A stretch of 64,000 nt of DNA from Gemmatimonadaceae bacterium (lineage in GTDB: Bacteria; Gemmatimonadota; Gemmatimonadetes; Gemmatimonadales; Gemmatimonadaceae). The translations under genes and the position numbers were made by a program. The stretch covers positions 310,001 through 374,000 of the forward strand of contig JAHBVS010000002.1 in NCBI GenBank assembly GCA_019637445.1, given 5' to 3'. The notes under the pieces are model-generated. The model was not told the DNA's origin, ran no database searches, and saw only the letters and a list, made by a program, of their open reading frames with translations. How positions within the stretch are numbered: position 1 is the first letter of the stretch; each line of letters begins with the position of its first letter. Shown one piece after another: positions 1-64,000 of this stretch.

Positions 1-2655
1 GAATCGCGCGTGGCGCAGCGGCACCCGCGTCACCACGCTGCGCAGGTATACCTCGCCCGCCGACCTCAGCTCCGCGTCGAGCGTGAGTTGCGCGCCATCA
101 TCGCTGGACAGATCCAGTGAATCGACCACGGTGCGATCGGGGCCGGCGAACACGCGGGCCGGCCGCCGCAGGCGCCAGGCGGCGTTCTGCGTCCGCGCTT
201 CCAGTGAGTCCAGCCGCAGCTCGAGGCTGTCGCCCATGTAGTGCACATCGGCGCGCGCCGAGGCGACGACGGTGTCGGCGGCGATCATCCGCAGCGACGC
301 GTCGGCCCAGGCCGCCTCGCGTACCGTCGCTTCGGCCGAGAGCCGATGCACCGGCAGGCCGAGTCCATCGATCTGCACGGCGTCGAAGGTGACGAGGCCA
401 CGCGTCGCCGTGGGCAATCCGCCGAGCAGGAGTTCGGCGTCGACCTGGCGCACGGCGTACGATCCCGCGTGCAGTCCCGTGGCCCGCAGCTGTGCCTGCA
501 CGTCCAGTGTGTCCAGCGAGCCCAAGGCAATGCCTTCGAGTCGCGCCGATCCGCCGAGCGAATCGGCCCAGGCCTCGGCCAGCGAGTCGGAGAGGAAGCC
601 GGCGAGCAGTGCCGCGGAGTCGAGCACGGCCACGAACCTCAGCGTGTCGCGCAGCGCGGGCTCGCGGCTCAGCCGGCCGCGCGCGGCGAACGAGCCAACC
701 GGGCCGCGGATGGCGATGGTGTCCACGCGGATGCCGCCGGGTTCGAGCAGCAGGTCACCACGACCGTCGGCCAGCGAGAGTCCGGCGAGCTGGCTCGTGG
801 AATCGATCGCGAAGCTGATGGGGCCACTCGGTTCCTCCCAAGGACCGTCGAGCCCGAGCGTGGCGCGTGCCGTGAGCGCGTGCGGGGGCAGCACCAAACC
901 CGGCGCGAAGCGCCGCAGGTCGAGTGCCCACACGGCCGCCTCGCCCTTGAGCACCAGGCGCGCCGTGTCCATCGAGGTGGCGCCGCGAAATGCCACGTCC
1001 GCGTCCTCACCGGACAGCGCGAGGTCCAGCGCCACGGAATCACCGGTGGCGGAGACATCGAGCGTGCCGTGCAGTCGGCCGGCGAGTCGCTCGGGCGTGA
1101 ACGCGCGTCCCAGTGACGCGACGCCGACCGTGTCGAGCGACAGGCGCGCCTCGAGCCAGGTGGTGGACACGTCGCTGGCGAGGCGACCGCTGCCGCGGAC
1201 GTGCGAGCGCGGCAGCGCAGCGTCCACGTGCACGAGGTCGAGCTCGCGGAAGGCGATGTTGGAGACGGGGCCGTCAAGCAACACGCGGCCGCGCAGGAAG
1301 CCCTGCAGGCTGTCCGCGACGTCCGTCACGGCACCGGCCGTGCGGACGTCCATCGAGTCGATGCGTACCGTGAGCGGCTGCAGTCGCGTGTCGGTAGCGA
1401 GCAGGTCCAGACTTCCTGCGACCGTGAACTGCGACTCCGCGCCCGCGATGCGGCGATCCTCGTAGGTGAGCGTCGCCGAGTCGAGCAGCCAGCGGTCGAG
1501 CGGTCCGCCGCGCGCGCGCAGCCGGCCGCGCAGTCGGCCATCGAATGGCGGCGGGGGTGTCGAGTCGCCGAAGAGCTGACGCACGAGCACCAGGTCCAGG
1601 GGTGCCGCCACGACGTCCACGTCGCGGATCTCGAGGGCGCCCGTCGCGTCCGTCACGTCGGCCATCAATCGGCCGCGCAGGTCGGAGTCGCCCGCGCGCA
1701 GCACCAAGTCGGTGATGCGGTAGCGCGTCGTGCCCCGCCGCGTCCCGTTCTGGATGGCGATGCGGCCTGTGGCGCTGCCGGAGTCGGGCACCAGGTCGCT
1801 GGCCCAAGCGAGATCTGCGAGGTCAACCCGAACGGCGCGAAGGTCCAGGTCGAGTCGCGCGTCGTCGCCATCCTTGGGCAGGCCGATGGCGCCGTTGAGG
1901 GCGAGCTGCGAGCCGTCCACGCGCAGCGTCGGGAAGGCGAGGCCCACCGAGTCCGGCGTCACGACCACGCGTCCAATGGCCTCGCGCAACTGCAGTGGCG
2001 GATCGTCCGCCCGCAGGCTGGCCGAGCTGACGTTGAACTCGGCTCGCCCGCTGGCGACATCGAACGAGCTGGCACCCAAGCCAAGCGCGATCCCGGAGTA
2101 CTCGCGGCGCAGCGACGGCGCGTTGGGGACGCTGTCGGGTCGTGTGACGCCAACGGTCCCGTTCTGAAGTTCCAGCGAGTCTACGCTGAACGTCCAGGCC
2201 TGGCGCTGTGATCCCTCCGTCGGCGTGCTCGGCGTGGTCGACGGGGTCTCGCGAAGCAGCGCGGCGACGTTCCAGTCGCCGGCCGCGTCCTGCTCGAGTT
2301 CGACCGTGGGATCCGCGATGAGCAATCGCTGAATGTGAACCTCGCGGTCCAGGAGCGGCGCGAGGGCCACGCGAGCGGACACAGCGCCAATTCCAACCAC
2401 GCGGCGGCCCGACGGGTCAGTCAGCGAGAGCGAGTCGACGGCGACACTGCCGATGGGCGTGAGCCGCAGGCCGTGGAGCTGCAGCACGGCGCCATCGACA
2501 AGTGCTGCTGCCGCGGCCTCGGCGATGCGGCGTGCCGCCCAGGCACGCCCGCGATCCGTCTGCAGCACGAAGGTCGCAAACGCGGCCGTCGCTACGGCGG
2601 CGCCGCCGACGAGCCCCAGCGTCACCCAAAGCATCACGCGCAGGCGGCGCCGCAC
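1..2655 (-). CDS. tamB: TamB-like translocation/assembly protein (N-terminal 885 residues, cut by left edge)
   Basis: The frame stays open from a GTG at 2655 to the left edge, so the C-terminus is missing. Residues about 7-30 form one hydrophobic anchor after an arginine-rich start, followed by a long AsmA/TamB-like region of repeating beta segments rich in D, L and S-L-x-L patterns, typical of the extended beta-taco that bridges inner and outer membrane. TamB-type proteins pass lipids or barrel substrates across the periplasm. The GTG follows the stop of the Omp85 gene with no gap, so the two are translationally coupled in the classic tamA-tamB order. The conserved DUF490 C-terminus would lie outside the window, so the family call rests on architecture and context. 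Confidence 0.8.
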   Translation of the reverse strand, partial: MRRRLRVMLWVTLGLVGGAAVATAAFATFVLQTDRGRAWAARRIAEAAAAALVDGAVLQLHGLRLTPIGSVAVDSLSLTDPSGRRVVGIGAVSARVALAPLLDREVHIQRLLIADPTVELEQDAAGDWNVAALLRETPSTTPSTPTEGSQRQAWTFSVDSLELQNGTVGVTRPDSVPNAPSLRREYSGIALGLGASSFDVASGRAEFNVSSASLRADDPPLQLREAIGRVVVTPDSVGLAFPTLRVDGSQLALNGAIGLPKDGDDARLDLDLRAVRVDLADLAWASDLVPDSGSATGRIAIQNGTRRGTTRYRITDLVLRAGDSDLRGRLMADVTDATGALEIRDVDVVAAPLDLVLVRQLFGDSTPPPPFDGRLRGRLRARGGPLDRWLLDSATLTYEDRRIAGAESQFTVAGSLDLLATDTRLQPLTVRIDSMDVRTAGAVTDVADSLQGFLRGRVLLDGPVSNIAFRELDLVHVDAALPRSHVRGSGRLASDVSTTWLEARLSLDTVGVASLGRAFTPERLAGRLHGTLDVSATGDSVALDLALSGEDADVAFRGATSMDTARLVLKGEAAVWALDLRRFAPGLVLPPHALTARATLGLDGPWEEPSGPISFAIDSTSQLAGLSLADGRGDLLLEPGGIRVDTIAIRGPVGSFAARGRLSREPALRDTLRFVAVLDSAALLAGFLSDSLAEAWADSLGGSARLEGIALGSLDTLDVQAQLRATGLHAGSYAVRQVDAELLLGGLPTATRGLVTFDAVQIDGLGLPVHRLSAEATVREAAWADASLRMIAADTVVASARADVHYMGDSLELRLDSLEARTQNAAWRLRRPARVFAGPDRTVVDSLDLSSDDGAQLTLDAELRSAGEVYLRSVVTRVPLRHARF

Positions 2656-4929
2656 CTAGAACGCCTCGCCGATGCTGAAGTGGAAGGCGAGGCGCGGGAA
2701 CAGGCCCTTGGGACGCGAGGGCCGGAACGTGGCAGGGCAGCCGAAGGGCCCGAGCAACTCGGCGCGCGCGTCATCCAGCGGCTCCTGCGAGCCCGGCGAT
2801 ACGCAGATGGCGCGCCCCTGCCGCGTGCCGCTGGCGCGCTGGAGGTAGAAGGCCGGCCCCGCTTCGTAGGGATGCCCATTGTATCCGACATCCACGCGGA
2901 AGGGCCCGAGAGGCGTCACCACACGTACGCCGATGCCCGGCGTGGCGCGCAGGCCGGTGACGGCGTAATTGCCGGAGGTGTTCCACACGCGGCCCGCGTC
3001 GAGGAACAGCACCCAGCGCAGCAGGTCGCTGGGCCAGCCGTGGCGGGATCGCAGCTCGATGTTGATGAGCGCGTTCGCGAGACCACCGGCGGGTGCGCTG
3101 CGCTCGAAGCCATCGGCGGCGTCCGCAATGCCGACCAGCTCACCGCCAACCGTCTGCGTGTCCGGCGGCGCGGCCACCACATACGCCACGGGGCCGAGCT
3201 GGCCTTGGTTATAGCCGCGCACGGTGTTCTGGCCGCCCGAGTAAAAGCGCTCCTGCGGCGGCACCAGCGCGCCCGATCGGCCGTGCGTGCCGATGTATCC
3301 ACCCGAGAGGCGCAACGCGCCGACGAGATAGCGGTTGAGCGGGCGATACAGCGCGTACTCGAACTGCGAACGCGTGAACACCAAGCTGGTCGTGTCGACG
3401 CCGGGCACATCGAGGTTGATGTGCCCGAGCCGCGTCTCCACCGCCCAACGCTCGTCGTTCAGGGCGAACGACGTGATGGCCGGCGCGCTGCGCGACCAGG
3501 TCACGCCGGCGGCCTGCACAACACTGGGACTATTGAGCAGGAAGCGATCGTTAAAGCGGCAGAGACCGAAGGTGCCGCAGGAGACGGCCGCGTCCGAGGT
3601 CGTGCGGCCGGCGTCGAAGCGATACGTGAACGTCGTGTTGACGCGCGGCACGAGGGGCCGGTCGAAGGATCCCAGCCCGCCCACGTAGGTCTCGCGCACG
3701 TAGGTCTGGAATTCCGTGCGGCGCTCGCTGTAGAGCGTGCCCTGCGGATGCCACTGGTCGCCGAGCGGGCCGCGCAGGGCCAGTGTGGCGCCGACGTAGT
3801 AGTTCAACTTCGCGCTGAACGTGTCGGCGCGTACGGCGGGGGCGCAGGCCCCGCTAAAACCGTTCACCGGCGCGCCCACGCCCAGCTTGGACAGCCGCAT
3901 GTCCAACTGCAGGCGGTGCGCGCGCCCGAGGAAGTTCTGCTCCACGAAGCGCGTCTGCGTGCGGAAGCAGTCAATGGTGCCCCAGCCGCCGCCGGCGCGC
4001 AGGTACTGGTGTCGGCCTTCAACCAACCGCACGCGCACCGGCAGTGTGTCGCCGGTGACGCCGTTCGGCACCGTGTCGATGGCTACGGTGCGATACAGGT
4101 CGTAGGAGTAGAGCAGCTGCTGGCTCGCGCCCACGGCGCGCGAGCTGTACACATCGCCCGGCTTGAAGCGCAGCAGCTGCGTAATCTCGTCCGCGCGAAG
4201 GGCCGGTGCGCCGGAATCGTTCGCGGTGAGCGCCACGTTGATGCGCCCCACGCGCACCAGTTGCCCCGGCGCGAACTCCAGGGTCACCCGCGCGCGGCGG
4301 GCAACGCTGTCCACCGTCACGCGTCGCGTCGGCGCCCGGGCGCGGGCGTAGCCTTCGGCGCGCAGGATCTGCTGCACCGAGTCCATCGTGGACACCAGCA
4401 ACGAGTCGTCCAGGGGTTCGCCGCGCAGCTTGCCCATCAAGGCGGATTCATCGATCACGCGACGCGGCAGCCCCACGATCCGCAGGGTGTCAATCAGCAC
4501 CGGCGGCGCCTCGGTCACCCGGATGCGCACGTGCACCGTGCGCTCGCCGGTGCGGACCGTGCCGGCCACGGCCGAGGTGCCGGGATAGCCGCGCATCGCA
4601 TACCAGGCGGCGATGCGACGCGTGTCCCGTAGCAGCTCGAGGGAGTCGAGGCAGGCCTCGGGCCCGACGTTCCAACCGAACCAACGGCGGAGGCGCCCGG
4701 CGCGCTCCGTGTACAGGATCGAACGCAGGTCCGCCGAGGAGATCGACGCGTTGCCGCGGATCCGCAGCGCCTCGACCCGCGGGCGTCGCGAGGTGCAGCC
4801 GCGGTCCGCCGTCGGCAGCGACACGACCTGCGCCGGCAACTCGGCGGCAAGCCCGAGGCAGAGCAGCGGCAGGAGGCGGATGAGGGCGCGCACGAACAAT
4901 CTTATATTCGTGTACCCATCCCCAGCCAT
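2656..4929 (-). CDS. tamA: BamA/TamA family outer-membrane protein (Omp85)
   Basis: A 757-residue protein with a signal peptide (hydrophobic run LIRLLPLLCLGL), two to three POTRA-like domains (about residues 50-330; VEALRIRGN, IDTLRIVGL, VRVGRINV starts), then a 16-strand-type barrel. The Omp85 hallmark lies in FYSGGQNTVRGYNQG, and the last residue is F, the usual outer-membrane insertion signal. It probably inserts or exports outer-membrane proteins together with the TamB-like partner that follows directly. ATG 4929 has an upstream GGGGA; a GTG at 4893 would give a cleaner signal peptide and lies just behind a TATAAG box, so that start is also possible. Confidence 0.85.
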   Translation of the reverse strand: MAGDGYTNIRLFVRALIRLLPLLCLGLAAELPAQVVSLPTADRGCTSRRPRVEALRIRGNASISSADLRSILYTERAGRLRRWFGWNVGPEACLDSLELLRDTRRIAAWYAMRGYPGTSAVAGTVRTGERTVHVRIRVTEAPPVLIDTLRIVGLPRRVIDESALMGKLRGEPLDDSLLVSTMDSVQQILRAEGYARARAPTRRVTVDSVARRARVTLEFAPGQLVRVGRINVALTANDSGAPALRADEITQLLRFKPGDVYSSRAVGASQQLLYSYDLYRTVAIDTVPNGVTGDTLPVRVRLVEGRHQYLRAGGGWGTIDCFRTQTRFVEQNFLGRAHRLQLDMRLSKLGVGAPVNGFSGACAPAVRADTFSAKLNYYVGATLALRGPLGDQWHPQGTLYSERRTEFQTYVRETYVGGLGSFDRPLVPRVNTTFTYRFDAGRTTSDAAVSCGTFGLCRFNDRFLLNSPSVVQAAGVTWSRSAPAITSFALNDERWAVETRLGHINLDVPGVDTTSLVFTRSQFEYALYRPLNRYLVGALRLSGGYIGTHGRSGALVPPQERFYSGGQNTVRGYNQGQLGPVAYVVAAPPDTQTVGGELVGIADAADGFERSAPAGGLANALINIELRSRHGWPSDLLRWVLFLDAGRVWNTSGNYAVTGLRATPGIGVRVVTPLGPFRVDVGYNGHPYEAGPAFYLQRASGTRQGRAICVSPGSQEPLDDARAELLGPFGCPATFRPSRPKGLFPRLAFHFSIGEAF
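4901..4908. promoter_or_regulatory. possible bidirectional -10 region between tamA-like gene and lipoprotein gene
   Basis: The AT-rich octamer reads TATATT on the plus strand (4903-4908) and TATAAG on the minus strand (4906-4901). The plus-strand box would start a transcript near 4915, ahead of the GTG at 4951. The minus-strand box would start transcription near 4894, which suits the alternative tamA start at 4893 but not ATG 4929. No convincing -35 was seen for either. Confidence 0.35.
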
Positions 4930-4950
4930 TGAGTCCCCGGGAGATCTCAC

Positions 4951-5505
4951 GTGCGTATTCGACACCTGACCACCTGCGCCGCGTTGCTCGGCGCCGCCTG
5001 CACCCCCGACCGGATGCCGACCGCAGACGCCAGCTGCTTCGGCAACCGCGTGCTGTCGTTTCAGGATGTGACCGCCGAGGTCCTGATCCCGAGCGGCGAG
5101 TCCTGCGATGCCGGCAGCTTCCGGATCGTGTTCACGCGCGGCGCGGACACGCTGGCCACACTCGAGGAGCAGCGCCTCGGGACAGTGGGCTTCATCGGCA
5201 CCGCGGACGTGGACGGCGATGGCCGCGGCGAGTTCTTCGTGGCGACGCAGGCCACGGATTCCACCAAACAGGGGGCGCTGTTCGCGTACACGGAGTCGGC
5301 GGGCCAGGTGGCGGCGTTCCCGCTGGCCGCTCTCGATGCCGCGCAGCTCGAGGGCTACGGCGGCGCCGATCGGTTTGGCTTCGGCGGCGGTGATCAACTG
5401 GTGCGGGCCTTCCCGCGAGGGGTGGCCGGCGACACCGCGTGGTTCGGCTACTCGCACGGCGAGCGGCGCTGGCAGGCGATCGCCCGGCCGAGCTGGATTC
5501 GCTGA
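4951..5505 (+). CDS. putative lipoprotein with FG-GAP-like segment, function unknown
   Basis: A 184-residue protein starting at GTG 4951 with a GGGAG ribosome site about 7 nt upstream. A short hydrophobic N-terminus ends in LLGAAC, a slightly atypical lipobox with Cys near residue 17, so it is probably a lipoprotein. A DVDGDGRGEFFV segment looks like a calcium-binding FG-GAP/VCBS motif, followed by beta-rich sequence. Two further cysteines near residues 29 and 52 could form a disulfide. It diverges from the TamA-like gene. I do not recognise a specific family; lysozyme-inhibitor-like folds have comparable size, but nothing in the sequence proves that. Confidence 0.6.
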   Translation: MRIRHLTTCAALLGAACTPDRMPTADASCFGNRVLSFQDVTAEVLIPSGESCDAGSFRIVFTRGADTLATLEEQRLGTVGFIGTADVDGDGRGEFFVATQATDSTKQGALFAYTESAGQVAAFPLAALDAAQLEGYGGADRFGFGGGDQLVRAFPRGVAGDTAWFGYSHGERRWQAIARPSWIR

Positions 5506-5512
5506 CGCGCGC

Positions 5513-8086
5513 CTACTGGCCGCGCGGCTTCACCCGCCGAGTGGCCGTGGCGCTGAGCGGGTCGTCGGGCCAGGGGTGCCGCGGATAGCGACCCTTCAGG
5601 TCCTTGCGCACCTCGAAGTATCCGCTGCGCCAGAAGCTGGCTAGGTCCTTCGTGACCTGCACGGGGCGCCCAGCAGGAGAGAGCAGGTGCAGTGTGACGG
5701 GCAGCCGGCCATCTGCGACCCGTGGTGTATCGGTCCAGCCGAAGGTCTCCTGCAGCTTGACCGCGAGCACGGGAGCCTGCGGGTCGTCGTAGTCGAGCGC
5801 GATGCGCGAGCCACTCGGTACCTGTAGGTGTGTCGGGACGAACTCGTCGAGTCGCGTACGCGCCTTCCAGTCGAGCATCGACAGCAGGGCATCCGCGAGT
5901 CGCAGGCGTTCGAGGTCGGCTCGCCGCCGCGGCTCGCCAAGGGCGGGGAGCAGCCACTGCTCCAACTCGGCCAGCAGCGCAGTGTCGGAGACGTCGGGCC
6001 ATTCCGCAGGCGCCGCCGCGTGTGCCGCCGTGAGGCGTTGCCGGAGTGCACGGTCAACGTCCCGCCACGGCAGCGCGTCGAGCCCGCGGCGGCGCACGGA
6101 CGCCAGGAACGCCGCCGCGATCTCGTCCGTGGGTGCATCGCGCAGCTCACGTTCGCGCAACACGATGGCGCCAAGGGTCTCACGCTCGACGGCGAGCGGG
6201 CGGTCAAGCTCGTCGTTCCATCCCACCTCGCGAATGCTTGTGATGTCCGACGCGAAGAGCTCGCGGATGGATGCCTCCGAGATGGGTGCCGCGAGCCAGA
6301 TCTTGCTCTCGAGCGCGCGTCCGTCGAGATCCGCCACCGCGAGGTACTCCTCGTCGCCGAGTCGATCGCTGCCCTCGACCTTCGCGCCCCGGCCATTTCG
6401 CAGCAGGAATCGAGCTGCGATGCCGGGGCGCCGCTGCGCAATGCGGTCAGGGTAGGCGAGGGCGACGAGTTCGCCGAGTGCGGACGTGTCGGCGCTGCGG
6501 TCGCTGTCGTCGTCGCGAGGCAGGTCCGCCTTGGCGGCGTTGGCAGCTCGCCGCTCGGTCGCCGCGTTCGACACCAGGCGCTGAAGCGCCCGCGCCTCCG
6601 TGCGCACCCGCTGTACGCGTGTACGGTCGGCGAGCGATGGATGCCGCCCGCGCAGCGCTTCCACGCGCGTGAGCACCGCGACGTCGTCCGCCGCAGACTG
6701 CGGCGACAGCAGGTCACGATCGGCCAGCAGCGCGGCAAGCTCGCAGGCCAGCGTGGCGTGCCCAAGGCTCGTGCCCACGAGTGCCAGATGGGCGAGCCGC
6801 GGCGTGATGCCGAGGCGAGCCATCGCGCGACCGTGCGCCGTGACGCGGCCATTGGCGTCGAGCGCCGCGAGTTCGCGGAGCAGGCCACGCGCCTGCGCCA
6901 GGGCGCCCGCCGGAGGCGCATCGAGCCAACGCAGTGCCTCGGCGTCCTGCACGCCGGCGCAGGCCAGCTCCAGGGCGAGCGGGGCGAGATCGCTCTCGAG
7001 GATCTCCGGTCGGCTGCGCGTCGCGAGCGCGTGCTCCGTGGCCTCGTCCCACAGGCGCACGCAGTGCCCCGGGGCCGTGCGGCCGGCCCGTCCACGCCGC
7101 TGGTCGGCCGAGTCGCGGGAGACCCGCAGCGTCTCGAGCCGCGTCATGCCGCTGCGCGGGTCGAAGCGCGGCAGCCGCGAGAGCCCGCTGTCGATCACGA
7201 TCTGTACGCCGCTCAACGTCACCGACGATTCCGCAATGGACGTGCTGAGCACCACGCGACGCGTGCGCCGTGTGTGTCGCAGCACGGCATCCTGTTCCTC
7301 CAGTCGCAGCGAGCCGTGCAGCACCTGCACCTCGGCATCGAGCGACTGCTCTTCCAGCGCCGAGCGGACGCGTGTGATCTCACCAATGCCAGGCAGGAAC
7401 ACGAGCGCGTCTCCCGGATGCGTCGCGAGGGCACGGCGGATCTCTGCGGCCGTTGCAGCGGCCATGGGAATGCGCTGCGGGAGTGGCCGCCACTCCGTCG
7501 TCACGGGGAAGGCGCGACCTTCGCTGGCGATGGTCGGTGCCGCGGGCTCGTCCGCGGCGACAAGCAGTCGCGCCACCGGCGTCGGGTCCATCGTCGCCGA
7601 CATCACAACAAGGCGCAGGTCGGGCCGCAGCACCGCGCGCGACTCCAACGTGAGCGCCAAGCCCAGGTCCGAGGGCAGGTGGCGTTCGTGGAACTCGTCG
7701 AAGCAGACGGCGGCCACGCCCTCGAGTGCGGGGTCGTCCTGCAGCATCCGCGTGAGGATGCCCTCGGTGACGACCTCGATGCGCGTGCGCGCCGACACGC
7801 GCGACTCGTGGCGCACGCGATAGCCCACGCGCTCGCCGACGGGTTCGCCGTGCAAGCTGGCCATCTGCGTCGCGGCCGCGCGTGCGGCGACTCGGCGAGG
7901 CTCGAGCACGAGGATGCGTCCGTCGTTGCGCCACGGGGCGTCGAGCAGCGCCAGCGGGAGTCGCGTGGTTTTCCCCGCACCCGGTGCGGCGACGACCACG
8001 GCGCTCGCACGCTGCTCCAGCGCGGCAGATATCGCCGGCAGCAACGCGTCGATCGGGAGCGGGTCGAGGGCCGGGCGCGCAGACAC
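5513..8086 (-). CDS. hrpB: ATP-dependent RNA helicase HrpB
   Basis: An 857-residue DExH helicase. Walker A is APGAGKTT near residue 34; motif Ia is EPRRVAARAAA; motif II is FDEFHER, the HrpB variant of DEAH; motif III is SAT; motif VI is QRRGRAGRTAPG. The C-terminal half carries the HrpB-specific extension, ending with the typical PVQVTKDLASFWRSGY and KGRYPRHPWPDDP segments. Length matches the family (about 800-850). HrpB is an NTP-driven helicase of unsettled role, possibly in mRNA processing or ribosome-linked work. The start is a GTG at 8086 without a clear ribosome site; the gene diverges from lspA. Confidence 0.95.
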   Translation of the reverse strand: MSARPALDPLPIDALLPAISAALEQRASAVVVAAPGAGKTTRLPLALLDAPWRNDGRILVLEPRRVAARAAATQMASLHGEPVGERVGYRVRHESRVSARTRIEVVTEGILTRMLQDDPALEGVAAVCFDEFHERHLPSDLGLALTLESRAVLRPDLRLVVMSATMDPTPVARLLVAADEPAAPTIASEGRAFPVTTEWRPLPQRIPMAAATAAEIRRALATHPGDALVFLPGIGEITRVRSALEEQSLDAEVQVLHGSLRLEEQDAVLRHTRRTRRVVLSTSIAESSVTLSGVQIVIDSGLSRLPRFDPRSGMTRLETLRVSRDSADQRRGRAGRTAPGHCVRLWDEATEHALATRSRPEILESDLAPLALELACAGVQDAEALRWLDAPPAGALAQARGLLRELAALDANGRVTAHGRAMARLGITPRLAHLALVGTSLGHATLACELAALLADRDLLSPQSAADDVAVLTRVEALRGRHPSLADRTRVQRVRTEARALQRLVSNAATERRAANAAKADLPRDDDSDRSADTSALGELVALAYPDRIAQRRPGIAARFLLRNGRGAKVEGSDRLGDEEYLAVADLDGRALESKIWLAAPISEASIRELFASDITSIREVGWNDELDRPLAVERETLGAIVLRERELRDAPTDEIAAAFLASVRRRGLDALPWRDVDRALRQRLTAAHAAAPAEWPDVSDTALLAELEQWLLPALGEPRRRADLERLRLADALLSMLDWKARTRLDEFVPTHLQVPSGSRIALDYDDPQAPVLAVKLQETFGWTDTPRVADGRLPVTLHLLSPAGRPVQVTKDLASFWRSGYFEVRKDLKGRYPRHPWPDDPLSATATRRVKPRGQ

Positions 8087-8116
8087 GAGAGGGAAACCGG
8101 GGCGGGAAGCTGAGCG

Positions 8117-8122
8117 TACAAT
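8117..8122 (+). promoter_or_regulatory. putative -10 box of lspA
   Basis: TACAAT, one mismatch from the sigma-70 -10 consensus, in the hrpB-lspA divergent gap. Transcription would begin near 8129, which argues against the in-frame upstream ATGs at 8121 and 8127 and for ATG 8178. No good -35 hexamer is visible 16-18 nt upstream. Confidence 0.45.
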
Positions 8123-8177
8123 GAGGATGAGCGCCTGCGTAAGTTACGCGACGCCCCTAACCGCTACTGCCCGACTG

Positions 8178-8753
8178 ATGACTGCTGCCGAACCCGTTGT
8201 CCTGCCCACGAGCCGCAGCCGCGACCGCACGTTCTGGTCCGTGCTCGCCTTCGTGGCCTTGGCCGACGTTGCCACGAAGCGCTGGGCGGAAGCCGTACTG
8301 CAGCTGCACCTGCCGGAAGAGGTCGTCGGCCACTGGCTGCGCTGGACGCTGACGTATAATCCCGGCGCTGCCATGAACCTCTCCGTCGGCGACGCATCAC
8401 GCGCGGTGTTCAGCGGCATCGCCATCGTGATGATTGCCTACCTGTACTATCTGTACCGCCAGGCGCGCTCGGACGAATGGGCGACGCCACTCGCGTTGGG
8501 CTTGATCACCGCCGGTGCCTTCGGCAACCTGCTCGACCGCCTGCGGCACGCGAAGGGCGTGGTGGACTTCATCGATGTCGGCACCGCCTCGTGGCGCTTC
8601 TGGACCTTCAATGTGGCCGACATGGGCGTGACCGTCGGCGCCGTGCTGCTGGCCATCCTGATGTGGCGGGAAGAGCGTGCCGGCGCTAGCGTCAATGCAG
8701 CCACCGAGGCACCGGTCGGCGAATCCGCTCCCATCCCACCCGCCGAATCATGA
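8178..8753 (+). CDS. lspA: lipoprotein signal peptidase (signal peptidase II)
   Basis: A 191-residue membrane aspartyl peptidase that removes signal peptides from diacylglyceryl-prolipoproteins at the inner membrane. Four hydrophobic segments are seen. Both catalytic aspartates are in their usual settings: GNLLDR followed by DFIDV, and FNVADMGVTVG. NPGAAMNLS matches the conserved N-x-GAAFS region. The C-terminal tail after the last helix is longer and Ala/Pro-rich. The start was set at ATG 8178 from the position of the TACAAT box; it has no strong ribosome site. Its stop overlaps the next ATG by 4 bp. The window encodes several lipoproteins that would need it. Confidence 0.92.
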   Translation: MTAAEPVVLPTSRSRDRTFWSVLAFVALADVATKRWAEAVLQLHLPEEVVGHWLRWTLTYNPGAAMNLSVGDASRAVFSGIAIVMIAYLYYLYRQARSDEWATPLALGLITAGAFGNLLDRLRHAKGVVDFIDVGTASWRFWTFNVADMGVTVGAVLLAILMWREERAGASVNAATEAPVGESAPIPPAES

Positions 8754-9409
8754 CGCAGCGTCGCGACTTCCTTCGCCAGGCTTCCCTCGTTGCCGCGGGC
8801 TCGCTCGCCGCTGGCCCGCTCGTCGCCCAGTCCGCCGCCCCGGCCGCCCAGGGCGACTGGGACATGTCCTGGACGGAGCGCGTGACCGGGAAGTACCGGA
8901 TGTGCTTCGACGCCCACGAGGTATCGGACGGCGTCTGCCTGCACCAGGCCCGCTCCTTCATTGCGGGCTACGCCGCGACCTACGGCTTGACGGACCAGGA
9001 TGTCAGCGCGGTGCTCGTCATTCGGCACGGCGCCGTTCCAATGGTGATGAACGACAGCCTGTGGGAGGACGGATTCCTCGCCGAGGCAACCAAGCAGAAG
9101 GATCCGGAGTCCGGCGAGCCGGCCAAGCGCAATCCGTTCGTGAACGTGCCCGCGGGCGCGCGCTATGCAATGACCTGGCCCGACGGCGCGCTGGACACGC
9201 TCATCAGCCGCGGCGTGATCGTGTTGGCCTGCGACCTGGCGCTCTCGAACTTCTCGGGTCGCATCGCGAACCATCGCAAAATTCCCCGGCAGGACGCGCG
9301 CGCGCTGGTGCTTGCGAACCTCATTCCCGGCGTCTACCGGATGCCCACGGGCATCTTCGCCACGAGCCACGCGCAGCAGCTGGGCTGCGGCGTGCTCAAC
9401 GCGGTCTGA
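8750..9409 (+). CDS. Tat-exported DsrE/DsrF-like protein
   Basis: A 219-residue protein with a twin-arginine signal: RRDFLRQ at residues 4-10, then an Ala/Leu hydrophobic stretch ending near PLVAQ. The remainder resembles the DsrE/DsrF-like fold used in sulfur-relay proteins (LVIRHGAVPMVMND, GVIVLACDLAL with a Cys, ending in GCGVLNAV). Export by Tat suggests it folds or gains a partner in the cytoplasm and acts in the periplasm. It overlaps lspA by ATGA and is probably cotranscribed. The substrate cannot be inferred. Confidence 0.75.
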   Translation: MTQRRDFLRQASLVAAGSLAAGPLVAQSAAPAAQGDWDMSWTERVTGKYRMCFDAHEVSDGVCLHQARSFIAGYAATYGLTDQDVSAVLVIRHGAVPMVMNDSLWEDGFLAEATKQKDPESGEPAKRNPFVNVPAGARYAMTWPDGALDTLISRGVIVLACDLALSNFSGRIANHRKIPRQDARALVLANLIPGVYRMPTGIFATSHAQQLGCGVLNAV

Positions 9410-9500
9410 TTTCAGGCCGCGTGCGTCGCGTGCGCTGCGTGCGCCGCGGTGCCCCCGCGCGGCCTCGGCGCCCTCGGCGACGCGCCGCGACTGGACGCCG

Positions 9501-10097
9501 ATGAAGTCCTACGATCAGGCGTACTTCGAGAAGTGGTACCACGATCCGGCGCGCCGCGTGATCACGCCGGCCGCCGTGGCGCGCAAGGTGCGCCTTTGCC
9601 TTGGTGTCGCCGAGGCGCTGCTCGAGCGGCCGGTCCGGACCGTGCTCGACGTCGGCTGTGGCGAGGCGCCGTGGCGTGAGCATCTCCGACGAGAGCGGCC
9701 GGCGCTGCAGTACACCGGCGTGGAGTCGAGCACCTATGCGGTCGAGCGTTTCGGACGCACGCGAAACATTCGCGCGGGCTCGGTCGGCACGCTGCCATCG
9801 CTGGAACTTGATGGGCCCTTCGACTTGATCGTCGTTTGCGATGTCCTGCAGTACGTGCCCGATGCCGAGCTTGGTCCCGGCCTGACCGAGATCGCGCGGC
9901 TGCTGGGTGGTGTGGCCTATCTCGAGGCCTACACCACCGACGACGACATCGAGGGCGATCGCAGCCACTGGCATCAGCGCTCGGCGGCCGAGTACCTCGC
10001 GGAGTTCTCGCGGGTCGGGCTGGTCGGGGTGGGGATGCACTGCTACGTCGGAGATGCGCTGCGCGATGCAACGATCACGTTGGAGCGGCGCGCGTGA
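9501..10097 (+). CDS. class I SAM-dependent methyltransferase
   Basis: A 198-residue protein. Motif I is VLDVGCGEAPW near residue 50, the acidic end of strand 2 is TGVESS, and motif IV is FDLIVVCDVLQYVPD, where helper residues DVLQY correspond to the post-IV position of methyltransf_11/25 families. It has no signal peptide and is probably cytosolic. The start ATG follows a 90-bp gap that contains only GC-rich sequence with no clear signal. The substrate is unknown; the neighbouring SAM-linked genes (ArsR-methyltransferase, ahcY) may be coincidental. Confidence 0.85.
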   Translation: MKSYDQAYFEKWYHDPARRVITPAAVARKVRLCLGVAEALLERPVRTVLDVGCGEAPWREHLRRERPALQYTGVESSTYAVERFGRTRNIRAGSVGTLPSLELDGPFDLIVVCDVLQYVPDAELGPGLTEIARLLGGVAYLEAYTTDDDIEGDRSHWHQRSAAEYLAEFSRVGLVGVGMHCYVGDALRDATITLERRA

Positions 10098-10172
10098 GCG
10101 ACGCTCGCGAACAACTCACGTGAGCGCCCCGCGTTCGCGACTCTCGTTCGCGGCTCTCGTGAGCCGTGTTCC

Positions 10173-10832
10173 ATGACGCCACGCACTCGCTTCAAGGTCT
10201 GCTGCATGGCCAGCCGCGAGGAGGCAGATCTCGCCATCGCCGCGGGCGCGACGGCCATCGGCCTGGTGGCCGCGATGCCCAGTGGCCCAGGACCGATTCC
10301 CGACGCGCTGATCAGGGAGATTGCCGAACATACCGCGGGTCGCGTGCGGCGATTCCTGCTCACGCCAAAGGTTCTCGCCGCGGAGATCGCCACGCAGGTG
10401 CGCGCCGCCGGCGTGGACACGGTGCAGCTCGTGGACGCGGTCGCGCAGGAGGAACTCGCGCGGCTCCGGGATGCGTTGCCCGATACGCAGCTGGTGCAGG
10501 TCATCCACGTGCGGGATGCATCGGACGTCGAGGCTGCGGTGGAGGTCGCCGAGTTCGTGGACGAGATCCTGCTCGACTCCGGTAACCCCAGCGCGCGCAT
10601 CAAGGAACTTGGCGGCACCGGGCGCACCCACGACTGGACGCTGAGCCGGCGCATCGTCGAGGCGTCGCCTGTGCCCGTCTGGCTCGCCGGCGGCCTGCGC
10701 CCGGAGAACGCGGCCGATGCCGTGCGCAGCGTTCGGCCCTACGGATTGGACATCTGCTCCGGCCTGCGGCCGGCAGGCGCGCTCGATCCGGACCGCCTGC
10801 GCGCCTTCGCCGAGGCCCTGGCCGCGGCTTGA
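10173..10832 (+). CDS. TrpF-like phosphoribosylanthranilate isomerase family protein
   Basis: A 219-residue TIM barrel of the TrpF family. The N-terminal KVCCMAS aligns with the catalytic KICGIT segment, keeping the general-base Cys but replacing the next Gly by Cys. The general-acid Asp is in EILLDSG, followed by GGTGRTHDW, and the phosphate-binding loops WLAGGLRPEN and GLDICSGLRP are intact. True TrpF opens the ribose of phosphoribosylanthranilate for tryptophan synthesis. No other trp gene is in the window, so this could be the sole TrpF or a paralogue with another amino-sugar substrate. The next gene is the ArsR-methyltransferase fusion, 41 bp downstream. Confidence 0.75.
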   Translation: MTPRTRFKVCCMASREEADLAIAAGATAIGLVAAMPSGPGPIPDALIREIAEHTAGRVRRFLLTPKVLAAEIATQVRAAGVDTVQLVDAVAQEELARLRDALPDTQLVQVIHVRDASDVEAAVEVAEFVDEILLDSGNPSARIKELGGTGRTHDWTLSRRIVEASPVPVWLAGGLRPENAADAVRSVRPYGLDICSGLRPAGALDPDRLRAFAEALAAA

Positions 10833-10856
10833 CCTGAGCGGCGGATTGTGTAACCT

Positions 10857-10878
10857 TTCATCCGGATATACGGATGAA
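10857..10878. promoter_or_regulatory. palindromic operator over the start of the ArsR-methyltransferase gene
   Basis: A perfect 8-bp inverted repeat, TTCATCCG and CGGATGAA, separated by GATATA; the inner four bases are also symmetric, so 20 of 22 bases form a dyad. It contains the ATG at 10874. ArsR-type dimers bind such dyads, so autoregulation by the encoded protein is the natural reading. This is inference from position and symmetry. Confidence 0.65.
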
Positions 10879-11812
10879 GCGATCGCCTCTCGTTGACCGC
10901 CTCTCGGCCCTGGCCGACCCCATTCGCGCCCGGGCCCTCCTCCTCCTGGAGCGGCACGAGCTGACGGTCACCGAGTTGCGGTCGGTGCTGCAACTCCCGC
11001 AGTCGACGGTGAGCCGCCACCTCAAGGTGCTCGCCGAGTCCGGATGGCTCGTCGCCCGCGAGGACGGCACCAGCAATCGGTATCGGCTCGACCTCAAGGC
11101 ACTCGACGCCTCGGCCCGAAAGCTCTGGGCGGCGGTGCGGGAGGACGCGGAGGACTTGCCGTCCGCGGCGCGCGACGCGCAGCGGGTGAAGGGTGTGCTG
11201 GCCGAACGGCACACGCGGTCGCAGCAGTTCTTCGCGAGCTCTGCGGCGCAGTGGGACAAGATGCGCGCCGAGCTCTTCGGGACACGCAGCGAGTTGTTTG
11301 CACTGGTCGGCTTGTTGGATGCCGATGCCGTGGTCGGGGACCTCGGCTGCGGGGCGGGCCAGCTGACGGAAGTCATCGCGCCATTCGTGCGCCGCGTGAT
11401 CGCGGTCGACGAGTCGCCGGCGATGTTGAAGGCGGCGCGGGCCCGCTTGGCGGCGCTGAAGAATGTCGAGCTCCGCAGTGGGAGCATCGAGGAACTGCCG
11501 GTGGATGATGCCGCGCTGGACGTGGCGGTGCTGTCGCTGGTGCTGCACTACGTGACGGAACCGGTGGCGGTGTTGACCGGCATCCGTCGCGCGCTGAAGC
11601 CGAAGGGTGGCCGCCTGTTGCTGGTCGACATGCTGCCGCACGACCGCGCCGAGTATCGGCAGACAATGGGACACGTCTGGCTGGGCTTCGACGCGGAGCA
11701 GGTGCAGCAGTGGGGGAGGGAAGCGGGGTTCGCATCCGTGCGGGTGCATCCGATTCCGTCTGCTACCGCTGCGAAGGGGCCGTCGCTGTTTAGCGCGGTG
11801 CTGCAAGCTTGA
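10874..11812 (+). CDS. ArsR-type regulator fused to a SAM methyltransferase domain (SahR-like)
   Basis: A 312-residue protein with two parts. Residues 1-95 are an ArsR winged helix (LSALADPIRARALLLL, recognition region LQLPQSTVSRHLKVL, wing NRYRL). Residues about 125-310 are a methyltransferase fold with motif I VGDLGCGAGQLTE, VDESPAM and LSLVLHYV. This architecture matches SahR, the SAH-responsive repressor of methionine-cycle genes, and the gene sits directly before ahcY, whose product removes SAH. The methyltransferase domain may therefore sense SAM or SAH rather than catalyse. The 22-bp dyad over its start fits autorepression. Alternative: an active methyltransferase with its own DNA-binding domain. 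Confidence 0.82.
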   Translation: MKRSPLVDRLSALADPIRARALLLLERHELTVTELRSVLQLPQSTVSRHLKVLAESGWLVAREDGTSNRYRLDLKALDASARKLWAAVREDAEDLPSAARDAQRVKGVLAERHTRSQQFFASSAAQWDKMRAELFGTRSELFALVGLLDADAVVGDLGCGAGQLTEVIAPFVRRVIAVDESPAMLKAARARLAALKNVELRSGSIEELPVDDAALDVAVLSLVLHYVTEPVAVLTGIRRALKPKGGRLLLVDMLPHDRAEYRQTMGHVWLGFDAEQVQQWGREAGFASVRVHPIPSATAAKGPSLFSAVLQA

Positions 11813-11830
11813 GCTACAACTGAAGTCGTA

Positions 11831-11889
11831 AGTTGTGAGTCATGAGTCGTGAGGAACGACTCACAACTCACGACTCATGACTCACCACT
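11831..11889. repeat. heptad-repeat hairpin, copy 1 of the ACTYAYN family
   Basis: Between the ArsR-methyltransferase gene and ahcY. The left arm is a run of 7-nt units of form NRTRAGT (CGTAAGT, TGTGAGT, CATGAGT, CGTGAGG); the right arm carries the complementary units ACTCACA, ACTCACG, ACTCATG, ACTCACC. A 19-bp perfect pairing joins 11835-11853 to 11867-11885, offset by one unit, leaving a 13-nt loop. There is no T-run. A related AACTGAAGT motif lies just left and CCCGCATCC just right (about 11913), both shared with the copies near 57.5 and 60.7 kb. Confidence 0.85.
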
Positions 11890-11929
11890 GCCGTTATCGC
11901 TCTTCCATCACCCCGCATCCGAGTCGCCA

Positions 11930-13447
11930 ATGACCGCCATCGCTCCCAACGCCCACGCCTTCGACGCCGCCAAGTCCGCCGGCCGCGAGCCGTTCAAGGT
12001 CGCCGACATCTCCCTCGCCCCCTGGGGCCGCCAGGAGATCCGTCTCGCCGAGTATGAGATGCCGGGCCTGATGGCCCTGCGCGCCGAGTACAAGGGCAAG
12101 AAGCCGCTCGCCGGTGCCCGCATCATGGGCTCGCTGCACATGACCATCCAGACGGCCGTGCTGATCGAGACCCTGACCGAACTCGGCGCCGACGTGCGCT
12201 GGGTGAGCTGCAACATCTTCTCGACGCAGGACCACGCTGCCGCCGCCGTGGTGGTCGGCAAGGATGGGTCGGTCGAGCAGCCGCGCGGTACGCCGGTGTT
12301 CGCCTGGAAGGGCGAGACGCTCGAGGAGTACTGGTGGTGCACGGACCAGGCACTGCTGTGGCCGGACGGCCAGGGCCCGAACCTCATCCTCGATGACGGT
12401 GGCGACGCCACGCTGCTCATCCACAAGGGCACCGAGTACGAAGCCGCGGGCAAGATCCCGGCCTTCGACGCGGCCAACGAGCCCGAGGAGTGGGGCGTGA
12501 TCCTCGACCTCCTGCGCAAGACGCACAAGGAGGACCCGAAGCGCTGGACCAACGTCGGCAAGGCGATCAAGGGCGTCTCGGAGGAGACGACGACCGGCGT
12601 GCACCGCCTCTATGAGATGATGCAGGCGGGCACGCTGCTGTTCCCGGCCATCAACGTGAACGACTCGGTCACCAAGTCGAAGTTCGACAATCTCTACGGC
12701 TGCCGGCACTCGCTGACCGACGGCATCCTCCGCGCCTCGGACGTGATGCTCGCCGGCAAGGTCGCCGTCGTGCTCGGCTACGGCGACGTGGGCAAGGGCT
12801 CGGCGCAGGCCTTCAAGGGCCAGGGCGCGCGCGTCGTGATCGTCGAGATCGACCCCATCTGCGCGCTGCAGGCGGCGATGGAAGGCTACCAGGTCGCCAC
12901 GCTCGATGACGTGGTGAGCACCGCCGACATCTTCATCACTGCCACGGGCAACGCGGACATCATCACCGCGGCGCACATGGCGAAGATGAAGGACAAGGCC
13001 ATCGTCGGGAACATCGGCCACTTCGACAACGAGATCGACATGGCCGGTCTCAAGAAGATGGCGGGCGTCAAGCGCAACAACATCAAGCCGCAGTTCGACG
13101 AGTGGATCTTCCCGGACGGCCACTCGGTGCTGATCCTGGCCGAAGGCCGCCTGCTCAACCTCGGCTGCGCCACGGGCCACCCGTCGTTCGTGATGAGCTG
13201 CTCGTTCACCAACCAGGTGGTGGCGCAGGTCGACCTGCACCTCGCCGCGCAGGGCAAGGAGACGGTGTCGGGCACCAAGTACGACGCCAAGAAGGTCTAC
13301 GTGCTGCCCAAGAAGCTCGACGAGAAGGTGGCGCGCCTGCACCTCGACAAGCTGGGTGTGAAGCTGACGAAGCTCACGGAGAAGCAGGCGGCGTACATCG
13401 GCGTGCCGGTGGATGGGCCGTATAAGTCGGACCACTACCGGTACTAG
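11930..13447 (+). CDS. ahcY: adenosylhomocysteinase (S-adenosyl-L-homocysteine hydrolase)
   Basis: A 505-residue NAD-dependent enzyme that splits S-adenosylhomocysteine into homocysteine and adenosine, relieving product inhibition of methyltransferases. Signatures include [14 protein letters not shown], the substrate-binding DDGGD segment, [21 protein letters not shown], the NAD loop [22 protein letters not shown], and C-terminal KSDHYRY that closes the partner active site. It has the long insert typical of bacterial enzymes. It starts at ATG 11930, about 45 nt after the heptad hairpin. The preceding ArsR-methyltransferase is probably its regulator. A compound hairpin follows the stop. Confidence 0.97.
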
Positions 13448-13555
13448 GACGAAGGTTGTAGGACGAAGGACGGAAGTGAACGGCGGCGCGAGTCCAAGGA
13501 TTCGCGCCGCCGTTTGCCGTTTGCTTCCGTCCTTCGTCCTCCGCCCTCCGTCCTC
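13448..13555. repeat. compound hairpin of 7-nt units between convergent ahcY and propeller gene (probable two-way terminator)
   Basis: Outer stem of 17 perfect base pairs (13460-13476 with 13524-13540), built from 7-nt units: AGGACGA/AGGACGG on the left, and TTCGTCC, TCCGCCC, TCCGTCC on the right. Inside lies a second, GC-rich perfect 11-bp stem (13481-13491 with 13502-13512). It fills the whole gap between the ahcY stop and the stop of the convergent minus-strand gene, so it can fold on either transcript. It shares architecture, not sequence, with the ACTYAYN copies. Confidence 0.8.
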
Positions 13556-14806
13556 CTACTTGAGCACGTCCACCCCTCCCGCCTGCTGCCCGACCTCGAC
13601 CGTCGCGACCACCCGCAGCGCGCGCAGATCAATCACGTCCACCGTCGCCTTCTCCGAACCGACGCCTTCGTTGGTGATGAAGGCGTAGCGGTCGTCGCTG
13701 GTCACGGCGGCACCGTGGGTGACGCGCTTCGATGTCGGGATGCGGGCCAGCTCGCGGCCGCTCTGCGTGTCGAAGACGGAGATGGACTGGCCGCGCTTGT
13801 TGGTGCCGATGAGCAGGCGGCCGTCGTGCGTCACGGCGAGGTTGTAGACGCCGGGGCCGGCCGGAATGCGCCGCAGCAACGACCACGAGGCCACGTCCAC
13901 CTCGACGATCTCGCTGGACTTGTTGCAGGCCACCCAGATGCGTGTGCCGTCGGCCGAGGGCTGCGCCCAGGTCGGCGAGCAACTCACATCGCCGGGCTTT
14001 GGGGGCTCGAGGCCGTGCCCGCCCATATCGTGGCCGGCGTGCGCGGCATCGGCGAGCCTGCGCTTGGGCGGTGCACCATCGCGCCCCTGCTCCTTGCCGC
14101 CGGTGAGCAGAAAATGGCGTGTGACGCCGAAGCGCTCGGCGTCAATCTCCACCATCGCATCGTCCATCATGCAGGCGGAGTAGTGCCGCGTGCCCGCAGG
14201 ATTCAGGCGCGAGCCGTGCGGCATCGTGCAGGTCTCGACGCGCGCGATTTCGATCATCGCGCCGGTCTCCACCACCGACACCGACGAGGTGACCATCTCG
14301 CCGTGCAGGTTGAAATTCACCGCCCACACATACCAGCCGTTGGGACTGACCTGCGCCGTAGCGGGGAATGGCCCCAGCGTGATGCGGCCCAGCGGCGTGT
14401 CGTCGGCCCGGCGGAACTTCCAGAGATCGCCGCCCGGGATGCCGTGCGCGGTGGTGACGTAGTAGAACTCGCCGTCGGGGCTCAACGCGACGCCGTGCGG
14501 GCCGTCGGGGTCGGTCATCGAGATGCCGACCGGCACGACCTTGTCGAGCCGCGCACCCTGCGGCCCGAAGACAATGCGCGAGACTTCGTCCACGGACTCG
14601 GAGACGACGTAGGCCACATACTCGCGCTCGACGGGAGAAGGCTCAGGAAGCATCCGAGGCGAGAGACGCGCCGTGTCCGGCGCGCCCTCGGTGAGGATGC
14701 GTGGCTCCAGCCGTGCCTGATCGGCGGGGCGCGGCGCACAGGCCATCGCCCCGAGCAGCAACCCCATCGCAGCGATTGCGCCGCCACCGAAACGCACAGG
14801 CGTCAC
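13556..14806 (-). CDS. YVTN beta-propeller lipoprotein
   Basis: A 416-residue protein. The start is placed at the GTG whose TGA overlap (GTGA) couples it to the upstream gene; it then begins with a hydrophobic stretch ending in lipobox LGAMAC. Repeated propeller blades are visible: DGPHGVALSPDGEFYYVTT, NLAVTHDGRLLIGTN, HGAAVTSDDRYAFITN. A His-rich loop AHAGHDMGGHG and conserved Cys/Met/His could bind metal. Proteins of this type are surface or periplasmic; some resemble nitrite-reductase d1 propellers, but heme ligands are not evident. It is the second gene of a pair with the LVIVD protein. Function unknown. Confidence 0.75.
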   Translation of the reverse strand: MTPVRFGGGAIAAMGLLLGAMACAPRPADQARLEPRILTEGAPDTARLSPRMLPEPSPVEREYVAYVVSESVDEVSRIVFGPQGARLDKVVPVGISMTDPDGPHGVALSPDGEFYYVTTAHGIPGGDLWKFRRADDTPLGRITLGPFPATAQVSPNGWYVWAVNFNLHGEMVTSSVSVVETGAMIEIARVETCTMPHGSRLNPAGTRHYSACMMDDAMVEIDAERFGVTRHFLLTGGKEQGRDGAPPKRRLADAAHAGHDMGGHGLEPPKPGDVSCSPTWAQPSADGTRIWVACNKSSEIVEVDVASWSLLRRIPAGPGVYNLAVTHDGRLLIGTNKRGQSISVFDTQSGRELARIPTSKRVTHGAAVTSDDRYAFITNEGVGSEKATVDVIDLRALRVVATVEVGQQAGGVDVLK

Positions 14807-16806
14807 GGCACCACGCCGGTCTTCGGTTGGATGCGCACGATCCACAGCCCGTTATACATATCATTCACATACGCGAGGCCATCGCGCACCACCACGCCCC
14901 AGGTCATCGCGGTGTTCTGCACGCGGCCGTCCATGTCGGCCGTGTTGAGGTGCCCGATTTCGCGGCCCTGCGCGCGCAGGTCGCCGCGCAGCTCGCCCGA
15001 GACGTCGAACACGTGGAAGCCGGCGTTGTAGGCGCCGATGTAGAGCGAGTCGCCGGCGGCCCAGACGTTGTGCACGCCGCCGTACTCGGGCTCGTACCAG
15101 GCGACGGACTTCGGCTGCTCGAGGTTCGAGACGTCGATCACCTGCAGGCGGCCATAGGCGCGGCCTGCGGCAGCGTCCTTGGCGCCCTTCACGCCGCTGG
15201 AAGGAAAGACCTCGTCAGCGATGAACACGTAGTTGTTGTGGCGCCAGGCTGTGTGCGTGCCACGGATGAAGCCCGGGCCGCCGTCGGCCTCGACGCCGCG
15301 GTACAGCGCATTGAGGTCGTACTTGAACTGAGAGACGAGCACGGGATTCGACGGCGTGCCGCCCTTGATGCCGTTGCCGACGTCGAGGATCACCAGGCCG
15401 TCGTTCCACCAGGAGCCGTAGAGCAGGCCGTCCTGCACATCGATGTCGTGCAGCGTGCGGCCGGCGTCGGGACGCGCTTCGGTCTTCCACTGCGCGACCT
15501 CGCGCGGATTGTACGGGTCATCGATGTTCAGCACGTGCAGCGCGCCGGTGCCGTCGTTCGTGAGGAAGACGTGCTGGCCGTGCTTCGGGTCCTCGTAGAT
15601 GAAGCTCGAGTGCACGCCCGCGGTCACGCCGGTGGTGAACTCGCTGATGGGCTTCGGATGCCGCGGATCCTCGAGCGAGGCGAACACGACGCCGTTCTTG
15701 CGGTCCGCCGCGCCCTCGCGTGTGAACACGAGGAACTTGCCGTCGGGCGTGGTCATCACGTCATTCACGCGGCGCGTGTTGGCCACGATGGAGTCGGTGA
15801 CCACGGGCTTGGCCGGATCGCTGATGTCGATGGCGTAGAGCACGTCACCGCCGCTGCCGGAGCCGAGGTAGGCGACCTCGCCATTCGGGTGCAGCCAGAC
15901 TTCCTCGGTGGTGAAGCGCTGGCGGGGCAGGCGGCCGACGACCTCAAGCGGACGACGCACATCGCGCGCGGCCAGGGTCACGACGCTCTCGGCCGTGCGG
16001 TTGCCCAGCGAGGCGGTCACGGTGTACGCGCCGGCCTCGTATCCGACGAACGCTCCGTCGCTGTCGATGGCACCGTTGCCCGGCGAGATGCTCCACACCG
16101 GCGTGAGGCCCTCGATGGCGCGTCCCTGCGCATCGCGCGCCACGGCGCGGAAGCGGAGCACGTCGCCGGTACGGGCGTCACTCACGCCGGGCTCGACGCT
16201 CAGCGCCGCGACAGGCGTCGCCACGATCTGCAGCGGAAGTGCCTGCGAGACGGCGCCCACGCGCGCGGTGACGGTCGCGCGGCCGGCCGCGACCGCGGTG
16301 AGCATCCCCGCCTCGGACACGGTGACCACCTTGGCGTCGGAGCTGGTCCAGGTCACGCGGTCGTCGCGGCGGTCACCGATGGCCGAGAGCACCGTCGCCG
16401 TCAACCGCATGCGCTGGCCCAGCGCCAGGCGCGTCGGTGCGGGCTGCACCGCAATGCGCGCGGCCGGACCCGGCACCATCCGCACCTCGAAGCGCTCGAC
16501 CACCGGCCGCTGCCCCGGCAGGATCGCCGCCACGGCACCCGGAAGGATGCCCGTCGAACCGGCGGTCACGAGGCCCGAGGGATCAAGGCTGCCCTCGAAG
16601 CGCGCGCCCTGCTGCCCGAACCGGAACTGCACGCCGCTGATCACCCGCCCATCGGCATCACGTGCCTCGGCGCTGAGCCGCAGCGTGTCACCCACGGCGA
16701 CGGACTTCTGCACGGGCAGCACGACGATCCGGGCAATCGGCGATGGGGTCTCTTGCGCGGCCAGCGGCAGCGGTGCCAGCAACAGGGCGGTCAGGAGTCT
16801 GCGCAT
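14803..16806 (-). CDS. secreted protein with BIG2-like Ig domains and LVIVD repeats
   Basis: A 667-residue exported protein. The signal peptide is MRRLLTALLLAPLPLAAQ. Three Ig-like/BIG2 domains follow (about residues 20-280; VTWTSSDAKVVTVSEAGML and AVAAGRATVTA are typical BIG2 phrases). The C-terminal half is an LVIVD-type propeller (VLYAIDISDPAKP, LHVLNIDDPYNPRE, LQVIDVSNLEQPKSV). ATG 16806 is preferred because GAGG lies 9-10 nt upstream, whereas ATG 16815 abuts that ribosome site. A TATATT box precedes it. Such proteins are thought to act at the cell surface in adhesion or binding; no catalytic residues are apparent. Confidence 0.82.
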   Translation of the reverse strand: MRRLLTALLLAPLPLAAQETPSPIARIVVLPVQKSVAVGDTLRLSAEARDADGRVISGVQFRFGQQGARFEGSLDPSGLVTAGSTGILPGAVAAILPGQRPVVERFEVRMVPGPAARIAVQPAPTRLALGQRMRLTATVLSAIGDRRDDRVTWTSSDAKVVTVSEAGMLTAVAAGRATVTARVGAVSQALPLQIVATPVAALSVEPGVSDARTGDVLRFRAVARDAQGRAIEGLTPVWSISPGNGAIDSDGAFVGYEAGAYTVTASLGNRTAESVVTLAARDVRRPLEVVGRLPRQRFTTEEVWLHPNGEVAYLGSGSGGDVLYAIDISDPAKPVVTDSIVANTRRVNDVMTTPDGKFLVFTREGAADRKNGVVFASLEDPRHPKPISEFTTGVTAGVHSSFIYEDPKHGQHVFLTNDGTGALHVLNIDDPYNPREVAQWKTEARPDAGRTLHDIDVQDGLLYGSWWNDGLVILDVGNGIKGGTPSNPVLVSQFKYDLNALYRGVEADGGPGFIRGTHTAWRHNNYVFIADEVFPSSGVKGAKDAAAGRAYGRLQVIDVSNLEQPKSVAWYEPEYGGVHNVWAAGDSLYIGAYNAGFHVFDVSGELRGDLRAQGREIGHLNTADMDGRVQNTAMTWGVVVRDGLAYVNDMYNGLWIVRIQPKTGVVP

Positions 16807-16849
16807 TCCGTTCATTCCTCAAGAAGGTCAGGGGACTCGAGCGTCGGGG

Positions 16850-16855
16850 AATATA
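16850..16855 (-). promoter_or_regulatory. putative -10 box of the BIG2/LVIVD gene
   Basis: TATATT on the minus strand, giving a predicted start near 16843 and a leader of about 37 nt with a GAGG ribosome site. The rest of the 16816-17008 gap shows no gene or RNA; a strong AGGAGG site precedes the plus-strand gene at 17009. Confidence 0.4.
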
Positions 16856-17008
16856 CGGCGCGGGCACGTCAGGGTTCTCCCGCACGGCCCGTCAGGAGTC
16901 GGCTGCTAGCGGAACCGGCCGCTGCGCACGAGGATTCGAACGACAGCAGGTCTCCGTTCGCCCGCGCCGCGTCCACCGACATGGGCGCCTTTCATTCAGG
17001 AGGATCCA

Positions 17009-17209
17009 ATGTTCACCACCAACGCTGGCAGCATCGACCGCGCGCTCCGCGCGTTGCTCGGCATCGGCTTGATCGCGATCGTCTTCGTCGGCCCGCAGAC
17101 TCCGTGGGGCTGGCTCGGCCTGATCCCGCTCGGCACGGCCGCGATGGGCTGGTGCCCGCTCTACGCGATGCTTGGCATCAATACCTGCGGGGTGCGCCCC
17201 GCGAAGTAA
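17009..17209 (+). CDS. DUF2892 (YgaP-type) small inner-membrane protein
   Basis: A 66-residue protein with two transmembrane stretches (about residues 15-30 and 33-52) and the DUF2892 pattern: N-terminal NAGSIDRALRALLGIGL, a W-G-x-L-G-L-I-P-L-G turn, then GWCPLYAMLGINTC. Two conserved cysteines lie in the CPLY and NTC motifs. In other bacteria this domain is found alone or fused to rhodanese. AGGAGG 6-7 nt upstream of the ATG predicts strong translation. The following dipeptidase gene begins 17 bp later. Confidence 0.88.
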   Translation: MFTTNAGSIDRALRALLGIGLIAIVFVGPQTPWGWLGLIPLGTAAMGWCPLYAMLGINTCGVRPAK

Positions 17210-17225
17210 CGGGTAGATTTGCGGG

Positions 17226-18404
17226 ATGCGCACTCATCCCGCCCTCCCGCTTGCCCTCGCCGCGCTCGTCGCGCTCCCGTTCTCTGTCCGGTCATTGGCC
17301 AGCCAGCAGGCCGGCCGGAAAGATCCCAACCTGGAGCGCGCCGAGCGCGTGCTGCGCCAGTCGCCGTTGATCGACGGCCACAACGATCTCCCCTGGGCCA
17401 TCCGCGAGTCGAAGACGGCCCCGCACGATGTCGAGGCCTATGACCTGCGGCGCACTACGCCTGGGCACACGGACCTCGCACGGCTGCGCGCCGGAATGCT
17501 CGGCGGACAGTTCTGGTCCGTGTACATCCCCGGCGACACGTCGATCGCGCGCCAGGGCTATGCCAAGGTGCAGCTCGAGCAGATCGATATCGCGCGGCGG
17601 GTGATGGCCAAGTATCCCGACGCGCTGCAGCCCATCACGACGGCGGCCGGGTTCCGCGACGCCTTCCGTCGTGGTCGGATCGGATCGGTGATGGGAATGG
17701 AAGGCGGCCACGCCATCGAGAACTCGCTCGGCGCCCTCCGCGCGTTCTATGACCTCGGCGTGCGCTACATGACGCTGACGCACAACGCGCACCTCGATTG
17801 GGCCGATGCGCACATCGCCAATCCGCGGCACGGCGGGCTCACGGCCTTCGGCAAGGAAGTCGTGCGTGAGATGAACCGCCTCGGGATGCTGGTGGACCTC
17901 TCGCACACCTCGCCAGCCACGATGAGCGCGGCGCTGGACGTGAGCGAGGCGCCGGTGATGTGGTCGCACGCGAATGCGCGCGCCCTCCGGGACCATTCGC
18001 GCAACGTGCCCGACTCCATCCTGCGTCGCCTGCCGCGTAACGGCGGCGTCGTGATGGTGACCTTCGTGCCGGGCTTCGTGACGGATCAGCCGAAGGCGAC
18101 GCTGTCGCAGGTGGCAGACCACATCGAGCACATCCGCAACGTGGCGGGCGTGGACCACGTCGGCATCGGTGGCGACTTCGACGGCATCGACTCGGTGGTC
18201 GAGGGCCTCGAGGATGTCTCGAGCTATCCGCGGCTGTTCGCCGAGCTCGCGCGCCGTGGCTGGAGCGACGCGGACCTGAAGAAGCTCGCGGGCGAGAACA
18301 TCCTGCGTGTGTTCGAGCAGGCGGAGCGGGTGGCGGCGCGGTTGCAGCTAGAGCGCGCGCCGAGCACGGCGACGATTGCGACGCTCGACGGGATGTCGCG
18401 CTAG
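17226..18404 (+). CDS. membrane dipeptidase, peptidase family M19
   Basis: A 392-residue zinc dipeptidase, probably exported: a hydrophobic N-terminus (LPLALAALVALPFSVRSLA) acts as signal peptide. M19 metal ligands are present: DGHND near residue 51, GMEGGH with the bridging Glu, LSHTS, SHANAR, and GIGGDFDG near the C-terminus. The enzyme hydrolyses dipeptides, often with D-residues at the C-terminal side, so a role in peptide nutrition or wall-peptide recycling is likely. Length is normal for the family. It is close behind the DUF2892 gene but functionally unrelated. Confidence 0.9.
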   Translation: MRTHPALPLALAALVALPFSVRSLASQQAGRKDPNLERAERVLRQSPLIDGHNDLPWAIRESKTAPHDVEAYDLRRTTPGHTDLARLRAGMLGGQFWSVYIPGDTSIARQGYAKVQLEQIDIARRVMAKYPDALQPITTAAGFRDAFRRGRIGSVMGMEGGHAIENSLGALRAFYDLGVRYMTLTHNAHLDWADAHIANPRHGGLTAFGKEVVREMNRLGMLVDLSHTSPATMSAALDVSEAPVMWSHANARALRDHSRNVPDSILRRLPRNGGVVMVTFVPGFVTDQPKATLSQVADHIEHIRNVAGVDHVGIGGDFDGIDSVVEGLEDVSSYPRLFAELARRGWSDADLKKLAGENILRVFEQAERVAARLQLERAPSTATIATLDGMSR

Positions 18405-18413
18405 CGGCGCGTC

Positions 18414-19355
18414 CTAGCGGCGCGTGCGCGCAGCCCGCGCGCGCAGCCACTGGCGCAGCGTACCAAGCGAGCTGATCGTGTCCGCGCCGATGTCGGACAG
18501 CACCGGGCCGTAGGCGCTGGCGCCGCTGCCTCCCACCACGAGCGCCACCTTCGGCGGTAGCAGCTCGCGCAGCGCGCGCAGCTCCGACGCGAGGGCGGGG
18601 TCGTCGACGGGGTACACGATGGACAACGCCACACAGTCCGCCTTCGCGAACTGCGCCGCCCGGGCCAGCTCGGCCGCGGGAAGATTTGGTCCGAGGTAGG
18701 CGACTCGCCAGCCATTGCCGGCGGCGGTCGTGGCCGCCAGCATCGCGCCGAGTTCGTGCAGCTGGTTGGCGAGGGTTCCGATCACGATCGTCGGCGCGCC
18801 GGCCGGCGCGGCGGCGGGATCGGTCATCCAGTGCAGCACGCGGCGAATGGTGGTCGTCGCCAAGTGCTCGTTGGCGGGAGACAGCTGTCCCCTGTGCCAC
18901 AGGGACCCGATCGTGAACAGCAGGGGGGCGACGACCTCGTCGAGCGCTTCCTCGGCAGGCATCCGAAGCACCGCGGCGCGCAGGGTCTGCTCCAGCCGCG
19001 CCCCGTCGAACTCCTCGACGGCGATCAGCGCCGTGGAGAGGAAGGACTCGACGGCCGGAGTCTCGGCGCCGAGCCCGCTGCGCGTGCGAGACTCGCGCTC
19101 ATCCGATTCGATGAGGCGCGTCAGTTCCTCGTTGCTGAGTGGTACCAGACCGCCGATCTGATGTCCGGACCGGGCTGCGCGGGCTAGCAACGTAAGTCGT
19201 CGGAGATCGGCCTCGGTGTACACGCGCTGACCGCCGGCGGTGCGCTGCGGCGTGACCGCCGCGTAGCGCCGTTCCCAGGCACGCAGGACATCGGGGGTGA
19301 GCCCCGTTCGCTGCGCGACAAGCCGTACAGGATGGAGAGCTTCATTGTCGCTCAT
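18414..19355 (-). CDS. MerR-family regulator with B12-binding domain (CarH/LitR-like)
   Basis: A 313-residue protein: MerR winged helix at residues 7-75 (RLVAQRTGLTPDVLRAWERRY), a four-helix B12-cap domain with WHRGQLSPANEH (the W-x9-EH signature of CarH), then a cobalamin-binding Rossmann domain. The lower-ligand motif reads QLHELG, keeping the axial His but with Gln where Glu or Asp is usual. CarH-type proteins are adenosylcobalamin light sensors that repress carotenoid or stress genes in the dark. No carotenoid gene is adjacent. Its promoter predicts a leaderless transcript starting at or next to the ATG. Confidence 0.85.
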   Translation of the reverse strand: MSDNEALHPVRLVAQRTGLTPDVLRAWERRYAAVTPQRTAGGQRVYTEADLRRLTLLARAARSGHQIGGLVPLSNEELTRLIESDERESRTRSGLGAETPAVESFLSTALIAVEEFDGARLEQTLRAAVLRMPAEEALDEVVAPLLFTIGSLWHRGQLSPANEHLATTTIRRVLHWMTDPAAAPAGAPTIVIGTLANQLHELGAMLAATTAAGNGWRVAYLGPNLPAAELARAAQFAKADCVALSIVYPVDDPALASELRALRELLPPKVALVVGGSGASAYGPVLSDIGADTISSLGTLRQWLRARAARTRR

Positions 19356-19360
19356 TACTC

Positions 19361-19389
19361 AAAATATGAACAGAGATTGTAGATGTCAA
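19361..19389 (-). promoter_or_regulatory. sigma-70-type promoter of the CarH-like gene
   Basis: On the minus strand TTGACA (19389-19384), 17-bp spacer, TATTTT (19366-19361). The start would be near 19354-19355, which is the first base of the ATG, so the message is probably leaderless. It lies in an unusually AT-rich stretch (19356-19440) for this genome. On the plus strand GATAAT at 19414-19419 could serve the DUF2911 gene. Confidence 0.7.
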
Positions 19390-19573
19390 GGTAAATAGTT
19401 AGACAAATATGCCGATAATTGAACACAGCTGTAGTGTCCAACGCTCAGACTCCCCCGCGCCGCGTGGAGAGGATTCCGCGGTAGGCTGCGCCGATGCACG
19501 GAGCACAGGCGGTATCTTTCGCGGCGTCAGCGCGCCCCATCGGCGCGCACGCCTACTCCCTCAATCCTTGTCG

Positions 19574-20140
19574 ATGCGACTCCTTCCCTTCGCCGCGGCG
19601 GCCATCGTTCTGGCCGCGCCGCTATCCGCCCAGCAGGGCCCGCTTCGCGCACCGCTCAGCACGCGCGTCACCTTCACGTTGCCGCTGAATCCGCCTCGCG
19701 CGGAGGGCGCGCCGGCGCCTGCTCCGTTGGTGGTGTCCATTGAGTACGGACAGCCGCACGCGCGCGGGCGCGCGGTGCCGGCCGAGCTCTCGACCGACGG
19801 CACCGTGTGGCGCACGGGCGCGAACTCGTCCACCACGCTCAAGACGGCGGCCGACCTCGTGATTGGCGGCACGCGAATCCCAGCGGGCGCGTACTCGCTG
19901 TACACGATCCGCGAGAATGGCGCCTACAAGCTCATCGTCAACGCGAACACGGGGCAGTGGGGCACCTCGTACGAGGCGAGCCGGGATGTCGCGCGCATCC
20001 CGCTGCGGGCGCGCACGCTCCATGAGGCGCAGGAGTCGCTGCAGATCACGATGGTGCCGGCGGATGCGCCGACGGCCCGCGGCGTGCTGACCATTCGCTG
20101 GGGCACGCTCGAACTTGCGGCGGACTGGTCAACCCCGTAG
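19574..20140 (+). CDS. DUF2911 domain secreted protein
   Basis: A 188-residue protein starting at ATG 19574 with a signal peptide ending near LSAQQ. It carries the DUF2911 pattern: VSIEYGQPHARGR, VWRTGANSSTTLKTAADLVIGG, IPAGAYSLYTI, NTGQWGTSY. This family is common in Bacteroidetes and Gemmatimonadota and its role is unknown; it is predicted to be periplasmic. The 218-bp gap upstream holds the CarH-like promoter on the other strand and no gene. A hairpin follows the stop. Confidence 0.85.
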   Translation: MRLLPFAAAAIVLAAPLSAQQGPLRAPLSTRVTFTLPLNPPRAEGAPAPAPLVVSIEYGQPHARGRAVPAELSTDGTVWRTGANSSTTLKTAADLVIGGTRIPAGAYSLYTIRENGAYKLIVNANTGQWGTSYEASRDVARIPLRARTLHEAQESLQITMVPADAPTARGVLTIRWGTLELAADWSTP

Positions 20141-20150
20141 CGCGGCCTGC

Positions 20151-20180
20151 GAGGTCGGGACGCGTACCAGTCCCGGCCTC
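20151..20180 (+). terminator. hairpin after the DUF2911 gene
   Basis: GAGGTCGGGAC (20151-20161) pairs with GTCCCGGCCTC (20170-20180), 11 bp with one G-U pair and an 8-nt loop, 11 bp after the stop. There is no T-run, so it may be a weak or factor-assisted terminator. Confidence 0.4.
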
Positions 20181-20299
20181 ACAATGGGCGATGTTGCGTT
20201 GCCCACACCTGCGGTGCCCACCAGCTTTCGTGTATGGCATCCAGTGACCTTCTGACCGGCACGACGCAGCGCGACGGCGCTTCGACACATCAAGACGGG

Positions 20300-22984
20300 A
20301 TGCGCGTGCGCGCGTGGCCTTGGTCGGCGTCGGTGTGCCTCGCGGCGGCACTGCTGCTGGTGGGCGCCCCGACGCTTCAATCGCAGTCGCTCGCCTGCGG
20401 ACGGGGATCGGATTCGCTGACGACGCTGGGTTGGCGGGCGTATCGCGCGGACTCGATTGCCGTGGCCGCCGCGCGTTTTGCGGCGGCGCTGCGCGCCTGC
20501 CCGCGCAGCGATGACGCGGCGGTGGGCCGCGGGTTCGCGTTGCTGCGCCGGGACAGCGTGGCGGCGGCGGACTCGCTGTTCCGTCTAGTCTCATCCCGCT
20601 CGCCGGCCTACGTCGATGCCTGGGATGGGCTCGCCATTGCGGCGTATCGGCGCGGCGCCCTGCCCGAGGCCATCGCCAGTTGGCGGCGCGTGGTGGCGCT
20701 GGACTCCACGCACCGATCGGCGCGCGCGAATCTGGATCGCCTCGCGCCGGAGTGGGATCGCGCCGCTGTGCCGATCGTGCGCCGTCGCGCCGCGTCGTTG
20801 GACGTGACGCTTCGGGTCCAGGGCGAAGGCTTCGAGCTGCGTCGTGGTGCCCGTTGGGAACCGTTCTACATGAAGGGCGTGAACATCGGGGCGGCGCTTC
20901 CTGGCCGATTCCCTGCCGAGTTTCCCACGGACTCGAGCGTCTACGCCGAGTGGCTGACGCAGATCGGCGCGATGCACGCAAACACCATCCGCCTCTATAC
21001 GGTCCTGCCGCCGGCGTTCTACCGCGCCCTGCGGGCCTACAACCTCGCGCACGCATCGCGGCCCCTCTATCTCGTGCACGGGGTCTGGACGGAGCTGCCG
21101 CCGCGCGACGACTTCGGCGACGCCGGCTTCAACGACGAGTTCCGCGCCGAGATTCGCGACGTGGTGGACCTGCTGCACGGCGCCGCGAGCATCGCGCCTC
21201 GTCCTGGGCGCGCCGCCGGTCGCTACGACGCGGATGTCTCGCCCTGGACCATCGCCTACATCCTCGGTCGCGAGTGGGAGCCGTACTCGGTGGTCGGCTT
21301 CAACGAGGACCCCAAGGCGCCGCGCAGCTTTCGTGGCCAGCACCTGGTGATCTCCGAGGGCTCACCGACGGACATCTGGATGGTCGCGCAGTGCGACTAC
21401 CTCCTCACCTACGAGGAGGACACGTACAACAGCCAGCGGGCGATCGCCTACACCAACTGGCCGACCACCGACGCGATCGAGCATCCCACCGAGACGTCGT
21501 ACGACCAGCAGATGCAGTTTCGCGGCCTGCGCTACGACAGGGATTCGTCCGAGGGCCCCCTGCACGAAGAGGAAGGGGTCTCGCTGAATCCCTCGCTGGC
21601 CCACACCACCGCGCGCAACGTCGCCGGCTGGTTCGCCAGCTACCACGTCTATCCGTACTATCCGGACTTCTTGCTCTACGACCCCGGCTATCGCGCCGCG
21701 CGGTCGAGCTACGGTCCCTCGAACTACTTCGGATATCTGCAGGACCTCCGGCGCCTGCACCGCGGCATCCCTTTGGTGATTTCGGAATTCGGCTTGCCGA
21801 CGAGTCGCGGCAACGCGCACATCCAGCCGCAGGGCCTGGACCACGGGGGGCTGAGCGAACAGGTCGCCGCCGAGGGCAACGTGCGGCTGGCCGCGGAGAT
21901 CAAGGAAGTGGGGGCGGCCGGCGCGATCGTCTTCGCGTGGATGGACGAGTGGTTCAAGCGCAATTGGTTTGCGATGGAGTTCGAGCATCCCGCCGAGCGC
22001 GCGCGGCTCTGGCACAACATGATGAGCCCGGAGCAGCACTACGGACTGCTCGCCTTGCGGCCGGGGGCCGAAGGCACGACGCCGCTGCCCGGTGGCGATC
22101 CCGCGCGTTGGCGCGCATTGCCGGCCCTGCAGGGTGGCCGGCTGCTCGGGCGCGACTCGGTCACGCTGCGCGTGGGCCACGACGAGGGTTTCGTGTACCT
22201 CGCGCTCGAGGCGGCCTCGTGGCGTGGCCGCCCGTTTCCCTGGGACTCGGTCAACCTCCAGCTCGCCATCGACACGTACCGTGCCGATCTTGGCCAGAAG
22301 ATCCTGCCGACGAGCGGGCTTCGCTCCGCTGCGGGTTTCGAGTTCCTGCTGGACCTCCGCAGTCCTGCCGATGCCCAGCTGCAGGTGGTGCCCGACTACA
22401 ACCCCTACAAGCCGGCACGCCTGGTCGAGGGTGGGGCGTACTTCGGCGAGCACTTCCGCCGCCCCATCCACTCCGTCTCGCGTCTCGACGGTGTGTTCGA
22501 CACGCTCTTCGCGCTCACGAATCGGCCGCGTTTCACGGACAAGGGTGAGTTGATCCGTGGGCAGGGCCGCAACATCGGACGCTTGGTCTACGCTCGCGCC
22601 GCCGACAACTCGCTGGCCGACTGGTGGTACGACCAGGCGGCGGGGATCATCCAGATCCGCTTGCCCTGGGGGATGCTGAACGTGAGCGATCCCTCGTCGC
22701 GCAGCATCCTGTTCGAGACGGACGCGATGCAGACGCTGGGCCTGAAGCCCGATGCCCCCGCGTCGCGGCTGACGGGCTTGCCCAGCGACGGTTTCCGCTT
22801 CGCGGTAGTGGCGTTGCGGCCGGGGCCCGACCTGCTCGGCACGATCCCGGCACTCGACGACTACGGCAACTGGCCGAGTGCGCAGTTCACGACCTGGACC
22901 TGGCAGGGTTGGGAGGAGCCAACCTGGCACGCGTATCTCAAGCCCGCGTATTTCGCGCTGCAACGGCTATGGGCCGATCCGTGA
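20300..22984 (+). CDS. periplasmic TPR protein with glycoside-hydrolase-like TIM barrel
   Basis: A protein of about 894 residues. ATG 20300 is chosen because it directly precedes a signal peptide (WSASVCLAAALLLVGAP); ATG 20234 would add 22 hydrophilic residues. Residues 30-150 hold TPR-like helices. The central part resembles clan-A glycosidases or transglycosidases: FYMKGVNIG, HANTIRLYTV, a likely acid/base Glu in ILGREWEPY and a likely nucleophile Glu in LVISEFGLPTSRG. A beta-rich C-terminal domain follows. It overlaps the next gene, a TPR-porin, by one base (TGATG), and a GT2 synthase lies 5 kb on. By analogy with PgaB or BcsZ it may trim or remodel an exported glycan; the substrate is unknown. 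Confidence 0.72.
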   Translation: MRVRAWPWSASVCLAAALLLVGAPTLQSQSLACGRGSDSLTTLGWRAYRADSIAVAAARFAAALRACPRSDDAAVGRGFALLRRDSVAAADSLFRLVSSRSPAYVDAWDGLAIAAYRRGALPEAIASWRRVVALDSTHRSARANLDRLAPEWDRAAVPIVRRRAASLDVTLRVQGEGFELRRGARWEPFYMKGVNIGAALPGRFPAEFPTDSSVYAEWLTQIGAMHANTIRLYTVLPPAFYRALRAYNLAHASRPLYLVHGVWTELPPRDDFGDAGFNDEFRAEIRDVVDLLHGAASIAPRPGRAAGRYDADVSPWTIAYILGREWEPYSVVGFNEDPKAPRSFRGQHLVISEGSPTDIWMVAQCDYLLTYEEDTYNSQRAIAYTNWPTTDAIEHPTETSYDQQMQFRGLRYDRDSSEGPLHEEEGVSLNPSLAHTTARNVAGWFASYHVYPYYPDFLLYDPGYRAARSSYGPSNYFGYLQDLRRLHRGIPLVISEFGLPTSRGNAHIQPQGLDHGGLSEQVAAEGNVRLAAEIKEVGAAGAIVFAWMDEWFKRNWFAMEFEHPAERARLWHNMMSPEQHYGLLALRPGAEGTTPLPGGDPARWRALPALQGGRLLGRDSVTLRVGHDEGFVYLALEAASWRGRPFPWDSVNLQLAIDTYRADLGQKILPTSGLRSAAGFEFLLDLRSPADAQLQVVPDYNPYKPARLVEGGAYFGEHFRRPIHSVSRLDGVFDTLFALTNRPRFTDKGELIRGQGRNIGRLVYARAADNSLADWWYDQAAGIIQIRLPWGMLNVSDPSSRSILFETDAMQTLGLKPDAPASRLTGLPSDGFRFAVVALRPGPDLLGTIPALDDYGNWPSAQFTTWTWQGWEEPTWHAYLKPAYFALQRLWADP

Positions 22985-24579
22985 TGCGCGCCTTGGCCCT
23001 CGGACTGCTCCTGTCGCTCGCGGTGGGCGGGACGTCGCGCGACGCGGCCGCGCAGGTCGCCGTGGGCGACTCGCTCTGGCGCCTGGGTCGGGTCGACGAG
23101 GCCGCGGCGGCGTATCGCAAGGCGCTTGAGCAGGACCGCAACGCGGTGCGTGCCAACTTCCGGATTGCCCAGACGCTGGCGTGGAGCAGCAACATCGATT
23201 CGGCGCTCGTGCTGCTGCGCGCGGCACGCGAGCGTGTTCCGGACGATCCGGACCTGCTCTTCACCGAGGCCACCTACCTCTCCTGGGCGCGGCGCTTTCC
23301 CGAGTCCCTGCTGCGGTTCGACTCGTTGATCGTGGCGCATCCGGAGCCGGACTTCGACTACGTGCGCGTGGCGCGCGCGAGGGTGCTGTCCTGGGATGGC
23401 CGCCTGCGCGAGGCCGAGGAAGGCTATCGCGAGGTGCTGGCGCGGCAGCCGGAGGATCGCGACGCACGATTCGGGCTTGGACAGGTGCGCGCCTGGTCCG
23501 CGGATCTGGAGTCCGCGGCCGAGCAGTTCGAGCGCCTGCTCGCCGACGATCCGAACGAGGTGCGGGTGCTGGTCGCCCTCGGTCAGGTGCGCCTCTGGGA
23601 GACGCGGTTGGCCTCGGCCTCGCGGCTGGCGGACCGTGCCGCGGCGCAGGACAGCGGCGACGCCGACCTGCGCAGCCTGCGTCAGGCCATCGCCCGGCAG
23701 CGGGGCCTGCGCGTGGACGCCGGGCAGTACTGGAGCGAGGACAGCGATCGCAACCGCAACCAATGGCAGACGTTGGCCGCGCGCACGGTCGTCGGTGATG
23801 GCATGCGCCTCGGAGCCTCGCTGGGCCTGCTTGGCGCGACGGATCCGCTGCGCACGGCGCGCCGCGTGCTCGGCGAGCTGTCGCTGGGATTGCCGCTCGG
23901 GCGTGGGGCGGCGACCGCGACCCTCGGTGCACGAGTGCTCGACCCGCCGCCGCTGACGCCCGGCGGCCCGGCGCCTCCCTCGCGCACGGTGCTTACCGGG
24001 CGCGTCGGGCTGCAGCAGCGCGTTGGGGCCGGTCTCACGCTGGGCGCGGCGTTCGCCCGCTGGCCGTTCGATGAAATCGCTGCGCTGGTCCCCCTAGAGC
24101 TGGATATCGACCAGTGGGAAGTCACGGCCGACTGGCGCGCGACGGGAAAGCTCAACTTCACAGGGATGCTCGGCGGCCTTGGGTACAGCGACGGGAATCG
24201 CCGGACCTCGTGGGCGGCCCGCGGTACGCGGCGGTTCGCGCGCGGCGTCTCGCTTGGGGCCTTCGTGAGCGGCTTTGCATTTGCCGAGCGCAACACGCGC
24301 TATTTCTCGCCGCCGGGATTTGTCGCGGCGGAGCTGACAGCGGGCTGGTCGCACGACGGTCCGCGCTGGAGCGCCGCGGTGAATGGCGGCCTCGGCGGCC
24401 AGCGGATCGACACCCTGTCCATACAGTCGCAGTGGCATCTCGACGGGCGTGTGGCCCGCCAGTGGGGCTCGCGATGGGCGCTGGAGTTGGTGGCCGGCCG
24501 TAGCACCAGCGCGGCCGCCTCCGCTGTCGGCGCCTATGCGTACTCGACCCTCGGGCTCAACCTGCGGCGGACCTTCTGA
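22984..24579 (+). CDS. TPR outer-membrane beta-barrel protein (YaiO/PgaA/BcsC-like export porin)
   Basis: A 531-residue protein with signal peptide (LALGLLLSLAVGG to AAAQ), at least five TPR units at residues 25-250 (repeated A-x-Y-R-x-A-L, ARVLSWDGRLREAEEGYREVL, FGLGQVRAW), then a C-terminal half of alternating beta strands ending in LGLNLRRTF, with terminal Phe. YaiO-family barrels and the PgaA and BcsC porins share the layout of periplasmic TPR followed by barrel, and pass polysaccharide across the outer membrane. It starts inside the stop of the glycosidase-like gene, so the two are coupled. It converges on a response regulator gene. Confidence 0.8.
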   Translation: MRALALGLLLSLAVGGTSRDAAAQVAVGDSLWRLGRVDEAAAAYRKALEQDRNAVRANFRIAQTLAWSSNIDSALVLLRAARERVPDDPDLLFTEATYLSWARRFPESLLRFDSLIVAHPEPDFDYVRVARARVLSWDGRLREAEEGYREVLARQPEDRDARFGLGQVRAWSADLESAAEQFERLLADDPNEVRVLVALGQVRLWETRLASASRLADRAAAQDSGDADLRSLRQAIARQRGLRVDAGQYWSEDSDRNRNQWQTLAARTVVGDGMRLGASLGLLGATDPLRTARRVLGELSLGLPLGRGAATATLGARVLDPPPLTPGGPAPPSRTVLTGRVGLQQRVGAGLTLGAAFARWPFDEIAALVPLELDIDQWEVTADWRATGKLNFTGMLGGLGYSDGNRRTSWAARGTRRFARGVSLGAFVSGFAFAERNTRYFSPPGFVAAELTAGWSHDGPRWSAAVNGGLGGQRIDTLSIQSQWHLDGRVARQWGSRWALELVAGRSTSAAASAVGAYAYSTLGLNLRRTF

Positions 24580-24589
24580 GGCGGTCTGC

Positions 24590-24955
24590 CTAGCGCCCGA
24601 GCACGTGCAGCAACTCACCCGCCAGTGTCAGCGGATCGAACGGCTTCGTGAGGCAGGCGACCGCGCCGAGCTCGATGGCTGAGTCCTGTTCGCCGCGCTG
24701 CGCACGCGCGGTGAGGAAGACCACCGGGATGTCGCGCGTCTCGGGGTCCGCCTTCAGGAGACGACAGGTCTCGTAGCCGTCGAGGTTCGGCATCATCGCG
24801 TCCAACAGGATGGCGTCGGGCCGGCGATCCTTGACGCAGGCTAGGAGCTCCGTGCCCGATGGCAGCACCTCGGCCTCGATGCTAGGCTCGAGACTGAGGG
24901 CGAGCTCGAGGATGGTCCGGATGTCCGGTTCGTCGTCCGCACAAAGAAGCCGCAT
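24590..24955 (-). CDS. single-domain response regulator (CheY/DivK-like)
   Basis: A 121-residue receiver with no output domain. The acidic pair is in LLCADDEPD (residues 8-9), the phosphoacceptor Asp in AILLDAMMPNLDGYE near residue 51, the switch Thr in VVFLTAR and the Lys in CLTKPFDP. ATG 24955 is taken since the receiver begins directly there; upstream in-frame codons encode unrelated basic sequence. It diverges from the large Hpt-receiver protein by 68 bp, so it may be an intermediate carrier in the same phosphorelay as that protein and the hybrid kinase at 29.5-31.6 kb. Confidence 0.88.
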   Translation of the reverse strand: MRLLCADDEPDIRTILELALSLEPSIEAEVLPSGTELLACVKDRRPDAILLDAMMPNLDGYETCRLLKADPETRDIPVVFLTARAQRGEQDSAIELGAVACLTKPFDPLTLAGELLHVLGR

Positions 24956-25023
24956 GGTGCGGGAATGATCGCTCCAGAGCGGAGCCCGTCGCAACGGGCG
25001 CCTTGCCTCCCTAACTTTCACCG

Positions 25024-26940
25024 ATGCCCGCGCCGAAGGATCTCACGGACGTTCTCGCCCAGCTCCGCGAGCGCTATCTGGCGTCCAGCGCGCCGACGAT
25101 TCGGGCGTTCGACGACCTCGCCGCGCAGCTGGAGCGGACACCGGACGCGGCGGAGGTCGTGCAGGCGCTGCGGCGCGAGTTGCATCGCGTGCGCGGCACC
25201 GCCGGCAGTTACGGGTTTCACGAGACGAGTCGACTGGCGGCAGCGTTGGAGCCGGTGGCGGTGCGTTGGACCACGGACCCGCAGTTGGACCGCGGACGCC
25301 GCGGCAGCATCGTGCGCCGCTTTGTCTCCGCGCTGCGCGGGTCGCTGCAGCCCGATGGGGCGCCGTCGTTGCCGGGGAGCGCGTCCCGCGGCGGCATCGT
25401 GCTCGTGGAGCTGCCAGATGGCGTGGAGGCGCGGTTGACGGCGGAGGCGATGCATCGCGGCCACCGTGTCGAGGTCGCGAAGGCCTCGGATGTCGCGTCG
25501 ATTCTTGCGCAGCGCTCGGACACGGCAGTCGTCTCCGTCGCATCGGCGGCGCCCGACGTCCCACTCGACGTCACGTGGGTGGTGCTCCGCGAAGGGGAGG
25601 AGGCGGTCCCGTCGCCACGCGAGCGGATGACGGTGGTGGACCTGGGCGCCGACGCCCGCGACGTGATCAGTGTGCTGGAGACGCGCGCCCACGCCTCGCC
25701 GCTTGCCGGCAGCACCGTGCTGCTCATCGAGGACGACGAGCACATGGCCGAGTTGCTGCGGATGTTGGGCGAGCGACAGGGGATGTTCGTGGAGGCGCGG
25801 GGCAACGCCAGCGGCATCCGGCAGCTCATCGATGATCTGCGGCCCTCGTTGGTGCTGCTGGACATCAACCTGCCGGGCGCCGATGGGTTCGCGGTGACGC
25901 GCGACCTCCGCAGCGACGAGCGCTACCGCGAGCTGCCAATCATCATGATGTCTGCGGCGACGGACGTGGAGACGCGGACGGCGGCCTTCGCGGCCGGGGC
26001 GGACGACTTCCAGTCCAAGCCCGTCTCGCCCGAGGAGATCATGCGGCGCATTGAGCGCGTGCTGGAGTCGCACCGCCAGCGCTTGATTGCGCGGGGGGTG
26101 CATCCGGTGACGGGACTCCTGCTGCCCGACCGTGCGCGGCACGTCCTCGGCGCCACGGTGTCGGCGCAGGCCGCGCGGGCTGAGCCTGTCACCGTCGCGC
26201 TGCTCCGGCCTCGTGCCCCGGTGGACGGACTGGGCGTGTCCGCCGCCTGGCACCGCGAGTTGCGCCTGCTTGCCGGCGCGCTGGGCAGCGATGGGGTGCG
26301 CCTGGGATTTCGGGATGAGGTGGCGGCGATGGCCGTCTTCGGAATGCCGGCCGACGAGGTGTTCGGCCGTCTCGACGTGCTGGGCGAGGCGGCGGCGCAG
26401 GACCTGGTGCCCTGGTGTGCGGGCATCGCCGAGCTCCGCGCGGGCGCCGAGCCCGACATCCTTGCGTTGATGCGTCTGGCCGACGAGGCGTGGCAGTTGG
26501 CGCGCGAGCGCGAGCTTTACGCCCACGTGTGGGATGCGACGGATGCGGGGGTGGCGCCGGATGTCGTGGTCGTGGAAGACGACGACGCGCTGGCGGACCT
26601 GGTGTCCTTTGCCCTCTCGGCGCGCGGCCTCACCTGGGTGCGCTATGCCGACGGCCCGGCGGCCCTCGCCGGCCTCACGGCGATGCGGGTGCAGGGGCGC
26701 AGCCCGATTGTGTTGTTGGACGTGGACCTGCCCGGCCTCGATGGATTCTCGGTGTTCGAGCGCTTGCGCGTGGAGCGCCCGGGCGTGTTCCGCGTCGTGT
26801 TTGCGTCGGTGCATGCGACCGAGGCGGACCAACTGCGCGCCATCCGAGCGGGGGCGCTGGACTACCTGGTGAAACCGCTGAGTCTCCGTGTATTGCTGGC
26901 CAAGATCGTGGGCTGGCGAGCGGGGGCGATGACACAGTGA
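25024..26940 (+). CDS. Hpt - receiver - degenerate GGDEF - receiver phosphorelay protein
   Basis: A 638-residue cytosolic protein. Residues 1-115 look like a histidine phosphotransfer domain with His54 in LHRVRGTAGSYGF. Residues about 130-215 may be a decayed receiver. Residues 222-348 are a full receiver (EDDE, phospho-Asp near 280 in LLDINLPGADG, K332). Residues about 355-470 resemble a GGDEF fold (HPVTGLLLPDR replaces DPLTGLPNR) but lack GGDEF, so it is probably catalytically dead. Residues 513-630 are a second full receiver (Asp566, Lys617). A TAACTT box 6 nt before the ATG suggests a leaderless start. It overlaps the HEAT gene, linking signalling to the glycan synthase operon. Confidence 0.8.
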   Translation: MPAPKDLTDVLAQLRERYLASSAPTIRAFDDLAAQLERTPDAAEVVQALRRELHRVRGTAGSYGFHETSRLAAALEPVAVRWTTDPQLDRGRRGSIVRRFVSALRGSLQPDGAPSLPGSASRGGIVLVELPDGVEARLTAEAMHRGHRVEVAKASDVASILAQRSDTAVVSVASAAPDVPLDVTWVVLREGEEAVPSPRERMTVVDLGADARDVISVLETRAHASPLAGSTVLLIEDDEHMAELLRMLGERQGMFVEARGNASGIRQLIDDLRPSLVLLDINLPGADGFAVTRDLRSDERYRELPIIMMSAATDVETRTAAFAAGADDFQSKPVSPEEIMRRIERVLESHRQRLIARGVHPVTGLLLPDRARHVLGATVSAQAARAEPVTVALLRPRAPVDGLGVSAAWHRELRLLAGALGSDGVRLGFRDEVAAMAVFGMPADEVFGRLDVLGEAAAQDLVPWCAGIAELRAGAEPDILALMRLADEAWQLARERELYAHVWDATDAGVAPDVVVVEDDDALADLVSFALSARGLTWVRYADGPAALAGLTAMRVQGRSPIVLLDVDLPGLDGFSVFERLRVERPGVFRVVFASVHATEADQLRAIRAGALDYLVKPLSLRVLLAKIVGWRAGAMTQ

Positions 26941-28007
26941 ACGCGGCGGTCATCTTTGGCGTGATGGCCTTGGTGCAGGCACTGTTCCTCCTGTTCCTGT
27001 TCCTGTTCCTGTTGATCCGGCGCCGCTATGACATGGCGCGACGGGCGGCGTTTCTGGCCGGGCAGGCCGAACTCGCCGTTCCGCTCCGGAACTGGATCGT
27101 CTCGGGCGCGCACCCTGAGCCGTTGGTCCGCGCCCTCGGCCATCTGCCCTCGGGGACGGCGGTGGGCTACCTGTCGCTGCTGGCGCGGCAGACCATCACG
27201 GCGTCGCAGAAGGACGAGCTCTCGCTGGCCCTGCGCAATGAGCGGTGGATGGCGCGGGCGATCGCGCAGTGGCGGTCCCGCTTCTGGTGGCGGCGTCTCG
27301 AGTCCGCGCGCGCCCTCTCGCTTGTCGGGACGCCGCGCGAGCAGGAAGCACTCGCGTTGCTGCTGCGCGACGAGCACCCGGCGGTGCAGGTGGCGGCCGC
27401 GTCGGCGCTGCCGCGCGTGGCGGACACCGCGATGCTGGGACGCGTGGTGGACGGGATCTTCACGCTGCCGAAGGTGGTGCGGCAGTACGTGACGACGGTG
27501 CTGCGTCAGACCGGCGGGCGCGCGGGCGAAGCGCTCTCGACGCGCATCGCCAATGGTGGCCGTCCGTCCGAACTGGCGGCCTGGATCGAACTCGCGGCTG
27601 CACTCGACGATGCCACCGCCATCACGGCCTCGCTGGCCCACGTTCGCCACGAGGGCGATGCGGTGCGGCGTGCCGTGGCGAAGGCGCTGACCCGGCACCC
27701 GGGGCCCGACGCCGCCCGCGGCCTCGTGGGGCTGCTGAAGGACTCCGATGCGTCGGTGCGCGCCCTCTCGGCCCGGGGCCTGGGGCATCTCGGCTCGCCG
27801 GCATCGGTGCCCGCGCTGGTGCCGCTGCTCGCCGACGAGGTGTGGCAGGTGCGACTGCGTGCGGCCGTCTCGCTGGCCCAGTTGGGCGAACGGGGGCGTG
27901 CGGCCCTGCGGGCGGCGCGCGAGGGAACGGACCGTTTTGCCCGGGAGATGGCGACGATGGTCTCCGGCCTCTCCGATGGCGCCGTGCTGGAGCTGGGCGA
28001 CACGTGA
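26937..28007 (+). CDS. membrane-anchored HEAT-repeat protein
   Basis: A 356-residue protein starting at a GTG that overlaps the previous stop (GTGA). Residues about 4-26 are a single transmembrane helix rich in Leu and Phe, followed by basic RRRYD, so the rest is cytosolic. HEAT/armadillo-like units fill residues 100-340 (ARALSLVGTPREQEALALLLRDEHPAVQVAAASALPRVA, then SVRALSARGLGHLGSPASVPALVPLLADE and so on). HEAT solenoids are protein-binding scaffolds. Its place between the phosphorelay protein and the GT2 synthase, both with overlapping stops, suggests it couples the two, perhaps as a stand-in for the c-di-GMP input of other synthases. That role is inference. Confidence 0.82.
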   Translation: MNAAVIFGVMALVQALFLLFLFLFLLIRRRYDMARRAAFLAGQAELAVPLRNWIVSGAHPEPLVRALGHLPSGTAVGYLSLLARQTITASQKDELSLALRNERWMARAIAQWRSRFWWRRLESARALSLVGTPREQEALALLLRDEHPAVQVAAASALPRVADTAMLGRVVDGIFTLPKVVRQYVTTVLRQTGGRAGEALSTRIANGGRPSELAAWIELAAALDDATAITASLAHVRHEGDAVRRAVAKALTRHPGPDAARGLVGLLKDSDASVRALSARGLGHLGSPASVPALVPLLADEVWQVRLRAAVSLAQLGERGRAALRAAREGTDRFAREMATMVSGLSDGAVLELGDT

Positions 28008-29437
28008 GTCCCGCCGTGGTGGACGCGCTGGCGACGCTGGTACTCTGGACCGACCGCTCCGCGCTGGTCTATCTGCTGCTGCTCAACACCGGGTACGCAC
28101 TGCTGCTGGTGATGTCGATCCCCGAGCTCTGGAAGCACTGGCGGCTCTCGGCCGACGAGCACCTTCGGCGGCTGCTCTCGTCGGAGGCGCTGCCGCCGCT
28201 GTCGCTGCTGGTGCCCGCACACAACGAGGAAGTCACAATTGCCTCCAGCGTGCTCTCGTTCCTGACGCTTGAGTATCCGCACCTCGAGGTCGTGGTCGTG
28301 AACGACGGCTCGCGCGACCGCACGATGGACGTGATGATGCGCGAGTTCGATCTCTACGAGGTGCCGCCGGCGTTTCCCGTGCGCATCGCGACGAAGCAGG
28401 TGCGGGCCTACTATCGCTCGCGGCGCCACGCGCGCCTGCTTGTGCTCGACAAGGAGAATGGCGGCAAGGCCGATGCCCTGAATGCCGCGATGAACTCGGC
28501 GCGGCATCCCTTCGTAGTGGCCGTCGATGCCGACACCTTAATCGAGCCGGACGCGCTCGTGCGGCTGGCGCGGCCATTCCTGCTCGGGGCGAACGTCGCC
28601 GCGGTGGGCGGGACGATTCGGGTGGCCAACAACTGCGTGGTGGAGCTCGGGCGCGTCGTCGAGGCGCGGGTGGACTCGCGGTGGCTTGGCGGCTGCCAGA
28701 CCGTGGAATACCTGCGCGCCTTCCTTTTCGGGCGACTCGCGTGGAACTGGCTCGGCGGCAATCTGCTGATCTCCGGGGCCTTTGGACTGTTCCGCAAGCA
28801 GTATTTGTTCGCCATCGGTGGCTATCGCACGGGCAATGTCACGGAGGACATGGACCTCTGCGTGCGCCTGCAGCGCTACCTGCACGAGCACGGCATCGAG
28901 GCCGAGTTGCCGTTCATCCCCGACCCGGTGGCGTGGACGGAGGTGCCCTCCGACCTGCGGGTGCTGCGGCGGCAGCGCGAACGCTGGCACCGCGGCTTGA
29001 TCGGCACGATGCTGGCGCACCGCGTGATGCTCTTCAATCCGCGCTATCGTGCCGCCGGGATGCTGGCGTACCCCTTCTTCTTCTTCGGCGAGATGCTGGC
29101 GCCATTGGTCGAGCTGGTGGGTTGGGTCGGGCTGGCGCTGGGACTCTCGGTGGGCCTCGTGGACAGGCAGTTTGCGCTGCTGTTCCTGGCCGTGGCCGTG
29201 GGGTTCGGCACCCTGCTCTCGGTCTGGGCCATCGTGCTTGAGGAGGCGTCGTTCCGCCGTTACGGTCGTCCGGCCGACCTAGTGCGCCTGATCTGGTATG
29301 CCGTCATCGAGGGCCTGGGTTATCGGCAGATGACGGTGCTGTTCCGCCTGCAGGGCTTCTACAACTTCCTGCGCGGGAACGAGTCCTGGGGGCGCATGAC
29401 GCGCGCGGGGATCGGGACGGCGAAGAAGGCGGCGTAG
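28004..29437 (+). CDS. processive family 2 glycosyltransferase (PgaC/BcsA/HasA-like)
   Basis: A 477-residue inner-membrane synthase starting at GTG 28004, overlapping the HEAT gene. An N-terminal helix (LVYLLLLNTGYALLLVM) precedes the GT-A domain: LLVPAHNEE, VNDGSRDRT (first D), KADALNAA, VDADTLIEPDA (DxD), VTEDMDLC (TED, catalytic base) and RRQRERWHRG (Q-x-x-RW). Two to three helices follow (PFFFFGEMLAPL, LALGLSVGL, FLAVAVGFGTLL). These are the hallmarks of synthases that polymerise and extrude cellulose, PNAG or hyaluronan. No PilZ domain is fused and none is nearby. With the TPR-porin and glycosidase genes it forms a plausible export system; the sugar is not predictable. Confidence 0.88.
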   Translation: MSPAVVDALATLVLWTDRSALVYLLLLNTGYALLLVMSIPELWKHWRLSADEHLRRLLSSEALPPLSLLVPAHNEEVTIASSVLSFLTLEYPHLEVVVVNDGSRDRTMDVMMREFDLYEVPPAFPVRIATKQVRAYYRSRRHARLLVLDKENGGKADALNAAMNSARHPFVVAVDADTLIEPDALVRLARPFLLGANVAAVGGTIRVANNCVVELGRVVEARVDSRWLGGCQTVEYLRAFLFGRLAWNWLGGNLLISGAFGLFRKQYLFAIGGYRTGNVTEDMDLCVRLQRYLHEHGIEAELPFIPDPVAWTEVPSDLRVLRRQRERWHRGLIGTMLAHRVMLFNPRYRAAGMLAYPFFFFGEMLAPLVELVGWVGLALGLSVGLVDRQFALLFLAVAVGFGTLLSVWAIVLEEASFRRYGRPADLVRLIWYAVIEGLGYRQMTVLFRLQGFYNFLRGNESWGRMTRAGIGTAKKAA

Positions 29438-29488
29438 GGCGCGGGCGCGTCCGGCGGCGCGAGTGACCAGCGGCGGTACGGACTGGCG

Positions 29489-31561
29489 CTACGGCAGCCC
29501 CTGCAGCTCGCGCCGCACGCGATCGACCAGCGATGCCTCCGTATCACGCGTCTTCACGAACGCGTCGGCGATGCGGATGCCCGAGTCCTTGAGGTCCTCG
29601 GGCGCAAACCCGGTCGCGGAGTAGAGCAGGATCGACAGCGTGCGGAAGCGCGGGTCCTGGCGCAGCTTGCGCGCAAAGGAGAGGCCGTCCATCCCTGGCA
29701 GTCCGGTGTCGAGGATGATCACCCGCACCTGGTCGGTCTCGAGGGCGCGGAGTGCCGCCACCGCATCCCCCGCGGGAATCGGGCGGGCGAAGGGTTCGAT
29801 CAAGGCGCTGAGGACGGCCCGCATCGACTCATCGTCCTCGACGATCAACACGCCGTGACCCTCGAGTGCCCCTTCCGGGGCGCGGGGTGCCACGGGCAGC
29901 GCCACCCAGAACACGGTGCCCCCGCCCGGCGCGTCTTGGAAGCCGATGCGCCCCCCGTGCAGTTCGGTGATCGCCTTGGAGATCGCCAGCCCCAGGCCCG
30001 TGCCGCCGCTGCGGCGCGAGGCTGCGCCGCCGGCCTGCTGGAAGCGTCCAAAGATCCGTGAGGCGAATTCTGATGGGATGCCGGGGCCGTGGTCGCGCAC
30101 CGTGATCCGCACCTCGCCCGCCGCCTCGGTGGCAGCCACCTCGACGCTGCTGCCCTTGGGCGAGAACTTGACCGCGTTGGAGATGAGGTTGGTGAACACC
30201 TGCGTGAGCCTGTCCGAGTCGCCATTCACGGGAATGCGCGCCACGGGTGCCAGGCTGAGCGTCACGCCCGCATCGTGCGCGAAGTTGTCGAGGCCGGCGA
30301 TCGTCGACTCCAGCAGCGGCGCAATCTTCAGTTGGTCGCGGCGGATGCTCACGTGCCCGGCATCGATCTTCTCGATATCGAGGATGTCGTTGATGAGCCG
30401 GATGAGGCGGTCCGTGTTGGTCAGCGCGATGCGCAGCAGATCGCGGCCCTTCGGATTGAGATCGCCGCTGGCGCCGCCAAGCATCAGGCCGAGGGCTCCG
30501 CGCATGGAGGTCAGGGGCGTGCGCAGCTCGTGGCTCACCGTGGAGACGAAGTCGGTCTTGAGGCGCTCGAGCTCCTTGAGCTGCTCGATGTCGCTCTGCA
30601 ACTGGCGTTCGCGCGTCTCGATGCTCTGCGCGAGGCGCTCGAAGGTCAGCGCCAGGCGCGCCATGTCCCGGCTCGGCGCGGTGTGCACGTGCGGCAGGCG
30701 CGCGGCCTCGTAGTTGCCGGCGTCCAAGGCCTCGGCGCCGCGAATCACGCGCTCCAGTGACCGGCCCACCACGCGCAGGAGCAACACGAGCAGCAGCAGG
30801 AAGATCGCCACCGCCGCGATGCGGATAAGGAAGTTCTCCCACTCCTCGAGCGCGGATTCCAGCTCTGCCTGCCGTTGCGTCTCGACAATGGCCTCGCGCA
30901 CGTCGCGCGTCAGCTGGCCGTGGGTGAAGCGGATTTCGTCGTAGATGCGGGTCGCCTCATCCTGGCGGGCGCGCCCTGGCGTCCCCGGGCCGAAGGCCGC
31001 GTCGCCGCGCAGGCGATACGCCGTGAAGTTCGGCGTGCCCACCTCGCGATCCAGTTGTTCGACGGCGCTCACCAGCCGGTCGAGATCGACCGCCGTGCTG
31101 CCCAGCGTCGGCAGATACTCGCGCAGCAGGTTGGCATCCTGCTCGAACGAGCGCCGCCACATCTCGTAGCGGACGGCGAGTGCCTCGCCGCCGCCGAGGA
31201 CGAAGCCGCGCTGGGCGGAGTTCATGCCGGTCGCCGCCGTTAACAGGCGGGCTGTGGCACCATCGGCGGCGCGCAGCAGGTTGAGCTGCTCATTGCGGGC
31301 GGCAGTCTGTGCCTCCACGCGGTCGGCGGCGACGCGAGCCGTCAGGAACCACGCCAGCGTTACCAGCGCCCCCAGCGCGCCCAACTGCGCCGTCAACGGC
31401 ATCCGGCGCCAGGACCGACTGAGTCGTGCACGCAGCCCACCCGTGGACTCCGTGAGCGTCCGGGCGGAGATCGTGGGTGTGGTGTTTGGCTCGTGGAGGT
31501 CCACTTGGGCGGGGCGAAGAGCGGGAATCTGGAGGACGACGAATGCCTCCGCCATCACCAT
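29489..31561 (-). CDS. hybrid sensor histidine kinase with CHASE3-like sensor, HAMP and receiver
   Basis: A protein of about 690 residues. A transmembrane helix at 57-76, a helical periplasmic segment of CHASE3 type (77-240; TGMNSAQRGFVLGG is typical), a second helix at 243-264, HAMP, then HisKA with His344 in SHELRTPL, HATPase_c with N box TNLISNAVKFSP, G1 DHGPGIP and G2 GGTGLGLAI, and a C-terminal receiver (VEDDES, ILDTGLPGMDG, YSATG, FVKTRD). It converges on the GT2 gene and is the likely phosphate donor for the Hpt and receiver proteins at 24.6-26.9 kb. A GATAAT box puts the transcript start near 31560, so ATG 31555 may be the true start. Confidence 0.88.
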   Translation of the reverse strand: MVMAEAFVVLQIPALRPAQVDLHEPNTTPTISARTLTESTGGLRARLSRSWRRMPLTAQLGALGALVTLAWFLTARVAADRVEAQTAARNEQLNLLRAADGATARLLTAATGMNSAQRGFVLGGGEALAVRYEMWRRSFEQDANLLREYLPTLGSTAVDLDRLVSAVEQLDREVGTPNFTAYRLRGDAAFGPGTPGRARQDEATRIYDEIRFTHGQLTRDVREAIVETQRQAELESALEEWENFLIRIAAVAIFLLLLVLLLRVVGRSLERVIRGAEALDAGNYEAARLPHVHTAPSRDMARLALTFERLAQSIETRERQLQSDIEQLKELERLKTDFVSTVSHELRTPLTSMRGALGLMLGGASGDLNPKGRDLLRIALTNTDRLIRLINDILDIEKIDAGHVSIRRDQLKIAPLLESTIAGLDNFAHDAGVTLSLAPVARIPVNGDSDRLTQVFTNLISNAVKFSPKGSSVEVAATEAAGEVRITVRDHGPGIPSEFASRIFGRFQQAGGAASRRSGGTGLGLAISKAITELHGGRIGFQDAPGGGTVFWVALPVAPRAPEGALEGHGVLIVEDDESMRAVLSALIEPFARPIPAGDAVAALRALETDQVRVIILDTGLPGMDGLSFARKLRQDPRFRTLSILLYSATGFAPEDLKDSGIRIADAFVKTRDTEASLVDRVRRELQGLP

Positions 31562-31563
31562 AG

Positions 31564-31572
31564 TAAATTATC
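31564..31572. promoter_or_regulatory. overlapping divergent -10 boxes of kinase and transaldolase genes
   Basis: Plus strand TAAATT (31564-31569) serves tal, with a predicted leader of about 36 nt. Minus strand GATAAT (31572-31567) serves the kinase, with a near-leaderless start around 31560. Because the hexamers overlap, RNA polymerase can use only one direction at a time, so the two genes may be oppositely tuned. No clear -35 was identified. Confidence 0.45.
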
Positions 31573-31612
31573 GGTGCCCGCCCCGCCTTCCTGACCCGAC
31601 GCACTCCCTGCC

Positions 31613-32761
31613 ATGACCACGCCCCGCACGCCCCTCCACACGCTCCACGCCGCCGGCCAGTCCATCTGGCTCGACTTCATCGACCGCAGCCTGCTGCAGG
31701 GCGACACGCTCGCGCACCGCATCACCGGCGAGGCGCTGACGGGGATGACGTCGAATCCGACGATCTTCGAGAAGGCCCTCGCCTCGGGTACGGCCTACGA
31801 CGCGCAACTCAAGGCGTCGGCCGCGGGTCGCAGCGCCTGGGACTTGTTCGAGCTGGTGGAGACGGACGATGTGCGCGTGGCCTGCGATGCCTTCCGCGGC
31901 GTCTACGACGCCTCGAAGCAGCAGGATGGCTTCGTGAGCATCGAGGTCTCGCCGGGTGCGGCCGATGACGCCGACGCCACGGTCGAGGAGGCGCACCGCC
32001 TGTGGAAGACGGTGGATCGCCCGAACGTGATGATCAAGGTGCCGGGCACGGCGGCCGGCTGCGTGGCGCTGGAGCGCCTGATCGCCGATGGCATGAACGT
32101 CAACGTGACGCTGCTCTTCGCCGTGCAGGCCTACGATCGCGTGATCGAGGCCTACCTGCGCGGGCTCGAAGCGCGCGCCGCCGCCGGCAAGCCCCTCGCG
32201 CACGTGGCCTCCGTGGCCTCGTTCTTCGTGTCGCGGGTGGACACGGCCATTGATGCCAAGCTCGATGCGATGGTGAAGGCGGGCACGCTCGATGCCGCGC
32301 GCGCCGACGCGCTCAAGGGCAAGGCCGCCATCGCCAACGCCAAGCGCGCCTACAAGCTCTTCCAGCAGCGCTTCGCTGGTGCGCGCTGGGCCGCGCTCTC
32401 GGCGAAGGGTGCGCAGGTGCAGCGCCCGCTCTGGGCCAGCACCAGCACCAAGAACCCGGCCTACCGCGATACCATCTACGTCGAGGCGCTCATCGGCCCG
32501 CACACGGTGAACACGATGCCGCCGAACACGCTGGAGGCCTTCAAGGACCACGGCGTCACGGCGCGCACGGTGGATGCCGACGTGGATGCCGCCGAGGCCC
32601 TGCTCACCGAGTTGGAGTCGCTCGGCATCTCGCTCGACGCCGTGACTGACACGTTGCTCAGCGAGGGCCTGGCATCGTTCCAGAAGTCCTTCGACACGCT
32701 GGTCGCCGGCATCGAGCAGAAGACCGCGGCGCTGGGCCAGGCCGTTGCCGCCAGCCGCTAG
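31613..32761 (+). CDS. tal: transaldolase
   Basis: A 382-residue class I aldolase of the pentose phosphate pathway, moving a dihydroxyacetone unit from sedoheptulose 7-phosphate to glyceraldehyde 3-phosphate. The signature GMTSNPTIFEKAL is at residues 43-55, the Schiff-base Lys in VMIKVPGT, and the SFFVSRVDT and TSTKNPAYRDTIYVE segments match the long TalB-like actinobacterial subfamily. Length fits that subfamily. It leads a run of carbon genes in one direction (tal, pyk, hydrolase, pgi, aldolase). Confidence 0.95.
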   Translation: MTTPRTPLHTLHAAGQSIWLDFIDRSLLQGDTLAHRITGEALTGMTSNPTIFEKALASGTAYDAQLKASAAGRSAWDLFELVETDDVRVACDAFRGVYDASKQQDGFVSIEVSPGAADDADATVEEAHRLWKTVDRPNVMIKVPGTAAGCVALERLIADGMNVNVTLLFAVQAYDRVIEAYLRGLEARAAAGKPLAHVASVASFFVSRVDTAIDAKLDAMVKAGTLDAARADALKGKAAIANAKRAYKLFQQRFAGARWAALSAKGAQVQRPLWASTSTKNPAYRDTIYVEALIGPHTVNTMPPNTLEAFKDHGVTARTVDADVDAAEALLTELESLGISLDAVTDTLLSEGLASFQKSFDTLVAGIEQKTAALGQAVAASR

Positions 32762-32783
32762 CCCGACTCCCAAGCGAGTTTCC

Positions 32784-34199
32784 GTGCCCGCCCCCATTTC
32801 TTTCGACGCGACCAAGATCGTCGCGACCATCGGCCCCGCCTCGTCCAACCCGGATGTCATTCGGCAGTTGGTGCTGGCGGGCATGAATGTCGCGCGCCTC
32901 AACTTCTCGCACGGCACGCACGAGCAGCACGCGCGCACCGTGTCCAACATCCGCGGGATCGCGCAGGAACTCGGCCGCTCGGTGGCCATCCTCGGCGACC
33001 TGCAGGGTCCACGCATTCGCATCGGCACGCTGGCCGAGGCGCGGCAGCTTACCGAGGGCGAGACGTTGGTGCTGGCGCCGGAGGACGTGGCCCGCGAGGG
33101 CGAGATTCCCGTCACCTACGACGACATCGCCAAGGACGTGCAGTCCGGCGGCACCATCCTCGTGGACGACGGCCTGATCGCGCTGCGCGTGACGGGCGTG
33201 GACGCGCCCCGTGTGGCGGTGCAGGTGCGCTACGGCGGCCTGCTCAAGAGCAACAAGGGCATGAACCTGCCGGGCATCGACGTGTCGGCGCCCTCGCTCA
33301 CGGAGAAGGACCGCGAGGACATCCCCTTCGCCATCGAGCACGAGCTGGACTATCTCGCCCTGAGCTTCGTGCGCCGGCCCGAAGACATCGCCGAGCTCAA
33401 GGCGATGCTGCCCAAGGGCATGCTCGTAGTCGCGAAGATCGAGAAGGACTCCGCGCTGACGCGCATCGAGGCCATCCTGCGTGAGGCCGATGCGGTGATG
33501 GTCGCGCGCGGCGACCTCGGCGTCGAGTTGCCCTTCGAGGAAGTGCCGCTCGCGCAGAAGCGCATCATCCTGCTGGCGGCGCGCTTTGGCCGGCCGGTCA
33601 TCACGGCCACGCAGATGCTGGAGTCGATGGTGCAGCACCCGCGCCCGACGCGTGCCGAGGCCAGCGACGTGGCCAACGCGATCCTCGACGGCACGGATGC
33701 GGTGATGCTCTCGGCGGAGACCGCGGCGGGGCTCAACCCCGTGCTCGCGGTGCAGGCGATGCGGCGCATTGCCTCGGCCGCTGAACGCGCGCCGGTGCAG
33801 CGCGGGCAGGGCATCGACCGGCTCGAGGCCGGCAAGGCGACAGTCGAGGAGACCATCGCCTCCGCCAGCGTGACGGCGGTGCGCCTGCTCGGCGCGCGCA
33901 ACCTCGTGGTGTTCACCAAGAGCGGCTTCTCGGCGCGCGTGGTGGCGGCGCGGCGGCCGAATGTGCGCATCGTCGTGCTCACGGACAACGACCGCACCTA
34001 CCAGCAGCTCGCGATGGTCTGGGGTGTCGTCCCCTTCCTCGTGCCGCACTGCGACACCTACGACCAGATGGCCGAGCTGGCGCGCGGGCTGCTCGTGAAG
34101 AACGGCCTCGCCACGACGGGTGAGCGCATCGTGGTCACGGCCGGCGTGCCCTTCGACGTGCCGGGCACGACGAACCAGCTAAAGGTCGAGACGGTGTGA
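32784..34199 (+). CDS. pyk: pyruvate kinase
   Basis: A 471-residue enzyme making pyruvate and ATP from phosphoenolpyruvate. It opens with TKIVATIGPASSNP, then GMNVARLNFSHGTHEQH, GDLQGPRIR, the active-site Lys in VVAKIEKDSA, VMVARGDLGVELP, TATQMLESM and DGTDAVMLSAETAAG. The C-terminal allosteric domain is complete. The start is GTG 32784, 22 bp after tal; an in-frame upstream ATG would lie inside tal. It is probably in one transcript with tal and the genes that follow. Confidence 0.96.
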   Translation: MPAPISFDATKIVATIGPASSNPDVIRQLVLAGMNVARLNFSHGTHEQHARTVSNIRGIAQELGRSVAILGDLQGPRIRIGTLAEARQLTEGETLVLAPEDVAREGEIPVTYDDIAKDVQSGGTILVDDGLIALRVTGVDAPRVAVQVRYGGLLKSNKGMNLPGIDVSAPSLTEKDREDIPFAIEHELDYLALSFVRRPEDIAELKAMLPKGMLVVAKIEKDSALTRIEAILREADAVMVARGDLGVELPFEEVPLAQKRIILLAARFGRPVITATQMLESMVQHPRPTRAEASDVANAILDGTDAVMLSAETAAGLNPVLAVQAMRRIASAAERAPVQRGQGIDRLEAGKATVEETIASASVTAVRLLGARNLVVFTKSGFSARVVAARRPNVRIVVLTDNDRTYQQLAMVWGVVPFLVPHCDTYDQMAELARGLLVKNGLATTGERIVVTAGVPFDVPGTTNQLKVETV

Positions 34200-34224
34200 T
34201 GGCCGCCCGCAGCGTGGTGACGGC

Positions 34225-35001
34225 GTGAAGCTGACCTTCCTGGGCACCGGGACCAGTTTTGGCGTGCCGCAGATCGGCTGCCACTGCGCGACCTGTCGCT
34301 CGGACGATCCGCGGGACCGGCGCACGCGCGTGGGCGCCGTGGTCGAGGATGCAGGCCTGCGATTGCTGCTCGACACGCCGCCCGAACTGCGCCTGCAGTT
34401 GATCGCCGCCGGCGTGGATCGTGTTGATGCCGTGCTGTTCACGCACGAGCACGCCGACCACACGCACGGCATCGACGATATCCGCGCCATCTCCGTGCGT
34501 CGCGACGGCGCGCTGCCGATGTATGGGCCCGCGGAGACGCTGGCCACCTTGGCGCAACGCTTCCCGTACATCTTCGACGCGGCAATGAAGCCGCTCCCGG
34601 GAACGAGCAAGCCTGAGGGCTTTGCGTATCCGTTGGAGCCGGGCGTGCCGACGCGCATCGGGCATCTCGAGGTGACGCCGGTTGCGCTGCCGCACGGTCG
34701 CCTGCGTGTGTTTGGCTATCGCATCGGGCCGCTGGCCTACGTGACGGACGCGAAATCGCTGCCGGACGACGCGCTGGCCATCCTGCGCGGCTGCGAGGTG
34801 CTGGTGCTCAACGCGCTGTTCCGCACCGCGCACCCGACGCACCTCTCGATCAGCGAGGCGGTGGACACAGCGGCGCGCGTCGGGGCCAAGCGCGTGTACC
34901 TCACGCACCTCACGCACGAGACGACGCACGCCGCCCTGGCGGCCGCGCTGCCCGAGGGCATTGCTCCCGCGTACGACGGCCTGACCGTGGAGATCTGCTG
35001 A
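34225..35001 (+). CDS. PhnP-like metallo-beta-lactamase-fold phosphodiesterase
   Basis: A 258-residue MBL-fold hydrolase. The motif THEHADHTHGID supplies the HxHxDH metal site, with further ligands in ALPHGRL, YVTDAK and LTHLTHETTH. The N-terminal GTGTSFGVPQIGCHCATCRS with three Cys matches the PhnP/cyclic-phosphodiesterase subfamily, where such Cys bind a structural zinc. PhnP splits 5-phosphoribosyl 1,2-cyclic phosphate, but no phn genes are nearby; a general cyclic phosphodiesterase or repair role in sugar-phosphate metabolism is possible from its place between pyk and pgi. GTG start. Confidence 0.82.
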   Translation: MKLTFLGTGTSFGVPQIGCHCATCRSDDPRDRRTRVGAVVEDAGLRLLLDTPPELRLQLIAAGVDRVDAVLFTHEHADHTHGIDDIRAISVRRDGALPMYGPAETLATLAQRFPYIFDAAMKPLPGTSKPEGFAYPLEPGVPTRIGHLEVTPVALPHGRLRVFGYRIGPLAYVTDAKSLPDDALAILRGCEVLVLNALFRTAHPTHLSISEAVDTAARVGAKRVYLTHLTHETTHAALAAALPEGIAPAYDGLTVEIC

Positions 35002-35002
35002 G

Positions 35003-36385
35003 ATGACCATCCGCCTCGATGTGAGCGGGATGCTGCGCCAGGCCGTGGCGTCGGGACCCGACGTGGCGGCGCTCGAAGCACTCGCCCCGCGCCTGCGCGC
35101 CGCCGCCGACGGATTCCGGGCGATGGAGCGCGAGGGCCTGCTCGGCTTCCGCGAACTCGAGGCACAGGCGGCCGAGCGGGAGCGCGTGCTGGATTGGGCG
35201 TCCACCGCCAGCCGCGAGCTCGACGACGTCATCGTGCTCGGCATCGGCGGTTCGGCGCTCGGCACGGTCTGCCTGCGCACGGCGCTGCTGCCGCGGGACT
35301 GGAACGCACGCACTCCGGCCCAGCGCGACGGCCGCGCGCGGTTGCACGTGCTCGACAACGTCGATCCGCGCAGCGTCGGCGGGCTGCTCGACCTGGTGGA
35401 CCTCGCGCACACGCGTGTGCTCGTCGTCTCGAAGTCAGGCAGCACCGCCGAGACGATGTCGCAGTACCTGTTCGTGCGGGACCGCCTGCGCGCCGCCGGC
35501 CTCCCGCCGCGAGAGCATCTCGCCTTTGTGACCGATCCCGTGAAGGGCGCGCTGCGCCGCGTCGCCGATGCCGAGGGCATCCCGGCCTTCGAGGTGCCCG
35601 CCAACGTGGGCGGCCGCTTCTCGGTGCTGAGTCCGGTGGGCACGCTGCCGGCCGCGCTGCTGGGGATGGACGTCGCGGGTCTGGTCGCCGGTGCCACGGC
35701 GATGCGCGACCGATGCACGGCGGCCTCGTTCCGCGAGGATCCCGCGCTGGCGTTTGCGGCGCTGCAGTGGCGCGCGCAGCAGGAGGCGGGGCAGGGCAAC
35801 CACGTGTTGATGCCCTACAGCGATGCCTTCCGCGACCTCGCCCCCTGGTTCGTGCAGCTCTGGGCGGAGTCACTGGGCAAGCGTCGCGCCGATGGCTCGC
35901 ACGTCGGACCGACGCCGATCGCGGCCGTGGGTGCGACAGACCAGCACGCGCAGGTCCAGCTCTTTATGGAAGGCCCGGCGGACAAGACCGTCACCTTCGT
36001 GGATGTCGAATCGCATCCTGGCGAGCTGACGATTCCTGACGGCGCGGACGTTCCGGACGACCTCGCCTACCTGCGCGGCCGCGGCTTCGGCGAGTTGCTG
36101 CGCACCGAGGCAAAGGCCACCGCTGGCGCCCTCGCCCGCGCGGGCCGCCCGACAATGACGTTGCGCGTCTCGCAGGCCGACGCCTGGCACCTCGGCGGGC
36201 TCTTTATGTTCTTCGAGCTCGCCACCATCTACGCCGGCCAACTCTACGGCGTGGATCCGCTGGACCAGCCGGGCGTGGAGCTCGGCAAGCAGCTAACGTA
36301 CTACCAGTTCGGCCACCCCAAGTGGCAGCAGATGCGCGAGGTGTGGGACTCGCTCCCGGCCTCGGACCCCGCGTGGGTCCTCTGA
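35003..36385 (+). CDS. pgi: glucose-6-phosphate isomerase
   Basis: A 460-residue SIS-fold isomerase interconverting glucose 6-phosphate and fructose 6-phosphate. Visible: VIVLGIGGSALGT, VVSKSGSTAETM (SIS phosphate loop), PANVGGRFSVLSPVG (PGI signature 1 region), AVGATDQHAQVQLFMEG, and the C-terminal lysine segment GVELGKQLT. It is shorter than E. coli Pgi and resembles the compact Bacillus/Thermus type. It starts 1 bp after the hydrolase stop, so the pair is coupled. Confidence 0.95.
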   Translation: MTIRLDVSGMLRQAVASGPDVAALEALAPRLRAAADGFRAMEREGLLGFRELEAQAAERERVLDWASTASRELDDVIVLGIGGSALGTVCLRTALLPRDWNARTPAQRDGRARLHVLDNVDPRSVGGLLDLVDLAHTRVLVVSKSGSTAETMSQYLFVRDRLRAAGLPPREHLAFVTDPVKGALRRVADAEGIPAFEVPANVGGRFSVLSPVGTLPAALLGMDVAGLVAGATAMRDRCTAASFREDPALAFAALQWRAQQEAGQGNHVLMPYSDAFRDLAPWFVQLWAESLGKRRADGSHVGPTPIAAVGATDQHAQVQLFMEGPADKTVTFVDVESHPGELTIPDGADVPDDLAYLRGRGFGELLRTEAKATAGALARAGRPTMTLRVSQADAWHLGGLFMFFELATIYAGQLYGVDPLDQPGVELGKQLTYYQFGHPKWQQMREVWDSLPASDPAWVL

Positions 36386-36424
36386 CCTCGCGCCGATCAT
36401 TCATTCCCTGACCCCGATCGTGAT

Positions 36425-37843
36425 ATGAGCACGCTCCCCGCCTCCGTGACCGCCGCCCTCGGCGCAGCGGCGACGATTGCCGACAATCGCCTCACACTCA
36501 AGGACGAGGCCGCGCTGGCCTCGCCGATGATGGATGCCCTCGTGCGCCTCGCCGTCTTTGGTGACAGCGCCGAGCAGGACTGGGCGCGCTGGAGCATCTG
36601 GGAGCTGGGTCGCGCGGTCGGCACGTACTCCGCGAGCATCCACGACTATTACATGGCGCGTGGCCGCGGCGACGTCCCGCCGGGCACGGTGCCGGCCATC
36701 AACGTGCGTGGCGCCTCGTACGACACGGCGCGCGCCATCTTCCGCGCCGCCAAGAAGCTCGATGCTGGCGCAATCATCCTCGAGATCGCGCGCTCGGAGA
36801 TCGCCTACACCAACCAGCGGCCCGCCGAGTACGTCGCGGTGATGATCGCCGCGGCCCTGCGTGAAGGACGCCGCGGGCCGGTGTTCATCCAGGGCGACCA
36901 CTTCCAGGTGAATGCCAAGAAGTACAAGGCCGACCCCAAGGCCGAGGTAGCCGCGGTGAAGCAGTTGGCCCTCGAGGCCATCACGGCCGGCTTCTACAAC
37001 ATCGACATCGACACGTCCACGCTGGTGGACCTCTCGCACGACACGCTCGACGCGCAGCAGCGGCTCAACTACGAGGTGGCCGTGGACCTCACGCGCTACG
37101 TGCGTTCGCTGGAGCCCAAGGGCGTGACCATCTCGCTGGGTGGCGAGATCGGCGAGGTCGGCACGGAGAACTCCACCGTCGCCGAGCTCGAGGCGTTTAT
37201 GGACGGCTACAACCGCACGCTCGAGGCCAAGGCCAAGGGGATGGTCGGCCTGAGCAAGATCTCCGTGCAGTCAGGAACCTCGCACGGTGGTGTGGTGCTG
37301 GCCGACGGCTCCATTGCCGACGTGGCGCTGGACTTCAAGACGCTGGAAGACCTCTCGCGCGTGGCGCGGGCCAAGTACGGGCTCAGTGGCGCCGTGCAGC
37401 ACGGCGCCTCGACGCTGCCGGACGACGCGTTCTTCCATTTCCCGAAGACGGAAACGGCGGAGATTCACTTGGCCACCGGCTTCCAGAACATGCTCTACGA
37501 TCAGCTGCCCGACGCGCTGCGCACGGAGATCTACGCCTGGCTCACGGCGAACGCCGCCGAGGAGCGGAAGGCCGGCGACACGGACGAGCAGTTCTTCTAC
37601 AAGACGCGCAAGAAGGCGCTCGGCCCCTTCAAGCAGCAGCTGTGGAACCTGCCGGCCGATGTGCAGGCCAAGCTCGCCGCGGCCTACGAGGCCAAGTTCA
37701 CCTTCTTCTTCGAGAAGTTGGCCGTGGCCGGAACAGCAGCTGCCGTGCGGAAGTATGTGCAGGGGCCGGCGGTCGTTCGGTCCGCGCCTGGCACTGCAGC
37801 CGCCGTTGAGGCCGCACCGGACGATCCCGACGCGGGCGAGTGA
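36425..37843 (+). CDS. fba: class II fructose-bisphosphate aldolase family protein
   Basis: A 472-residue TIM barrel, longer than the usual 300-350. The zinc-ligand and catalytic residues of class II aldolases appear in FIQGDHFQVN, NIDIDTSTL, LGGEIGEVG, SVQSGTSHGG and AVQHGAST. The extra C-terminal helices (YAWLTANAAEERKAGDTDEQFFYKTRKKALGPFKQQLW) match the long subfamily seen in several environmental phyla. Position after pgi and pyk supports fructose-1,6-bisphosphate cleavage; a tagatose-bisphosphate aldolase is the alternative. The last about 35 residues are low-complexity Ala/Pro. Confidence 0.82.
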   Translation: MSTLPASVTAALGAAATIADNRLTLKDEAALASPMMDALVRLAVFGDSAEQDWARWSIWELGRAVGTYSASIHDYYMARGRGDVPPGTVPAINVRGASYDTARAIFRAAKKLDAGAIILEIARSEIAYTNQRPAEYVAVMIAAALREGRRGPVFIQGDHFQVNAKKYKADPKAEVAAVKQLALEAITAGFYNIDIDTSTLVDLSHDTLDAQQRLNYEVAVDLTRYVRSLEPKGVTISLGGEIGEVGTENSTVAELEAFMDGYNRTLEAKAKGMVGLSKISVQSGTSHGGVVLADGSIADVALDFKTLEDLSRVARAKYGLSGAVQHGASTLPDDAFFHFPKTETAEIHLATGFQNMLYDQLPDALRTEIYAWLTANAAEERKAGDTDEQFFYKTRKKALGPFKQQLWNLPADVQAKLAAAYEAKFTFFFEKLAVAGTAAAVRKYVQGPAVVRSAPGTAAAVEAAPDDPDAGE

Positions 37844-37892
37844 TTCTTCGTTTCCTCCTGCCGCCCGCCGGTTCCCCCACCGGAGAGATCCG

Positions 37893-38771
37893 ATGACCCG
37901 TATTGCTACGCTCGCCGCGGTCGCGCTCCTCGCGACCGCCTGCGTCTCCAAGTCCGAGTATGAGCGCCAGTTGGCGCAGTCCGCCGCCATCAGCGCCGAG
38001 AAGGATTCGTTGCTGTCTGAGGTCGTCGCCACGTCGCAGTTCATCAGCGACGCCAACGAGGAGCTCGACAAGGTGCGCAGCGGCCAGCCGGTGGCCGCAC
38101 GCGACAACGAGATGGAGACTCTCTCGCCGGCGGAGGCGCGCATGCAGCTCCTCCAGCGCATGACGGAACTGACGGCCCGCGTGAAGCAGGCCGAGGAGCG
38201 GATGGCCGCCAGCCGCCGCCGCATCAACGCGCTCACGGCCGGCAACGCCGACCTTACGCGGAAGTTCGACTCAACGGTCACGGCGTTCCAGACCTTGCTC
38301 GACAACCAGAAGGCCGAGATCGTCGCCTTGGTCGACCAGGTCACGTCGTTGACGGCCGAGAACCGGCAGCTTCGCGACGCGAACGCCCAGCTCGCCAGCG
38401 AGGCCCAGACGCTGCAGCAGGACAAGGACGCCCTCCTCGCCGAGAACAACACCGTGTACTGGGTGGCCGGTACGAAGTCCGACCTGCTGCGGCGCGGCAT
38501 CATCGAGCAGCGCGGTGGGATGCTCGGCATCGGCCGCACGTCGGTGCTGGCGCGCACACTGGACGCCGAGGACTTCACGGCCGCCGACCGGCGCGCGTTG
38601 ACCGAGGTGGCGCTGCCGGATCCCAACAAGAGCTATCGCATCGTCTCGCCCAATGACGTGTCGGGGCTGGACGTGGCGCCCACGGATGGCAAGTTCAAGG
38701 GGAGCCTGCGGATCGCGTCGCCTGAGCTGTTCTGGCGGCCGTCGCGCTTCCTCGTGCTCATCGAACTCTGA
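37893..38771 (+). CDS. coiled-coil lipoprotein
   Basis: A 292-residue protein with signal and lipobox LLATACVSKSEYE (Cys at 17), so lipid-anchored in the periplasm. Residues about 20-190 form a long coiled coil with two heptad stretches (QLAQSAAISAEKDSLL, then VTSLTAENRQLRDANAQL). A small C-terminal domain (FTAADRRALTEVALPDPNKSYRIVSPNDVSG) follows and is conserved in proteins often annotated only as hypothetical. A GGAGAG ribosome site precedes ATG 37893. It may act as a periplasmic spacer or scaffold; no enzymatic motif is present. Confidence 0.8.
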   Translation: MTRIATLAAVALLATACVSKSEYERQLAQSAAISAEKDSLLSEVVATSQFISDANEELDKVRSGQPVAARDNEMETLSPAEARMQLLQRMTELTARVKQAEERMAASRRRINALTAGNADLTRKFDSTVTAFQTLLDNQKAEIVALVDQVTSLTAENRQLRDANAQLASEAQTLQQDKDALLAENNTVYWVAGTKSDLLRRGIIEQRGGMLGIGRTSVLARTLDAEDFTAADRRALTEVALPDPNKSYRIVSPNDVSGLDVAPTDGKFKGSLRIASPELFWRPSRFLVLIEL

Positions 38772-38783
38772 TGGAGGTGGGAC

Positions 38784-39209
38784 ATGCGGGGCAGGACCGA
38801 TGACCCGGCGGTGGTCGTGACGCGACGCCGCGACTCTGGTTTCGGCAGCTTCCTGCTGGGGATGGCGGTGGGGGCCGGCTTGGCCCTGCTGTTCGCGCCG
38901 CAGTCGGGCGAGGACACCCGGCGCGAGCTCCGGCGTACCGCGCGCCGCGTGCGGCGACAGGCACGCGACCTCGCCGACTCGGGCCGCGAGGCGGCCTCCG
39001 AGATGGTGCGCGTGGGCAAGGACATGGTCGAGGACGTGAAGACCAGCGGCCGCGAGATGATGGACGACGTGAAGCGCAGCGGCCGCGCGATGGCCCGCGA
39101 CATCAAGAAGAGCGGCCGCAGCGCGGCGCGCGACGCCCGCGAGGCACTCGAGGCGCGGCTCGCAAAGCATCGCGAGGCCTTCGAGGATGAGGGAGAAGAC
39201 GGCGTCTGA
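38784..39209 (+). CDS. YtxH domain protein
   Basis: A 141-residue protein. The YtxH core GFGSFLLGMAVGAGLALLFAPQSGEDTRRELR covers a membrane helix (residues about 19-38) and the characteristic AP-x-SG-x-x-TR turn. The tail is a basic amphipathic helix with a repeated 11-residue pattern around KTSGREMMDDVKRSGRAMARDIKKSG, resembling LEA-like stress proteins. YtxH proteins are general-stress or desiccation-associated membrane proteins. The following YihY/BrkB gene overlaps or nearly overlaps its end. Confidence 0.85.
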   Translation: MRGRTDDPAVVVTRRRDSGFGSFLLGMAVGAGLALLFAPQSGEDTRRELRRTARRVRRQARDLADSGREAASEMVRVGKDMVEDVKTSGREMMDDVKRSGRAMARDIKKSGRSAARDAREALEARLAKHREAFEDEGEDGV

Positions 39210-39265
39210 TCACCCGCATCCGACGGGTCATCGCCGACACGATTCGCGGCGCGAACGATGACAAC

Positions 39266-40072
39266 GTGATGTTCCTCGCCGGCGGGGTGGCATTCAATCT
39301 GCTCCTCGCCGGCGTGCCGTTTATCCTCCTCGTCGCCAGCATCATTGGCTTCGTGCTCGGCGAGTCCGGACCCGACGCCACCGCCCGCGTGCAGTCCGTG
39401 CTGGATCGCCTGCTGCCGCCGCAGTTCGACGTCGGCGGCTCGATCCTCGATCCGGTGCTGGACGACGTCGTGCGCACCCGCACCGCCGTCGGCGTCTCGG
39501 GCGCGGTGCTCTTCCTCTGGTTCTCGGCGCGACTCTTCGCCGCGCTGCGCAGCGTGATGCGCCTCGTGTTCGAGCACGGCAAGGATCGCAGCTATGTCGG
39601 CGGGCTGCTCTGGGACCTGCATCTCTCGCTGATGACCGTGCTGATGATGGGCGTCTGGGTCTTCACCAGCGCCTGGCTGACAACCGGCAGCGGCCGCATC
39701 GGCGCGGCATTGCTCGAGTTCGGGCTGCGCGACGATGCCCTGTCGCAGCTGGAGGTCGTCATCGGCCGCAGCATCGCGGTGGGTAGCGTCATCGCCATCT
39801 TCGTGTCGCTGTATCGTTGGTTGCCGAAGCAACGCACCGAGTGGCTGGCCGCCTTCGCCGGCGGCGTCACGGCCGGCGCGCTGTTCGAGGTCGCGCGCTT
39901 CGTCTTCGGGGCCGTGGTACGGATGTTTCCGCCGGCCTCGATCTACACGGGCACGCTCGGCGCATTGGTCACCGTCGTCTTCTGGACGTACTATGCGGCG
40001 TTGATCTTCCTTGTCGGCGCCGAGGTCGCGAGCGCGACCCGAAGCCACTTCATCTCTCCGCCACCGGACTAG
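39266..40072 (+). CDS. YihY/BrkB family inner-membrane protein
   Basis: At least 268 residues with six hydrophobic segments and BrkB landmarks: FLAGGVAFNLLLAGVPFILL, AARLFAALRSVMRLVFEH (usually W-S-A-R), RWLPKQRTEWLAAFAGGVTAGALFEVARFVF, and TYYAALIFLVGAEVAS. The ATG or the adjacent GTG at 39263 is the first standard start, but homologous-looking sequence (RVIADTIRGANDD) continues upstream in frame to 39191. A CTG at 39206, behind GGGAGA, may be the real start, giving about 288 residues and overlapping the YtxH stop. The family has been called tRNA-processing RNase BN in error; function is unknown. Confidence 0.85.
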   Translation: MMFLAGGVAFNLLLAGVPFILLVASIIGFVLGESGPDATARVQSVLDRLLPPQFDVGGSILDPVLDDVVRTRTAVGVSGAVLFLWFSARLFAALRSVMRLVFEHGKDRSYVGGLLWDLHLSLMTVLMMGVWVFTSAWLTTGSGRIGAALLEFGLRDDALSQLEVVIGRSIAVGSVIAIFVSLYRWLPKQRTEWLAAFAGGVTAGALFEVARFVFGAVVRMFPPASIYTGTLGALVTVVFWTYYAALIFLVGAEVASATRSHFISPPPD

Positions 40073-40075
40073 CCA

Positions 40076-41098
40076 GTGCCCACCGCCATCGACCTGCGCA
40101 GCGACACCGTCACCCGACCGACGAGCGCGATGCGTCGCGCGATGGCCGAGGCGGAAGTCGGCGACGACGTGCTCGACGGCGATCCCATGGTGCGCCGCCT
40201 CGAGGAGACGGTGGCCGCGCTGCTCGGCAAGCCGCGCGGCCTGTTCTTCCCCACGGGCACGATGGCCAACCAGGCCGCGCTGTGGCTGCTCGGCGAGTCG
40301 GGCACCGAGGTCTACTGCCACGACGACTCGCACATCGTGAATTGGGAGATCGCCGGCACGGCCGCGTTGGCGGGCCTGCAGGTGCGCGTGGTGCGCGGCG
40401 CGCCGGTGCTCGAGGCCGAGGCGCTCAAGGCGATGTTCCGTCCGGCCTCGCCGCACGCACCGCGCGCCTCGCTGGTCTGCGCGGAGAACACGCACAACGG
40501 CGCCGGCGGGATGGTGACGCCGCTCAAGGACCTGCAGCGCATTCGCGATGTGGCGGCGGAGCAGGGGCTGCCGTTGCATCTCGATGGCGCGCGCCTATGG
40601 AACGCGCACATCGCCACCGGCACGCCGCTCAAGGACTTCGCCGCCTGCGCCGAGACGGTGATGTGCTCCTTCAGCAAGGGACTGGGCGCGCCGGTGGGCG
40701 CGACGCTGGTCGGCAGCGAGCGCGCGATGGCCAAGGCCTGGGAGGTGCGCAAGCGCCTTGGCGGCGGGATGCGGCAGTCGGGCATCCTCGCGGCGGCGGC
40801 GCTTCACGGCCTGGAGCACCACCTGCCGAAGTTGGCCGAGGATCATCGTCGCGCGAAGGCGTTGGCGTCGGGCCTGGCGGAGATCAAGGATCTATCGGTG
40901 GTGACGCCGGACACGAACATCGTGATGGTGGACCTGCCATCGCGGCACACGGCCTTTGATGTGGTGACCCGTGCCCGTGAGGCGGGGGTGCTCGTCACCC
41001 CTTGGAGCGCGACCCGGATCCGGGCGGTGCTGCATCTGGATGTGGACGATGCGGCCCTGGCGACGGCTCTCGCGCGACTCCAGGAGGTGCTGCGATGA
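40076..41098 (+). CDS. ltaE: low-specificity L-threonine aldolase
   Basis: A 340-residue PLP enzyme cleaving threonine and allo-threonine to glycine and acetaldehyde. Visible: DLRSDTVTRPT at the start, GDDVLDGDPMVRRLE, FFPTGTMANQAAL, CHDDSHIVNWE, ENTHNGAGG, LHLDGARLWNA and the PLP Lys in CSFSKGLGAPVG. C-terminal substrate-binding sequence TNIVMVDL is present. It begins with GTG 40076, 3 bp after the BrkB stop, and overlaps the next ATG by 4 bp. Confidence 0.92.
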   Translation: MPTAIDLRSDTVTRPTSAMRRAMAEAEVGDDVLDGDPMVRRLEETVAALLGKPRGLFFPTGTMANQAALWLLGESGTEVYCHDDSHIVNWEIAGTAALAGLQVRVVRGAPVLEAEALKAMFRPASPHAPRASLVCAENTHNGAGGMVTPLKDLQRIRDVAAEQGLPLHLDGARLWNAHIATGTPLKDFAACAETVMCSFSKGLGAPVGATLVGSERAMAKAWEVRKRLGGGMRQSGILAAAALHGLEHHLPKLAEDHRRAKALASGLAEIKDLSVVTPDTNIVMVDLPSRHTAFDVVTRAREAGVLVTPWSATRIRAVLHLDVDDAALATALARLQEVLR

Positions 41099-41487
41099 GT
41101 CCCTGGTTGCTTGTGTCTGGATTCCTGCTGCTGGGTGCGGCGATGGCGCACTCACTGATTGGCGAGAAGGTGATCCTGAAGCGGCTGTTCCGGCGCACCG
41201 AGGATCGCGACGAACCGGCCCGTCGCGCGACGGACGATCCGACGCTGCGGGCGACGTTGCGGCTGGCCTGGCATTCGTTGAGCGTGGCCCTGGCGGGCTT
41301 TGCCGTCCTGCTGACGACGGCGGCCTTCCTGCCGGCGTCGGACGCGGTGGGCTCGGCGCTGGTCGGCCCCGTGGCCGTGACGATGCTGGCCTTGGCGCTG
41401 CTGTCCCTGGGGATCGCCCGGGGCCGCCACGTGGGCTGGATGTGGTACGCGGCGGCCGCGGTGGCGGCGTTGTCCGCAGGGCGCTGA
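41095..41487 (+). CDS. small four-helix membrane protein, unknown
   Basis: A 130-residue protein with hydrophobic segments at about 4-20, 57-77, 82-102 and 108-126. A polar loop (RRTEDRDEPARRATDDPTL) follows the first helix. A conserved-looking AHSLIGEKVILKRLF near the N-terminus and a His in AWHSLSVALAG resemble small membrane proteins found in several phyla, but I cannot name a family with certainty. It overlaps the threonine aldolase stop (ATGA). The SRP RNA promoter overlaps its end. Confidence 0.7.
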   Translation: MSPWLLVSGFLLLGAAMAHSLIGEKVILKRLFRRTEDRDEPARRATDDPTLRATLRLAWHSLSVALAGFAVLLTTAAFLPASDAVGSALVGPVAVTMLALALLSLGIARGRHVGWMWYAAAAVAALSAGR

Positions 41488-41498
41488 CCGGCTAAATT
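41470..41498 (+). promoter_or_regulatory. promoter of the SRP RNA gene
   Basis: TTGTCC (41470-41475), 17-bp spacer, TAAATT (41493-41498). The predicted start, 7-8 nt on, is the G at 41506 where the RNA 5' stem begins, so promoter and RNA end agree. The -35 lies within the last codons of the upstream membrane protein gene. Confidence 0.7.
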
Positions 41499-41505
41499 CC
41501 CTTTC

Positions 41506-41602
41506 GTTCCAGGTCCCGGGGGGCTTCGGCCCGCCAACCCCGCCAGGGCCGAAAGGCAGCAACGGTACGTGGAGTCCATCGCCGCTCCGTCAGGCCTGGA
41601 AC
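41506..41602 (+). ncRNA. ffs: signal recognition particle RNA, small bacterial (4.5S) type
   Basis: About 97 nt. The ends GTTCCAGG (41506-41513) and CCTGGAAC (41595-41602) pair perfectly. The apical domain contains GCCAGGGCCGAAAGGCAGCA around 41541-41560, matching the conserved Ffh-binding hairpin with a GNRA-like tetraloop and the A-rich asymmetric loop. The gene lies just upstream of dnaX, as in many bacteria. Promoter and T-run terminator flank it, so it is an autonomous unit. The RNA works with Ffh and FtsY in cotranslational membrane targeting. Confidence 0.9.
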
Positions 41603-41605
41603 ACT

Positions 41606-41655
41606 CTCGCGCGCTTGATTCGTCTCGCAAGGACGGATCGGCGCGCGAGTTTTTT
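41606..41655 (+). terminator. rho-independent terminator of the SRP RNA gene
   Basis: CTCGCGCGC (41606-41614) pairs perfectly with GCGCGCGAG (41641-41649), followed directly by TTTTTT (41650-41655). The loop is long (26 nt). It lies 4 nt beyond the RNA 3' stem. The T-run merges into the left arm of the large inverted repeat. Confidence 0.8.
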
Positions 41656-41846
41656 GCCACAGAGGCACGGAGACACAGAGCGGCACGTGGGGCGAATCTG
41701 AACTCTGTGTCTTCTTTCAGTTGGCACTTTGGGGGGTGCGGCGGACAGATCTGTCCGCCGCACCCCCTTTGAAGTTGCCGTTGGCCTAGACACAGAGGGG
41801 TCGGAGTGCGGGGATGCCCTCTGCGTCTCTGTGCCTCTGTGGCAAA
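41653..41846. repeat. 194-bp nested inverted repeat with 8-nt units and a 36-bp perfect palindrome core
   Basis: Three nested stems. Outer: 41653-41680 with 41819-41846, 28 nt with one G-T and one mismatched pair; its arms are degenerate 8-nt units, CTCTGYGN on the right and the complement on the left. Middle: CTCTGTGTC (41703-41711) with GACACAGAG (41789-41797), again the same unit. Core: a perfect 36-bp palindrome, 41732-41767, centred on the AGATCT at 41747-41752. No coding potential. It fills most of the ffs-dnaX gap and could form a long cruciform or RNA hairpin. Confidence 0.88.
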
Positions 41847-41850
41847 GCAG

Positions 41851-41880
41851 TTCGCCGTTCCCGCATCCAACGGCTAAATT
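41851..41880 (+). promoter_or_regulatory. putative dnaX promoter
   Basis: TTCGCC (41851-41856), 18-bp spacer, TAAATT (41875-41880), in the context CGGCTAAATTC that also surrounds the ffs -10 box. The start would be near 41887, only about 5 nt before the dnaX ATG, so no room for a ribosome site. Confidence 0.5.
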
Positions 41881-41891
41881 CACGGCTGATA

Positions 41892-43682
41892 ATGAGCCTA
41901 GCCCTCGCCCGCAAATACCGCCCGCGCCGGTTCGCCGAGGTCGCCGTGCAATCGCACGTGGCCAACACGCTGCGGAACGCCATCCTCACGGACCGCGTGG
42001 CGCACGCGTACCTGTTCTGCGGGCCGCGCGGCACCGGCAAGACCACGCTGGCGCGCGTGCTGGCGATGGCGCTCAACTGCGAGAACCGTCGCGAGGACCG
42101 CGAGCCCTGTGGCGAGTGCCCCTCCTGCGACCGTGTGTGGAAGGGCGGGGCCTCGCTGGACGTGGTGGAGATCGACGCGGCCTCAAATCGTGGCGTGGAC
42201 GATGCCCGCGAGCTGCGCGAGCGCGCGATGTACGCGCCCTCCGGTGACGACCGCTACAAGGTCTATATCATCGACGAGGCGCACATGCTCACGCGCGAAG
42301 CGTGGAATGCGCTGCTCAAGATCCTCGAGGAGCCGCCGCCGCGCGTCGTGTTCGTGTTCGCCACCACCGAGCCGCAGAAGATCCAGCAGTCGGCGGCGCC
42401 CGTGCTTTCGCGCGTGCAGCGCTTTGACTTGAAGCGTATCGGGCCCGCCGACGTGCGCGAGCGACTGAGTGCCGTGCTCAGCACTGAGAAGATCGACGCC
42501 GACGCCGATGCCCTGATGATGCTCGCCCGCGCTGCCGACGGCTCCATGCGCGACGCGCTCTCGCTCACGGACCAGGTGCTCTCGCTGGGCGAGGGGGCGA
42601 TCAGCGCGCAGCGTGTGCGTGACGCCTTGGGCCTCGTGCCCGAGGACGAGCATCTCGCGCTGCTGGACTTGATCATCGAGCGCCGTGCCGCCGACGTGTT
42701 CGGATCCGTGGCGCGGCTGGCCGACCACGGCGTGGACTTCACCGTGCTGTTGAGTGAGTTCGCCGAACTGCTGCGCGCACAGCTGGCCGTGGTGCTTGGG
42801 GGCTCGCTGCCCGATGTCTCGGAGCGACTGCGCGAGGAGCTACCCAAGCGCGCGGACAAGCTCTCGTCGGGCGACCTCCTGCGGATGCTCACGTTGATCG
42901 TGGAGATCGAGCCGCATCTCAAGCGCAGCGGGCAGCAGCAGCTGTTGTTCGAGACGCTGTTGGTGCGTTGCGCGTTGTTGGATCGCACCGTGGCGCTGGA
43001 GGAAGTGCTGCGGGGGATGGGCGCCGGGTCCGGGTCGGCAGGGGACGCTGGCAGCACGGCGCGCAGTGGCAGCTGGGCCTCCGGCGGATTCGCCGGAGGC
43101 GGCGGCGAGCCCAGCCGCCGGATGGCTCCGCCGAGCGTCGCGCGCGACAGCGCGCCTCAGCGTGCGGCCCCTGCGCACGCGGTTGAGGCAGCGCCGGCAA
43201 GAGTCGCGGCCCCGCCGCCTGCCCCTCGCAGCGCCGCGCCCGCCCGCCCCGCCGCCCCCGCCCCCAGCATCGCCGACGCCGCCCCCGCCAAGGGCGGCCC
43301 TGTCGCCCTCGAGATCAACAAGCTCGTCGAGCACTGGGAAGGCATCGTCGACGCCATCGTCGCCGACGGCCGCGCGCTGCTCGGCGCCGCCCTCGGGCAC
43401 GCCACGCCCACGGCCGTCACCGCCAGCGGGACGGTGACGCTGACCGTCGACGCGTCCGCACAGGCCGAGTTGATCGGCGAGCAGGAGTCGGCCATCCTCG
43501 CCGCGCTGCGCAAGCGCTTTGCCAACGTGACCAAGCTCAAGGTGAAGGCCGCCGATGGCGATGCCGCACCGCGCCGGCTCAACGAGCACGCGGTGAAGGC
43601 CGACCGCATCGCGATGCTGCGCAAGCAGAGCAAGCTGCTCGATGCCGCCGTGGATGCACTGGACCTCGAGCTGATGGATTGA
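41892..43682 (+). CDS. dnaX: DNA polymerase III subunit gamma/tau
   Basis: A 596-residue clamp-loader subunit. Near the N-terminus: LARKYRPRRFAEV, Walker A GPRGTGKTTLAR, a zinc-binding set of cysteines (CENRREDREPCGECPSC), VEIDAASNRGVDD, Walker B IIDEAHML, and sensor 1 FATTEPQKI; the SRC motif reads LSRVQRF. Domain III follows to about residue 360. A Pro/Ala-rich linker (about 385-480) leads to a tau C-terminal domain. No slippery A-run was seen, so a frameshifted gamma form is not evident. The gene heads a dnaX-ebfC-recR cluster. Confidence 0.95.
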   Translation: MSLALARKYRPRRFAEVAVQSHVANTLRNAILTDRVAHAYLFCGPRGTGKTTLARVLAMALNCENRREDREPCGECPSCDRVWKGGASLDVVEIDAASNRGVDDARELRERAMYAPSGDDRYKVYIIDEAHMLTREAWNALLKILEEPPPRVVFVFATTEPQKIQQSAAPVLSRVQRFDLKRIGPADVRERLSAVLSTEKIDADADALMMLARAADGSMRDALSLTDQVLSLGEGAISAQRVRDALGLVPEDEHLALLDLIIERRAADVFGSVARLADHGVDFTVLLSEFAELLRAQLAVVLGGSLPDVSERLREELPKRADKLSSGDLLRMLTLIVEIEPHLKRSGQQQLLFETLLVRCALLDRTVALEEVLRGMGAGSGSAGDAGSTARSGSWASGGFAGGGGEPSRRMAPPSVARDSAPQRAAPAHAVEAAPARVAAPPPAPRSAAPARPAAPAPSIADAAPAKGGPVALEINKLVEHWEGIVDAIVADGRALLGAALGHATPTAVTASGTVTLTVDASAQAELIGEQESAILAALRKRFANVTKLKVKAADGDAAPRRLNEHAVKADRIAMLRKQSKLLDAAVDALDLELMD

Positions 43683-43689
43683 TCACGCG

Positions 43690-44016
43690 ATGACCGACTT
43701 CCTGAAGATGCTGCAGCAGGCGCAGCAGATGACCGGAAAGCTCCAGGCCGTGCAGGAGGAACTCGCGCGCCAGACCGTGACGGGCACGGCCGGCGGCGGC
43801 ATGGTCCGCATCGAGGCCGACGGCAAGGGCACGGTGAAGAAGGTCAGCATCGACCCGGCCGTGGTGAACCCGGCCGACGTCGAGATGCTGGAGGACCTGC
43901 TGGCCGTGGCCCTGCAGGAGACCCAGCGGAAGGCCAAGGAGCTGGCCGAAGAGGAAATGAAGAAGGCCGCCGGCGGGCTCGGGCTCGGCGGGCTCCCGTT
44001 TAAGCTTCCGTTCTAG
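43690..44016 (+). CDS. ebfC: YbaB/EbfC nucleoid-associated protein
   Basis: A 108-residue protein. The N-terminal helix DFLKMLQQAQQMTGKLQAVQEELA, the strand segment TGTAGGGMVRIEADGKGTVKKVSIDPAVV and the C-terminal helix with EEMKKAAGG are typical. YbaB dimers form a tweezer-shaped DNA-binding protein. It sits 7 bp after dnaX and 4 bp before recR, the order conserved across bacteria, consistent with a role in replication-linked repair. Confidence 0.95.
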   Translation: MTDFLKMLQQAQQMTGKLQAVQEELARQTVTGTAGGGMVRIEADGKGTVKKVSIDPAVVNPADVEMLEDLLAVALQETQRKAKELAEEEMKKAAGGLGLGGLPFKLPF

Positions 44017-44020
44017 GCCT

Positions 44021-44608
44021 GTGTCGGCAATCGACGACCTCGTTACGGAACTGTCGCGGCTGCCGACAATTGGGCGGAAGTCGGCGATGCGGCTGACCTA
44101 CCATTTGCTGCGGCAGCCGGGCGAGCAGGGCCGGCGGCTCGCGGCGGCGTTGATTGCCTTGGTGGAGCGGGTGCGGCCCTGCGACGAGTGCGGCAACCTC
44201 ACCGAGGACTCGCCATGTGCGCTCTGTGCCGACACCCGCCGGGACCGCGGCCTGATCTGCGTGGTCGAGGAGGCGTCGGACATCCCGCCCATCGAGCGGA
44301 CCGGGGAGTATCGGGGGCTGTACCACGTGCTGGGTGGCCGACTGGCGCCGCTGGACGGGATCGGCCCCGAGGACCTGACGGTGGACGCTTTGGTGCGCCG
44401 CGTCACAACCCTGGGGGTGCGGGAGGTGATCGTAGCCACCAACCCGAAGCTCGAAGGTGAGGCGACGGCGCTGTATCTTCAGGAGCAGTTGCGGGAGGCC
44501 GGGGTCACGGTGAGCCGGCTGGCGCGGGGCCTGCCCGTTGGGGGCGACCTCGAGTACGCGGACGGCGTGACGATCGTGCAGGCGCTGGCCGCCCGGAGAG
44601 TGATGTGA
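44021..44608 (+). CDS. recR: recombination mediator RecR
   Basis: A 195-residue protein. It has the HhH region LSRLPTIGRKSAMRLTYHLL, the four-Cys zinc finger CDECGNLTEDSPCALC, and a Toprim domain (ICVVEEASDIPPIERTGEYRGLYHVLGG, with LDGIGPEDL) ending in DLEYADGVTIVQALAAR. With RecO and RecF it loads RecA at gaps. It starts at GTG 44021, and its stop overlaps the GTG of the next gene by 4 bp. Confidence 0.96.
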   Translation: MSAIDDLVTELSRLPTIGRKSAMRLTYHLLRQPGEQGRRLAAALIALVERVRPCDECGNLTEDSPCALCADTRRDRGLICVVEEASDIPPIERTGEYRGLYHVLGGRLAPLDGIGPEDLTVDALVRRVTTLGVREVIVATNPKLEGEATALYLQEQLREAGVTVSRLARGLPVGGDLEYADGVTIVQALAARRVM

Positions 44609-44877
44609 ACCTGAAGACGGCGGGATTCGTGCTGGGCCTGCTGGCCGGCACGGTGATGGGGTTCGGCTGGTGGAACTCCGAACAGGCCGAGCACCAGCGG
44701 GCGCTGTATGACCGGCGGCCGATGCGGCGGCTGGCGGCGCTGGGCTGGCTCTCGGGCCAGCCCTCGGCCGAATCGGTGATGATGTTGCGCGAGTACGTGG
44801 GTTGGGAGCAAAATCCCGTGTTGCGGCGCCGCGCGCGGCAGCTGCTCACGCGGTTCGAGAACGCCCTCGCATCCTAA
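44605..44877 (+). CDS. small membrane-anchored protein, unknown
   Basis: A 90-residue protein starting at GTG within the recR stop. One hydrophobic segment (FVLGLLAGTVMGFGWW, residues 7-22) looks like an uncleaved anchor; the rest is a basic helical domain (RRLAALGWL, LREYVGWEQNPVLRRRARQLLTRFENAL) rather like a single armadillo-type helix pair. Its place between recR and the Roadblock/MglA pair, in an apparently continuous operon, hints at a link to the polarity module. I do not recognise a family. Confidence 0.7.
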   Translation: MNLKTAGFVLGLLAGTVMGFGWWNSEQAEHQRALYDRRPMRRLAALGWLSGQPSAESVMMLREYVGWEQNPVLRRRARQLLTRFENALAS

Positions 44878-44888
44878 GGACGGCACCA

Positions 44889-45374
44889 ATGGCAGTCGGG
44901 TCGGCAAGCTGGTCATTCACCGAGGAGGACTTCAACGCCATCACCAAGGCGATGCAGAAGTTCCTCGGGGAGACCAATGCGCGGTGTGCACTGCTGGTGG
45001 ACCGTTCTGGCCAGCTGGTGGCCACGGTCGGCGAGCAGCCGAACTTCGACCCCACGGCCTTCGCCACGCTGACGGCGGCCGACTTCTCGGCCAACGACCA
45101 GTTGGCCCAGTTGATCGGCGAGACGGACTTCAACTCGCTGTTCCACCAGGGCGAGAAGGAATCGATGTATCTCGCGGACATCGCACGGCGGGTGATCCTC
45201 GTCGCGCTGTTCGACAATCGCACGACCCTCGGGCTCGTGCGCCTGAAGATCAAGGACACGGTGGTCGAATTGACGAAGCTCTTCCAGGAAGTGTTTGCGC
45301 GTAGCCGCTCGGGGGCCAAGCAGCCGGGGCTGCTGGCCGGCGCCGATGACGAAATCGACCAGCTGTTCGGTTAA
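44889..45374 (+). CDS. mglB: Roadblock/LC7 domain protein (MglB-like GAP)
   Basis: A 161-residue protein with a Roadblock/LC7 core: LGETNARCALLVDRSGQLVATVGE, FATLTAADFSANDQLAQLIGE, ARRVILVALFDNRTTLGLVRLKIK. Such proteins dimerise and act as GTPase-activating partners of MglA, which is the next gene. The pairing strongly supports an MglB role, though sequence alone cannot show GAP activity. Twelve bp separate it from mglA. Confidence 0.85.
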   Translation: MAVGSASWSFTEEDFNAITKAMQKFLGETNARCALLVDRSGQLVATVGEQPNFDPTAFATLTAADFSANDQLAQLIGETDFNSLFHQGEKESMYLADIARRVILVALFDNRTTLGLVRLKIKDTVVELTKLFQEVFARSRSGAKQPGLLAGADDEIDQLFG

Positions 45375-45386
45375 GGAGAATCAGCG

Positions 45387-46064
45387 ATGTCGATGATCAA
45401 CTACGCCTCCCGCGAGATCAACTGTAAGATCGTGTACTACGGTCCCGGTCTAGGCGGCAAGACGACCAACCTCGAGCACGTCTACGGCAAGGTGAAGCCG
45501 GACACGCGCGGCAAGCTCATCTCGCTGGCCACGGAGACCGAGCGCACGCTGTTCTTCGACTTCCTGCCCGTGGACCTCGGCACCATCCGCGGTTTCAAGA
45601 CGCGCTTCCATCTCTACACGGTGCCGGGCCAGGTCTACTACAACGCCTCGCGCAAGCTCATCCTCAAGGGCGTCGACGGCATCGTGTTCGTCGCCGACTC
45701 GCAGGTCGAGCGTATGGAAGCCAACCTCGAGGCGATGCAGAACCTGTACGACAACATGGCCGAGTATGGCTATGACCTCACGAAGATGCCCTTCGTGATC
45801 CAGTACAACAAACGCGACCTGCCGAACGCCGCGCCGCTCGCGGAGCTGCAGGCCTCGCTGAATCCCGGCTGGGAAGTGGCGGACGCCGCGCGCCAGAAGG
45901 TCACGCCGGACCAGTTCCGTCCGGGCGAGAACGTCATCGAACAGAATGAGGACGGCCTGTGGGTGGAGCGCGCCCACTTCTTCGAGGCTGTCGCAGTGAC
46001 CGGCGACGGCGTGTTCGATACGCTGCGGGCCGTGTCGAAGCTGGTCCTGAAGACGTTGGCGTAG
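45387..46064 (+). CDS. mglA: MglA-like Ras-family GTPase
   Basis: A 225-residue small GTPase. P-loop [10 protein letters not shown] near residue 19, switch regions [33 protein letters not shown] in place of the DxxG motif as in MglA, base-recognition NKRDLP, and C-terminal [15 protein letters not shown]. MglA defines the leading pole in Myxococcus gliding. An AAGGAGAA ribosome site precedes the ATG. Together with the Roadblock gene it forms a complete switch; the target is not in this window. Confidence 0.93.
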
Positions 46065-46088
46065 ACGCGGCGTCGCGCCCCCCGCCCG

Positions 46089-46778
46089 GTGAACGTCCCC
46101 AACCTCATCTCGGCCGCGCGCATCGTCGCCTCGCCGCTGTTGGCGGCGATGGCCTTCGTGCCCTCCGTGCCGCTGCGCATCGTGGCCTTCGTGCTCTACC
46201 TGATCACGGCCATCAGCGACCACTTCGACGGCAAGATCGCGCGTCGCTACGGGATGATCACGGACCTCGGCAAGATGCTCGACCCGCTCGCCGACAAGCT
46301 GCTGCTGCTGGCGACCTTCGTGCCGATGTTTCTGCTGCAGGGTCCAGTGGGCGACCCGCTGCTGGCGCTGCTGCCGACGGTGCGCGAGGAGTCACTGTAT
46401 CCCTTCGTGACTTGGGGGATGGGCGCGATCTACTTCCCGTGGTGGGTGCTCGTGCCGATCCTCGCGCGCGAGGCATTCATGACCTGGTTCCGCGGCTTCG
46501 CGCAGAAGCGTGGGGCGGTCATCGCCGCGCAGAAGCTCGGCAAGTGGAAGGCCGGCTTCCAGTTCACCTGGATGGGCGCGTCCTTCTGCTGGTTCTGGTA
46601 CTCGCTGCTCATCACGCAGCAGGGTTGGTGGGACGCGGCGACGCCGATGTTCTGGGCCAAGCTGCTCGGCGGCATCGGCCTCATCACGATGTACGCCTCG
46701 CTGGCGCTGACGCTGATTTCGCTCGGCGACTACCTGCTCTCGTACCGCAAAGTCTTCTTCACGAAGCCCTCCGCCTGA
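46089..46778 (+). CDS. pgsA: CDP-alcohol phosphatidyltransferase (PgsA-like)
   Basis: A 229-residue membrane enzyme with about six hydrophobic stretches. The CDP-alcohol motif is complete: D-x2-DG-x2-AR-x8-G-x3-D-x3-D, seen as DHFDGKIARRYGMITDLGKMLDPLAD. NVPNLISAARIVASP at the N-terminus is typical of phosphatidylglycerophosphate synthase. The mid-region insert (LLQGPVGDPLLALLPTVREESL) is longer than in E. coli. Start GTG 46089; cinA follows 7 bp later, as in many genomes with pgsA-cinA-recA order. Confidence 0.9.
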   Translation: MNVPNLISAARIVASPLLAAMAFVPSVPLRIVAFVLYLITAISDHFDGKIARRYGMITDLGKMLDPLADKLLLLATFVPMFLLQGPVGDPLLALLPTVREESLYPFVTWGMGAIYFPWWVLVPILAREAFMTWFRGFAQKRGAVIAAQKLGKWKAGFQFTWMGASFCWFWYSLLITQQGWWDAATPMFWAKLLGGIGLITMYASLALTLISLGDYLLSYRKVFFTKPSA

Positions 46779-46785
46779 GCGCGCG

Positions 46786-48042
46786 GTGAACGTCGAGCTC
46801 GTCACGATCGGCAACGAGCTGTTGCTCGGCTACACCATCGACACCAACGCGGCCTGGCTCTCGCGCGAACTCGCGGGCCACGGGATTCGCATCGTGCGGC
46901 GCGTGACGGTTGGCGATGGCGCCGATGAGATCGCCGATGCGGTGCGTGAGGCGCTGGCCCGTACCGGGGGCGTGATCACCAGCGGCGGACTCGGCCCCAC
47001 CGCCGACGACCTCACCAAGCCGAGCATCGCAGAGTTGTTCGGGCGTGGGATGGTGCGCGATGAAGCGATCGTCGAGTCGCTCAAGGCGCGCTGGAAGGCA
47101 CGCGGCTGGCCGGGCGAGTTGCCGGCGGCGAATCACGCACAGGCGATGATCCCCGAGGGCGCGACGATCATCCGCAACGACCACGGCTCGGCGCCGGGCA
47201 TCTGGCTCGAGGATGGTGATGGCCGTTGGGTGGCGATGCTGCCTGGCGTGCCGCGCGAGTTCCGCGGGATGACGCGCGAGCAGCTGCTGCCGATGCTGGT
47301 CGCACGAATGGGCGATGCGGGTTCGGGACTCGCAGTGCAATCGCGCACGCTGCGCACAACAGGAATCGCCGAGTCGGCGCTTGCCGATGTGCTGGGTGAG
47401 TTGGCGCAGGATCCGCTTGGTGTGCGGCTGGCGTATCTGCCCGGCTGGGAGGGTGTGGACCTGCGGCTTACAGTGTGGGACGAGCCCGTGTCGCGTGCTG
47501 CCGAGATGCTTGATGTGGCGGAGGCTGCGCTGCGTGAGAAGGTCGGGCGTTGGATCTATGGTACGGACGAACAGGATCTCTCGGCGCTGCTGCTTGAGAT
47601 GCTGCGTGCGCGGAAGATGCAGATCGCCGTTGCGGAGTCCTGCACGGGCGGGATGCTTGGGATGCGCCTCACTGCGGTGCCAGGGTCCAGCGATGTAGTG
47701 CAGGGTGGGACTATCGCGTACGCGAATGAAGTGAAGATGCGCGAGCTCAACGTGCAGGAGGCCACGTTGGTGGCGCACGGTGCGGTGAGCGAGGAGACGG
47801 CGCGTGAGATGGCGAGTGGTGTGCGGCAACGCTTCGGCGTGGATGTCGGCGTGAGCATCACCGGCGTGGCGGGGCCGGGTGGTGGGACGCCGGAGAAGCC
47901 GGTCGGCACGTTCTGCGTCGCCGTCGACGTGCGTGGCGAGTTGCGCAGCGTGCGCACGAGTGGCGTGGGTGATCGCCACGAGATCAGGCAACGGGCGACG
48001 CAGGCGGCGCTCAACCTTGTGAGGAAGGCGCTCAGCGACTGA
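46786..48042 (+). CDS. cinA: CinA family protein (competence/damage-inducible, NMN amidohydrolase)
   Basis: A 418-residue protein with both domains. The N-terminal MoCF-like part has ELVTIGNELLLGYTIDTNAAWLS, ITSGGLGPTADDLT and LPGVPREFRGM. The C-terminal nicotinamide-nucleotide amidase domain has VAESCTGGMLGMRLTAVPGSSDVVQGGTIAY, VSITGVAGPGGGTPEKPVGT and the catalytic Ser-Lys region. It probably recycles NMN or ADP-ribose, with a competence link in some species. GTG start. A terminator lies 128 bp downstream. Confidence 0.93.
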   Translation: MNVELVTIGNELLLGYTIDTNAAWLSRELAGHGIRIVRRVTVGDGADEIADAVREALARTGGVITSGGLGPTADDLTKPSIAELFGRGMVRDEAIVESLKARWKARGWPGELPAANHAQAMIPEGATIIRNDHGSAPGIWLEDGDGRWVAMLPGVPREFRGMTREQLLPMLVARMGDAGSGLAVQSRTLRTTGIAESALADVLGELAQDPLGVRLAYLPGWEGVDLRLTVWDEPVSRAAEMLDVAEAALREKVGRWIYGTDEQDLSALLLEMLRARKMQIAVAESCTGGMLGMRLTAVPGSSDVVQGGTIAYANEVKMRELNVQEATLVAHGAVSEETAREMASGVRQRFGVDVGVSITGVAGPGGGTPEKPVGTFCVAVDVRGELRSVRTSGVGDRHEIRQRATQAALNLVRKALSD

Positions 48043-48169
48043 GGCTCGTGCTGCGCTGCGCGCACCGCGGCGCGCTGCGCGACCTGTTGAACGGCGTGCT
48101 TGTCTGCGAGTGCGAAACCTCGCGCGCCACGATTTGCACCGCGATGCAATGCAGTGAGAGCATAGCTGC

Positions 48170-48210
48170 GAGGGCACGACGCGATTCTGTGTCGTGCCCT
48201 CTTGTAATTT
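48170..48210 (+). terminator. rho-independent-type terminator downstream of cinA
   Basis: GAGGGCACGAC (48170-48180) pairs perfectly with GTCGTGCCCTC (48191-48201), with a 10-nt loop, followed by TTGTAATTT. This closes the dnaX-to-cinA unit. The stretch 48043-48169 between the cinA stop and this hairpin shows no gene; it has a small TTGCA/TGCAA dyad near 48134. Confidence 0.75.
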
Positions 48211-48231
48211 CCAACGCGCCGAGCGTACCCT

Positions 48232-48798
48232 ATGGCCATGCCTGCCCTCGCACAGCACTACTGGACTGCGGCAGAGGTTCGCGAGTTGCCCGACGACGGC
48301 AAGCGCTACGAGTGCATCGACGGCGAGCTGCTCGTGACGCCGTCGCCGCGGGGGCTGCATCAGCGGGCACTTCGAGAGGTCTTTCTGCGGATTCACGAGT
48401 ACATCCGCGAGCACAACCTCGGTGAACTCCTGTGGTCTCCCGCAGACATCGAGCTCGAACGCAACAACTTGGTGCAGCCCGATCTCTTCGTTGCGTTGCC
48501 ACGCGAGGGCGAGACGTCGTGGAAGGACTGGCACGAAGTGGGCGCCCTCTTGCTCGCCATCGAGGTGCTTTCGCCGTCGACTGCGCGCTACGATCGTGTG
48601 GTGAAGCGCAAGTTCTACCAGCGCATCAAGGTCGGTGAGTACTGGATCGTTGACCTCGACGCCCGCGTCATCGAGCGCTGGCGCTCGGGTGACCGGACGC
48701 CGGAGGTGCTGAGCGAGGAACTGGTGTGGGGCCCTGCAGGCGCCCCGGAGCCGCTGCACATCGCCCTCGAGCCGCTGTTCCGCAGTATCTGCGGCTAG
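48232..48798 (+). CDS. Uma2 family endonuclease (DUF820)
   Basis: A 188-residue PD-(D/E)XK-type protein. DDGKRYECIDGELLVTPSP supplies the N-terminal Glu and Asp, LVQPDLFVALP the QPD motif, and LLAIEVLSPSTARYDRVVKRKFYQRIKVGEYWIVD the E-x-K core. Uma2 proteins are abundant in Cyanobacteria, Chloroflexi and Deinococcus; a restriction-like role is suspected but unproven. It is a single gene isolated by an upstream terminator, so it may have been acquired. It starts ATGGCCATG, and either ATG may be used. Confidence 0.85.
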   Translation: MAMPALAQHYWTAAEVRELPDDGKRYECIDGELLVTPSPRGLHQRALREVFLRIHEYIREHNLGELLWSPADIELERNNLVQPDLFVALPREGETSWKDWHEVGALLLAIEVLSPSTARYDRVVKRKFYQRIKVGEYWIVDLDARVIERWRSGDRTPEVLSEELVWGPAGAPEPLHIALEPLFRSICG

Positions 48799-48937
48799 CG
48801 AGGTAGCTCGCGGGATGAGCGCTCGGTGGCGCCTTTCAGCGCCGCCCTCTCGGCCGTCCCGGCCGAAACGCCGACCCGCCCCCTGCCGTAAGGCCTACAG
48901 AGCCTGACGAAACGGCAACTTGGGCGCGGCACGAAGG

Positions 48938-48967
48938 TTGCCCCAGTCACCGGCAACCGACGAAATT
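48938..48967 (+). promoter_or_regulatory. putative grpE promoter
   Basis: TTGCCC (48938-48943), 18-bp spacer, GAAATT (48962-48967), with the AAATTCC context shared with the ffs box. The start would fall at or beside the grpE ATG (48974). No CIRCE element is present. The 48799-48937 stretch holds two short GC dyads (GGCGC/GCGCC and CGGCCG/CGGCCG) but no gene. Confidence 0.35.
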
Positions 48968-48973
48968 CCCCCT

Positions 48974-49600
48974 ATGACCGACCCACGCACCCCAGGAATG
49001 GACGATCTCGCCGACGCTGCCGCCGCCGAGGCGCGCGCCGACGCTGAAGAGCAGGCCGCCGTCGACGCCACGCAGGGCGCGTCCGCCGACTCCGACAACG
49101 CCGCCGCCGAGGCAGGCACCGATTCCGCCGACCCCCGCGACGAGGCGCTGGCCCAGGCCCAGCGCGAGGTCGCCGAGCAGAAGGACAAGTTCCTCCGGCT
49201 CTACGCCGAGTTCGAGAACTTCCGCAAGCGCGCCGTGCGCGACCGCCAGGACGCCGAGCACCGCGGGATGGGTGCCGTGATGAAGGGCCTGCTCGAGACG
49301 CTCGACGACCTCGCGCGCGTGGCGCATATGACGCCCGAGGGCACCTCGACCGCCGCCGTGCTCGAGGGCATCGCGATGGTGGAGAAGAAGCTGCTCAAGT
49401 CGCTGGCCGGCCACGGGCTCGAGGTGGTGAACCCCGTCGACGAGACCTTCGACCCGAACGTCCACGAAGCCATCACCACCACGCCGGCCGCCTCCCAGGA
49501 CGAGGACGACGTGGTCGCGCAGGTCTTCCAGGTGGGCTACGTACTCAACGGCACCCTGCTGCGGCCGGCGCGAGTCGTCGTGCGGCAGTGGAACGGGTAA
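48974..49600 (+). CDS. grpE: nucleotide exchange factor GrpE
   Basis: A 208-residue cochaperone that releases ADP from DnaK. The N-terminal 60 residues are disordered and Ala/Asp/Glu-rich; the coiled coil (ALAQAQREVAEQKDKFLRLYAEFENFRKRAVRD) and the beta-wing with FDPNVHEAI and VFQVGYVLNGTLLRPARVVV are typical. It overlaps dnaJ (TAATG). dnaK is not adjacent. Confidence 0.95.
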   Translation: MTDPRTPGMDDLADAAAAEARADAEEQAAVDATQGASADSDNAAAEAGTDSADPRDEALAQAQREVAEQKDKFLRLYAEFENFRKRAVRDRQDAEHRGMGAVMKGLLETLDDLARVAHMTPEGTSTAAVLEGIAMVEKKLLKSLAGHGLEVVNPVDETFDPNVHEAITTTPAASQDEDDVVAQVFQVGYVLNGTLLRPARVVVRQWNG

Positions 49601-50727
49601 TGGCGCAGAAGGACTTCTACGCCGTTCTCGGCGTGTCCGCTTCGGCGACCGCCGACGAGATCAAGAAGCAGTACCGTCGCCTGGCCAAGCAGTATCACCC
49701 GGACACGAACAAGGGCGATGCCAAGGCGTCGGACCGCTTCAAGGAGATCTCCGAGGCCTACAACGTCCTCGGCGACGCGGAGAAGCGGAAGCAGTACGAC
49801 GAGATGCGTCGGCTCGGCGCCTTCGATCCGTTCGCATCGCGCGGGTCGTCGCGCGGCGGTGCGCGCCCCGGTGGCGCCGGCGGATTCACCGGTGGCGCTG
49901 GAACTCGCACCGAAGACTTCGACATCGGTGGGCTCGGCGGCCTGGGCGATCTCTTCGGCTCGATCTTCGGCGGCCGGCAGCAGCGGTCTGCCGCTCCCGA
50001 GAAGGGCCAGAGCGTGGAGACCACGCTCGAGGTGCCGTTCAAGGACGCCGTGCTCGGCGGCAAGGTGTCCATCACCCTCGAGGTGAACGAGGAGTGTGGC
50101 ACCTGCGGCGGCAACGGCGCGGCGAAGGGCGCCAAGCTGCAGGCCTGCCCGGAGTGCGGCGGGCGCGGCGAGATCTCATTCGGCCAGGGCGGATTCGCCG
50201 TGAACCGGCCCTGCCCGATGTGCCTGGGCAAGGGCACCGTGCCGACGGAGAAGTGCGCGGCCTGCAACGGCGCCGGCACCACACGCTCGCAGAAGAAGCT
50301 GCTGATCACCGTGCCGGCGGGCACCGAGAGCGGCTCCAAGATCCGGCTCAAGGGGCAGGGCGGCCGCGGCGTTCGCGGCGGGCCGAACGGCGACATCCTC
50401 ATCACCTTCCAGGTGCGCGAGGACCCCGACTTTGAGCGCGATGGAATGGATCTCATCGTGCGTGCGTCGGTGAACATCGCACAGGCCACGCTGGGCTCGA
50501 AGATCAGCGTGCAGACCTTGGACGGGAAGAAGGTCACGCTGACGCTGCCGGCGGGGACGCCGAGCGGGAAGCGTTTCCGCGTGCGCGGCCAGGGCGTGGC
50601 GAAGGAGAAGGACTCGCAGCGCGGGGACCTGCTGGTGGAGGTGCAGGTCGTGGTGCCCGAGTCGCTGACGAAGGAGCAGCAGGAGCTCTTCAAGAAGTTC
50701 GCGGCCGCCGCTGGGCTGGCCCACTAG
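49600..50727 (+). CDS. dnaJ: chaperone DnaJ
   Basis: A 375-residue type I J-protein. J domain with YHPDTN (HPD at about 33-35), a G/F-rich linker (GGARPGGAGGFTGGAG, LGGLGDLFGSIFGG), four zinc-finger repeats (CGTCGGNG, CPECGGRG, CPMCLGKG, CAACNGAG), then the C-terminal substrate domains. ATG 49600 overlaps the grpE stop; an in-frame GTG 12 nt earlier is possible. It stimulates DnaK ATPase. The gene pair is followed by a GC hairpin. Confidence 0.95.
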   Translation: MAQKDFYAVLGVSASATADEIKKQYRRLAKQYHPDTNKGDAKASDRFKEISEAYNVLGDAEKRKQYDEMRRLGAFDPFASRGSSRGGARPGGAGGFTGGAGTRTEDFDIGGLGGLGDLFGSIFGGRQQRSAAPEKGQSVETTLEVPFKDAVLGGKVSITLEVNEECGTCGGNGAAKGAKLQACPECGGRGEISFGQGGFAVNRPCPMCLGKGTVPTEKCAACNGAGTTRSQKKLLITVPAGTESGSKIRLKGQGGRGVRGGPNGDILITFQVREDPDFERDGMDLIVRASVNIAQATLGSKISVQTLDGKKVTLTLPAGTPSGKRFRVRGQGVAKEKDSQRGDLLVEVQVVVPESLTKEQQELFKKFAAAAGLAH

Positions 50728-50740
50728 GGCGATACCGCCC

Positions 50741-50776
50741 GGGCCGCGCCGCTCGCGGACTCCGCGCGGCGGGCCC
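50741..50776 (+). terminator. GC-rich hairpin after dnaJ
   Basis: GGGCCGCGCCGC (50741-50752) pairs with GCGGCGGGCCC (50766-50776), with one bulged G. There is no T-run after it. It lies 13 bp beyond the dnaJ stop and probably reduces read-through into the iron-regulated promoter. Confidence 0.4.
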
Positions 50777-50816
50777 CCTCTCCAGCGCTTATCCTCCGCA
50801 GCTCCGTCCTAAGCCC

Positions 50817-50844
50817 TTGCGGGACTTTCGTTCCGGTGTAGAAT
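50817..50844 (+). promoter_or_regulatory. promoter of the DtxR-FeoA/feoB operon
   Basis: TTGCGG (50817-50822), 16-bp spacer, TAGAAT (50839-50844). The predicted start is near 50851, inside the dyad operator, with a leader of about 65 nt to ATG 50917. Confidence 0.65.
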
Positions 50845-50865
50845 TAGGACGTACTAACTTTAGTA
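50844..50865. promoter_or_regulatory. overlapping dyads, probable DtxR-type metal operator
   Basis: Two overlapping inverted repeats: TTAG-N6-CTAA (50844-50857) and TACTAA-CT-TTAGTA (50852-50865). They begin at the last base of the -10 and cover the transcription start. DtxR/IdeR boxes are built on TTAGG/CTAA half-sites, and the first gene of the operon encodes a DtxR-type protein, so metal-dependent autorepression is likely. Metal specificity cannot be read from the site. Confidence 0.65.
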
Positions 50866-50916
50866 TTCGCTCCTCATAGCCCGCGGCGCCAGCAGCTGCT
50901 GCGCCGCCGGATCCCC

Positions 50917-51951
50917 ATGGACGTCTATTCGCTCAACCCCGCCGTCGCGCTGCTGGTCTTCGCGCTCGGCCTCGTCGGCGCGCTCGCGCTGGCTTGGCCG
51001 CGGCGCGGCGTGCTGGCCAAGCTGCGCCGCACCTGGCGGATGTCGGAGCGGGTCCGGCTCGAGGACGCCGTGAAGTACCTCTTCCATCGCGGCGACGATG
51101 CTGCGGTGCGCGCCGAGGCCGTGGCTGGCGCCCTCGCCATCAGCGATGGCACGGCGCGGCGACTGCTCGCGCATCTGGTGCAGCTCGGGCTGGTGCGCAT
51201 TCAAGGCGCGGGCTTTGCGCTCACCGACCGCGGCCGCGCCGACGCGCTTCGCTTGGTTCGTACGCACCGGCTGGTGGAGCAATGGCTGGCCGACCGCACC
51301 GGCGTCGAGGCCGCCGACTGGCACGAGGTGGCCGAGGAAGCGGAGCACGAGCTCAGCGCCGAGGAAGTGGAGCGACTCGCGGCGCAGCTCGGCCAGCCGC
51401 GCTACGACCCACACGGCGACCCCATCCCAACTGCTACAGGCGAGATGCCGTCCGACGGCCGCATCCCGCTCAGTGAGTTGGGCAGCGGCGGCGCCGGCAT
51501 CGTCGCGCACCTCGAGGACGAGCCTGTCGAGGACTACGCGACCCTGGCAACACTCGGCGTCGCGCTCGGCAAGACGTTGGTCGTCCGCGATCGCGATGAC
51601 CACAGGCTGCACCTGGAGCTCGACGGCAAGCACATCACGCTGCCGCGCACACTCGAGTCCGCAGTGAGCGTGCGTCCGGTGGCACCGACCAGCACCGCTC
51701 GGCCGCACACCTTGGCCGAACTCGTGCCCGGCGAGACGGGGCGCGTGGCGGGCATCAGCCCCGCCTGCCACGGCGCGCAGCGCCGTCGCCTGCTGGACCT
51801 CGGCGTGGTGCCGGGCACGGACATCAAGGCCGTGATGCAGAGCGCGGGCGGCGACCCGATGGCCTATGACATCCGCGGCGCGCTGATCGGCCTGCGCCGG
51901 CAGCAGGCGGAGTGGATCCTGATCGACCGCGCGTCGGAGCAAGTCGCGTGA
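50917..51951 (+). CDS. membrane-anchored DtxR-type regulator fused to FeoA domain
   Basis: A 344-residue protein with an unusual order. Residues about 7-29 are one transmembrane helix (VALLVFALGLVGALALAW). Residues 40-115 are a DtxR/MntR winged helix (AVKYLFHR, VAGALAISDGTARRLLAHLVQLGLV, LTDRG). Residues about 115-160 match the dimer/metal region (RTHRLVEQWLADRTG, WHEVAEEAEHELSAEEVERL, GDPIP). Two SH3-like domains follow, the last a FeoA domain (LAELVPGETGRVAGI, RRRLLDLGVVPGT). Its stop overlaps the feoB GTG. It probably senses ferrous iron and represses the operon from the membrane, while the FeoA part may contact FeoB. Confidence 0.8.
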   Translation: MDVYSLNPAVALLVFALGLVGALALAWPRRGVLAKLRRTWRMSERVRLEDAVKYLFHRGDDAAVRAEAVAGALAISDGTARRLLAHLVQLGLVRIQGAGFALTDRGRADALRLVRTHRLVEQWLADRTGVEAADWHEVAEEAEHELSAEEVERLAAQLGQPRYDPHGDPIPTATGEMPSDGRIPLSELGSGGAGIVAHLEDEPVEDYATLATLGVALGKTLVVRDRDDHRLHLELDGKHITLPRTLESAVSVRPVAPTSTARPHTLAELVPGETGRVAGISPACHGAQRRRLLDLGVVPGTDIKAVMQSAGGDPMAYDIRGALIGLRRQQAEWILIDRASEQVA

Positions 51952-54086
51952 GCCCGACCACTTTCCGCGGGCGACCGCTCACCACCGACACGCAACTCGT
52001 CCAGTTGGCGTCGCGCTCGGAGCGCCACGACCATCTCGTGGCGCTGGCGGGCAATCCCAACACGGGCAAGAGCACGGTATTCAACGCGCTCACCGGCCTG
52101 CGGCAGCACACCGGCAACTGGCCGGGCAAGACCGTCACGCGCGCCGAGGGCTACTTCGCGGCCGGCGGGACGCGTTTCAAGATCGTCGACCTTCCAGGCA
52201 CCTACTCGCTGCAGGCCGCGAGCGACGACGAGCAGGTGGCGCGCGAGATGCTTTTGTTCGGCAATCCCGACGTCACGGTGCTGGTCATCGACGCCACGCG
52301 CCTTGAGCGCAACCTCAATCTCGCGCTGCAGGTGTTGGCTATCACGCCGCGCGTGGTTGTCTGTCTGAACCTGATGGATGAAGCGAGGCGCCACGGCATC
52401 GCACTGGACCCGGCGGCGCTGTCGCGGCAGCTCGGTGTGCCGGTGATCGCCGCGTCGGCGCGTTCGGGGCAGGGCATCGAAGAACTGCGAGAGGCCGTGC
52501 GGGCGATGGCCGCCGGTGAGACGCCAACCACTCCGTATCGCGTGCAGCGATTCGATGCAGACATCGAGGCGCTGATTGCCGAGGTCGAAGCCGAGGTGCA
52601 GCGGGCGCATCCTGAGTCCACGAATGCGCGATGGATCGCGCTGCGCCTGTTGAACGCCGACGAGGGCGTGGAGTCGGATCCCGACGTGCTGCGCAATGCC
52701 AACGCCGTGCGCTGGCGATTGCCCAACGATTATCAGGATCGCATCACCGAAGGCATCTACCGCGCCGCCGAGCAGATTGCCGCGGCCTCGGAGATGGCTG
52801 GCCTGAAGCGCGTGCAGTTCGATTTTGATCGCAAGCTTGATCGTCTGCTAACCAGCCGCGTGGTCGGCTTTCCGCTGATGATCCTTATCCTCGGCGTGGT
52901 GTTCTGGATGACCATCGCCGGCGCGAATGTGCCTTCGGCGATGCTCGGCACCCTGCTGGTGGACAACGGGCACACCTGGCTTACCGGACTGTTCAACGCC
53001 GTGGGGTCACCCGACTGGCTGCGCGGGCTGTTGGTGGATGGCGTGTACCTCGCCACGGCTTGGGTGATCGCGGTGATGCTGCCGCCGATGGCCATCTTCT
53101 TCCCGCTGTTCACGCTGTTGGAGGACTTCGGCTACCTGCCGCGCGTGGCCTTCAACCTCGACGCGCTGTTCCGCCGCGTGGGCGCGCACGGCAAGCAGGC
53201 GCTCACGATGTGCATGGGCTTCGGCTGCAACGCGGCCGGCGTGGTAGCCACGCGCGTGATTGACAGCCCGCGCGAACGCCTCGTGGCGATCATCACGAAC
53301 AACTTCTCGCTCTGCAATGGGCGTTGGCCCACGCAGATCCTGCTGGCCTCGGTGTTCGTTGGTGCGCTGGCGCCGGCGGCGCTGGCCGGCATCGTCTCGG
53401 CCTCGAGTGTGGTGGCGGTGACGCTGATCGGCGTGGCCGCGATGTTCTTTGCGTCGTGGCTGCTCACGCGCACGGTGCTGCGCGGCGAGGCGACGAGTTT
53501 CTCGCTGGAGCTGCCGCCGTATCGGCCGCCGCGTCTGTGGCAGACGCTGTACACATCGCTGATTGACCGCACCTTGATCGTGCTCTGGCGCGCGATCGTC
53601 TTTGCGGCACCGGCCGGTGCGGCCATCTGGTTGGTGTCGAACGTGCACCTCGGCGGCGCGAGCATCGCCGAGCACGTGGTGACGGCGATGGAGCCGCTGG
53701 GATTCCTGCTCGGGATGAACGGTGTGATCCTGCTCGCCTACATCGTGGCGATTCCGGCGAACGAGATTGTGATTCCCACTGTGTTGATGCTGACCGTGCT
53801 CACGGGCGGCGCGCCCGAACTCGGCGCCGGTGCCGGCGTGATGTTCGAGCTCGAGGCCGCCGGGGTGGGCGAGCTGCTGCGCGCGCACGGCTGGACGACG
53901 CTTACGGCGGTGTGCCTGATGCTGTTCAGCCTGCTGCACAATCCCTGCTCGACCACCATCTACACGATCTGGAAGGAGACGGGCAGCGTGAAGTGGACGA
54001 GCATCGCCACGCTACTGCCCTTGGCGATGGGCTTCGGCGTCTGCTTCGTCGTGGCGCAGGTGTGGCGGCTCGCCGGGGGCGGGTGA
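51948..54086 (+). CDS. feoB: ferrous iron transporter FeoB
   Basis: A 712-residue inner-membrane Fe(II) transporter. NFeoB GTPase: G1 GNPNTGKST (35-43), G3 DLPGTYSL, G4 NLMDEA, followed by the helical GDI domain. Membrane part with two Gate domains: GYLPRVAFNLDALFRRVGAHGKQ, MCMGFGCNAAGVVATR (conserved Cys), and IVAIPANEIVIPTVLM. The first about 25 residues before the G domain are extra and polar. No FeoC was found; FeoA is supplied by the fused regulator. GTG start overlapping the previous stop. Confidence 0.95.
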   Translation: MSPTTFRGRPLTTDTQLVQLASRSERHDHLVALAGNPNTGKSTVFNALTGLRQHTGNWPGKTVTRAEGYFAAGGTRFKIVDLPGTYSLQAASDDEQVAREMLLFGNPDVTVLVIDATRLERNLNLALQVLAITPRVVVCLNLMDEARRHGIALDPAALSRQLGVPVIAASARSGQGIEELREAVRAMAAGETPTTPYRVQRFDADIEALIAEVEAEVQRAHPESTNARWIALRLLNADEGVESDPDVLRNANAVRWRLPNDYQDRITEGIYRAAEQIAAASEMAGLKRVQFDFDRKLDRLLTSRVVGFPLMILILGVVFWMTIAGANVPSAMLGTLLVDNGHTWLTGLFNAVGSPDWLRGLLVDGVYLATAWVIAVMLPPMAIFFPLFTLLEDFGYLPRVAFNLDALFRRVGAHGKQALTMCMGFGCNAAGVVATRVIDSPRERLVAIITNNFSLCNGRWPTQILLASVFVGALAPAALAGIVSASSVVAVTLIGVAAMFFASWLLTRTVLRGEATSFSLELPPYRPPRLWQTLYTSLIDRTLIVLWRAIVFAAPAGAAIWLVSNVHLGGASIAEHVVTAMEPLGFLLGMNGVILLAYIVAIPANEIVIPTVLMLTVLTGGAPELGAGAGVMFELEAAGVGELLRAHGWTTLTAVCLMLFSLLHNPCSTTIYTIWKETGSVKWTSIATLLPLAMGFGVCFVVAQVWRLAGGG

Positions 54087-54137
54087 TGCGGGTGGGGGCG
54101 CCGCAGGACCGGTGAGCCGCCGCGCTGCCGTTGGTGC

Positions 54138-55235
54138 CTATGGCAGCGCCTCAAGGGGGAATCGCAGGCCGGTGATGATTCCGTCGGCCGTGCCGTCCAT
54201 CGCCGCGGCGACGGTTGGCTCCAGCACCTCGACCTCGGCGCCATCGACCAGCGCGCGCCGCACCAGCGATTCGATCTCCAGCGGGTGTTGGCGCCAGGCT
54301 TCAGTGCTGAAGATCAGCTCGGCGATGGCGCCCATCTGCGCGGCGCGCTCGGCCACGGGGTAGCCAATCGCCGCCTTGCCGCCGGCGAGTGCCAGGTCGC
54401 GCAGCGCCGTGACGCGCTCTTCCTGCTGCCTGGCGTGCAGGGCGTGGAGCGCGGCGCGGATCTCATCGAGGTAGTCGCGCGGCGCACCCATCCGCAGGTC
54501 GGGCGCGAGGATGGCGCGCTCGCGTGTTGCGGCGGGCAGGGCCTCAAGTACGTGTACCGCGGCGTCGGGCGCTCCGCCGATGAGGATCGGCATCCTGAGC
54601 TCCGCCATCGCAGCGACGCGACGAACGACACTGCTGTGCAGACGGTCGGTGGCCTCGCGACGCTGGCGCTGGGCCTCGTCCGCGCCGGGTGTTCCGCGCG
54701 TGCCGCCGTGGAAGCCGGTGCGCGAGGGCGCGCTCATATGTGGGCCGACCTCGTCGACCTCCTCGGCCTCGAGCAGTACCGGCTCGCCGAACTCGCCGTA
54801 CGCGAAGCGCGAGAGCCGCGCGCCCTGCCGGTCCACCTGGACGACGAGCGCTTCCTCAGGCTCGGCGACGCGGAGAAAGGGCACCACGCGGGCCCCCAGG
54901 CCCCAATGCACGCTGGTCTCGACGCCACGCGGCAGCGAGAGGGCGAGGTCGTCGCCACCGGCGGCAGCGAAGAAGGCCCAGGAGTGGTCGCGGGGCATCG
55001 TGCCCTGCGCCGGGAGCTGCTCGAACAGCTTGGCCACGCAGCGTCCAAAGGCCTCACGCTCCTCGGCGGGGCTGTCCTCCATCCCGTCGCTGATGGCATT
55101 CAGCTCGTTGCGCAGCATCACCAGCCACGACTGCCGCTCGCCGGGATCCGCGGGCGCGGAGGCGATGTAGACGCTGAGGGTAAGCTCGCCTTGATGGGCG
55201 CGGGTGAAGCGCAGCAGCTCGTTCCAACTGGTCAT
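54138..55235 (-). CDS. bacterial archaeo-eukaryotic release factor-like protein (baeRF)
   Basis: A 365-residue soluble protein resembling the baeRF families related to eRF1: an N-terminal alpha/beta domain (LTLSVYIASAPADPGERQSW, SWAFFAAAGGDDLALSLPRGV), a middle Vms1/eRF1-like domain with VVQVDRQGARLSRFAYGEF, and a C-terminal L7Ae-like domain (ILIGGAPDAAVHVLEALP, IFSTEAWRQHPLEIESLVRRALVDGAEVEVL). The eRF1 GGQ is replaced by a loop around GFHGGTRGTPGADEAQRQR. Related proteins are proposed to release peptides or tRNA from ribosomes under stress. No SmpB or ArfB is nearby. It converges on feoB. Confidence 0.72.
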   Translation of the reverse strand: MTSWNELLRFTRAHQGELTLSVYIASAPADPGERQSWLVMLRNELNAISDGMEDSPAEEREAFGRCVAKLFEQLPAQGTMPRDHSWAFFAAAGGDDLALSLPRGVETSVHWGLGARVVPFLRVAEPEEALVVQVDRQGARLSRFAYGEFGEPVLLEAEEVDEVGPHMSAPSRTGFHGGTRGTPGADEAQRQRREATDRLHSSVVRRVAAMAELRMPILIGGAPDAAVHVLEALPAATRERAILAPDLRMGAPRDYLDEIRAALHALHARQQEERVTALRDLALAGGKAAIGYPVAERAAQMGAIAELIFSTEAWRQHPLEIESLVRRALVDGAEVEVLEPTVAAAMDGTADGIITGLRFPLEALP

Positions 55236-55386
55236 ATGCGTGCTCCGTTGGGGCCTGCACGCAATTCCGCTGCGGGACCGCGCCGGGACTATCGGGCGGC
55301 TTCCTGATGTGACGTGGGGGGAAGTCCGTCAGGCTCCAGCGGACGGACGGCGCCGCCGGAGTGGGTGCAGCGCCGCGATGACCCGG

Positions 55387-55857
55387 CTACCAGCCGCGGA
55401 CCAACACGACCGTGAATCGCGCCCCGCCGGGCATCGGATGGTCCACCAGCGTCAGGAAATCGTCGCCGATGCGCCACTTGGCGCGGCCCACGAATGTGTC
55501 GTTCACCTGTGCGAAGGTGGCACTGTCGCCGGCGGCGAGGGCGAGGCCCTGCATATCCACTCTGGCGTCGATGCCGTTGGTCACCTCGCCGGGCACGAAG
55601 AGCGTGCCACTGACGATGGCGGCTTCAATCTGCAGCTCGAGTCGGCCGCCGAGTTCCCAGACGTCGACGACATCGCCGTTGGGATAGGTGACGAGCCAGT
55701 AGATGGCGCGCCAGGAGCCATCGAGCTGCGCCGTGGGCAGCGGATCCAACGCCGGCTCTTCCGCCGGCGGCGGCAGCAGCGTCTGCTCAGCGCGGCAGCC
55801 GAGCGCGCCTAGGGCGAGGAGCAGCAGGATGAGAAAGGTCCGCAGGTGCGCGAGCAT
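55387..55857 (-). CDS. small lipoprotein, unknown
   Basis: A 156-residue protein. ATG 55857 gives a classic lipoprotein signal: AHLRTFLILLLLALGALGCRAE with lipobox LGALGC (Cys near 21). After a Pro-rich linker (LLPPPAEEPALDPLP) comes a beta-rich domain (LDGSWRAIYWLVTYPNGDVVDVWELGGRLELQIE, VNDTFVGRAKWRI) like a small lipocalin or beta-sandwich. I do not recognise a family. The 151-bp gap to the baeRF gene shows nothing beyond a GTCCG/CGGAC dyad near 55322-55346. Confidence 0.65.
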   Translation of the reverse strand: MLAHLRTFLILLLLALGALGCRAEQTLLPPPAEEPALDPLPTAQLDGSWRAIYWLVTYPNGDVVDVWELGGRLELQIEAAIVSGTLFVPGEVTNGIDARVDMQGLALAAGDSATFAQVNDTFVGRAKWRIGDDFLTLVDHPMPGGARFTVVLVRGW

Positions 55858-56002
55858 CGCGTGGGTCCGGGCTGGGGAGGAAGGCGGCGAGCCACTCGCC
55901 ACCTGTCCTCCACTGCGCGGACTGCCCGGGAATCACGACACTGGTGCCCCACCCACGTTGAGCCGCGCTGCGACGGCCGCTGGCGAAGTGCGCTGGCCGC
56001 GC

Positions 56003-56566
56003 TCAGCCCGCGTCGCCGTAGGACTGCTTGATCCACCCCGCCAACGTGGCATCCACCTCGCCGACATCGCTGAGCCGCGTCGTGAACGGGCACATCCCGC
56101 CCGCCGGCATCGCCTTCAATCTCGCGTGCGCCTTGAGCGTCTTGGAGAACAGCCCGATCTCGACCTGCGTGTTGGTCTTGGGTCCGACCATCAGGAACTG
56201 CTTCTTCCGGCGATAGCTGATGTAGTCCTTCTTGGGCGAGACCTCGATCTCGCCCAGCGGCTTGAGCAGCTTTAGCACGGCCTCGTGGATTGGCCGCAGG
56301 TCGGCCTTCTTGCCCACGTAGATGGCGTCGAGCGGGTCGTCGCCGGCAGGCGCCGCGGCGGCGCCCTGCGCCCCCTTCGTGAGATGTACGACGGTGTTGG
56401 CCTGGCCGTGGCCGAGCTTGAACTTCTCCATCAGGAAGCTGCGCAGCTCGCCGTGCTTGCTGAGGCCCGACTTGGCCAGCGCGTCGCCGAGCTGCTTGAG
56501 CGTCTTGCCGGTCTGCTTCTCGATGTTGGCGACCATCGTCGCCATTGCCTTCGCTTCATCAGCCAT
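56003..56566 (-). CDS. DUF4287 plus DUF5655 protein
   Basis: A 187-residue cytosolic protein. The N-terminal helical part (MATMVANIEKQTGKTLKQL, LRSFLMEKFKLGHGQANTVVHL) matches DUF4287. The C-terminal part (DDPLDAIYVGKKADLRPIHEAVLKLL, YISYRRKKQFLMVGPKTNTQVEIGL, LSDVGEVDATLAGWIKQSY) matches DUF5655, thought to be a nucleic-acid or protein-binding module. It is the third gene of an ArsR-SRPBCC-DUF5655 operon with an 8-bp overlap; its GGAGG ribosome site lies inside the SRPBCC gene. Function unknown. Confidence 0.82.
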   Translation of the reverse strand: MADEAKAMATMVANIEKQTGKTLKQLGDALAKSGLSKHGELRSFLMEKFKLGHGQANTVVHLTKGAQGAAAAPAGDDPLDAIYVGKKADLRPIHEAVLKLLKPLGEIEVSPKKDYISYRRKKQFLMVGPKTNTQVEIGLFSKTLKAHARLKAMPAGGMCPFTTRLSDVGEVDATLAGWIKQSYGDAG

Positions 56567-57089
56567 TGGTCTTGCCCTCCAGGGGCCAGTGTTCGCTGCG
56601 GCACTTGGCCGGCGTGGTGAATGCCAGCAGCCCGAACATCGCGTAGAGGATCCGCGTGCCGAGGGCCGGCTTGCCCGTCTCGACGATCTGCTTGAGCGTG
56701 TTCACGATGAAGTCGCCGCCGCGGGTCATGTCCTTGGCGGTCTTGGTGCCGACGGGCACGTCCTCGGAGATCAGCGTGAACTCCACGCCACCGGCGACCT
56801 CCTTCAGTTCGTAGGTCACCTTGCAGTAGGGGTCGTCGTGCGCGGTGAACTTCATCGTGTGCGAGAAGCGGTGCGGGGGCGTGACCTCGAGGATCTCGCC
56901 GACCACGGACGTGAACTTCGCGTCCGGCGTGCGCATCTGCACCGGCGAGCCCGCGCTCAGCGCGCGGTAGCGCATCTGCGCGCCGAAGAACGCGAGTTGT
57001 GGCGTGTCGGTCTTGGTGATCTCACGCCAGACGTCGTCGATCTTTCCGCGAATCACGACGCGCGACACGAGCTTGACGGTCTCCGCCAT
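56559..57089 (-). CDS. SRPBCC/AHSA1 family protein
   Basis: A 176-residue START-like fold: SRVVIRGKIDDVWREITKTDTP at the start, then VVGEILEVTPPHRFSHTMKF, CKVTYELKEVAGGVEFTLISEDV and a C-terminal helix (FIVNTLKQIVETG). Proteins of this type are very often paired with an ArsR regulator, as here. They bind small hydrophobic ligands or act as Aha1-like cochaperones. The ATG has AGGGGG 5 nt upstream, inside the ArsR gene, so the 68-bp overlap between the two frames seems real. Confidence 0.85.
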   Translation of the reverse strand: MAETVKLVSRVVIRGKIDDVWREITKTDTPQLAFFGAQMRYRALSAGSPVQMRTPDAKFTSVVGEILEVTPPHRFSHTMKFTAHDDPYCKVTYELKEVAGGVEFTLISEDVPVGTKTAKDMTRGGDFIVNTLKQIVETGKPALGTRILYAMFGLLAFTTPAKCRSEHWPLEGKTNG

Positions 57090-57456
57090 CCGATCCCCCT
57101 TGGGTCTCTGCAGGTTGTGGGTGTTCGATTGCGTACTTCACGTCCGCCATCTTGCTGCCCCAGAAGCCGCCGTACTCGGTGGTCCAGCGGTCGTAGATGA
57201 GCTGGATGGGGACGGGGTTGTGGAAGAGCTGGCGGACGCGGCCTTCCTTGAGCGAGATGACCAGGCCGCTGTCCTCGAGGATGCGCAGATGGTGCATCAC
57301 GGCGACGCGGGTGGTGTCGAAATGGCCCGCGAGCTCGCCGACGCTGATGCCTGGGGTCAGGCGCAGCAGGTCGAGGATCTGTCGACGCGTGGAGTTGCCC
57401 AGGGCGTCGAAGACTTCGGCCATGTCGTCGAGGGTGGAGGCGGGCTGGTCTCGCAT
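57022..57456 (-). CDS. ArsR-family transcriptional regulator
   Basis: A 144-residue winged-helix protein: VFDALGNSTRRQILDLLRL, ISVGELAGHFDTTRVAVMHHLRILEDSGLV and the wing KEGRVRQLFHNP, followed by IYDRWTTEYGGFWGSK. No Cys metal site, as usual in the SRPBCC-linked branch. The last about 25 residues overlap the SRPBCC gene in another frame and are highly charged. A 9-bp inverted repeat with a 12-nt spacer covers the start codon. A TATTTT box and a TTGCGC box 16 bp apart predict a leaderless transcript. Confidence 0.88.
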   Translation of the reverse strand: MRDQPASTLDDMAEVFDALGNSTRRQILDLLRLTPGISVGELAGHFDTTRVAVMHHLRILEDSGLVISLKEGRVRQLFHNPVPIQLIYDRWTTEYGGFWGSKMADVKYAIEHPQPAETQGGSDGGDRQARVARRDSRKDRRRLA

Positions 57457-57481
57457 ATGTAAGAAAATATTGACATATGCG
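57452..57481. promoter_or_regulatory. operator over the ArsR start codon
   Basis: CGCATATGT (57452-57460) and ACATATGCG (57473-57481) are perfect inverted 9-mers around a 12-bp AT-rich spacer that contains the minus-strand -10 TATTTT (57468-57463). The ATG (57456-57454) is inside the left arm. Bound repressor would block both polymerase and initiation, fitting autorepression of the three-gene operon. Confidence 0.75.
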
Positions 57482-57526
57482 GGATGCGCAAGGGGGCTGA
57501 GGGATGCGGGGGAACGGCGGTCGTGA

Positions 57527-57617
57527 GTTGTGAGTCGTGAGTTGTGAGTAAAAGGCGGATGCGGGTCACTGCGCAGCCCGCATCCTCACTCACTACTCAC
57601 AACTCATAACTCACAAC
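57527..57617. repeat. heptad-repeat hairpin, copy 2 of the ACTYAYN family
   Basis: Between the ADOP permease gene and the ArsR gene. The outer stem pairs 57527-57550 with 57594-57617 (24 nt, two mismatches), each arm holding three to four 7-nt units (TGTGAGT and CGTGAGT on the left; ACTCACA and ACTCATA on the right). An inner perfect 9-bp stem, GGATGCGGG (57557-57565) with CCCGCATCC (57577-57585), closes an 11-nt loop. CTGCAGTTG follows the right arm. Three flanking GGGATGCG words lie at 57481-57510. Confidence 0.88.
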
Positions 57618-57650
57618 TGCAGTTGTCAGGCTAGATCCAGCGGCGTCCGC

Positions 57651-60278
57651 CTAACCCGCCCGCAGTGCCCGCATTGGACTCACCCGCGTGGCCCGGGATG
57701 CAGGGATCCACGAGGCCAGCACCGCCACCAATAGGATGGCTGCGGCGACCGCAGCGACGGTGAGCGGGTCGCGCGGGGCGACGCCGAACGCGAAACGGCT
57801 CAGCACCCGCGAGGCGGCGAGGAAGGCGACAATGCCGATCGCTGCGCCGACGGCGGCGAGGCGCAGGCCTTCGGCCAAGAGCATCCGTCGAACGCGCGCG
57901 GGCAGCGCGCCGAGTGCAAGGCGGACACCGATCTCGTGCTGGCGGGCGCCGACGACCTGCATCAGCTGGCCGAAGAGGCCGAGCATCGTGAGCACGACGG
58001 CGACCACGGCGAAGGTGGCCAACAACATCAGTGAGAAGCGGCGCGGCAGTGAGGCGGCGCGCTGCAGTGATTCCAGCGTGACGGACTCGTTGCTTGGTAC
58101 GGGGCCGAGTTCCTGCTCCATCGCCTCGGAGACTGCGGCGAGCGCCGCGCCGCCGCGCGTGGCGCCGCGCGCGATCACGAACACGCTGGCCGTCGGCGAC
58201 TGCGCGTGTGGCACATACACGGCCGGTCTGCCCGCTGTCTCCATCGAGGTATAGCGCAGGTCGGGCACCACGCCGACAACTCGTCGCGCTGCCGCATTGG
58301 CCGGGCTGTTGCCGATCAACAGCGTCTGGCCGACTGGGTCCAAGTCGCCGAAGTAGCGGCGGGCCGCCGCCGCCGAGATCACGGCGACCGGTTCGCCGCT
58401 CAAGCCGTCGAACTCATTGAACACGCGGCCCTGCAGCGCCGGCACGCGCAGCGCATCGAAGAATCCCGGGCTCGCGACGACGGCGTACAGCTGCTGTCCG
58501 TCGTCGAATCCGGGGCGCTGCACGAAGGCTTCGGTGGAGCCGATCTCAGCCGCCAAGGGCAGCGACGAGGCCACGCCAGCCGCCGCGATGCCGGGCGTCT
58601 GCTTCAGGCGCGACTCCATCGCCCGGCCGGCGGCCTCACGCTCGGCGTCGCTGCGGCGCAGATGCCAGAAGTGTTGCTCCACGCCGACCACGCCGCTCGC
58701 ATCGTAGCCCTGCTCGGTGGCCATCAACTGCGACCAGGAGCGCAGCAGCAGGCCGCCCGAGCAGAGCAGCGTCACCGAGATGGCGATCTGCGCAGCGGTG
58801 AGCACGGTGCGCAGCCGCCGCCCGCCGCGCGAGGAGGCGTCGGAGCCGCCGCGTAATGCGTCGTGCAGGTCGCGGGCCGCGAAACGAATTGGTGTGATTC
58901 CCAGTACCAGTGTCACCGCGACGGTGACGCCGATGCCAAGCCAGACTGAACGCGCGTCCACGCCGAGCTCGGCAAGGCGTGGCACGGAGGATGGCACCCA
59001 GCCGCGCAGCAGCTGCAGGCCGACGGCGCCAAGTGCGAGTCCCAGCGCGCCAGCCGCGGCGCCCAGCAGCGCCGACTCGGCGAGCAGCTGCCGCGTGATG
59101 CGCGTGAGGCCGGCGCCGACGGCGGCGCGCACCGCGAGTTCGCGCGCGCGGCCCATCGTGTCGGAGAGTAGGAGCCCCGACGCGTTGGCCACGGCCAGCG
59201 TCAGCAGCAAGAGTGCGCCGACACCCAGCAGCAGGAGCGCGGGCCGCACGCCGCCAAGCACGGACGCGTCGAGGCGTTCAACGATGAGTGTCCGTGTGCC
59301 GGCACTCGGTGGCGCGAGCGCGTCGCTGCGTTGTGCCAGTGTCGTGAGCTCGGCGACGCCGGTCTCGTATGCGACGCCCTCCTTGAGCCGCCCGAACGCG
59401 GACCAGAAGTCCGCGACACGGTTTTCCCGGGCGTTGCCCACGGGGATGATGGGCACGAAGAAGTCGCGGCCGTCGAGCAACGGAAAGTCCTGCGGCAGCA
59501 CCCCGACGATGGTCATCGGTGTGCCATTGAAGCGCTGGCTGCCGCCGATGGACTCGGGTCGGCCACCGAGGTGCCGCTGGAAGAAGTCGAACGACACCAC
59601 GATGCTGGGATCGCTGCCGGCGACGAAGTCGCGGGCCTCGAGCAGTCGCCCGCGATGCGGCTGTGTGCGCAGCGCGTCGAAGTACGACCGGGTCACGCGC
59701 CAGGTGCCGATGTTGAGCAGCTCGCCGTCGCGTTCGATCTCGAGGCTGTAGGGCTGCGCCGCGGCGATGGCTGCGAAGCTGCGACTGCCCTCGGCGAGAT
59801 CGAGCGCCGTGCCCACTGCGAGGCCGTTGCGCAGCTCGGCGTTCCGCGGATCGCCGCGCCAGAGCGTGACCAGACGGTCCGGCGCCTCGAGCGGCAGCGG
59901 CCGCAGCAGGATGCGATCCACCGCGCCACCGAAAGCCACGAAGGTGCCGATTCCGAGTGCCAGCGCGGCAACGGCGGCCGTGGCGAGCACCGGATGCCGC
60001 CGCATCCGCCGGCCGGCGAAGCGCAGGTCCATCACGAAGTCGTGCAGGGCGCCGAGTGCGCGGCGTTTGCGGCGGTCGGCCTGGGCGTACCCGAGCAGGT
60101 CGGTCTCGAGTGCCTCGCGATCGCCCATCCGCGCGGCCACCCGCTCCGCGACTTCATCCTGCGGCACGCCGGCGCGTTCGAGGTCTTCCTGCGCGAAGGC
60201 TTGGTGCGCGTCGAGTTCCTCGCGGATCTCCTTGCGCAGCTCGTCGTCGGACGGGAAGGGGAGTTGGAAGTCCGACAT
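57651..60278 (-). CDS. ADOP-type ABC transporter permease (MacB/FtsX fold, duplicated)
   Basis: An 875-residue inner-membrane protein of the acidobacterial duplicated orphan permease type. A cytosolic helical N-terminal domain (about 1-85; ELRKEIREELDAHQAF, VAARMGDREALE) is followed by two MacB-like halves, each with a large periplasmic domain and FtsX helices: GRRMRRHPVLATAAVAALALGIG, FSSAFGRLKEGV-like region, LAVRAAVGAGLTRITRQLL, and in the second half LRTVLTAAQIAISVTLL and IGVRLALGALPARVRRML, ending SPMRALRAG. It lacks an ATPase in cis, hence orphan. The PadR gene lies directly upstream, the usual pairing. Substrates are unknown; export or efflux is likely. Confidence 0.92.
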   Translation of the reverse strand: MSDFQLPFPSDDELRKEIREELDAHQAFAQEDLERAGVPQDEVAERVAARMGDREALETDLLGYAQADRRKRRALGALHDFVMDLRFAGRRMRRHPVLATAAVAALALGIGTFVAFGGAVDRILLRPLPLEAPDRLVTLWRGDPRNAELRNGLAVGTALDLAEGSRSFAAIAAAQPYSLEIERDGELLNIGTWRVTRSYFDALRTQPHRGRLLEARDFVAGSDPSIVVSFDFFQRHLGGRPESIGGSQRFNGTPMTIVGVLPQDFPLLDGRDFFVPIIPVGNARENRVADFWSAFGRLKEGVAYETGVAELTTLAQRSDALAPPSAGTRTLIVERLDASVLGGVRPALLLLGVGALLLLTLAVANASGLLLSDTMGRARELAVRAAVGAGLTRITRQLLAESALLGAAAGALGLALGAVGLQLLRGWVPSSVPRLAELGVDARSVWLGIGVTVAVTLVLGITPIRFAARDLHDALRGGSDASSRGGRRLRTVLTAAQIAISVTLLCSGGLLLRSWSQLMATEQGYDASGVVGVEQHFWHLRRSDAEREAAGRAMESRLKQTPGIAAAGVASSLPLAAEIGSTEAFVQRPGFDDGQQLYAVVASPGFFDALRVPALQGRVFNEFDGLSGEPVAVISAAAARRYFGDLDPVGQTLLIGNSPANAAARRVVGVVPDLRYTSMETAGRPAVYVPHAQSPTASVFVIARGATRGGAALAAVSEAMEQELGPVPSNESVTLESLQRAASLPRRFSLMLLATFAVVAVVLTMLGLFGQLMQVVGARQHEIGVRLALGALPARVRRMLLAEGLRLAAVGAAIGIVAFLAASRVLSRFAFGVAPRDPLTVAAVAAAILLVAVLASWIPASRATRVSPMRALRAG

Positions 60279-60281
60279 CGC

Positions 60282-60614
60282 TCAGGGGGTCTCGAGCATC
60301 AGGGAGACGGCGGCCGCATAGCGACGCCAGGATGCGACCTCGGCGGCGAGCCGCGAGCGGCCAACGCTGGTGAGCTTGTAGTAGCGGGCGCGGCGGCCGT
60401 TGTCTGACACGCCCCACTCGGCGGAGAGCGCGCCGGCGCGGACGAGGCGATGCAGGGCCTGGTAGAGCGCGCCGTCCTCGATCCTGAGGTCGCCGGCGGT
60501 GCGCTCTTCGATGCGCTTGCCGATGCCGTAGCCGTGTTCCTTCTGCCAGGAGACGGCTTTGAGGATGAGGAGGTCGAGTGTTCCTGGAACGACGGTCAGT
60601 GCGGGCTTGGGCAT
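60282..60614 (-). CDS. PadR-family transcriptional regulator
   Basis: A 110-residue winged-helix protein of the short PadR type: LTVVPGTLDLLILKAVSWQKEHGYGIGKRIEE, LRIEDGALYQALHRLVRAGALSAEWGVSDNGRRARYYKLT, SRLAAEVASWRRYAAAVSLML. It is followed 3 bp later by the ADOP permease, a very frequent pair in Acidobacteria and Gemmatimonadota, so it is its likely regulator. An AGGGG ribosome site precedes the ATG, and two direct CTCAGGG copies (about 60620-60643) upstream may be its operator. Confidence 0.92.
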   Translation of the reverse strand: MPKPALTVVPGTLDLLILKAVSWQKEHGYGIGKRIEERTAGDLRIEDGALYQALHRLVRAGALSAEWGVSDNGRRARYYKLTSVGRSRLAAEVASWRRYAAAVSLMLETP

Positions 60615-60719
60615 CGGGTCCCCTGAGTGGCTTTCCCTGAGTTAGTGAGGGGAAGGATGCGGGATGCGGAAGGACTTGTCAAATGCTCGGGATTGCTTGC
60701 GCAGATGGGGCTGAGCGGG

Positions 60720-60815
60720 GGATGCGGGTTGAACTGCAGTTGTAAGTCGTGAGTCGTGAGGAGGAGTGCTCCTCCCTCACCACTTACCACTCATGACTCA
60801 CAACTTCCCGTATCC
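60720..60815. repeat. heptad-repeat hairpin, copy 3 of the ACTYAYN family
   Basis: Between PadR and mnmA. Outermost GGATGCGGG (60720-60728) pairs with CCCGTATCC (60807-60815), eight of nine with a G-T. Inside, the left arm has three NRTRAGT units (TGTAAGT, CGTGAGT, CGTGAGG) and the right arm four complementary units (ACTTACC, ACTCATG, ACTCACA preceded by CCTCACC), so one arm has an extra unit. A GAGGAG/CTCCTC stem caps it. AACTGCAGTT (60732-60741) is shared with copy 2. The remaining 60615-60719 has no gene. Confidence 0.88.
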
Positions 60816-60824
60816 GACTGACGC

Positions 60825-61937
60825 TCAGGCCGCCTGGATCGGCAGCAGCCGCTTCCCGGCCGCGATGATCCCGCCGCCGATCACCGCATCCCCGTCGTAG
60901 AGCACGACGCTCTGGCCGGGGGAGATGGCGTACACGGGCTCCTCGAGCGCCACCTCGAACCCGGTCGAGTCCGCGCGGAGCACGGTGCCCGGCACCAGCG
61001 CGGCCCGATGCCGGATGCGGACACCGACAGAAGCGCCAACCTCGGGCGGGCCATCCTGCAACCAGTTCGCCTGCTCGCCAATCACTCCGCGGCCGAGCAG
61101 GTGCTCGCGCGGCCCGATCACCACCGCGCGGTCGGCTGGTCGCAGCGCCACCACGAACATCGGCTCGCTCGCGCCACCCGGCAGCCGCCGCCGCTGGCCA
61201 ATCGTGTAGCGCGCGAACCCATCGTGCTGCCCGACGACCGTGCCATCTACCGTGACAATCGGCCCGGTGCTCAGCGCGGGCGCGTCAACAGGCAGCTCCC
61301 GCTCCAACACCTTCACGTAGTCGCCATCGGGCACGAAGCAGATCTCGTGACTCTCCGGCTTCTCGGCCGTGAGCAGTCCCAACTCGCGGGCCACGGCTCG
61401 CGTCTCCGGCTTCGTCATCGCGCCGACGGGGAGGATCATCCGCGAGAGCACCTCGCGCTCGATGCCCCAGAGGAAATACGTCTGGTCCTTGTTGTCATCC
61501 ACGCCGCGCAGCAGGCGGCCGTCGGCCACGCGCGCGTAGTGTCCGGTGGCGATGAACGGCGCGTCGATGGCGTCGGCCTTGGCCAGCAGGTCGCGGAACT
61601 TGGTGAAGGTGTTGCAGCGCACGCAGGGAATGGGCGTACGGCCCGCCGCATACTCCGCGACGAAGTCGGCGACGACATCCTGCCCAAAGGCGTCCTGCAG
61701 GTTCAGCACGTAGTGTGGGATACCCAGCGACTCGCAGACGCGGCGCGCGTCGTTCACGGAGTCGAGCGAGCAGCAGGGGCGGTCGGGCAGGTCGCCGCCG
61801 TCCTTGAACAGCTTCATCGTCACGCCCACCACGTCGTAGCCCTCGCGCACGAGCAGGGCAGCGGCGACTGACGAGTCGACGCCGCCGCTCATCGCGGCGA
61901 GTACACGGGGCTTGGTGGCGGGGCTGCTGGCGGGCAT
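60825..61937 (-). CDS. mnmA: tRNA-specific 2-thiouridylase MnmA
   Basis: A 370-residue enzyme that thiolates U34 of Lys, Glu and Gln tRNAs. The PP-loop AMSGGVDSSVAAALL is at residues 15-29. The catalytic Cys are in PIPCVRCNTFTKF and SHEICFVPDGDY. ATGHYARV, KDQTYFLWG and the C-terminal beta-barrel (TIGQRRRLPGG, SPGQSVVLYDGDAVIGGGII) are present. A TATATT box 8 nt before the ATG suggests a near-leaderless message. No iscS is adjacent. Confidence 0.96.
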   Translation of the reverse strand: MPASSPATKPRVLAAMSGGVDSSVAAALLVREGYDVVGVTMKLFKDGGDLPDRPCCSLDSVNDARRVCESLGIPHYVLNLQDAFGQDVVADFVAEYAAGRTPIPCVRCNTFTKFRDLLAKADAIDAPFIATGHYARVADGRLLRGVDDNKDQTYFLWGIEREVLSRMILPVGAMTKPETRAVARELGLLTAEKPESHEICFVPDGDYVKVLERELPVDAPALSTGPIVTVDGTVVGQHDGFARYTIGQRRRLPGGASEPMFVVALRPADRAVVIGPREHLLGRGVIGEQANWLQDGPPEVGASVGVRIRHRAALVPGTVLRADSTGFEVALEEPVYAISPGQSVVLYDGDAVIGGGIIAAGKRLLPIQAA

Positions 61938-61944
61938 CCAGAGA

Positions 61945-61950
61945 AATATA
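61945..61950 (-). promoter_or_regulatory. putative -10 box of mnmA
   Basis: TATATT on the minus strand, ending 7 nt before the ATG (61937). The start would be at about 61938. The gap to the neighbouring outer-membrane protein gene is only 31 bp, so both transcription units are tightly packed. Confidence 0.5.
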
Positions 61951-61968
61951 GAAGGCGCCCGGCGGCCC

Positions 61969-62574
61969 CTAGTACACGGTGAACGCCAGCCCGAACTGGA
62001 TCGCGTTCGGCAGCACCACGATCGGGCTGTTGAAGCTGTTCACCCAGGTCGTTCCGCCAAAGGTCCAGTGATAGTTGGCGTAGGCTGTGAGCGAGTTCTC
62101 CCGCACCGGGAAGTCGTAGCCGATGCCGCTCTGGAACAGAAAGGCGTCGGTCTGCACGATGACCGCGTCATCCTCGGCGATGGCGCGGATGGCGCCGACG
62201 CCGCTCTTGAAGAAGAAGCGCGAGGTGGCGCTGGGATAGCCGATGAGGACGAGGCTCAGCGCCGCCGTGCGCCGATAGATGGGCGGCTCGTTGCCGAGCC
62301 AGCCGCTGAACTCACCGGCAATCACGAGACGGTCGCTGACCGAGCCGCCGAGCTGCAGGTTGCCCGAGAACCCAGTGATGCGGTTCTCGAAGAAGTCGTT
62401 GGTGCAGCCATCGCAGGAGGCGGAGACGGAGGCCGCGCCGCTGCCGACGGAGAAGAAGAAGCCATCGCGCAACGGGCCGTCGCCCGATTGTGCCGTCACG
62501 AGCGACGGTGTAGCGAGCATTGAGAGCGCAAGCAAACACTGCACTCGGCGGAGACGTGGGCGCGAAGCGCGCAT
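61969..62574 (-). CDS. outer-membrane beta-barrel-like protein, unknown
   Basis: A 201-residue protein. ATG 62574 gives a signal peptide (RRVQCLLALSMLATPSLVTAQ). The mature part is glycine-rich amphipathic beta strands (FFFSVGSGAASVSASCDGC, FSGNLQLGGSVSDRLVIAGEFSGWLG, LFQSGIGYDFPV) ending QFGLAFTVY with an aromatic terminus, as in 8-strand barrels of the OmpA/OmpW-like size. Two Cys (SCDGC) could form a small disulfide loop. Function unknown. The gap 62575-62713 holds no gene. Confidence 0.72.
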   Translation of the reverse strand: MRASRPRLRRVQCLLALSMLATPSLVTAQSGDGPLRDGFFFSVGSGAASVSASCDGCTNDFFENRITGFSGNLQLGGSVSDRLVIAGEFSGWLGNEPPIYRRTAALSLVLIGYPSATSRFFFKSGVGAIRAIAEDDAVIVQTDAFLFQSGIGYDFPVRENSLTAYANYHWTFGGTTWVNSFNSPIVVLPNAIQFGLAFTVY

Positions 62575-62713
62575 AGGTCCGTCCGGATTGTGGCGATTGG
62601 GCCGCGCGCCGCCGGATGCGCCGCGAGCTTCCGCAGCGAGAATGGGGCGCGGGGCAGCTTCTCGCAAGCTCGCGCCGCCGTGCCCTGCGACGCGAGCCAT
62701 CGCTACGCTGCGG

Positions 62714-64000
62714 CTAGCCCTCGCGCAGCGCCTCGAGCGGATTCACCAGCGCCGCCCGCCGCGCCGGGATCCACGCGGCCACCGCACTCACGGTCGCGAG
62801 GATCATCAGCGCACCCGCCAGTGTCGTCGGGTCGTTGGGCTCCAGCCCGAACAAGAGCGTGGAGATGAAGCGCGAGAGCCACCAACTCGCCGCGCCACCG
62901 ATGATCATCCCCGAGACGACCAGCGCGCCCGTGCGCGAGAGCAGCTGTCGCACCAGTCGCGCGGGGTTCGCACCCAGCGCCAGGCGAATGCCGATTTCCG
63001 CGCGGCGCCGCACCACCGAGTACGCGGTGATGCCGTAAAGGCCGATGGCGGCGAGCAGCAGGGCCAGTCCGCCGAAGAAGCCCGAGAGCATCGCGACCAG
63101 TCGCTCCTGCGCCAGCGCGGCATCCACATACTCCTCGAGCGGACGATACGACAGGCTGACATTCGGGTTCACGCCGGTGATGGCTGCGGTCAGCGCCTGC
63201 CGCAGGGCGATGCCATCGTCGGTGGCGGCACGAACGGTGAGCAGCACGCTGCTTCCCGGATCATCTTCCTGTGCGAAGGCACGGTACATCACGGGGCCGA
63301 TCGGCTCGCGTGGGCTGCGATACACGGCGTCCTCGACCACGCCGACAATCTCGAACGACAGCGTGGGCCGGCTCGGGTACTCCTCGCTGCGCACGACCTG
63401 GCCGAGGGGATCCATCCCCTCGAAGTACTTCTTGACGAAGGACTCGTTCACCACGACGGCCAACGGCGTGCCCACCCGGTCGCGCGCGTCGAAATCCCGG
63501 CCGCGCAGCAAGCGCGTGCCGTAGGTGGCGAACCAGCCCGGCGTCACGAAGTTGAGGTCGACGATGCGCTCCTCCTCGGGGAGGTTGGGCAGGTGCGCGA
63601 ATACGAATCCATCGTTCCAGGTGCTGCCGCTCACGGGCGTGATCACGGAGAGCCCGGCCTGCGTGACGCCTGGAATGGACTGCACACGACGCAGCACCTC
63701 GTCATAGAGCTGGTGCCGCTGCTCGCTGGCGACGCCGGCGCGTGTCGTGCCGATGTTGGCCACCAGGGCGCGCTGCGGCTCGAAGCCAAGCTCCACGTCG
63801 GCGAGGGCGACGAAGGAGCGCACGAAGAGCCCGGCGCCGATGATCAGCAGCAGCGACAACGAGACCTGCGCCACCACCAGCGAGTTGGCCACCACCTTCT
63901 GGCGGCCCGAGGTCGAACCGCGGCCCTGTTCCTTGAGGGCGTCCATTGGCGGGGCGTTGGCCGCCAGCACAGCCGGACCCACGCCGAAGAGCAACGTCGT
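62714..64000 (-). CDS. ADOP/MacB-like ABC permease, C-terminal part (cut by right edge)
   Basis: The open frame runs through the right edge, so only the last 429 codons are present. It begins in the linker between the two halves (LLFGVGPAVLAANAPPMDALKEQGRG), then the second FtsX unit: SLVVAQVSLSLLLIIGAGLFVRS, a MacB periplasmic domain (FVTPGWFATYGTRLLRGRDF, VVVNESFVKKYF), and three C-terminal helices with VVRRRAEIGIRLALGANPARLVRQLL and PARRAALVNPLEALREG. It is a second member of the same family as the permease at 57.7-60.3 kb but clearly divergent in sequence. Its N-terminus and any PadR partner lie beyond the window. Confidence 0.9.
   Translation of the reverse strand, partial: TTLLFGVGPAVLAANAPPMDALKEQGRGSTSGRQKVVANSLVVAQVSLSLLLIIGAGLFVRSFVALADVELGFEPQRALVANIGTTRAGVASEQRHQLYDEVLRRVQSIPGVTQAGLSVITPVSGSTWNDGFVFAHLPNLPEEERIVDLNFVTPGWFATYGTRLLRGRDFDARDRVGTPLAVVVNESFVKKYFEGMDPLGQVVRSEEYPSRPTLSFEIVGVVEDAVYRSPREPIGPVMYRAFAQEDDPGSSVLLTVRAATDDGIALRQALTAAITGVNPNVSLSYRPLEEYVDAALAQERLVAMLSGFFGGLALLLAAIGLYGITAYSVVRRRAEIGIRLALGANPARLVRQLLSRTGALVVSGMIIGGAASWWLSRFISTLLFGLEPNDPTTLAGALMILATVSAVAAWIPARRAALVNPLEALREG

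Follow-up and report, generated by a model that had tools for sequence, protein, structure and literature searches.

Between ahcY and its upstream neighbor, the window (the whole 64,000-nt stretch of Gemmatimonadaceae DNA that was analyzed) contains a hairpin whose arms are each a tandem of 7-nt units. The locus raises the question of what such a structure is, how far it extends through this genome and its relatives, and what it may do.

Heptad hairpins in the window

An earlier note had described heptad-built arms beside ahcY, forming a hairpin at positions 11831 to 11889. The hairpin and its heptads are present, but that extent was too short: once both caps are counted, element 1 covers 11818 to 11895, starting 5 nt past the stop codon of the upstream gene. 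The further copies announced at 57.5 and 60.7 kb were recovered as elements 2 and 3. The features are listed below, with genes named by family search.

10874 to 11812, plus strand: ArsR-type regulator/methyltransferase, upstream neighbor of element 1
11818 to 11895, unstranded: complete element 1, with two caps enclosing, in order, a purine-rich heptad arm, a loop and a pyrimidine-rich heptad arm
11824 to 11853, plus strand: left arm of element 1, AGTCGTA AGTTGTG AGTCATG AGTCGTG AG
11835 to 11885, plus strand: perfect 19-bp stem of element 1, best of three registers (11835 to 11853 with 11867 to 11885)
11859 to 11895, plus strand: right arm of element 1, ACTCACA ACTCACG ACTCATG ACTCACC, then the cap ACTGCCGTT
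11930 to 13447, plus strand: ahcY, downstream neighbor of element 1
13448 to 13555, unstranded: hairpin of another heptad word (GACGAAG/TCCGTCC) around a GC-rich inner stem, convergent genes on either side
57513 to 57624, unstranded: element 2, 3' of the ADOP permease gene, inner stem with GGATGCGG
57651 to 60278, minus strand: ADOP family permease, neighbor of element 2
60732 to 60811, unstranded: element 3, 3' of mnmA, 13 nt from its stop codon
60825 to 61937, minus strand: mnmA, neighbor of element 3

Read through, 11818 to 11895 consists of the cap AACTGA, the left arm, the loop GAACG, the right arm and the cap ACTGCCGTT. The arms can slip by 7 nt, as had been proposed: registers at 7-nt steps fold at -39.5 (the 19-bp stem), -36.0 and -34.5 kcal/mol, so that two further registers lie within 5 kcal/mol of the best. 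The unit had been described as a heptad with a fixed ACT; the heptad stands, but the fixed part is A-C-T-Y-A-Y, leaving one free position. Three-unit ACTYAYN matches number 8 in the window versus 0.00 expected. The hairpin of a different word at 13448 to 13555 lies on the opposite side of ahcY from element 1. No hairpin matched Rfam above the gathering score, the sole match in the window being the small SRP RNA at 41508 to 41603. The ADOP permease, together with general features of the DNA, would suggest a placement in Gemmatimonadota.

A dispersed family in the genome

The claim of a dispersed family held for the 100%-complete genome that contains the window (G000), where 83 three-unit ACTYAYN matches were found and the reversed pattern had none. 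A genome-wide search for facing complementary units, as the earlier note had suggested, gave 111 matches versus 0 for the control. Clustering in the fetched stretches resolved these into approximately 33 elements, 25 of them two-armed and 8 one-armed. Read outward from the gene, an arm consists of the cap AACKGC followed by 4 or 5 AGTNRTR heptads; the caps precede most arms and are inverted at the two ends of an element. Unit chains were located through AGT at 7-nt spacing, which makes AGT invariant by construction; 51 of 57 arms contain 4 or 5 such units. The free position of complete units is mostly T (0.45) or C (0.33), less often G (0.18) and rarely A (0.04); G predominates at the two purine positions. 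Stems of GATGCGG/AACGGC are frequent in the inner parts, where pairing is specific to each element. At two loci (L053 and L071), arms alternate in orientation.

Adjacent units within an arm are identical at a rate of 0.11, compared with 0.10 expected from random units; recent slippage in this genome was accordingly rejected. Whole arms are no more similar to one another than shuffled units, and recent copying of arms was rejected on the same grounds. One locus departs from the degenerate arms found elsewhere: a perfect run of about 8 ACTCACG units at G000:C3:204201-204255 (L074:4002-4070) looks slippage-born.

Folding and arm pairing

The 24 two-arm elements of G000 that were folded had a mean z of -7.5 against dinucleotide shuffles. 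At the upper end, a 129-nt element (L056) forms a nearly unbroken stem with a z of -18. The pairing of arms was compared both between species and between elements. At the rpsJ-rplC junction, arms of the same species formed duplexes of -45.7 kcal/mol, versus -33.0 kcal/mol for arms of different species (0 of 10,000 permutations; p<1e-4, where arm-pairing p-values count species as independent, though they are related). The permutation leaves base composition in, and the composition shared by the two arms of a species could explain part of this effect.

Within G000, outer arms pair no better with their own partner than with arms of other elements (-41.3 versus -43.7 kcal/mol), 99% of permutations pairing at least as well; the slightly worse own pairing perhaps reflects avoidance of perfect palindromes. 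All arms of this genome share one word; if they are drawn from a common vocabulary, a locus-specific preference between outer arms is expected to be absent. A pairing constraint on outer arms within one dialect was rejected, no such preference being found in G000. Inner halves do have element-specific partners (-19.6 versus -12.4 kcal/mol).

Placement relative to genes

Gene context in G000 was derived from our own codon-based gene calls on the fetched stretches. The intergenic placement proposed for the family was confirmed: of the 33 elements, 24 have an end no more than 6 nt from a gene boundary, which is a stop codon for 18 and a start codon for 6. The family is over-represented at convergent junctions (11 of 33; Fisher p=1e-4), and divergent genes flank just 1 of the 33. 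Elements are found inside the rpsJ-rplC, rpsN-rpsH, rpsD-rpoA and nusG-rplK junctions; other neighbors, by family search, include groEL, atpB, tatA and a ferredoxin gene. Congeners show the same tendency: of 51 heptad segments, 36 lie no more than 10 nt from a gene boundary (15.5 expected), 43 have a stop codon as the nearest boundary, and there is a deficit in divergent regions (2 of 51; p=0.001).

Single pyrimidine-rich arms abut predicted start codons at five loci (L052:4058-4094, L060:3961-3990, L065:3978-4007, L067:3962-3998 and L071:6167-6196), leaving scant room for a Shine-Dalgarno sequence.

Same junctions, different words in related species

A pooled flank query was run against 16 congeners, one genome per species, and four junctions other than those of ahcY and mnmA were aligned. 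At the aligned junctions, a hairpin of similar size is usually present in the congeners, and the heptads of its arms are different. The junction words are AGTTGGG (G012), GACTTGA and ACGGATG (G005), GATGTGA (G010), GGTGTGA (G003 and G007), GACGGAA (G008), AGGATGA (G015) and AGGTATC-like (G001, G009 and G014). A GC stem with a T run lies within some of the congener copies. The rpsJ-rplC junction is the most consistent, with a single hairpin after the stop codon in 13 of 13 species (z from -2.1 to -9.2), mostly with different words; the best repeat lag there is 7 outright in 11 of the 13 and tied in one. In several small-genome congeners, the hairpin is absent at 3 of the 4 compared junctions and thus has been gained or lost and is dispensable there.

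The words also differ across whole genomes. Among the 17 genomes, ACTYAYN has 83 matches in G000, 15 in G016, 2 in G012 and none in the remaining 14 congeners. Conversely, three congener words searched in G000 were all missing there: ACGGAW (95 in G005, 92 in G008, 14 in G002 and 1 in G012), AGTTGRR (16 in G012, 3 in G002 and 1 in G008) and AGATGKR (42 in G016, 35 in G010, 28 in G012, 10 in G002 and a few in others). Reversed controls for these words gave 0 apart from one match in G011. The 83 own-word matches in G000, together with the missing congener words, indicate that genomes differ in "dialect." Several heptad words can occur in one genome, as with the STRR heptanucleotides of cyanobacteria such as Calothrix, which likewise have several heptad words per genome.

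Period 7 in other genomes

In 6 of 7 congeners sampled as 20-kb stretches, repeats between genes are most frequent at lag 7 (G011 has none); pooled, the seven gave 48 segments at lag 7, compared with a single one at lag 6 and none at lag 8. Farther away, an unclassified genome, MAG87 (G403), has 16 segments at lag 7 versus 0 at lags 6 and 8 together, and two Elusimicrobia have 4 and 6 at lag 7, with 2 and 3 at lag 8 and none at lag 6. No such intergenic repeats were found in 150 kb of E. coli K-12 or in the Nitrospirae samples. The peak is at lag 10 in a Caldilineaceae genome (G402; L203-L206) and at lag 8 in a class-level relative (G322; L217-L220), so other word lengths may exist.

The four-unit ACTYAYN pattern occurs in 10 genomes of a 395-genome phylum sample. 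The exact cap-plus-heptad pattern was found in 17 stretches of other organisms, compared with about 4 expected by our own estimate under uniform composition, with 1 to 3 copies per genome in those checked. A few of these look like chance matches in coding sequence, and shared descent across phyla is therefore not established. The same exact pattern had 0 matches in viral contigs, giving no sign of phage carriage, and a search of sequence printed in papers for such heptad strings returned nothing relevant.

Comparison with known repeats

The closest known kind are the heptameric intergenic repeats GGGNATC of Xanthomonas and GGGGAYT of Nostoc (PMC4692102), which prefer four units, lie with the G-rich strand directly 3' of stop codons and are scarce in divergent regions. 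Their heptad sequence varies at shared loci, the four-unit preference was linked to G-quadruplexes, and their function was left open (PMC4692102). That paper also cites the Calothrix STRR heptanucleotides and the over-representation of heptamers in bacteria, together with a slippage hypothesis. The hairpins described here resemble these repeats in the intergenic period of 7 rather than 6 or 8, the proximity to stop codons, the avoidance of divergent gene pairs and the approximately four units per arm. In contrast, the units of G000 lack near-perfect tandem identity (0.11 versus 0.10 expected), and its arms lack G-tracts and the capacity to form quadruplexes; a G-quadruplex was rejected, as four GGG are present in 0 of 58 arms and four GG in 1. 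Facing arms, caps, a degenerate grammar, the change of word between sister species and the co-change of arms also set the present family apart. Given the shared geometry without G-tracts, we file the heptad hairpins as a variant of the Xanthomonas/Nostoc class and refuse the quadruplex as a common cause.

Two other systems are comparable in part. Like REP/BIME elements (PMC2817692), the hairpins are extragenic, lie near gene ends, have arms in alternating orientation and are species specific in sequence; unlike REP/BIME elements with RAYT, they occur in a genome without a Y1/RAYT-type transposase, and their arms are heptad arrays of independent units instead of one copied palindrome. The TAACTGA direct repeats of Beggiatoaceae, with 2 to 6 units and a function given as unknown (PMC4679880), are likewise intergenic heptad arrays distributed patchily over phyla, but they consist of one invariant word, lie mostly just 5' of start codons and have essentially no inverted arrangement (PMC4679880). 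Finally, attC-like sites were rejected, as the GTTRRRY consensus is missing at the right ends (judged by eye).

Heptameric repeats have long been counted in bacteria without a function, and here the same geometry appears without G-tracts. The site stays while both arms change together between sister species, with no signature of recent slippage in G000. It can now be tested what maintains the structure, by what means the word spreads and why the unit is seven long.

Candidate explanations

Any explanation has to accommodate the observed structure and position, the genome-specific words, the rpsJ-rplC hairpin with its changed sequence and the co-change of arms between species. Hairpins at the same places in related species, each spelled in its own words, point to a conserved structure, probably not ordinary repeat DNA. 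We tentatively favor, with somewhat less than even confidence, the view that the heptad hairpins are intercistronic or 3'-UTR RNA hairpin modules that act like REP/BIME elements. A transcript continuing past the stop codon would contain a cap, a purine-rich arm of 4 or 5 heptads, an inner part, a pyrimidine-rich arm of 4 or 5 heptads and, at the far end, another cap. Pairing of the arms would give a long stem, often mismatched at the heptad's free position, and the heptad repetition would permit several registers. We infer that RNA is the acting molecule: the hairpin could protect the cistron upstream of it against 3'-5' exonucleases, thereby affecting mRNA stability as in the REP/BIME case, and could isolate neighboring cistrons within operons and at operon ends. 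The arms of one genome would be homogenized across loci into common words, presumably by spread. The RNA structure that had been offered among the possible roles is supported by the strong folding, the placement after stop codons and the co-change of arms between species; counting against the model are the eight one-arm elements of G000, the six that abut start codons, the lack of partner preference among its outer arms and the junctions left empty in several small-genome congeners. Hairpin function alone is insufficient to explain a single heptad common to all arms of a genome.

Alternatively, each unit could be a site for a putative genome-specific RNA- or DNA-binding factor, whose fast evolution would change the word genome-wide, the hairpin being secondary or serving to present the sites. 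This is rather unlikely in our estimation, even though the strict grammar, the independent draws at the free position, the 4 or 5 units per arm, the use of one word at loci genome-wide and others in sister species, the single arms and the indifference of G000 outer arms to their own partner all fit it; one genome can carry several words, and a binding array alone leaves unexplained the facing arms, the exact stop-codon placement and the arm co-change at rpsJ-rplC. Insertion of arms or elements by a putative selfish activity, with survival after stop codons where harm is least and the word being that of the currently active source, seems about equally doubtful. It would suit the dispersed, bounded elements with inverted caps, the alternating arms at L053 and L071, the empty sites in relatives and the genome-specific words, as in REP families. 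The caps amount to the terminal inverted repeats of a MITE; near-identical arms are no more frequent than chance, and no target-site duplications were seen (by eye only). In G000, PF01797 (IS200/IS605-like Y1 transposase) had no match, 5 of 14 control genomes being positive, and no reverse transcriptase was found; REP/RAYT and retroelement origins were rejected for this genome. These absences leave the mobile element suggested earlier without positive support, and the presence of the rpsJ-rplC hairpin in 13 of 13 species also argues against it.

Simple sequence repeats that arise when the polymerase slips by 7 nt, that are tolerated in intergenic DNA and that become hairpins by strand switching would produce the sharp lag-7 peak and the perfect arrays (C3:204201 and G403), and slippage has been proposed for the heptamer excess reported in bacteria (PMC4692102). 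This origin is highly improbable for the family: neighboring units in G000 resemble each other no more than randomly chosen ones do, the word is common to all loci, caps are present and unit number is constant. Similarly hard to credit are intrinsic transcription terminators, often bidirectional, to which the strong stems, the enrichment between convergent genes and the GC stem with a T run in some congener copies would correspond. No T run follows at 11818 to 11895 (other copies were read by eye), and elements lie within the S10 and spc ribosomal operons, where termination would do harm, which argues against plain terminators. A triple-frame stop was also considered, since every RTRAGTN unit supplies TGA or TAA and the unit length, 7, shares no factor with 3; it was rejected as a general cause because the congener words GACGGAA and AGGTATC occupy the same junctions without a stop.

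Returning to the RNA hairpin modules, a broader speculation, which we rate as rather improbable, is that bacteria widely use a "heptad dialect": intercistronic hairpins in a genome's own word, with a putative fast-evolving reader, in which structure and position would persist and words would be replaced between sister species. The "quadruplex" repeats of Xanthomonas and Nostoc would then be dialects as well.

Other repeats near the hairpins

The heptad word GGATGCG adjoins hairpins of the window at 57475 to 57508 and 60655 to 60668. It also occurs in an array of the unrelated G403 genome (L208:13671-14047), in which AGTGGTC units pass into TGCGGGA units in register. In the intergenic region from 41488 to 41891, the small SRP RNA (41508 to 41603) precedes long CACAGAG/CTCTGTG stretches that face each other, a different type of repeat whose period is roughly 8 to 9.

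Follow-up and report, generated by a model that had tools for sequence, protein, structure and literature searches.

Homing elements of the I-Ssp6803I type use a PD-(D/E)XK enzyme. REPIN-RAYT systems combine REP doublets with a REP-associated tyrosine transposase (PMC3116915, PMC3733652). In this study, we analysed a palindrome in a 64,000-nucleotide stretch of DNA (the window) from a Gemmatimonadaceae genome (G000; 3.35 Mb, 7 contigs), together with its relatives in the same genome, in congeners and in other phyla. Our reading, to which we give a probability of about 0.7, sees the window palindrome as a non-autonomous copy, variable in its interior, of a nuclease-linked class of repeats with arms of tandem octads, which resembles REPIN-RAYT and involves an unrelated enzyme.

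The palindrome lies between an SRP RNA gene (41508-41603, plus strand; Rfam RF00169, 46.7 bits), a neighbour outside the element, and the 5' part of the neighbouring dnaX (DNA polymerase III gamma/tau; 41892-43100, plus strand; TIGR02397, E 2.9e-120), and these matches uphold the location given in the original prediction. The SRP RNA has an intrinsic terminator (41606-41655, plus strand), recognised from sequence and RNA fold, with the stem CTCGCGCGC/GCGCGCGAG and a T-tract at 41650-41655; congeners have a terminator-like hairpin at the same place. The palindrome starts in this T-tract and ends 45 bp 5' of the dnaX start codon. The left outer arm (41653-41680, plus strand) consists of three octads and reads (TTT)GCCACAGAGGCACGGAGACACAGAG, and the right outer arm (41819-41846, plus strand) reads CTCTGCGTCTCTGTGCCTCTGTGGC(AAA). 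The two form an inverted repeat of 28 nt each, 93% complementary and 138 nt apart. Their words are the tandem 8-nt units GCCACAGAG-GCACAGAG-ACACAGAG; the arms run 25 nt as octads and end in CTCTGTGGC. The last two octads of the right arm plus GGC match the pan-phylum arm described below. Further in, CTCTGTGTCT at 41703-41712 pairs with AGACACAGAG at 41788-41797 (both plus strand; sequence and folds) to form a middle stem of the same unit, and the core, found by inverted-repeat detection and related to cores in other copies, is a perfect 36-bp palindrome at 41732-41767 with the halves GGGGGTGCGGCGGACAGA and TCTGTCCGCCGCACCCCC. Immediately outside the right arm lies GCAGTT (41847-41852, plus strand), one side of a flanking module GAACTGCTTT...AAAGCAGTTC found after many copies. 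The fold of the palindrome as single-stranded DNA reached -70 kcal/mol. Dinucleotide shuffles gave -33.3 ± 3.1 kcal/mol (z = -11.9), and none of the 200 was as stable.

These results confirm the triple nested palindrome that had been proposed at this place, with its arms, middle stem and perfect core, and the octad arms bear out the period of 8. The interval 41653-41846 is correct as a structure, but its first TTT is the end of the SRP terminator T-tract. The outer stem is indeed built of octads, but the middle octad of the left arm, CTCCGTGN, departs from the proposed CTCTGYGN unit. We also considered the window palindrome as an intrinsic terminator and rejected this, as its stem is followed by AAAGCAG and the T-tract, which precedes the stem, belongs to the SRP terminator. 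Membership of a class of short-period hairpins in the window was borne out as well: heptad hairpins lie at 11.8, 13.4, 57.5 and 60.7 kb, are intergenic too, and none is at a divergent junction. The intergenic heptad-armed hairpins AGTTGTGAGTCGTGAGT...ACTCACAACTCA at 11824-11889, 57524-57618 and 60615-60824 appear to be a further family with this short-period design. The hairpin at 13441-13559, between convergent genes, has short-period GGACGAAGG-type arms of 44 nt that are 82% complementary.

We searched G000 by BLAST with a 221-bp region and by an arm-pattern search, and the loci were then fetched. The BLAST search, suggested in the original prediction, yielded 119 matching pieces at some 40 places, and the arm pattern added more places. 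The census gave 51 paired elements and 12 single arms; we state it as at least 50 paired elements. According to gene calls made in this analysis, the 51 paired elements occupy 30 convergent, 20 tandem and 0 divergent junctions and 1 undetermined junction, and none lies inside a gene. Among the intergenic bases of the 64-kb window, 16% are divergent and 6% convergent (window gene calls). Two main size classes emerged: elements of about 185-195 bp, which contain the core palindrome, and elements of 70-71 bp. If the long form lost the sequence between its inner and outer CTCTGTGTCT words, the 71-bp form would result. Across 14 distinct cores, 14 cells were changed on both sides of a pair, compared with 5.1 ± 1.8 in shuffles, and the covariation score was 0.184, compared with at most 0.067 when the pairing was slid; the cores thus vary yet stay palindromic. 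Counting G-T against A-C mismatches in the cores as an RNA-versus-DNA test gave 16 vs 17, which is uninformative because most sites are convergent. The flanks of the own-genome copies contain recurrent outer modules, GAACTGCTTT (AACTG within 14 nt in 49 of 102 flanks) and GATCTGTGCGCTGAGTTTT (about 25 of 102), which suggests further layers of palindromic repeats. The palindrome had originally been regarded as a rare, cruciform-prone curiosity. This view is not supported, as the palindrome belongs to a dispersed repeat of which the genome contains at least 50 pairs, which has relatives in many phyla and which is partnered by a protein-coding gene.

Matches to the window element were found in 5 of 17 congeners (G000, G002, G008, G012 and G016). 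The orthologous SRP RNA-dnaX sites of congeners carried arms of other 8-nt words (CTTCGTGN, CTCGGTGN) or lacked arms: the palindrome there has CTTCGTGN arms in G012 and CTCGGTGC arms in G015, and no palindrome was present at this site in G003, G004, G006, G007, G010 or G013. Different words at orthologous sites therefore indicate that differently worded elements settled at the same place. Nesting was seen at one locus of G002 (L074), where a CACGAAG-armed pair surrounds a CACGGAG/CACAGAG-armed palindrome with an inner GC-rich core like that of the window copy.

The exact 25-nt arm CTCTGTGTCTCTGTGCCTCTGTGGC occurred in at least 117 stretches, usually as inverted pairs about 60-300 bp apart with unrelated interiors. 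These came from Pseudomonadota, Acidobacteriota, Desulfobacterota (Geobacter), Spirochaetota, Verrucomicrobiota, Chloroflexota, Gemmatimonadota, planctomycetes, Cloacimonadota and others; the genomes compared are often draft MAGs. One locus of Gemmatimonas sp. PR.013 (L276, G069) equals a locus of the congener G002 (L260) base for base, by which the genus of the window falls in Gemmatimonadaceae. Orthologous loci of Roseateles included one likely empty site (L101 vs L192), in a spacer too diverged for the junction to be read. At some ORF ends (L117, L122, L171), the repeat is translated into the spurious peptides SLCLCASV and TQRHRDTE, which may mislead annotation.

Most arm pairs have no coding interior. 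Among the at least 117 stretches, five longer pairs hold one small gene each, and four of these five genes belong to the GxxExxY family (TIGR04256/PF13366), small genes for a protein of about 125 aa. They come from Roseateles (L117, L160), Chloroflexi (L165) and Geobacteraceae (L097), with E about 1e-43 to 1e-45. Among the matches listed, all four GxxExxY genes in the 8-kb arm-bearing stretches stand between two arms. The fifth gene, in Verrucomicrobia (L164:4589-5449), encodes an HNH protein between octad arms, from which the type of enclosed nuclease may be exchangeable. Other long spans from left to right arm turned out to be host genes between separate elements; among the matches listed, the GxxExxY genes and the one HNH gene were those that fitted as arm-bounded segments.

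Within the genus, PF13366 was detected as a single copy in 7 of 17 congeners, among them all five that carry the CTCTGTG repeat. In six of the seven cases, inverted octad or nonad arms closely bracket the gene, with the words ACCACGGAG... in the own genome, CACGAAG in G012, CACGGAG in G002, CACAGAG in G008, and nonads in G005 and G016. In other species, arm words of 9-10 nt also occur. The one intact gene copy of G000 lies in an element with CACGGAG-type arms (L264). This counts against our reading, in that the nuclease element of G000 is of the minority CACGGAG type and the window copy of the majority CACAGAG type. The CACAGAG type, as in the window, brackets GxxExxY in G008 (L263), Roseateles, Geobacteraceae and Chloroflexi.

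We then applied one fixed rule around GxxExxY genes, namely an ungapped inverted repeat within 120 bp with a score of at least 15. The results showed inverted arms at 32 of 61 GxxExxY genes, compared with 0 of 39 RAYT or SRP control loci and 0 of 118 shifted blocks from the same loci. By set, the arms were found at 6/7 genes of the genus, 19/27 of the foreign set and 7/27 of the family sample. Because presence of the arm was the criterion for the foreign set, the fairer comparison comes from the genus, family and plasmid sets. Plasmid GxxExxY genes picked by protein similarity alone had arms in three of six cases (Bernardetia, Bacteroides finegoldii and Sphingomonas). A flank periodicity score was supportive, though weaker than the inverted-arm test. 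By the strict test, 29 of the 61 genes were without ungapped arms, and some of these have one-sided or differently worded periodic flanks. At L298, L309, L318, L321 and L322, the GxxExxY flanks are periodic with other words (CACGGATN, ATCTGTGCTC, ACAGGATGA, GACAGGATT), hinting that several more common bacterial repeats fall in the same class.

PF13366 was present in 19 of 20 foreign arm-bearing genomes and in 3 of 14 well-known control genomes. No PF13366 match was found in the octad-rich genomes G128 and G144, the arm-bearing foreign genome G062 or the octad-element genome G015, where some assemblies are incomplete. At the level of the family, gene and repeat co-occur only weakly, since the gene is present in 82 of 118 genomes. 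In G144, a family member, octad palindromes are arrayed in tandem, one about every 160 bp (C43:55474-55933 and C81). A homologue of the GxxExxY query was found in 8 of 72,556 plasmids and in none of 50,697 phage records. Taken together, the arms are associated with the GxxExxY gene.

The short and gene-bearing forms also share their ends. A 71-bp palindrome of G000 (L046:2603-2673) and the GxxExxY element of the same genome (L264) are identical at 32 of 32 bases of the left end and 30 of 30 of the right end, including the one CTCTGTG octad by which the right arm differs from the left. In an Acetobacteraceae genome, the ends of the short element L129 match those of the GxxExxY element L273 at 47/50 and 56/59 bases, well past the octads. 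Short and GxxExxY elements of Roseateles caseinilyticus also have the genus-specific outer extension, GAACACA, in common. The simplest reading of these sequences is that the short palindromes may derive from the nuclease element by deletion or may depend on it.

The GxxExxY gene occupies one orthologous site in G000, G002, G008 and G012, where it lies on the 3' side of one gene and has a DinB-like gene opposite it. In the gene tree, the four proteins group in a single clade (support 91/53); they are 52-59% identical, compared with 78-79% for the neighbour. The site is empty in G003, G005, G006, G010 and G011, and G016 has a lone arm there. The arm words at this site differ among the four species, and the G012 word is that of the G012 SRP-dnaX palindrome. 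With one site, one clade and differing words, the gene is therefore vertically inherited while the arm word turns over in concert.

The predicted product is a PD-(D/E)XK nuclease of the Cas4/lambda-exonuclease type. In 59 aligned GxxExxY sequences, the G, G, E and Y of the motif, D67, E77-x-K79 (one D for E), Q91-xxx-Y95, N108, F109 and R120 are invariant or nearly so, and the own-genome copy is a single open frame that keeps all conserved residues. An AlphaFold2 model built from four sequences (pLDDT 91, pTM 0.84) has a PD-(D/E)XK fold. Its best structural match was Cas4 SSO0001 (Z 10.3, rmsd 3.8, 99 residues); the top Foldseek matches were the LHK and lambda exonucleases, at E 2e-3 to 1e-2, none strong by E-value. 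The Holliday-junction resolvase Hjc gave Z 7.5, within the range for common folds, and PADLOC returned weak Cas4 profile matches. A match to ribosomal L7 came from a sequence-only PDB search, was weak and was disregarded.

From this we infer that the GxxExxY nuclease mobilises the palindromes by a cut-and-repair route. The autonomous form would consist of one gene, for the GxxExxY protein of about 125 aa, between arms, and the short palindromes would be its deletion derivatives or dependants. The nuclease may recognise the arm words, or the hairpin or cruciform that they form, and cut there. After the cut, DNA break repair could copy the element or re-insert it at new sites. Copies would then build up downstream of genes and terminators, where insertion is presumably least harmful.

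The main rival is homing of GxxExxY into palindromes spread by other means. Here the octad palindromes would be 3'-end hairpins, maintained by the host or otherwise spread (mRNA protection, bidirectional termination), and GxxExxY a selfish nuclease that uses them as safe sites. We consider this unlikely, though several points favour it: all copies are 3' of genes, the GxxExxY element sits just past a terminator-like T-tract in G000 and G012, the gene is inherited vertically at one site, and the HNH nuclease between arms in L164 looks as if different nucleases use one site type. Against it, arm wording is species-specific, and the nuclease element and the short copies share this wording and even non-octad subterminal sequence. 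The arms are also identical in many phyla, which suggests that they spread and do not serve the host. Tandem genes flank nearly all copies in Roseateles-like genomes, and some of these copies are within an apparent operon for branched-chain amino-acid transport, and the outer flanks, with TTT before and AAA after, have the wrong order for a terminator.

An ordinary DDE insertion sequence could have left MITEs with the arms as terminal inverted repeats, and the short length, inverted ends, many copies and presence or absence between species would suit this. It is nevertheless improbable: no target-site duplication stands out across the 51 elements (best candidate 3/51), arms of tandem 8-nt words are unlike the usual terminal inverted repeat, and among the matches listed (at least 117 stretches) no transposase gene stands between arms, the enclosed genes being GxxExxY (4) and HNH (1). 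More improbable still is a repeat of the REP/BIME type that depends on a RAYT (Y1/HUH tyrosine transposase) for its mobility. Intergenic hairpins that are dispersed on the 3' side of genes and have a vertically inherited single-copy partner do resemble REPIN-RAYT (PMC3116915, PMC3733652), and PF01797 occurs in 17 of 20 foreign arm-bearing genomes. However, it occurs in 0 of 17 congeners, including the five with the repeat, and a single arm was nearby at only 1 of 30 Y1_Tnp loci in arm-bearing genomes; with no PF01797 in the genus and Y1_Tnp loci not flanked by the repeat, we rejected RAYT/REP identity. Finally, misassembly can make large perfect palindromes, and the original prediction had allowed for an artefact. 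This is very unlikely because the genome holds at least 50 paired, independent elements on the same plan; moreover, related cores differ by compensatory, non-identical changes and relatives occur in unrelated assemblies. An artefact is scarcely credible for the window copy and is already refuted for the class.

Beyond the window palindrome, the odds seem a little better than even that these elements form an undescribed, widespread class of mobile or propagating DNA, in which palindromes of tandem 8-10-nt words are spread and rewritten by a single-copy, vertically inherited Cas4-like nuclease (GxxExxY). This would be a second, independent solution of the REPIN-RAYT kind, with the arm word changing in concert. 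Our literature search covered open-access papers, so priority is not established. In these, the GxxExxY name appears in two unrelated papers, and we found nothing that ties GxxExxY/PF13366 to repeats or that describes a repeat with the arm words. GxxExxY (TIGR04256) is annotated in many bacterial genomes without a known role, and its link with the palindromes gives it a testable function. The link would explain a common, so far unexplained genomic repeat across phyla, implies a route by which a PD-(D/E)XK nuclease and not a transposase spreads palindromes, and makes it testable how palindromes persist and stay matched in genomes.

The predicted enzyme resembles Cas4, lambda exonuclease and RecB-type nucleases in its predicted fold, its E, D, ExK and QxxxY residues and its weak Cas4 profile matches. 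Unlike them, it is encoded by a stand-alone 125-aa gene between palindrome arms, outside CRISPR or phage recombination loci. The elements share with I-Ssp6803I-type homing elements a small PD-(D/E)XK nuclease gene as sole cargo and possibly copying by cut and repair, but they have no intron or intein, are bounded by dispersed inverted octad arms and have many gene-less derivatives in the same genome. Like bacterial MITEs (e.g. RUP) and ERIC-like imperfect palindromes, they are non-autonomous, 70-200 bp long, intergenic and present in many copies with inverted ends; unlike these, they show no target-site duplication and have period-8 arms, a nuclease gene rather than a DDE transposase as partner, and a range of many phyla. 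REPIN-RAYT is similar in having short dispersed hairpins that are built of inverted words and lie outside genes, for the most part at 3' ends, and a single-copy, vertically inherited partner enzyme gene flanked by the same words, and in being rare on plasmids and not found on phages (one search each with the GxxExxY query). The differences are that REP carries a GTAG/CGTC tag at the foot of a short stem (PMC3733652) in place of tandem 8-10-nt words, that RAYT is absent in the genus, and that the partner here is a predicted PD-(D/E)XK nuclease (GxxExxY) whereas that of REPIN-RAYT is an HUH Y1 transposase.

Follow-up and report, generated by a model that had tools for sequence, protein, structure and literature searches.

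Which function is served by a long hairpin whose arms repeat a single seven-letter word and which stands shortly behind a stop codon? This question is raised by an element at 57.5 kb of a 64,000-nt stretch of DNA (the window) from the 3.35-Mb genome of a Gemmatimonadaceae bacterium, the genome under study, referred to here as G000. Read directly from the sequence, the element spans 57522-57618 and consists of a GGATGCGGG/CCCGCATCC stem with a loop of 11 nt, enclosed by two arms in inverted orientation, each with four AGTNRTR/ACTYAYN heptads (Table 1). A 151-nt stretch containing it folds with -80.6 kcal/mol, compared with -50.4 (sd 4.2) for shuffled sequences (z -7.2), and none of 200 shuffles is as good. 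Both the direct reading and the fold agree with the original prediction of an ACTYAYN copy with an inner stem at this place.

Table 1. Hairpin at 57.5 kb, its neighbours and further hairpins of the window.
Feature	Position	Strand	Basis or detail
Left cap word AACGGC	57513-57518	.	sequence
Left sleeve, four NRTGAGT heptads	57522-57549	.	CGTGAGT TGTGAGT CGTGAGT TGTGAGT
Inner stem, 5' half, GGATGCGGG	57557-57565	.	sequence, fold
Inner stem, 3' half, CCCGCATCC	57577-57585	.	sequence, fold
Right sleeve, four ACTCAYN heptads + ACT	57588-57618	.	ACTCACT ACTCACA ACTCATA ACTCACA ACT
Right end GCAGTT of the 57.5-kb copy	57619-57624		sequence
ADOP-family permease gene	57651-60278	-	TIGR03434; stop codon 32 nt from right sleeve
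ArsR/SmtB-type regulator gene, downstream of the 57.5-kb element	57022-57456	-	NF033788
Copy between ArsR-methyltransferase gene (stop 11812) and ahcY	11820-11920	.	sleeves 11824-11889; CCCGCATCC 11912-11920 unpaired
Second-dialect hairpin, AGGACGN heptads, inner AACGGC/GCCGTT	13441-13559	.	sequence
CACAGAGN octad hairpin	41650-41870	.	between SRP RNA gene (41508-41603) and next gene (41892)
Copy 3' of mnmA (stop side 60825)	60720-60815	.	sleeves 60738-60760, 60776-60805; inner stem GGAGGAG/CTCCTCC

The heptad arms are called sleeves below and the stem between them the core. Most copies of the element end in AACGGC/GCCGTT or AACTGC/GCAGTT. According to the sequence at the locus, no T run follows the sleeve at 57.6 kb. 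The element itself has no Rfam match above the gathering score, the SRP RNA being the sole such match in the window. The plasmid proteins closest to the ADOP permease belong to Gemmatirosa (33% identity). A near-palindrome, CATATGTAAGAAAATATTGACATATG (window 57455-57481), lies where the ArsR-type gene begins and is a likely autoregulatory operator.

The word of the inner stem is found ten times in the window where 1.9 occurrences of GGATGCGGG are expected. At 60.7 kb, GGATGCGGG (60720-60728) faces CCCGTATCC (60807-60815) with one G.U pair outside the heptads, and the word does form the outermost stem of that copy, as had been claimed. The companion claim, that it flanks the copy at 11.9 kb, holds in the sense of flanking only: CCCGCATCC lies about 20 nt outside the copy, unpaired and with no upstream GGATGCGGG partner. 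Two further hairpins are written in other words. The AGGACGN hairpin fills the space between the stop codons of ahcY and a beta-propeller-like gene, which converge, and the second one is made of octads; a perfect palindrome of 36 nt (41732-41767) lies within this octad hairpin, 3' of the SRP RNA gene.

Across the G000 genome, ACTCAYNACTCAYNACT gives 158 matches with at most one mismatch and the reversed pattern 16. At least 29 loci carry the AGTNRTR dialect (28 fetched and one at C2:596025). These copies share one plan: AACGGC/AACTGC, about four AGTNRTR units, a variable centre which is often a GC stem, about four ACTYAYN units and GCCGTT/GCAGTT. Counted loosely, four or five units are present in 37 of 44 arms; in a congener, G072, arms have about three. 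Within 100 nt of the 28 elements there are 36 occurrences of the word GATGCGG/CCGCATC (4.9 expected); 18 of the 28 have it at this distance, and in seven it lies inside. The modules in variable nesting order that had been proposed from a few copies are therefore a genome-wide trait, and the observation which was to overturn them, absence of the module from other copies, is not what these 18 copies show. The GGATGCGGG module is itself partly a heptad array, since GGATGCGGGATGCGG with at most one mismatch has 25 matches and its reversed control one. A single hairpin of 249 nt (L046:2151-2399) nests CACAGAG-type octads, GGATGCG words and AACGGC words. It is because of the tandem GGATGCG heptads, the AGGACGN and octad hairpins and this nested hairpin that the term 'modular' is correct. 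The G000 element is best stated as a GC stem with species-dialect heptad sleeves, GGATGCG being a second heptad word. At L048:4702-4774, about nine ACTCACG-type units follow each other in a row with no left arm, apparently an expanded single-arm copy.

Where do these elements stand relative to genes? Genes were called with a home-made codon model and one hand correction (the ArsR gene was added). The relevant stop codon is at most 36 nt away in 24 of the 26 G000 elements with usable gene context; this count excludes one element that overlaps a called gene, and an earlier count excluded two. Of 27 elements, 19 lie between tandem, seven between convergent and one between divergent genes, and the stop side is the nearer one in 15 of the 19 tandem cases. 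Background gaps of at least 100 nt are 53 tandem, 11 convergent and 10 divergent, and the depletion between divergent genes is by itself modest in this genome (1/27 vs 10/74). In G072, 59 clusters of GACGGAN units are distributed over 44 tandem, 12 convergent and one divergent context, two being without flanks. Here the distance to the stop is at most 41 nt in 41 of 56 cases and 64-760 nt in the other 15, and the stop side is nearer in just 28 of 44 tandem cases. This set is noisier: many clusters have one arm, and most stretches were picked by plus-strand matches. Left arms are consequently over-represented, and single-arm copies were not used for the test of C-rich transcripts. In a word-free survey of nine genomes, four of 94 intergenic stems lie between divergent genes.

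If the pairing of the sleeves were kept, the free letter of the heptad should covary across the hairpin. This was examined in 21 two-armed copies of G000, one of 22 being too short for the 31-nt arm test. At the free letter, 27 of 84 pairs are Watson-Crick, and permutation predicts 30.8 (sd 4.0). For one of the two purine positions the same test yields 55 of 84 with an expectation of 55.2. The GACGGAN dialect of G072 (29 copies) behaves in the same way, with 29 of 74 pairs against 30.2 (sd 3.0). Covariation of paired variable letters was thus found by permutation neither in the AGTNRTR dialect of G000 nor in the GACGGAN dialect of G072. In G000 the four fixed letters (AGT and the T of position 6) are kept in 523 of 528 instances, positions 4, 5 and 7 being variable. 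Together these results place the constraint or homogenisation on the heptad itself and not on pairing. Furthermore, the outer N triplets look shuffled between G000 copies (19 distinct ones among 44 arms, 19.5 expected) and the centres differ. The copies are therefore not recent duplicates of one hairpin, and their arms were not copied by folding back. So the word is maintained separately on each arm by something.

A heptad hairpin of this kind was found at the 3' end of mnmA in none of the 16 congeners read, and for this reason slots at other genes were compared in place of single-locus conservation. The citrate synthases of the congeners are about 87-92% identical to that of G000, and the slot 3' of the gene holds a GC stem in eight of nine species. 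The sleeves there read AGTNRTR in G000, AGACGGA in G300, GGACGGA in G072, AGCTNTA in G298 and, on the left arm only, in G128, AGATGGG in G299, GGATGAA in G205 and AGGTGNG in G125; G182 has a plain stem. At groEL, judged by eye, G000, G300, G299, G205 and G125 have their own dialects, G072 and G128 are irregular and G182 is again plain, without sleeves at either slot. Around ahcY, AGACGGA occurs both before and after the gene in G300, where G000 has ACTCAYN and AGGACGN. Of 16 genomes with a match, 12 allowed this slot to be read, and in four the C-terminus was not found; among the other ten readable genomes, G128 and G298 show irregular purine-rich arms at the 3' end and the others plain stems or none. 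The G000 gene-end word is thus replaced by other heptads at the same slots in congeners, often around a GC stem. In the word-free survey, lag 7 is the strongest of lags 3-12 in the intergenic stems of eight of nine genomes, the exception being G182 with three stems.

Two of the words were counted genome-wide. The two-unit GACGGAN pattern GACGGANGACGGANG has 427 matches in G072, 236 in G300, 36 in G000, 29 in G298 and 0-4 in 13 others (controls 0-1). The exact two-unit AGTNRTGAGTNRTGAG has 97 in G000 (control 0), 8 in G128 and 0 in 14 others, as well as 29 in G299, a count on which we do not lean as its control has 11. With a wide pattern the control can be as high as the signal, namely 15 and 15 in G070 and 0 and 26 in G212, and no weight is placed on these either. 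That close relatives set a different heptad around the same gene ends suggests some unexplained process by which a single short word comes to be spread over the gene-end signals throughout a genome. Two other repeats were seen in congeners: in G086 (L092) a short direct repeat of another kind, (TGAGTCTCGCG)n, stands at the 3' end of mnmA, and in G128 (L116:4130-13341) near-identical GCGGTTG...CAACCGC stems recur about 0.6-3 kb apart in the manner of a cassette array.

Four observations enter our reading of the element: its anatomy, its 3' position, the absent covariation and the change of dialect at the same slots. We think it probable, though well short of certain, that it is a bidirectional 3'-end element with sleeves in species dialects, which most likely terminates transcription or else marks a 3' mRNA boundary. 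Its GC-rich core stem stands just 3' of the stop codon, set within two sleeves of about four inverted 7-nt units, and the sleeves lengthen the hairpin. On either strand the 5' sleeve is rich in G and purines and the 3' sleeve in C and pyrimidines. For either direction of the polymerase, the RNA:DNA hybrid of the 3' arm would be weak and easily pulled out by the long hairpin. Since the heptad letters are kept and the pairing of variable letters is not, the word is also maintained as a word, which would be the work of a species-specific reader factor or of a homogenising copying process.

The polarity of the arms is consistent with this reading. G exceeds C in the 5' arm in 54 of 56 period-7 stems and in 25 of 38 other stems, and the 3'-arm hybrid is the weaker one in 47 of 56 and 26 of 38, respectively; hybrid energies used nearest-neighbour values, and the counts are non-independent because copies within one genome share a dialect. 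Pair counts of the cores are circular, as cores were picked by pairing, and serve solely to show that a stem is present. Compared with an intrinsic terminator, the stable stem just after the gene is there, and in place of the U tract after the stem comes a sleeve. Most sleeves have no clear T run after them, so the elements do not show the form of a classical intrinsic terminator, and weak T-rich tracts follow some cores. The original prediction had taken the nested modules as unlike a terminator, an inference that finds no support: the copies lie 3' of genes, and the corresponding slots of relatives hold plain terminator-like stems or stems with other heptads. Another idea was that the period of seven supplies stop codons in three frames (TRA in each AGTNRTR unit); it was rejected, as the AGACGGA arrays of G300 and the AGTTGGG arrays of G128 contain no stop codon.

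Could the heptads have grown passively? Polymerase slippage at hairpins may expand short repeats, 3' gaps being harmless places for them, an account that deserves attention and that we hold to be unlikely. Single-arm and long perfect arrays do exist, as in the nine units at L048, and only five of 69 ACTCAYN arrays from other phyla, among the matches listed, have both arms within 130 nt. Rehm et al. 2015 (PMC4692102) also cite slippage as a hypothesis for the origin of heptamers. However, one word at dozens of unlinked loci with unrelated cores would not be expected from slippage, nor would N letters that are saturated next to fixed letters so well kept. Nor would a local process be expected to give caps, arms of about four units or pairing in inverted orientation.

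It is rather unlikely, too, that the units serve as an array of binding sites on the DNA for a nucleoid protein or global regulator (IHF/HU-like or ribbon-helix-helix, for instance), the hairpin being incidental. Such an array would explain sequence-level constraint without covariation, and Aklujkar et al. 2009 (PMC2700814) read the paired tandem octads and heptads of Geobacter metallireducens in this way. The gene-end position argues against it, as the elements are nearly absent between divergent genes, the usual place of regulators, and share their slot with plain terminator-like stems of relatives.

A bolder reading, which we regard as doubtful, is a 'dialect-writing' system of the genus: a process, neither transposon nor reverse transcription, would build or rewrite 7-nt units singly around terminators already in place, treating the two arms separately. 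A genome would speak one or few words and its sisters others, and an RNA- or DNA-binding factor that co-evolves with the words might read them.

Molecular drive of the kind known from the DNA uptake sequences (DUS) of Neisseriaceae appears improbable. A word favoured in transformation would accumulate in 3' gaps that tolerate it, frequently as inverted pairs where terminators lie, and each species would have its own dialect. DUS do have species dialects and inverted pairs at terminators (PMC3630211), and the GACGGAN counts given above are dialect-like. DUS, however, are single 10-12-mers, commonly found within genes too and in thousands of copies, whereas the elements here are arrays of tandem units, number from tens to a few hundred per genome and are almost only intergenic.

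REP/REPIN elements are dispersed 3' palindromes, species-specific and associated with a RAYT transposase, and have no heptad design. Dispersion in many copies and species-specific sequence are common to them and the elements described here, and a mobile palindrome (REP/RAYT or MITE type) or a product of reverse transcription may be considered on this ground. We judge it very improbable. Neither Y1_Tnp (PF01797), the RAYT-type transposase, nor RVT_1 (PF00078) was found in any of eight genomes, with positive controls; cores differ, outer N triplets are random-like, and phage and plasmid records contain no match to the element.

The chance of a G-quadruplex array, as proposed for the Xanthomonas and Nostoc heptads (PMC4692102), which likewise have four units and inverted pairs close to stop codons, is negligible: neither AGTNRTR nor GACGGAN contains three consecutive G, and the sleeves cannot form a three-tier quadruplex. 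This refutes it for the AGTNRTR dialect and, judging by the G-poor unit, rules out quadruplexes as the general reason.

The architecture of paired heptads is already in print. Rehm et al. 2015 describe GGGANTN arrays in Xanthomonas and GGGGA(T/C)T arrays in Nostoc, on average 28 nt from the upstream ORF and rare between divergent genes (PMC4692102). The G000 element shares with them the 7-nt unit with fixed and variable positions, about four units (their mode), many inverted pairs and an intergenic position close 3' of an ORF. In contrast, its word is different and lacks G tracts capable of quadruplexes. The enclosure of a GC core, the change of dialect at one slot and the missing covariation are features of the G000 set that do not appear in the accessible text of that paper, which states that intergenic heptamer repeats of bacteria had been noted and left unexplained. 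In G. metallireducens, 3-5 tandem units of 7-9 nt (GTTGCTYN, TCTCCGTS[Y], MTYCTGA) form opposite-strand pairs, and TCTCCGTS resembles the 41.6-kb octads of our window (PMC2700814). Unlike the elements here, these sites are interpreted as those of IHF/HU or global regulators, and a comparison of slots is not part of the accessible text. The TAACTGA repeats of Beggiatoaceae are heptad direct repeats across distant phyla, but they lie mainly 5' of start codons and are not inverted (PMC4679880). In the open-access literature we met no description of the dialect-per-slot pattern or of the missing covariation, which is no proof of absence.

Three things that used to be mixed are told apart by the present data: the GC core, the sleeve kept as a word and the unselected pairing at variable letters. 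As species differ in the word they use at the same gene ends, the idea that something reads or copies it becomes testable. Among the matches listed in a scan of named genomes, ACTCAYN arrays occur in many phyla, a statement on spread and not on frequency. On a Cloacimonadota contig (L239:2181-2340), ACTCAYN heptads adjoin CACAGAGN octads, the same two word families as in G000.

Follow-up and report, generated by a model that had tools for sequence, protein, structure and literature searches.

A dispersed family of heptad-repeat arms at gene ends in a Gemmatimonadaceae genome, spelled differently in related species

The element that lies behind the stop codon of mnmA in the window (the whole stretch of 64,000 nt that was analysed) belongs to a family of arms built from 7-nt units, dispersed over the gene ends of the 3.35-Mb genome that holds the window (G000). 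In our preferred reading, which we put forward tentatively and to which we give slightly less than an even chance, inverted pairs of such arms make hairpins after stop codons, the sites are inherited, and the word in which the units are spelled is homogenised genome-wide. Short repeats between genes tend to be classed as mobile or as junk; a family of this kind would offer a directly testable case of concerted, genome-wide change at scattered sites in bacteria, and perhaps a gene-end signal in a group that has been little studied.

Results

To define the family, tandem pairs of the unit (ACTYAYNACTYAY) were counted. There were 14 such pairs in the window, versus 0 expected from shuffles, and 142 in the G000 genome, versus 2 for the pattern read backwards. 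Loci were then taken as the listed ones with three consecutive units, plus those with two units from the portion of the genome that the listing covered; one doubtful two-unit match was omitted. About 33 ACTYAYN loci were obtained among the matches listed. Of these, 24 were inverted pairs in the usual orientation; the rest comprised single arms, an inside-out pair and a run of 11-12 units. The unit word, ACTYAYN, has C or T at positions 4 and 6 and any base at position 7. A canonical arm is made of four heptads and the end motif ACTGC(A/C)GTT. Counted inward from this motif, units numbered four in 46 out of 58 arms among the matches listed, the other arms having three units (four arms), five (six arms), six (one arm) or eleven (one arm). 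An ACTGC end was found in 44 of these 58 arms, the commonest forms being ACTGCAGTT and ACTGCCGTT. Spacer length varied between 4 and about 60 nt, and many spacers contained a hairpin of their own.

Several other repeats were noticed along the way. A run of 11-12 near-uniform ACTCACG units (L074:2494-2578; G000 C3, about 204,200) has no partner arm and falls off the four-unit rule. A separate short repeat, CGGATGCGGG, occurs between genes and within element spacers (window positions 11912, 26540, 39213 and 57556, and many spacers). Convergent gaps of both G000 and the related genome G005 contain another inverted repeat family with CACAGAG/ACACAGAG units of about 8 nt (L178:14460, L180:10474, L180:11693 and L149:16705), some members of which carry CAGTT or GCAGTT ends.

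The features of the window are collected in Table 1. The original prediction had counted the mnmA-side element as a third copy, which is correct for ACTYAYN; a fourth period-7 hairpin in the window is spelled with another word, GGACGRA. This second word was also present in three spaced samples of G000 (L170, L178 and L179). Homologues of the ADOP permease scored best in Gemmatirosa plasmids, at 33% identity, which points only weakly to Gemmatimonadota.

Table 1. Positions of the repeat elements, their parts and adjoining genes in the window.
Feature	Position	Strand	Description
Family copy 1, arms 4 + 4	11818..11895		Between ArsR/methyltransferase gene stop and ahcY; z -6.6
Hairpin, period-7 arms, word GGACGRA	13446..13553		Between ahcY and convergent gene; z -12.6
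Family copy 2, arms 4 + 4	57513..57624		Near ADOP permease gene stop; z -11.0
PadR-family regulator, downstream	60282..60614	-	Start ~117 nt from element end
Element near mnmA	60732-60811		3 + 4 heptads, word ACTYAYN; forms hairpin
Left outer end AACTGCAGT	60732..60740	-	ACTGCAGTT end on minus strand; ACTGC end in 44/58 arms
Left arm, three heptads	60741..60761	-	TGTAAGT CGTGAGT CGTGAGG
Inner spacer AGGAGTGCTCCTC	60762..60774		13 nt; from sequence and folding
Right arm, four heptads	60775..60802	+	CCTCACC ACTTACC ACTCATG ACTCACA
Right outer end ACTTCCCGT	60803..60811	+	mnmA stop 13 nt away
mnmA (tRNA 2-thiouridine synthase)	60825..61937	-	NF001138 above cut-off; stop adjoins element

Unit numbers of the mnmA-side element can be read directly: three on the left (60732-60761, end included) and four on the right (60775-60811, end included), as had been noted originally. 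Because most arms have four units, the left arm of this copy seems to lack one. Gain or loss of single units by slippage had been proposed as the source of the imbalance. With unit number held so strongly at four, however, the data do not look like free slippage with drift, and the 3 + 4 state is exceptional; most likely it arose by deletion of one unit and plays no special role. On neither strand did any of 200 dinucleotide shuffles have as low a hairpin energy as this element (z -3.7 and -4.5), and the fold of the element was the weakest among four hairpins folded from the window. The arms do form a hairpin, but even with the added unit set aside their complementarity is incomplete, since bases at position 7 often clash. 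Likewise, the predicted preponderance of C/T or A/G changes among units holds for the C/T alternation at positions 4 and 6 and breaks down at position 7, where any base is found. The element after mnmA was absent from every same-genus relative examined, and the downstream neighbour differs too. This neighbourhood is not conserved, and therefore the comparison of orthologues cannot be made there. In G003 (L088), a different tandem repeat, GAGTCTCGCGTG, of 12 nt, begins at the mnmA stop codon.

Gene boundaries were determined with a simple codon-based gene caller written for the analysis. Over 32 elements, the distance of the arm outer end had a median of 4 nt to the stop codon and of 50 nt to the start, and out of 21 elements located between one stop and one start, 16 were closer to the stop (p = 0.027). 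Elements fill gaps between convergent genes, where both ends are usually close to stops. Five single arms adjoin an ATG at 0-5 nt, the pyrimidine word running into the start codon. The relatives G012 and G005 had 38 and 46 period-7 arrays, respectively, per 100 kb of intergenic DNA, while the figure for coding DNA was about 1. In spaced samples of these two genomes, 400 kb in size, period 7 was the sole strongly enriched intergenic period, all others being low. A spaced sample of G000 revealed only a weak period-7 excess (4 arrays); thus, array density differs among species.

An unselected comparison of G012 and G005, covering 400 kb of each and 73 matched orthologous gaps, was used to assess site sharing within the genus. 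Six out of seven G012 arm gaps were also armed in G005, versus 4 out of 66 other gaps (p = 8e-6). For G000, which entered the synteny test as the window and six loci, several of them picked for holding elements, arm gaps were shared with G005 in 5/5 cases versus 2/19 other gaps (p = 5e-4), and with G012 in 2/6 cases versus 2/17 (same direction, not significant, p = 0.27); the array threshold used fails to pick up some arms that are obvious on inspection. Around three other elements, where synteny is good over 13.7 kb, the closest relatives had period-7 arms at the matching gaps, while two control gaps had none. Four further sites were inspected by eye; a matching picture was obtained at ahcY and, among the three L071 sites, at two or more. 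A four-unit single arm stays single in G000, G012, G010 and G005. In the small relatives G001, G004, G009, G013 and G014, no clear arms were found at most sites examined.

At shared boundaries, the arms of relatives had changed letters in all units, and in both arms where two exist. Three-unit arrays of ACTYAYN numbered 83 in G000 and 2 in G012, those of TCTYACA 17 in G012 and 0 in G000, and those of GACGGAW 94 in G005, 91 in G008 and 0 in G000. By genome, ACTYAYN was common only in G000 and G016, TCTYACA in G012 and G002, and GACGGAW in G005, G008 and G002. On the other strand, the G000 and G012 words have the frame GnnGTRA in common. Position 2 is A in 64 of 81 G012 units, and the T at this position of the frame in G000 is partly a selection artefact of locus picking, a bias of which the genome-wide word counts are free. 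Arrangement varies among species at some sites, ahcY being one, and a mixed array at ahcY in G008, where one GACTTGA unit is followed by GACGGAA units, suggests replacement in place. Site positions are most likely inherited, with the spelling rewritten across each genome.

An exact pattern made up of two units and the end motif did not occur in any of the 394 other genomes that were sampled from the phylum. Distant groups, among them Planctomycetota, Elusimicrobia, Nitrospirota and Caldilineaceae, yielded 17 contigs with this pattern, versus about 4 expected by chance from an arithmetic estimate; several of the matches lie within longer arrays. We regard this occurrence in distant phyla as a lead only. 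ACTYAYN arrays with ACTGC(A/C)GTT ends were seen at eight loci from unrelated phyla (L187, L189, L190, L192, L193, L196, L197 and L201), some of them preceded by GCCGTT as in G000.

The original prediction also invoked a local correction that keeps the two arms of an element paired. Correction of arms against each other would raise matching within elements. At the variable Y positions, matching was 0.670 within elements versus 0.649 between elements (p = 0.22); p was 0.68 when all variable positions were used and 0.13 for the best of three registers. Arms from the same element thus agree with each other no more closely than arms from separate elements do, and local correction is not supported. 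Selection for RNA pairing would favour G-U over A-C mismatches and so give stabler sense folds. No gain in stability of sense over antisense RNA was found for 14 elements of clear direction (p = 0.39), and there is therefore no sign of selection on RNA pairing. With neither effect seen, we conclude that the complementarity of the arms follows from the shared family word. Of the active maintenance that had been expected, some homogenisation survives, acting across the genome and on spelling, not locally and not on unit number. Homogenisation across the genome at inherited gene-end sites is supported.

Discussion

In the model that we prefer, the building block is an arm of about four 7-nt units plus ACTGC(A/C)GTT, usually placed as an inverted pair, which turns the gap behind a stop codon into a long hairpin. 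From their sequence and placement, the elements are probably bidirectional 3'-end hairpins: the structure may serve both strands as a 3' end or gene boundary, either stopping transcription or protecting the mRNA end. A factor that reads the repeated units, or a process that copies them, would spread one spelling through each genome, and single arms beside start codons could use the same reader. Conserved single arms are unable to form a hairpin alone, and hairpin formation may therefore be only part of the function. It is possible, though we are doubtful, that each species has a private 7-nt word at gene ends that are for the most part inherited, and that a trans-acting system, be it a recognising protein or a converting copying process, rewrites all sites in step while four units are kept.

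Sites that are common to species with different words are hard to explain by simple transposition or drift alone. Mobility has nevertheless to be considered, in the form of a non-autonomous, REPIN-like repeat whose arms are copied in by a transposase and for which gene ends are merely where insertions survive. Such a repeat would account for arms that are modular (single, inverted or inside-out), for words that are species-specific, for the arrangement that differs among species at ahcY, and for an mnmA copy without a counterpart in relatives. Set against this are site sharing between species above chance, a single arm that is not a palindrome, and a G000 genome without the Y1 transposase PF01797 (0 matches, while control genomes matched in 5 of 14). 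We consider this origin unlikely. A scan of viral contigs gave 0 matches for the pattern and 0 for the control, and thus speaks neither for nor against spread by viruses.

We hold it improbable, too, that the arrays have no function and reflect a polymerase habit of slipping by 7 nt, combined with template switching in palindromes, wherever coding allows. Conserved end motifs and the conserved number of four units, the position of arrays at gene ends, sites common to several species, and dozens of distant loci that carry one word all argue against it, even though period 7 alone is enriched, the array in G008 is mixed, and heptanucleotides are reported to be the commonest longer simple repeats in prokaryotes, for which polymerase slippage was proposed (Mrazek 2007, as cited in PMC4679880).

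Several single arms lie 0-5 nt from an ATG, like the TAACTGA arrays beside starts (PMC4679880), and one molecule of the cold-shock protein CspB is reported to bind each heptamer (PMC4679880). The units could on these grounds be RNA-level sites for a repeat-binding protein (a cold-shock protein or ribosomal S1) that affects translation or mRNA stability, with the hairpin secondary. Most elements are, however, inverted pairs at stop codons, and the binding specificity of cold-shock proteins is weak, which makes this explanation quite improbable. An uptake-like signal, in which the word marks DNA for import and thereby drives genome-wide spelling, has very little to recommend it beyond the resemblance of the species words to the DUS dialects of Neisseriaceae (PMC3630211), since there are tens of sites versus thousands, the word is near-absent from coding DNA, and units stand in tandem fours.

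A sequence-based literature search found nothing on ACTYAYN-type words in bacteria, and at gathering score the only Rfam 15 match in the window was the bacterial small SRP RNA RF00169 (41508-41603). Known systems resemble the family that we describe to different degrees. Like intrinsic terminators, the elements place a stable hairpin just after a stop codon; unlike them, they have 7-nt periodic arms and a spacer that often holds its own hairpin, and no U-tract follows the stem at copies 2 or 3 (scan of 57000-62000). DNA uptake sequence dialects (PMC3630211) likewise have one spelling per species and kindred spellings in relatives. Uptake sequences, however, number in the hundreds to thousands and occur inside genes as well; membership among them was rejected, as there are here 142 unit pairs at about 33 loci, and period-7 arrays are rare in coding DNA.

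REP and REPIN sequences with their RAYT transposase, a Y1 enzyme (PMC3116915, PMC3733652), are also short, dispersed and extragenic, form inverted doublet hairpins, singlets and clusters, and come in species-specific types. The elements described here differ in having tandem heptad arms that are not palindromic alone and sites that are common to species. They were not assigned to this class: PF01797 is missing from G000, and a REP repeat is a self-palindrome with a GTAG or CGTC tag, whereas the arms are direct heptad arrays, palindromic only when paired.

The closest published case is that of the TAACTGA heptamer direct repeats of Beggiatoaceae, Cyanobacteria and Bacteroidetes (MacGregor 2015, PMC4679880). 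These are also tandem 7-nt units with few copies per set, intergenic near starts or stops, and patchy over phyla; read in register, TAACTGA becomes ACTGATA, which is close to ACTYAYN. It is not the same unit, the ACTGATA register having G at position 4. TAACTGA sets are direct and mostly precede start codons, with one inverted case among 170 (PMC4679880), while the arrays studied here are mostly inverted pairs at stops (24 among about 33 loci listed), with four-unit arms that end in a fixed motif, and with words that differ between related species at matching sites.
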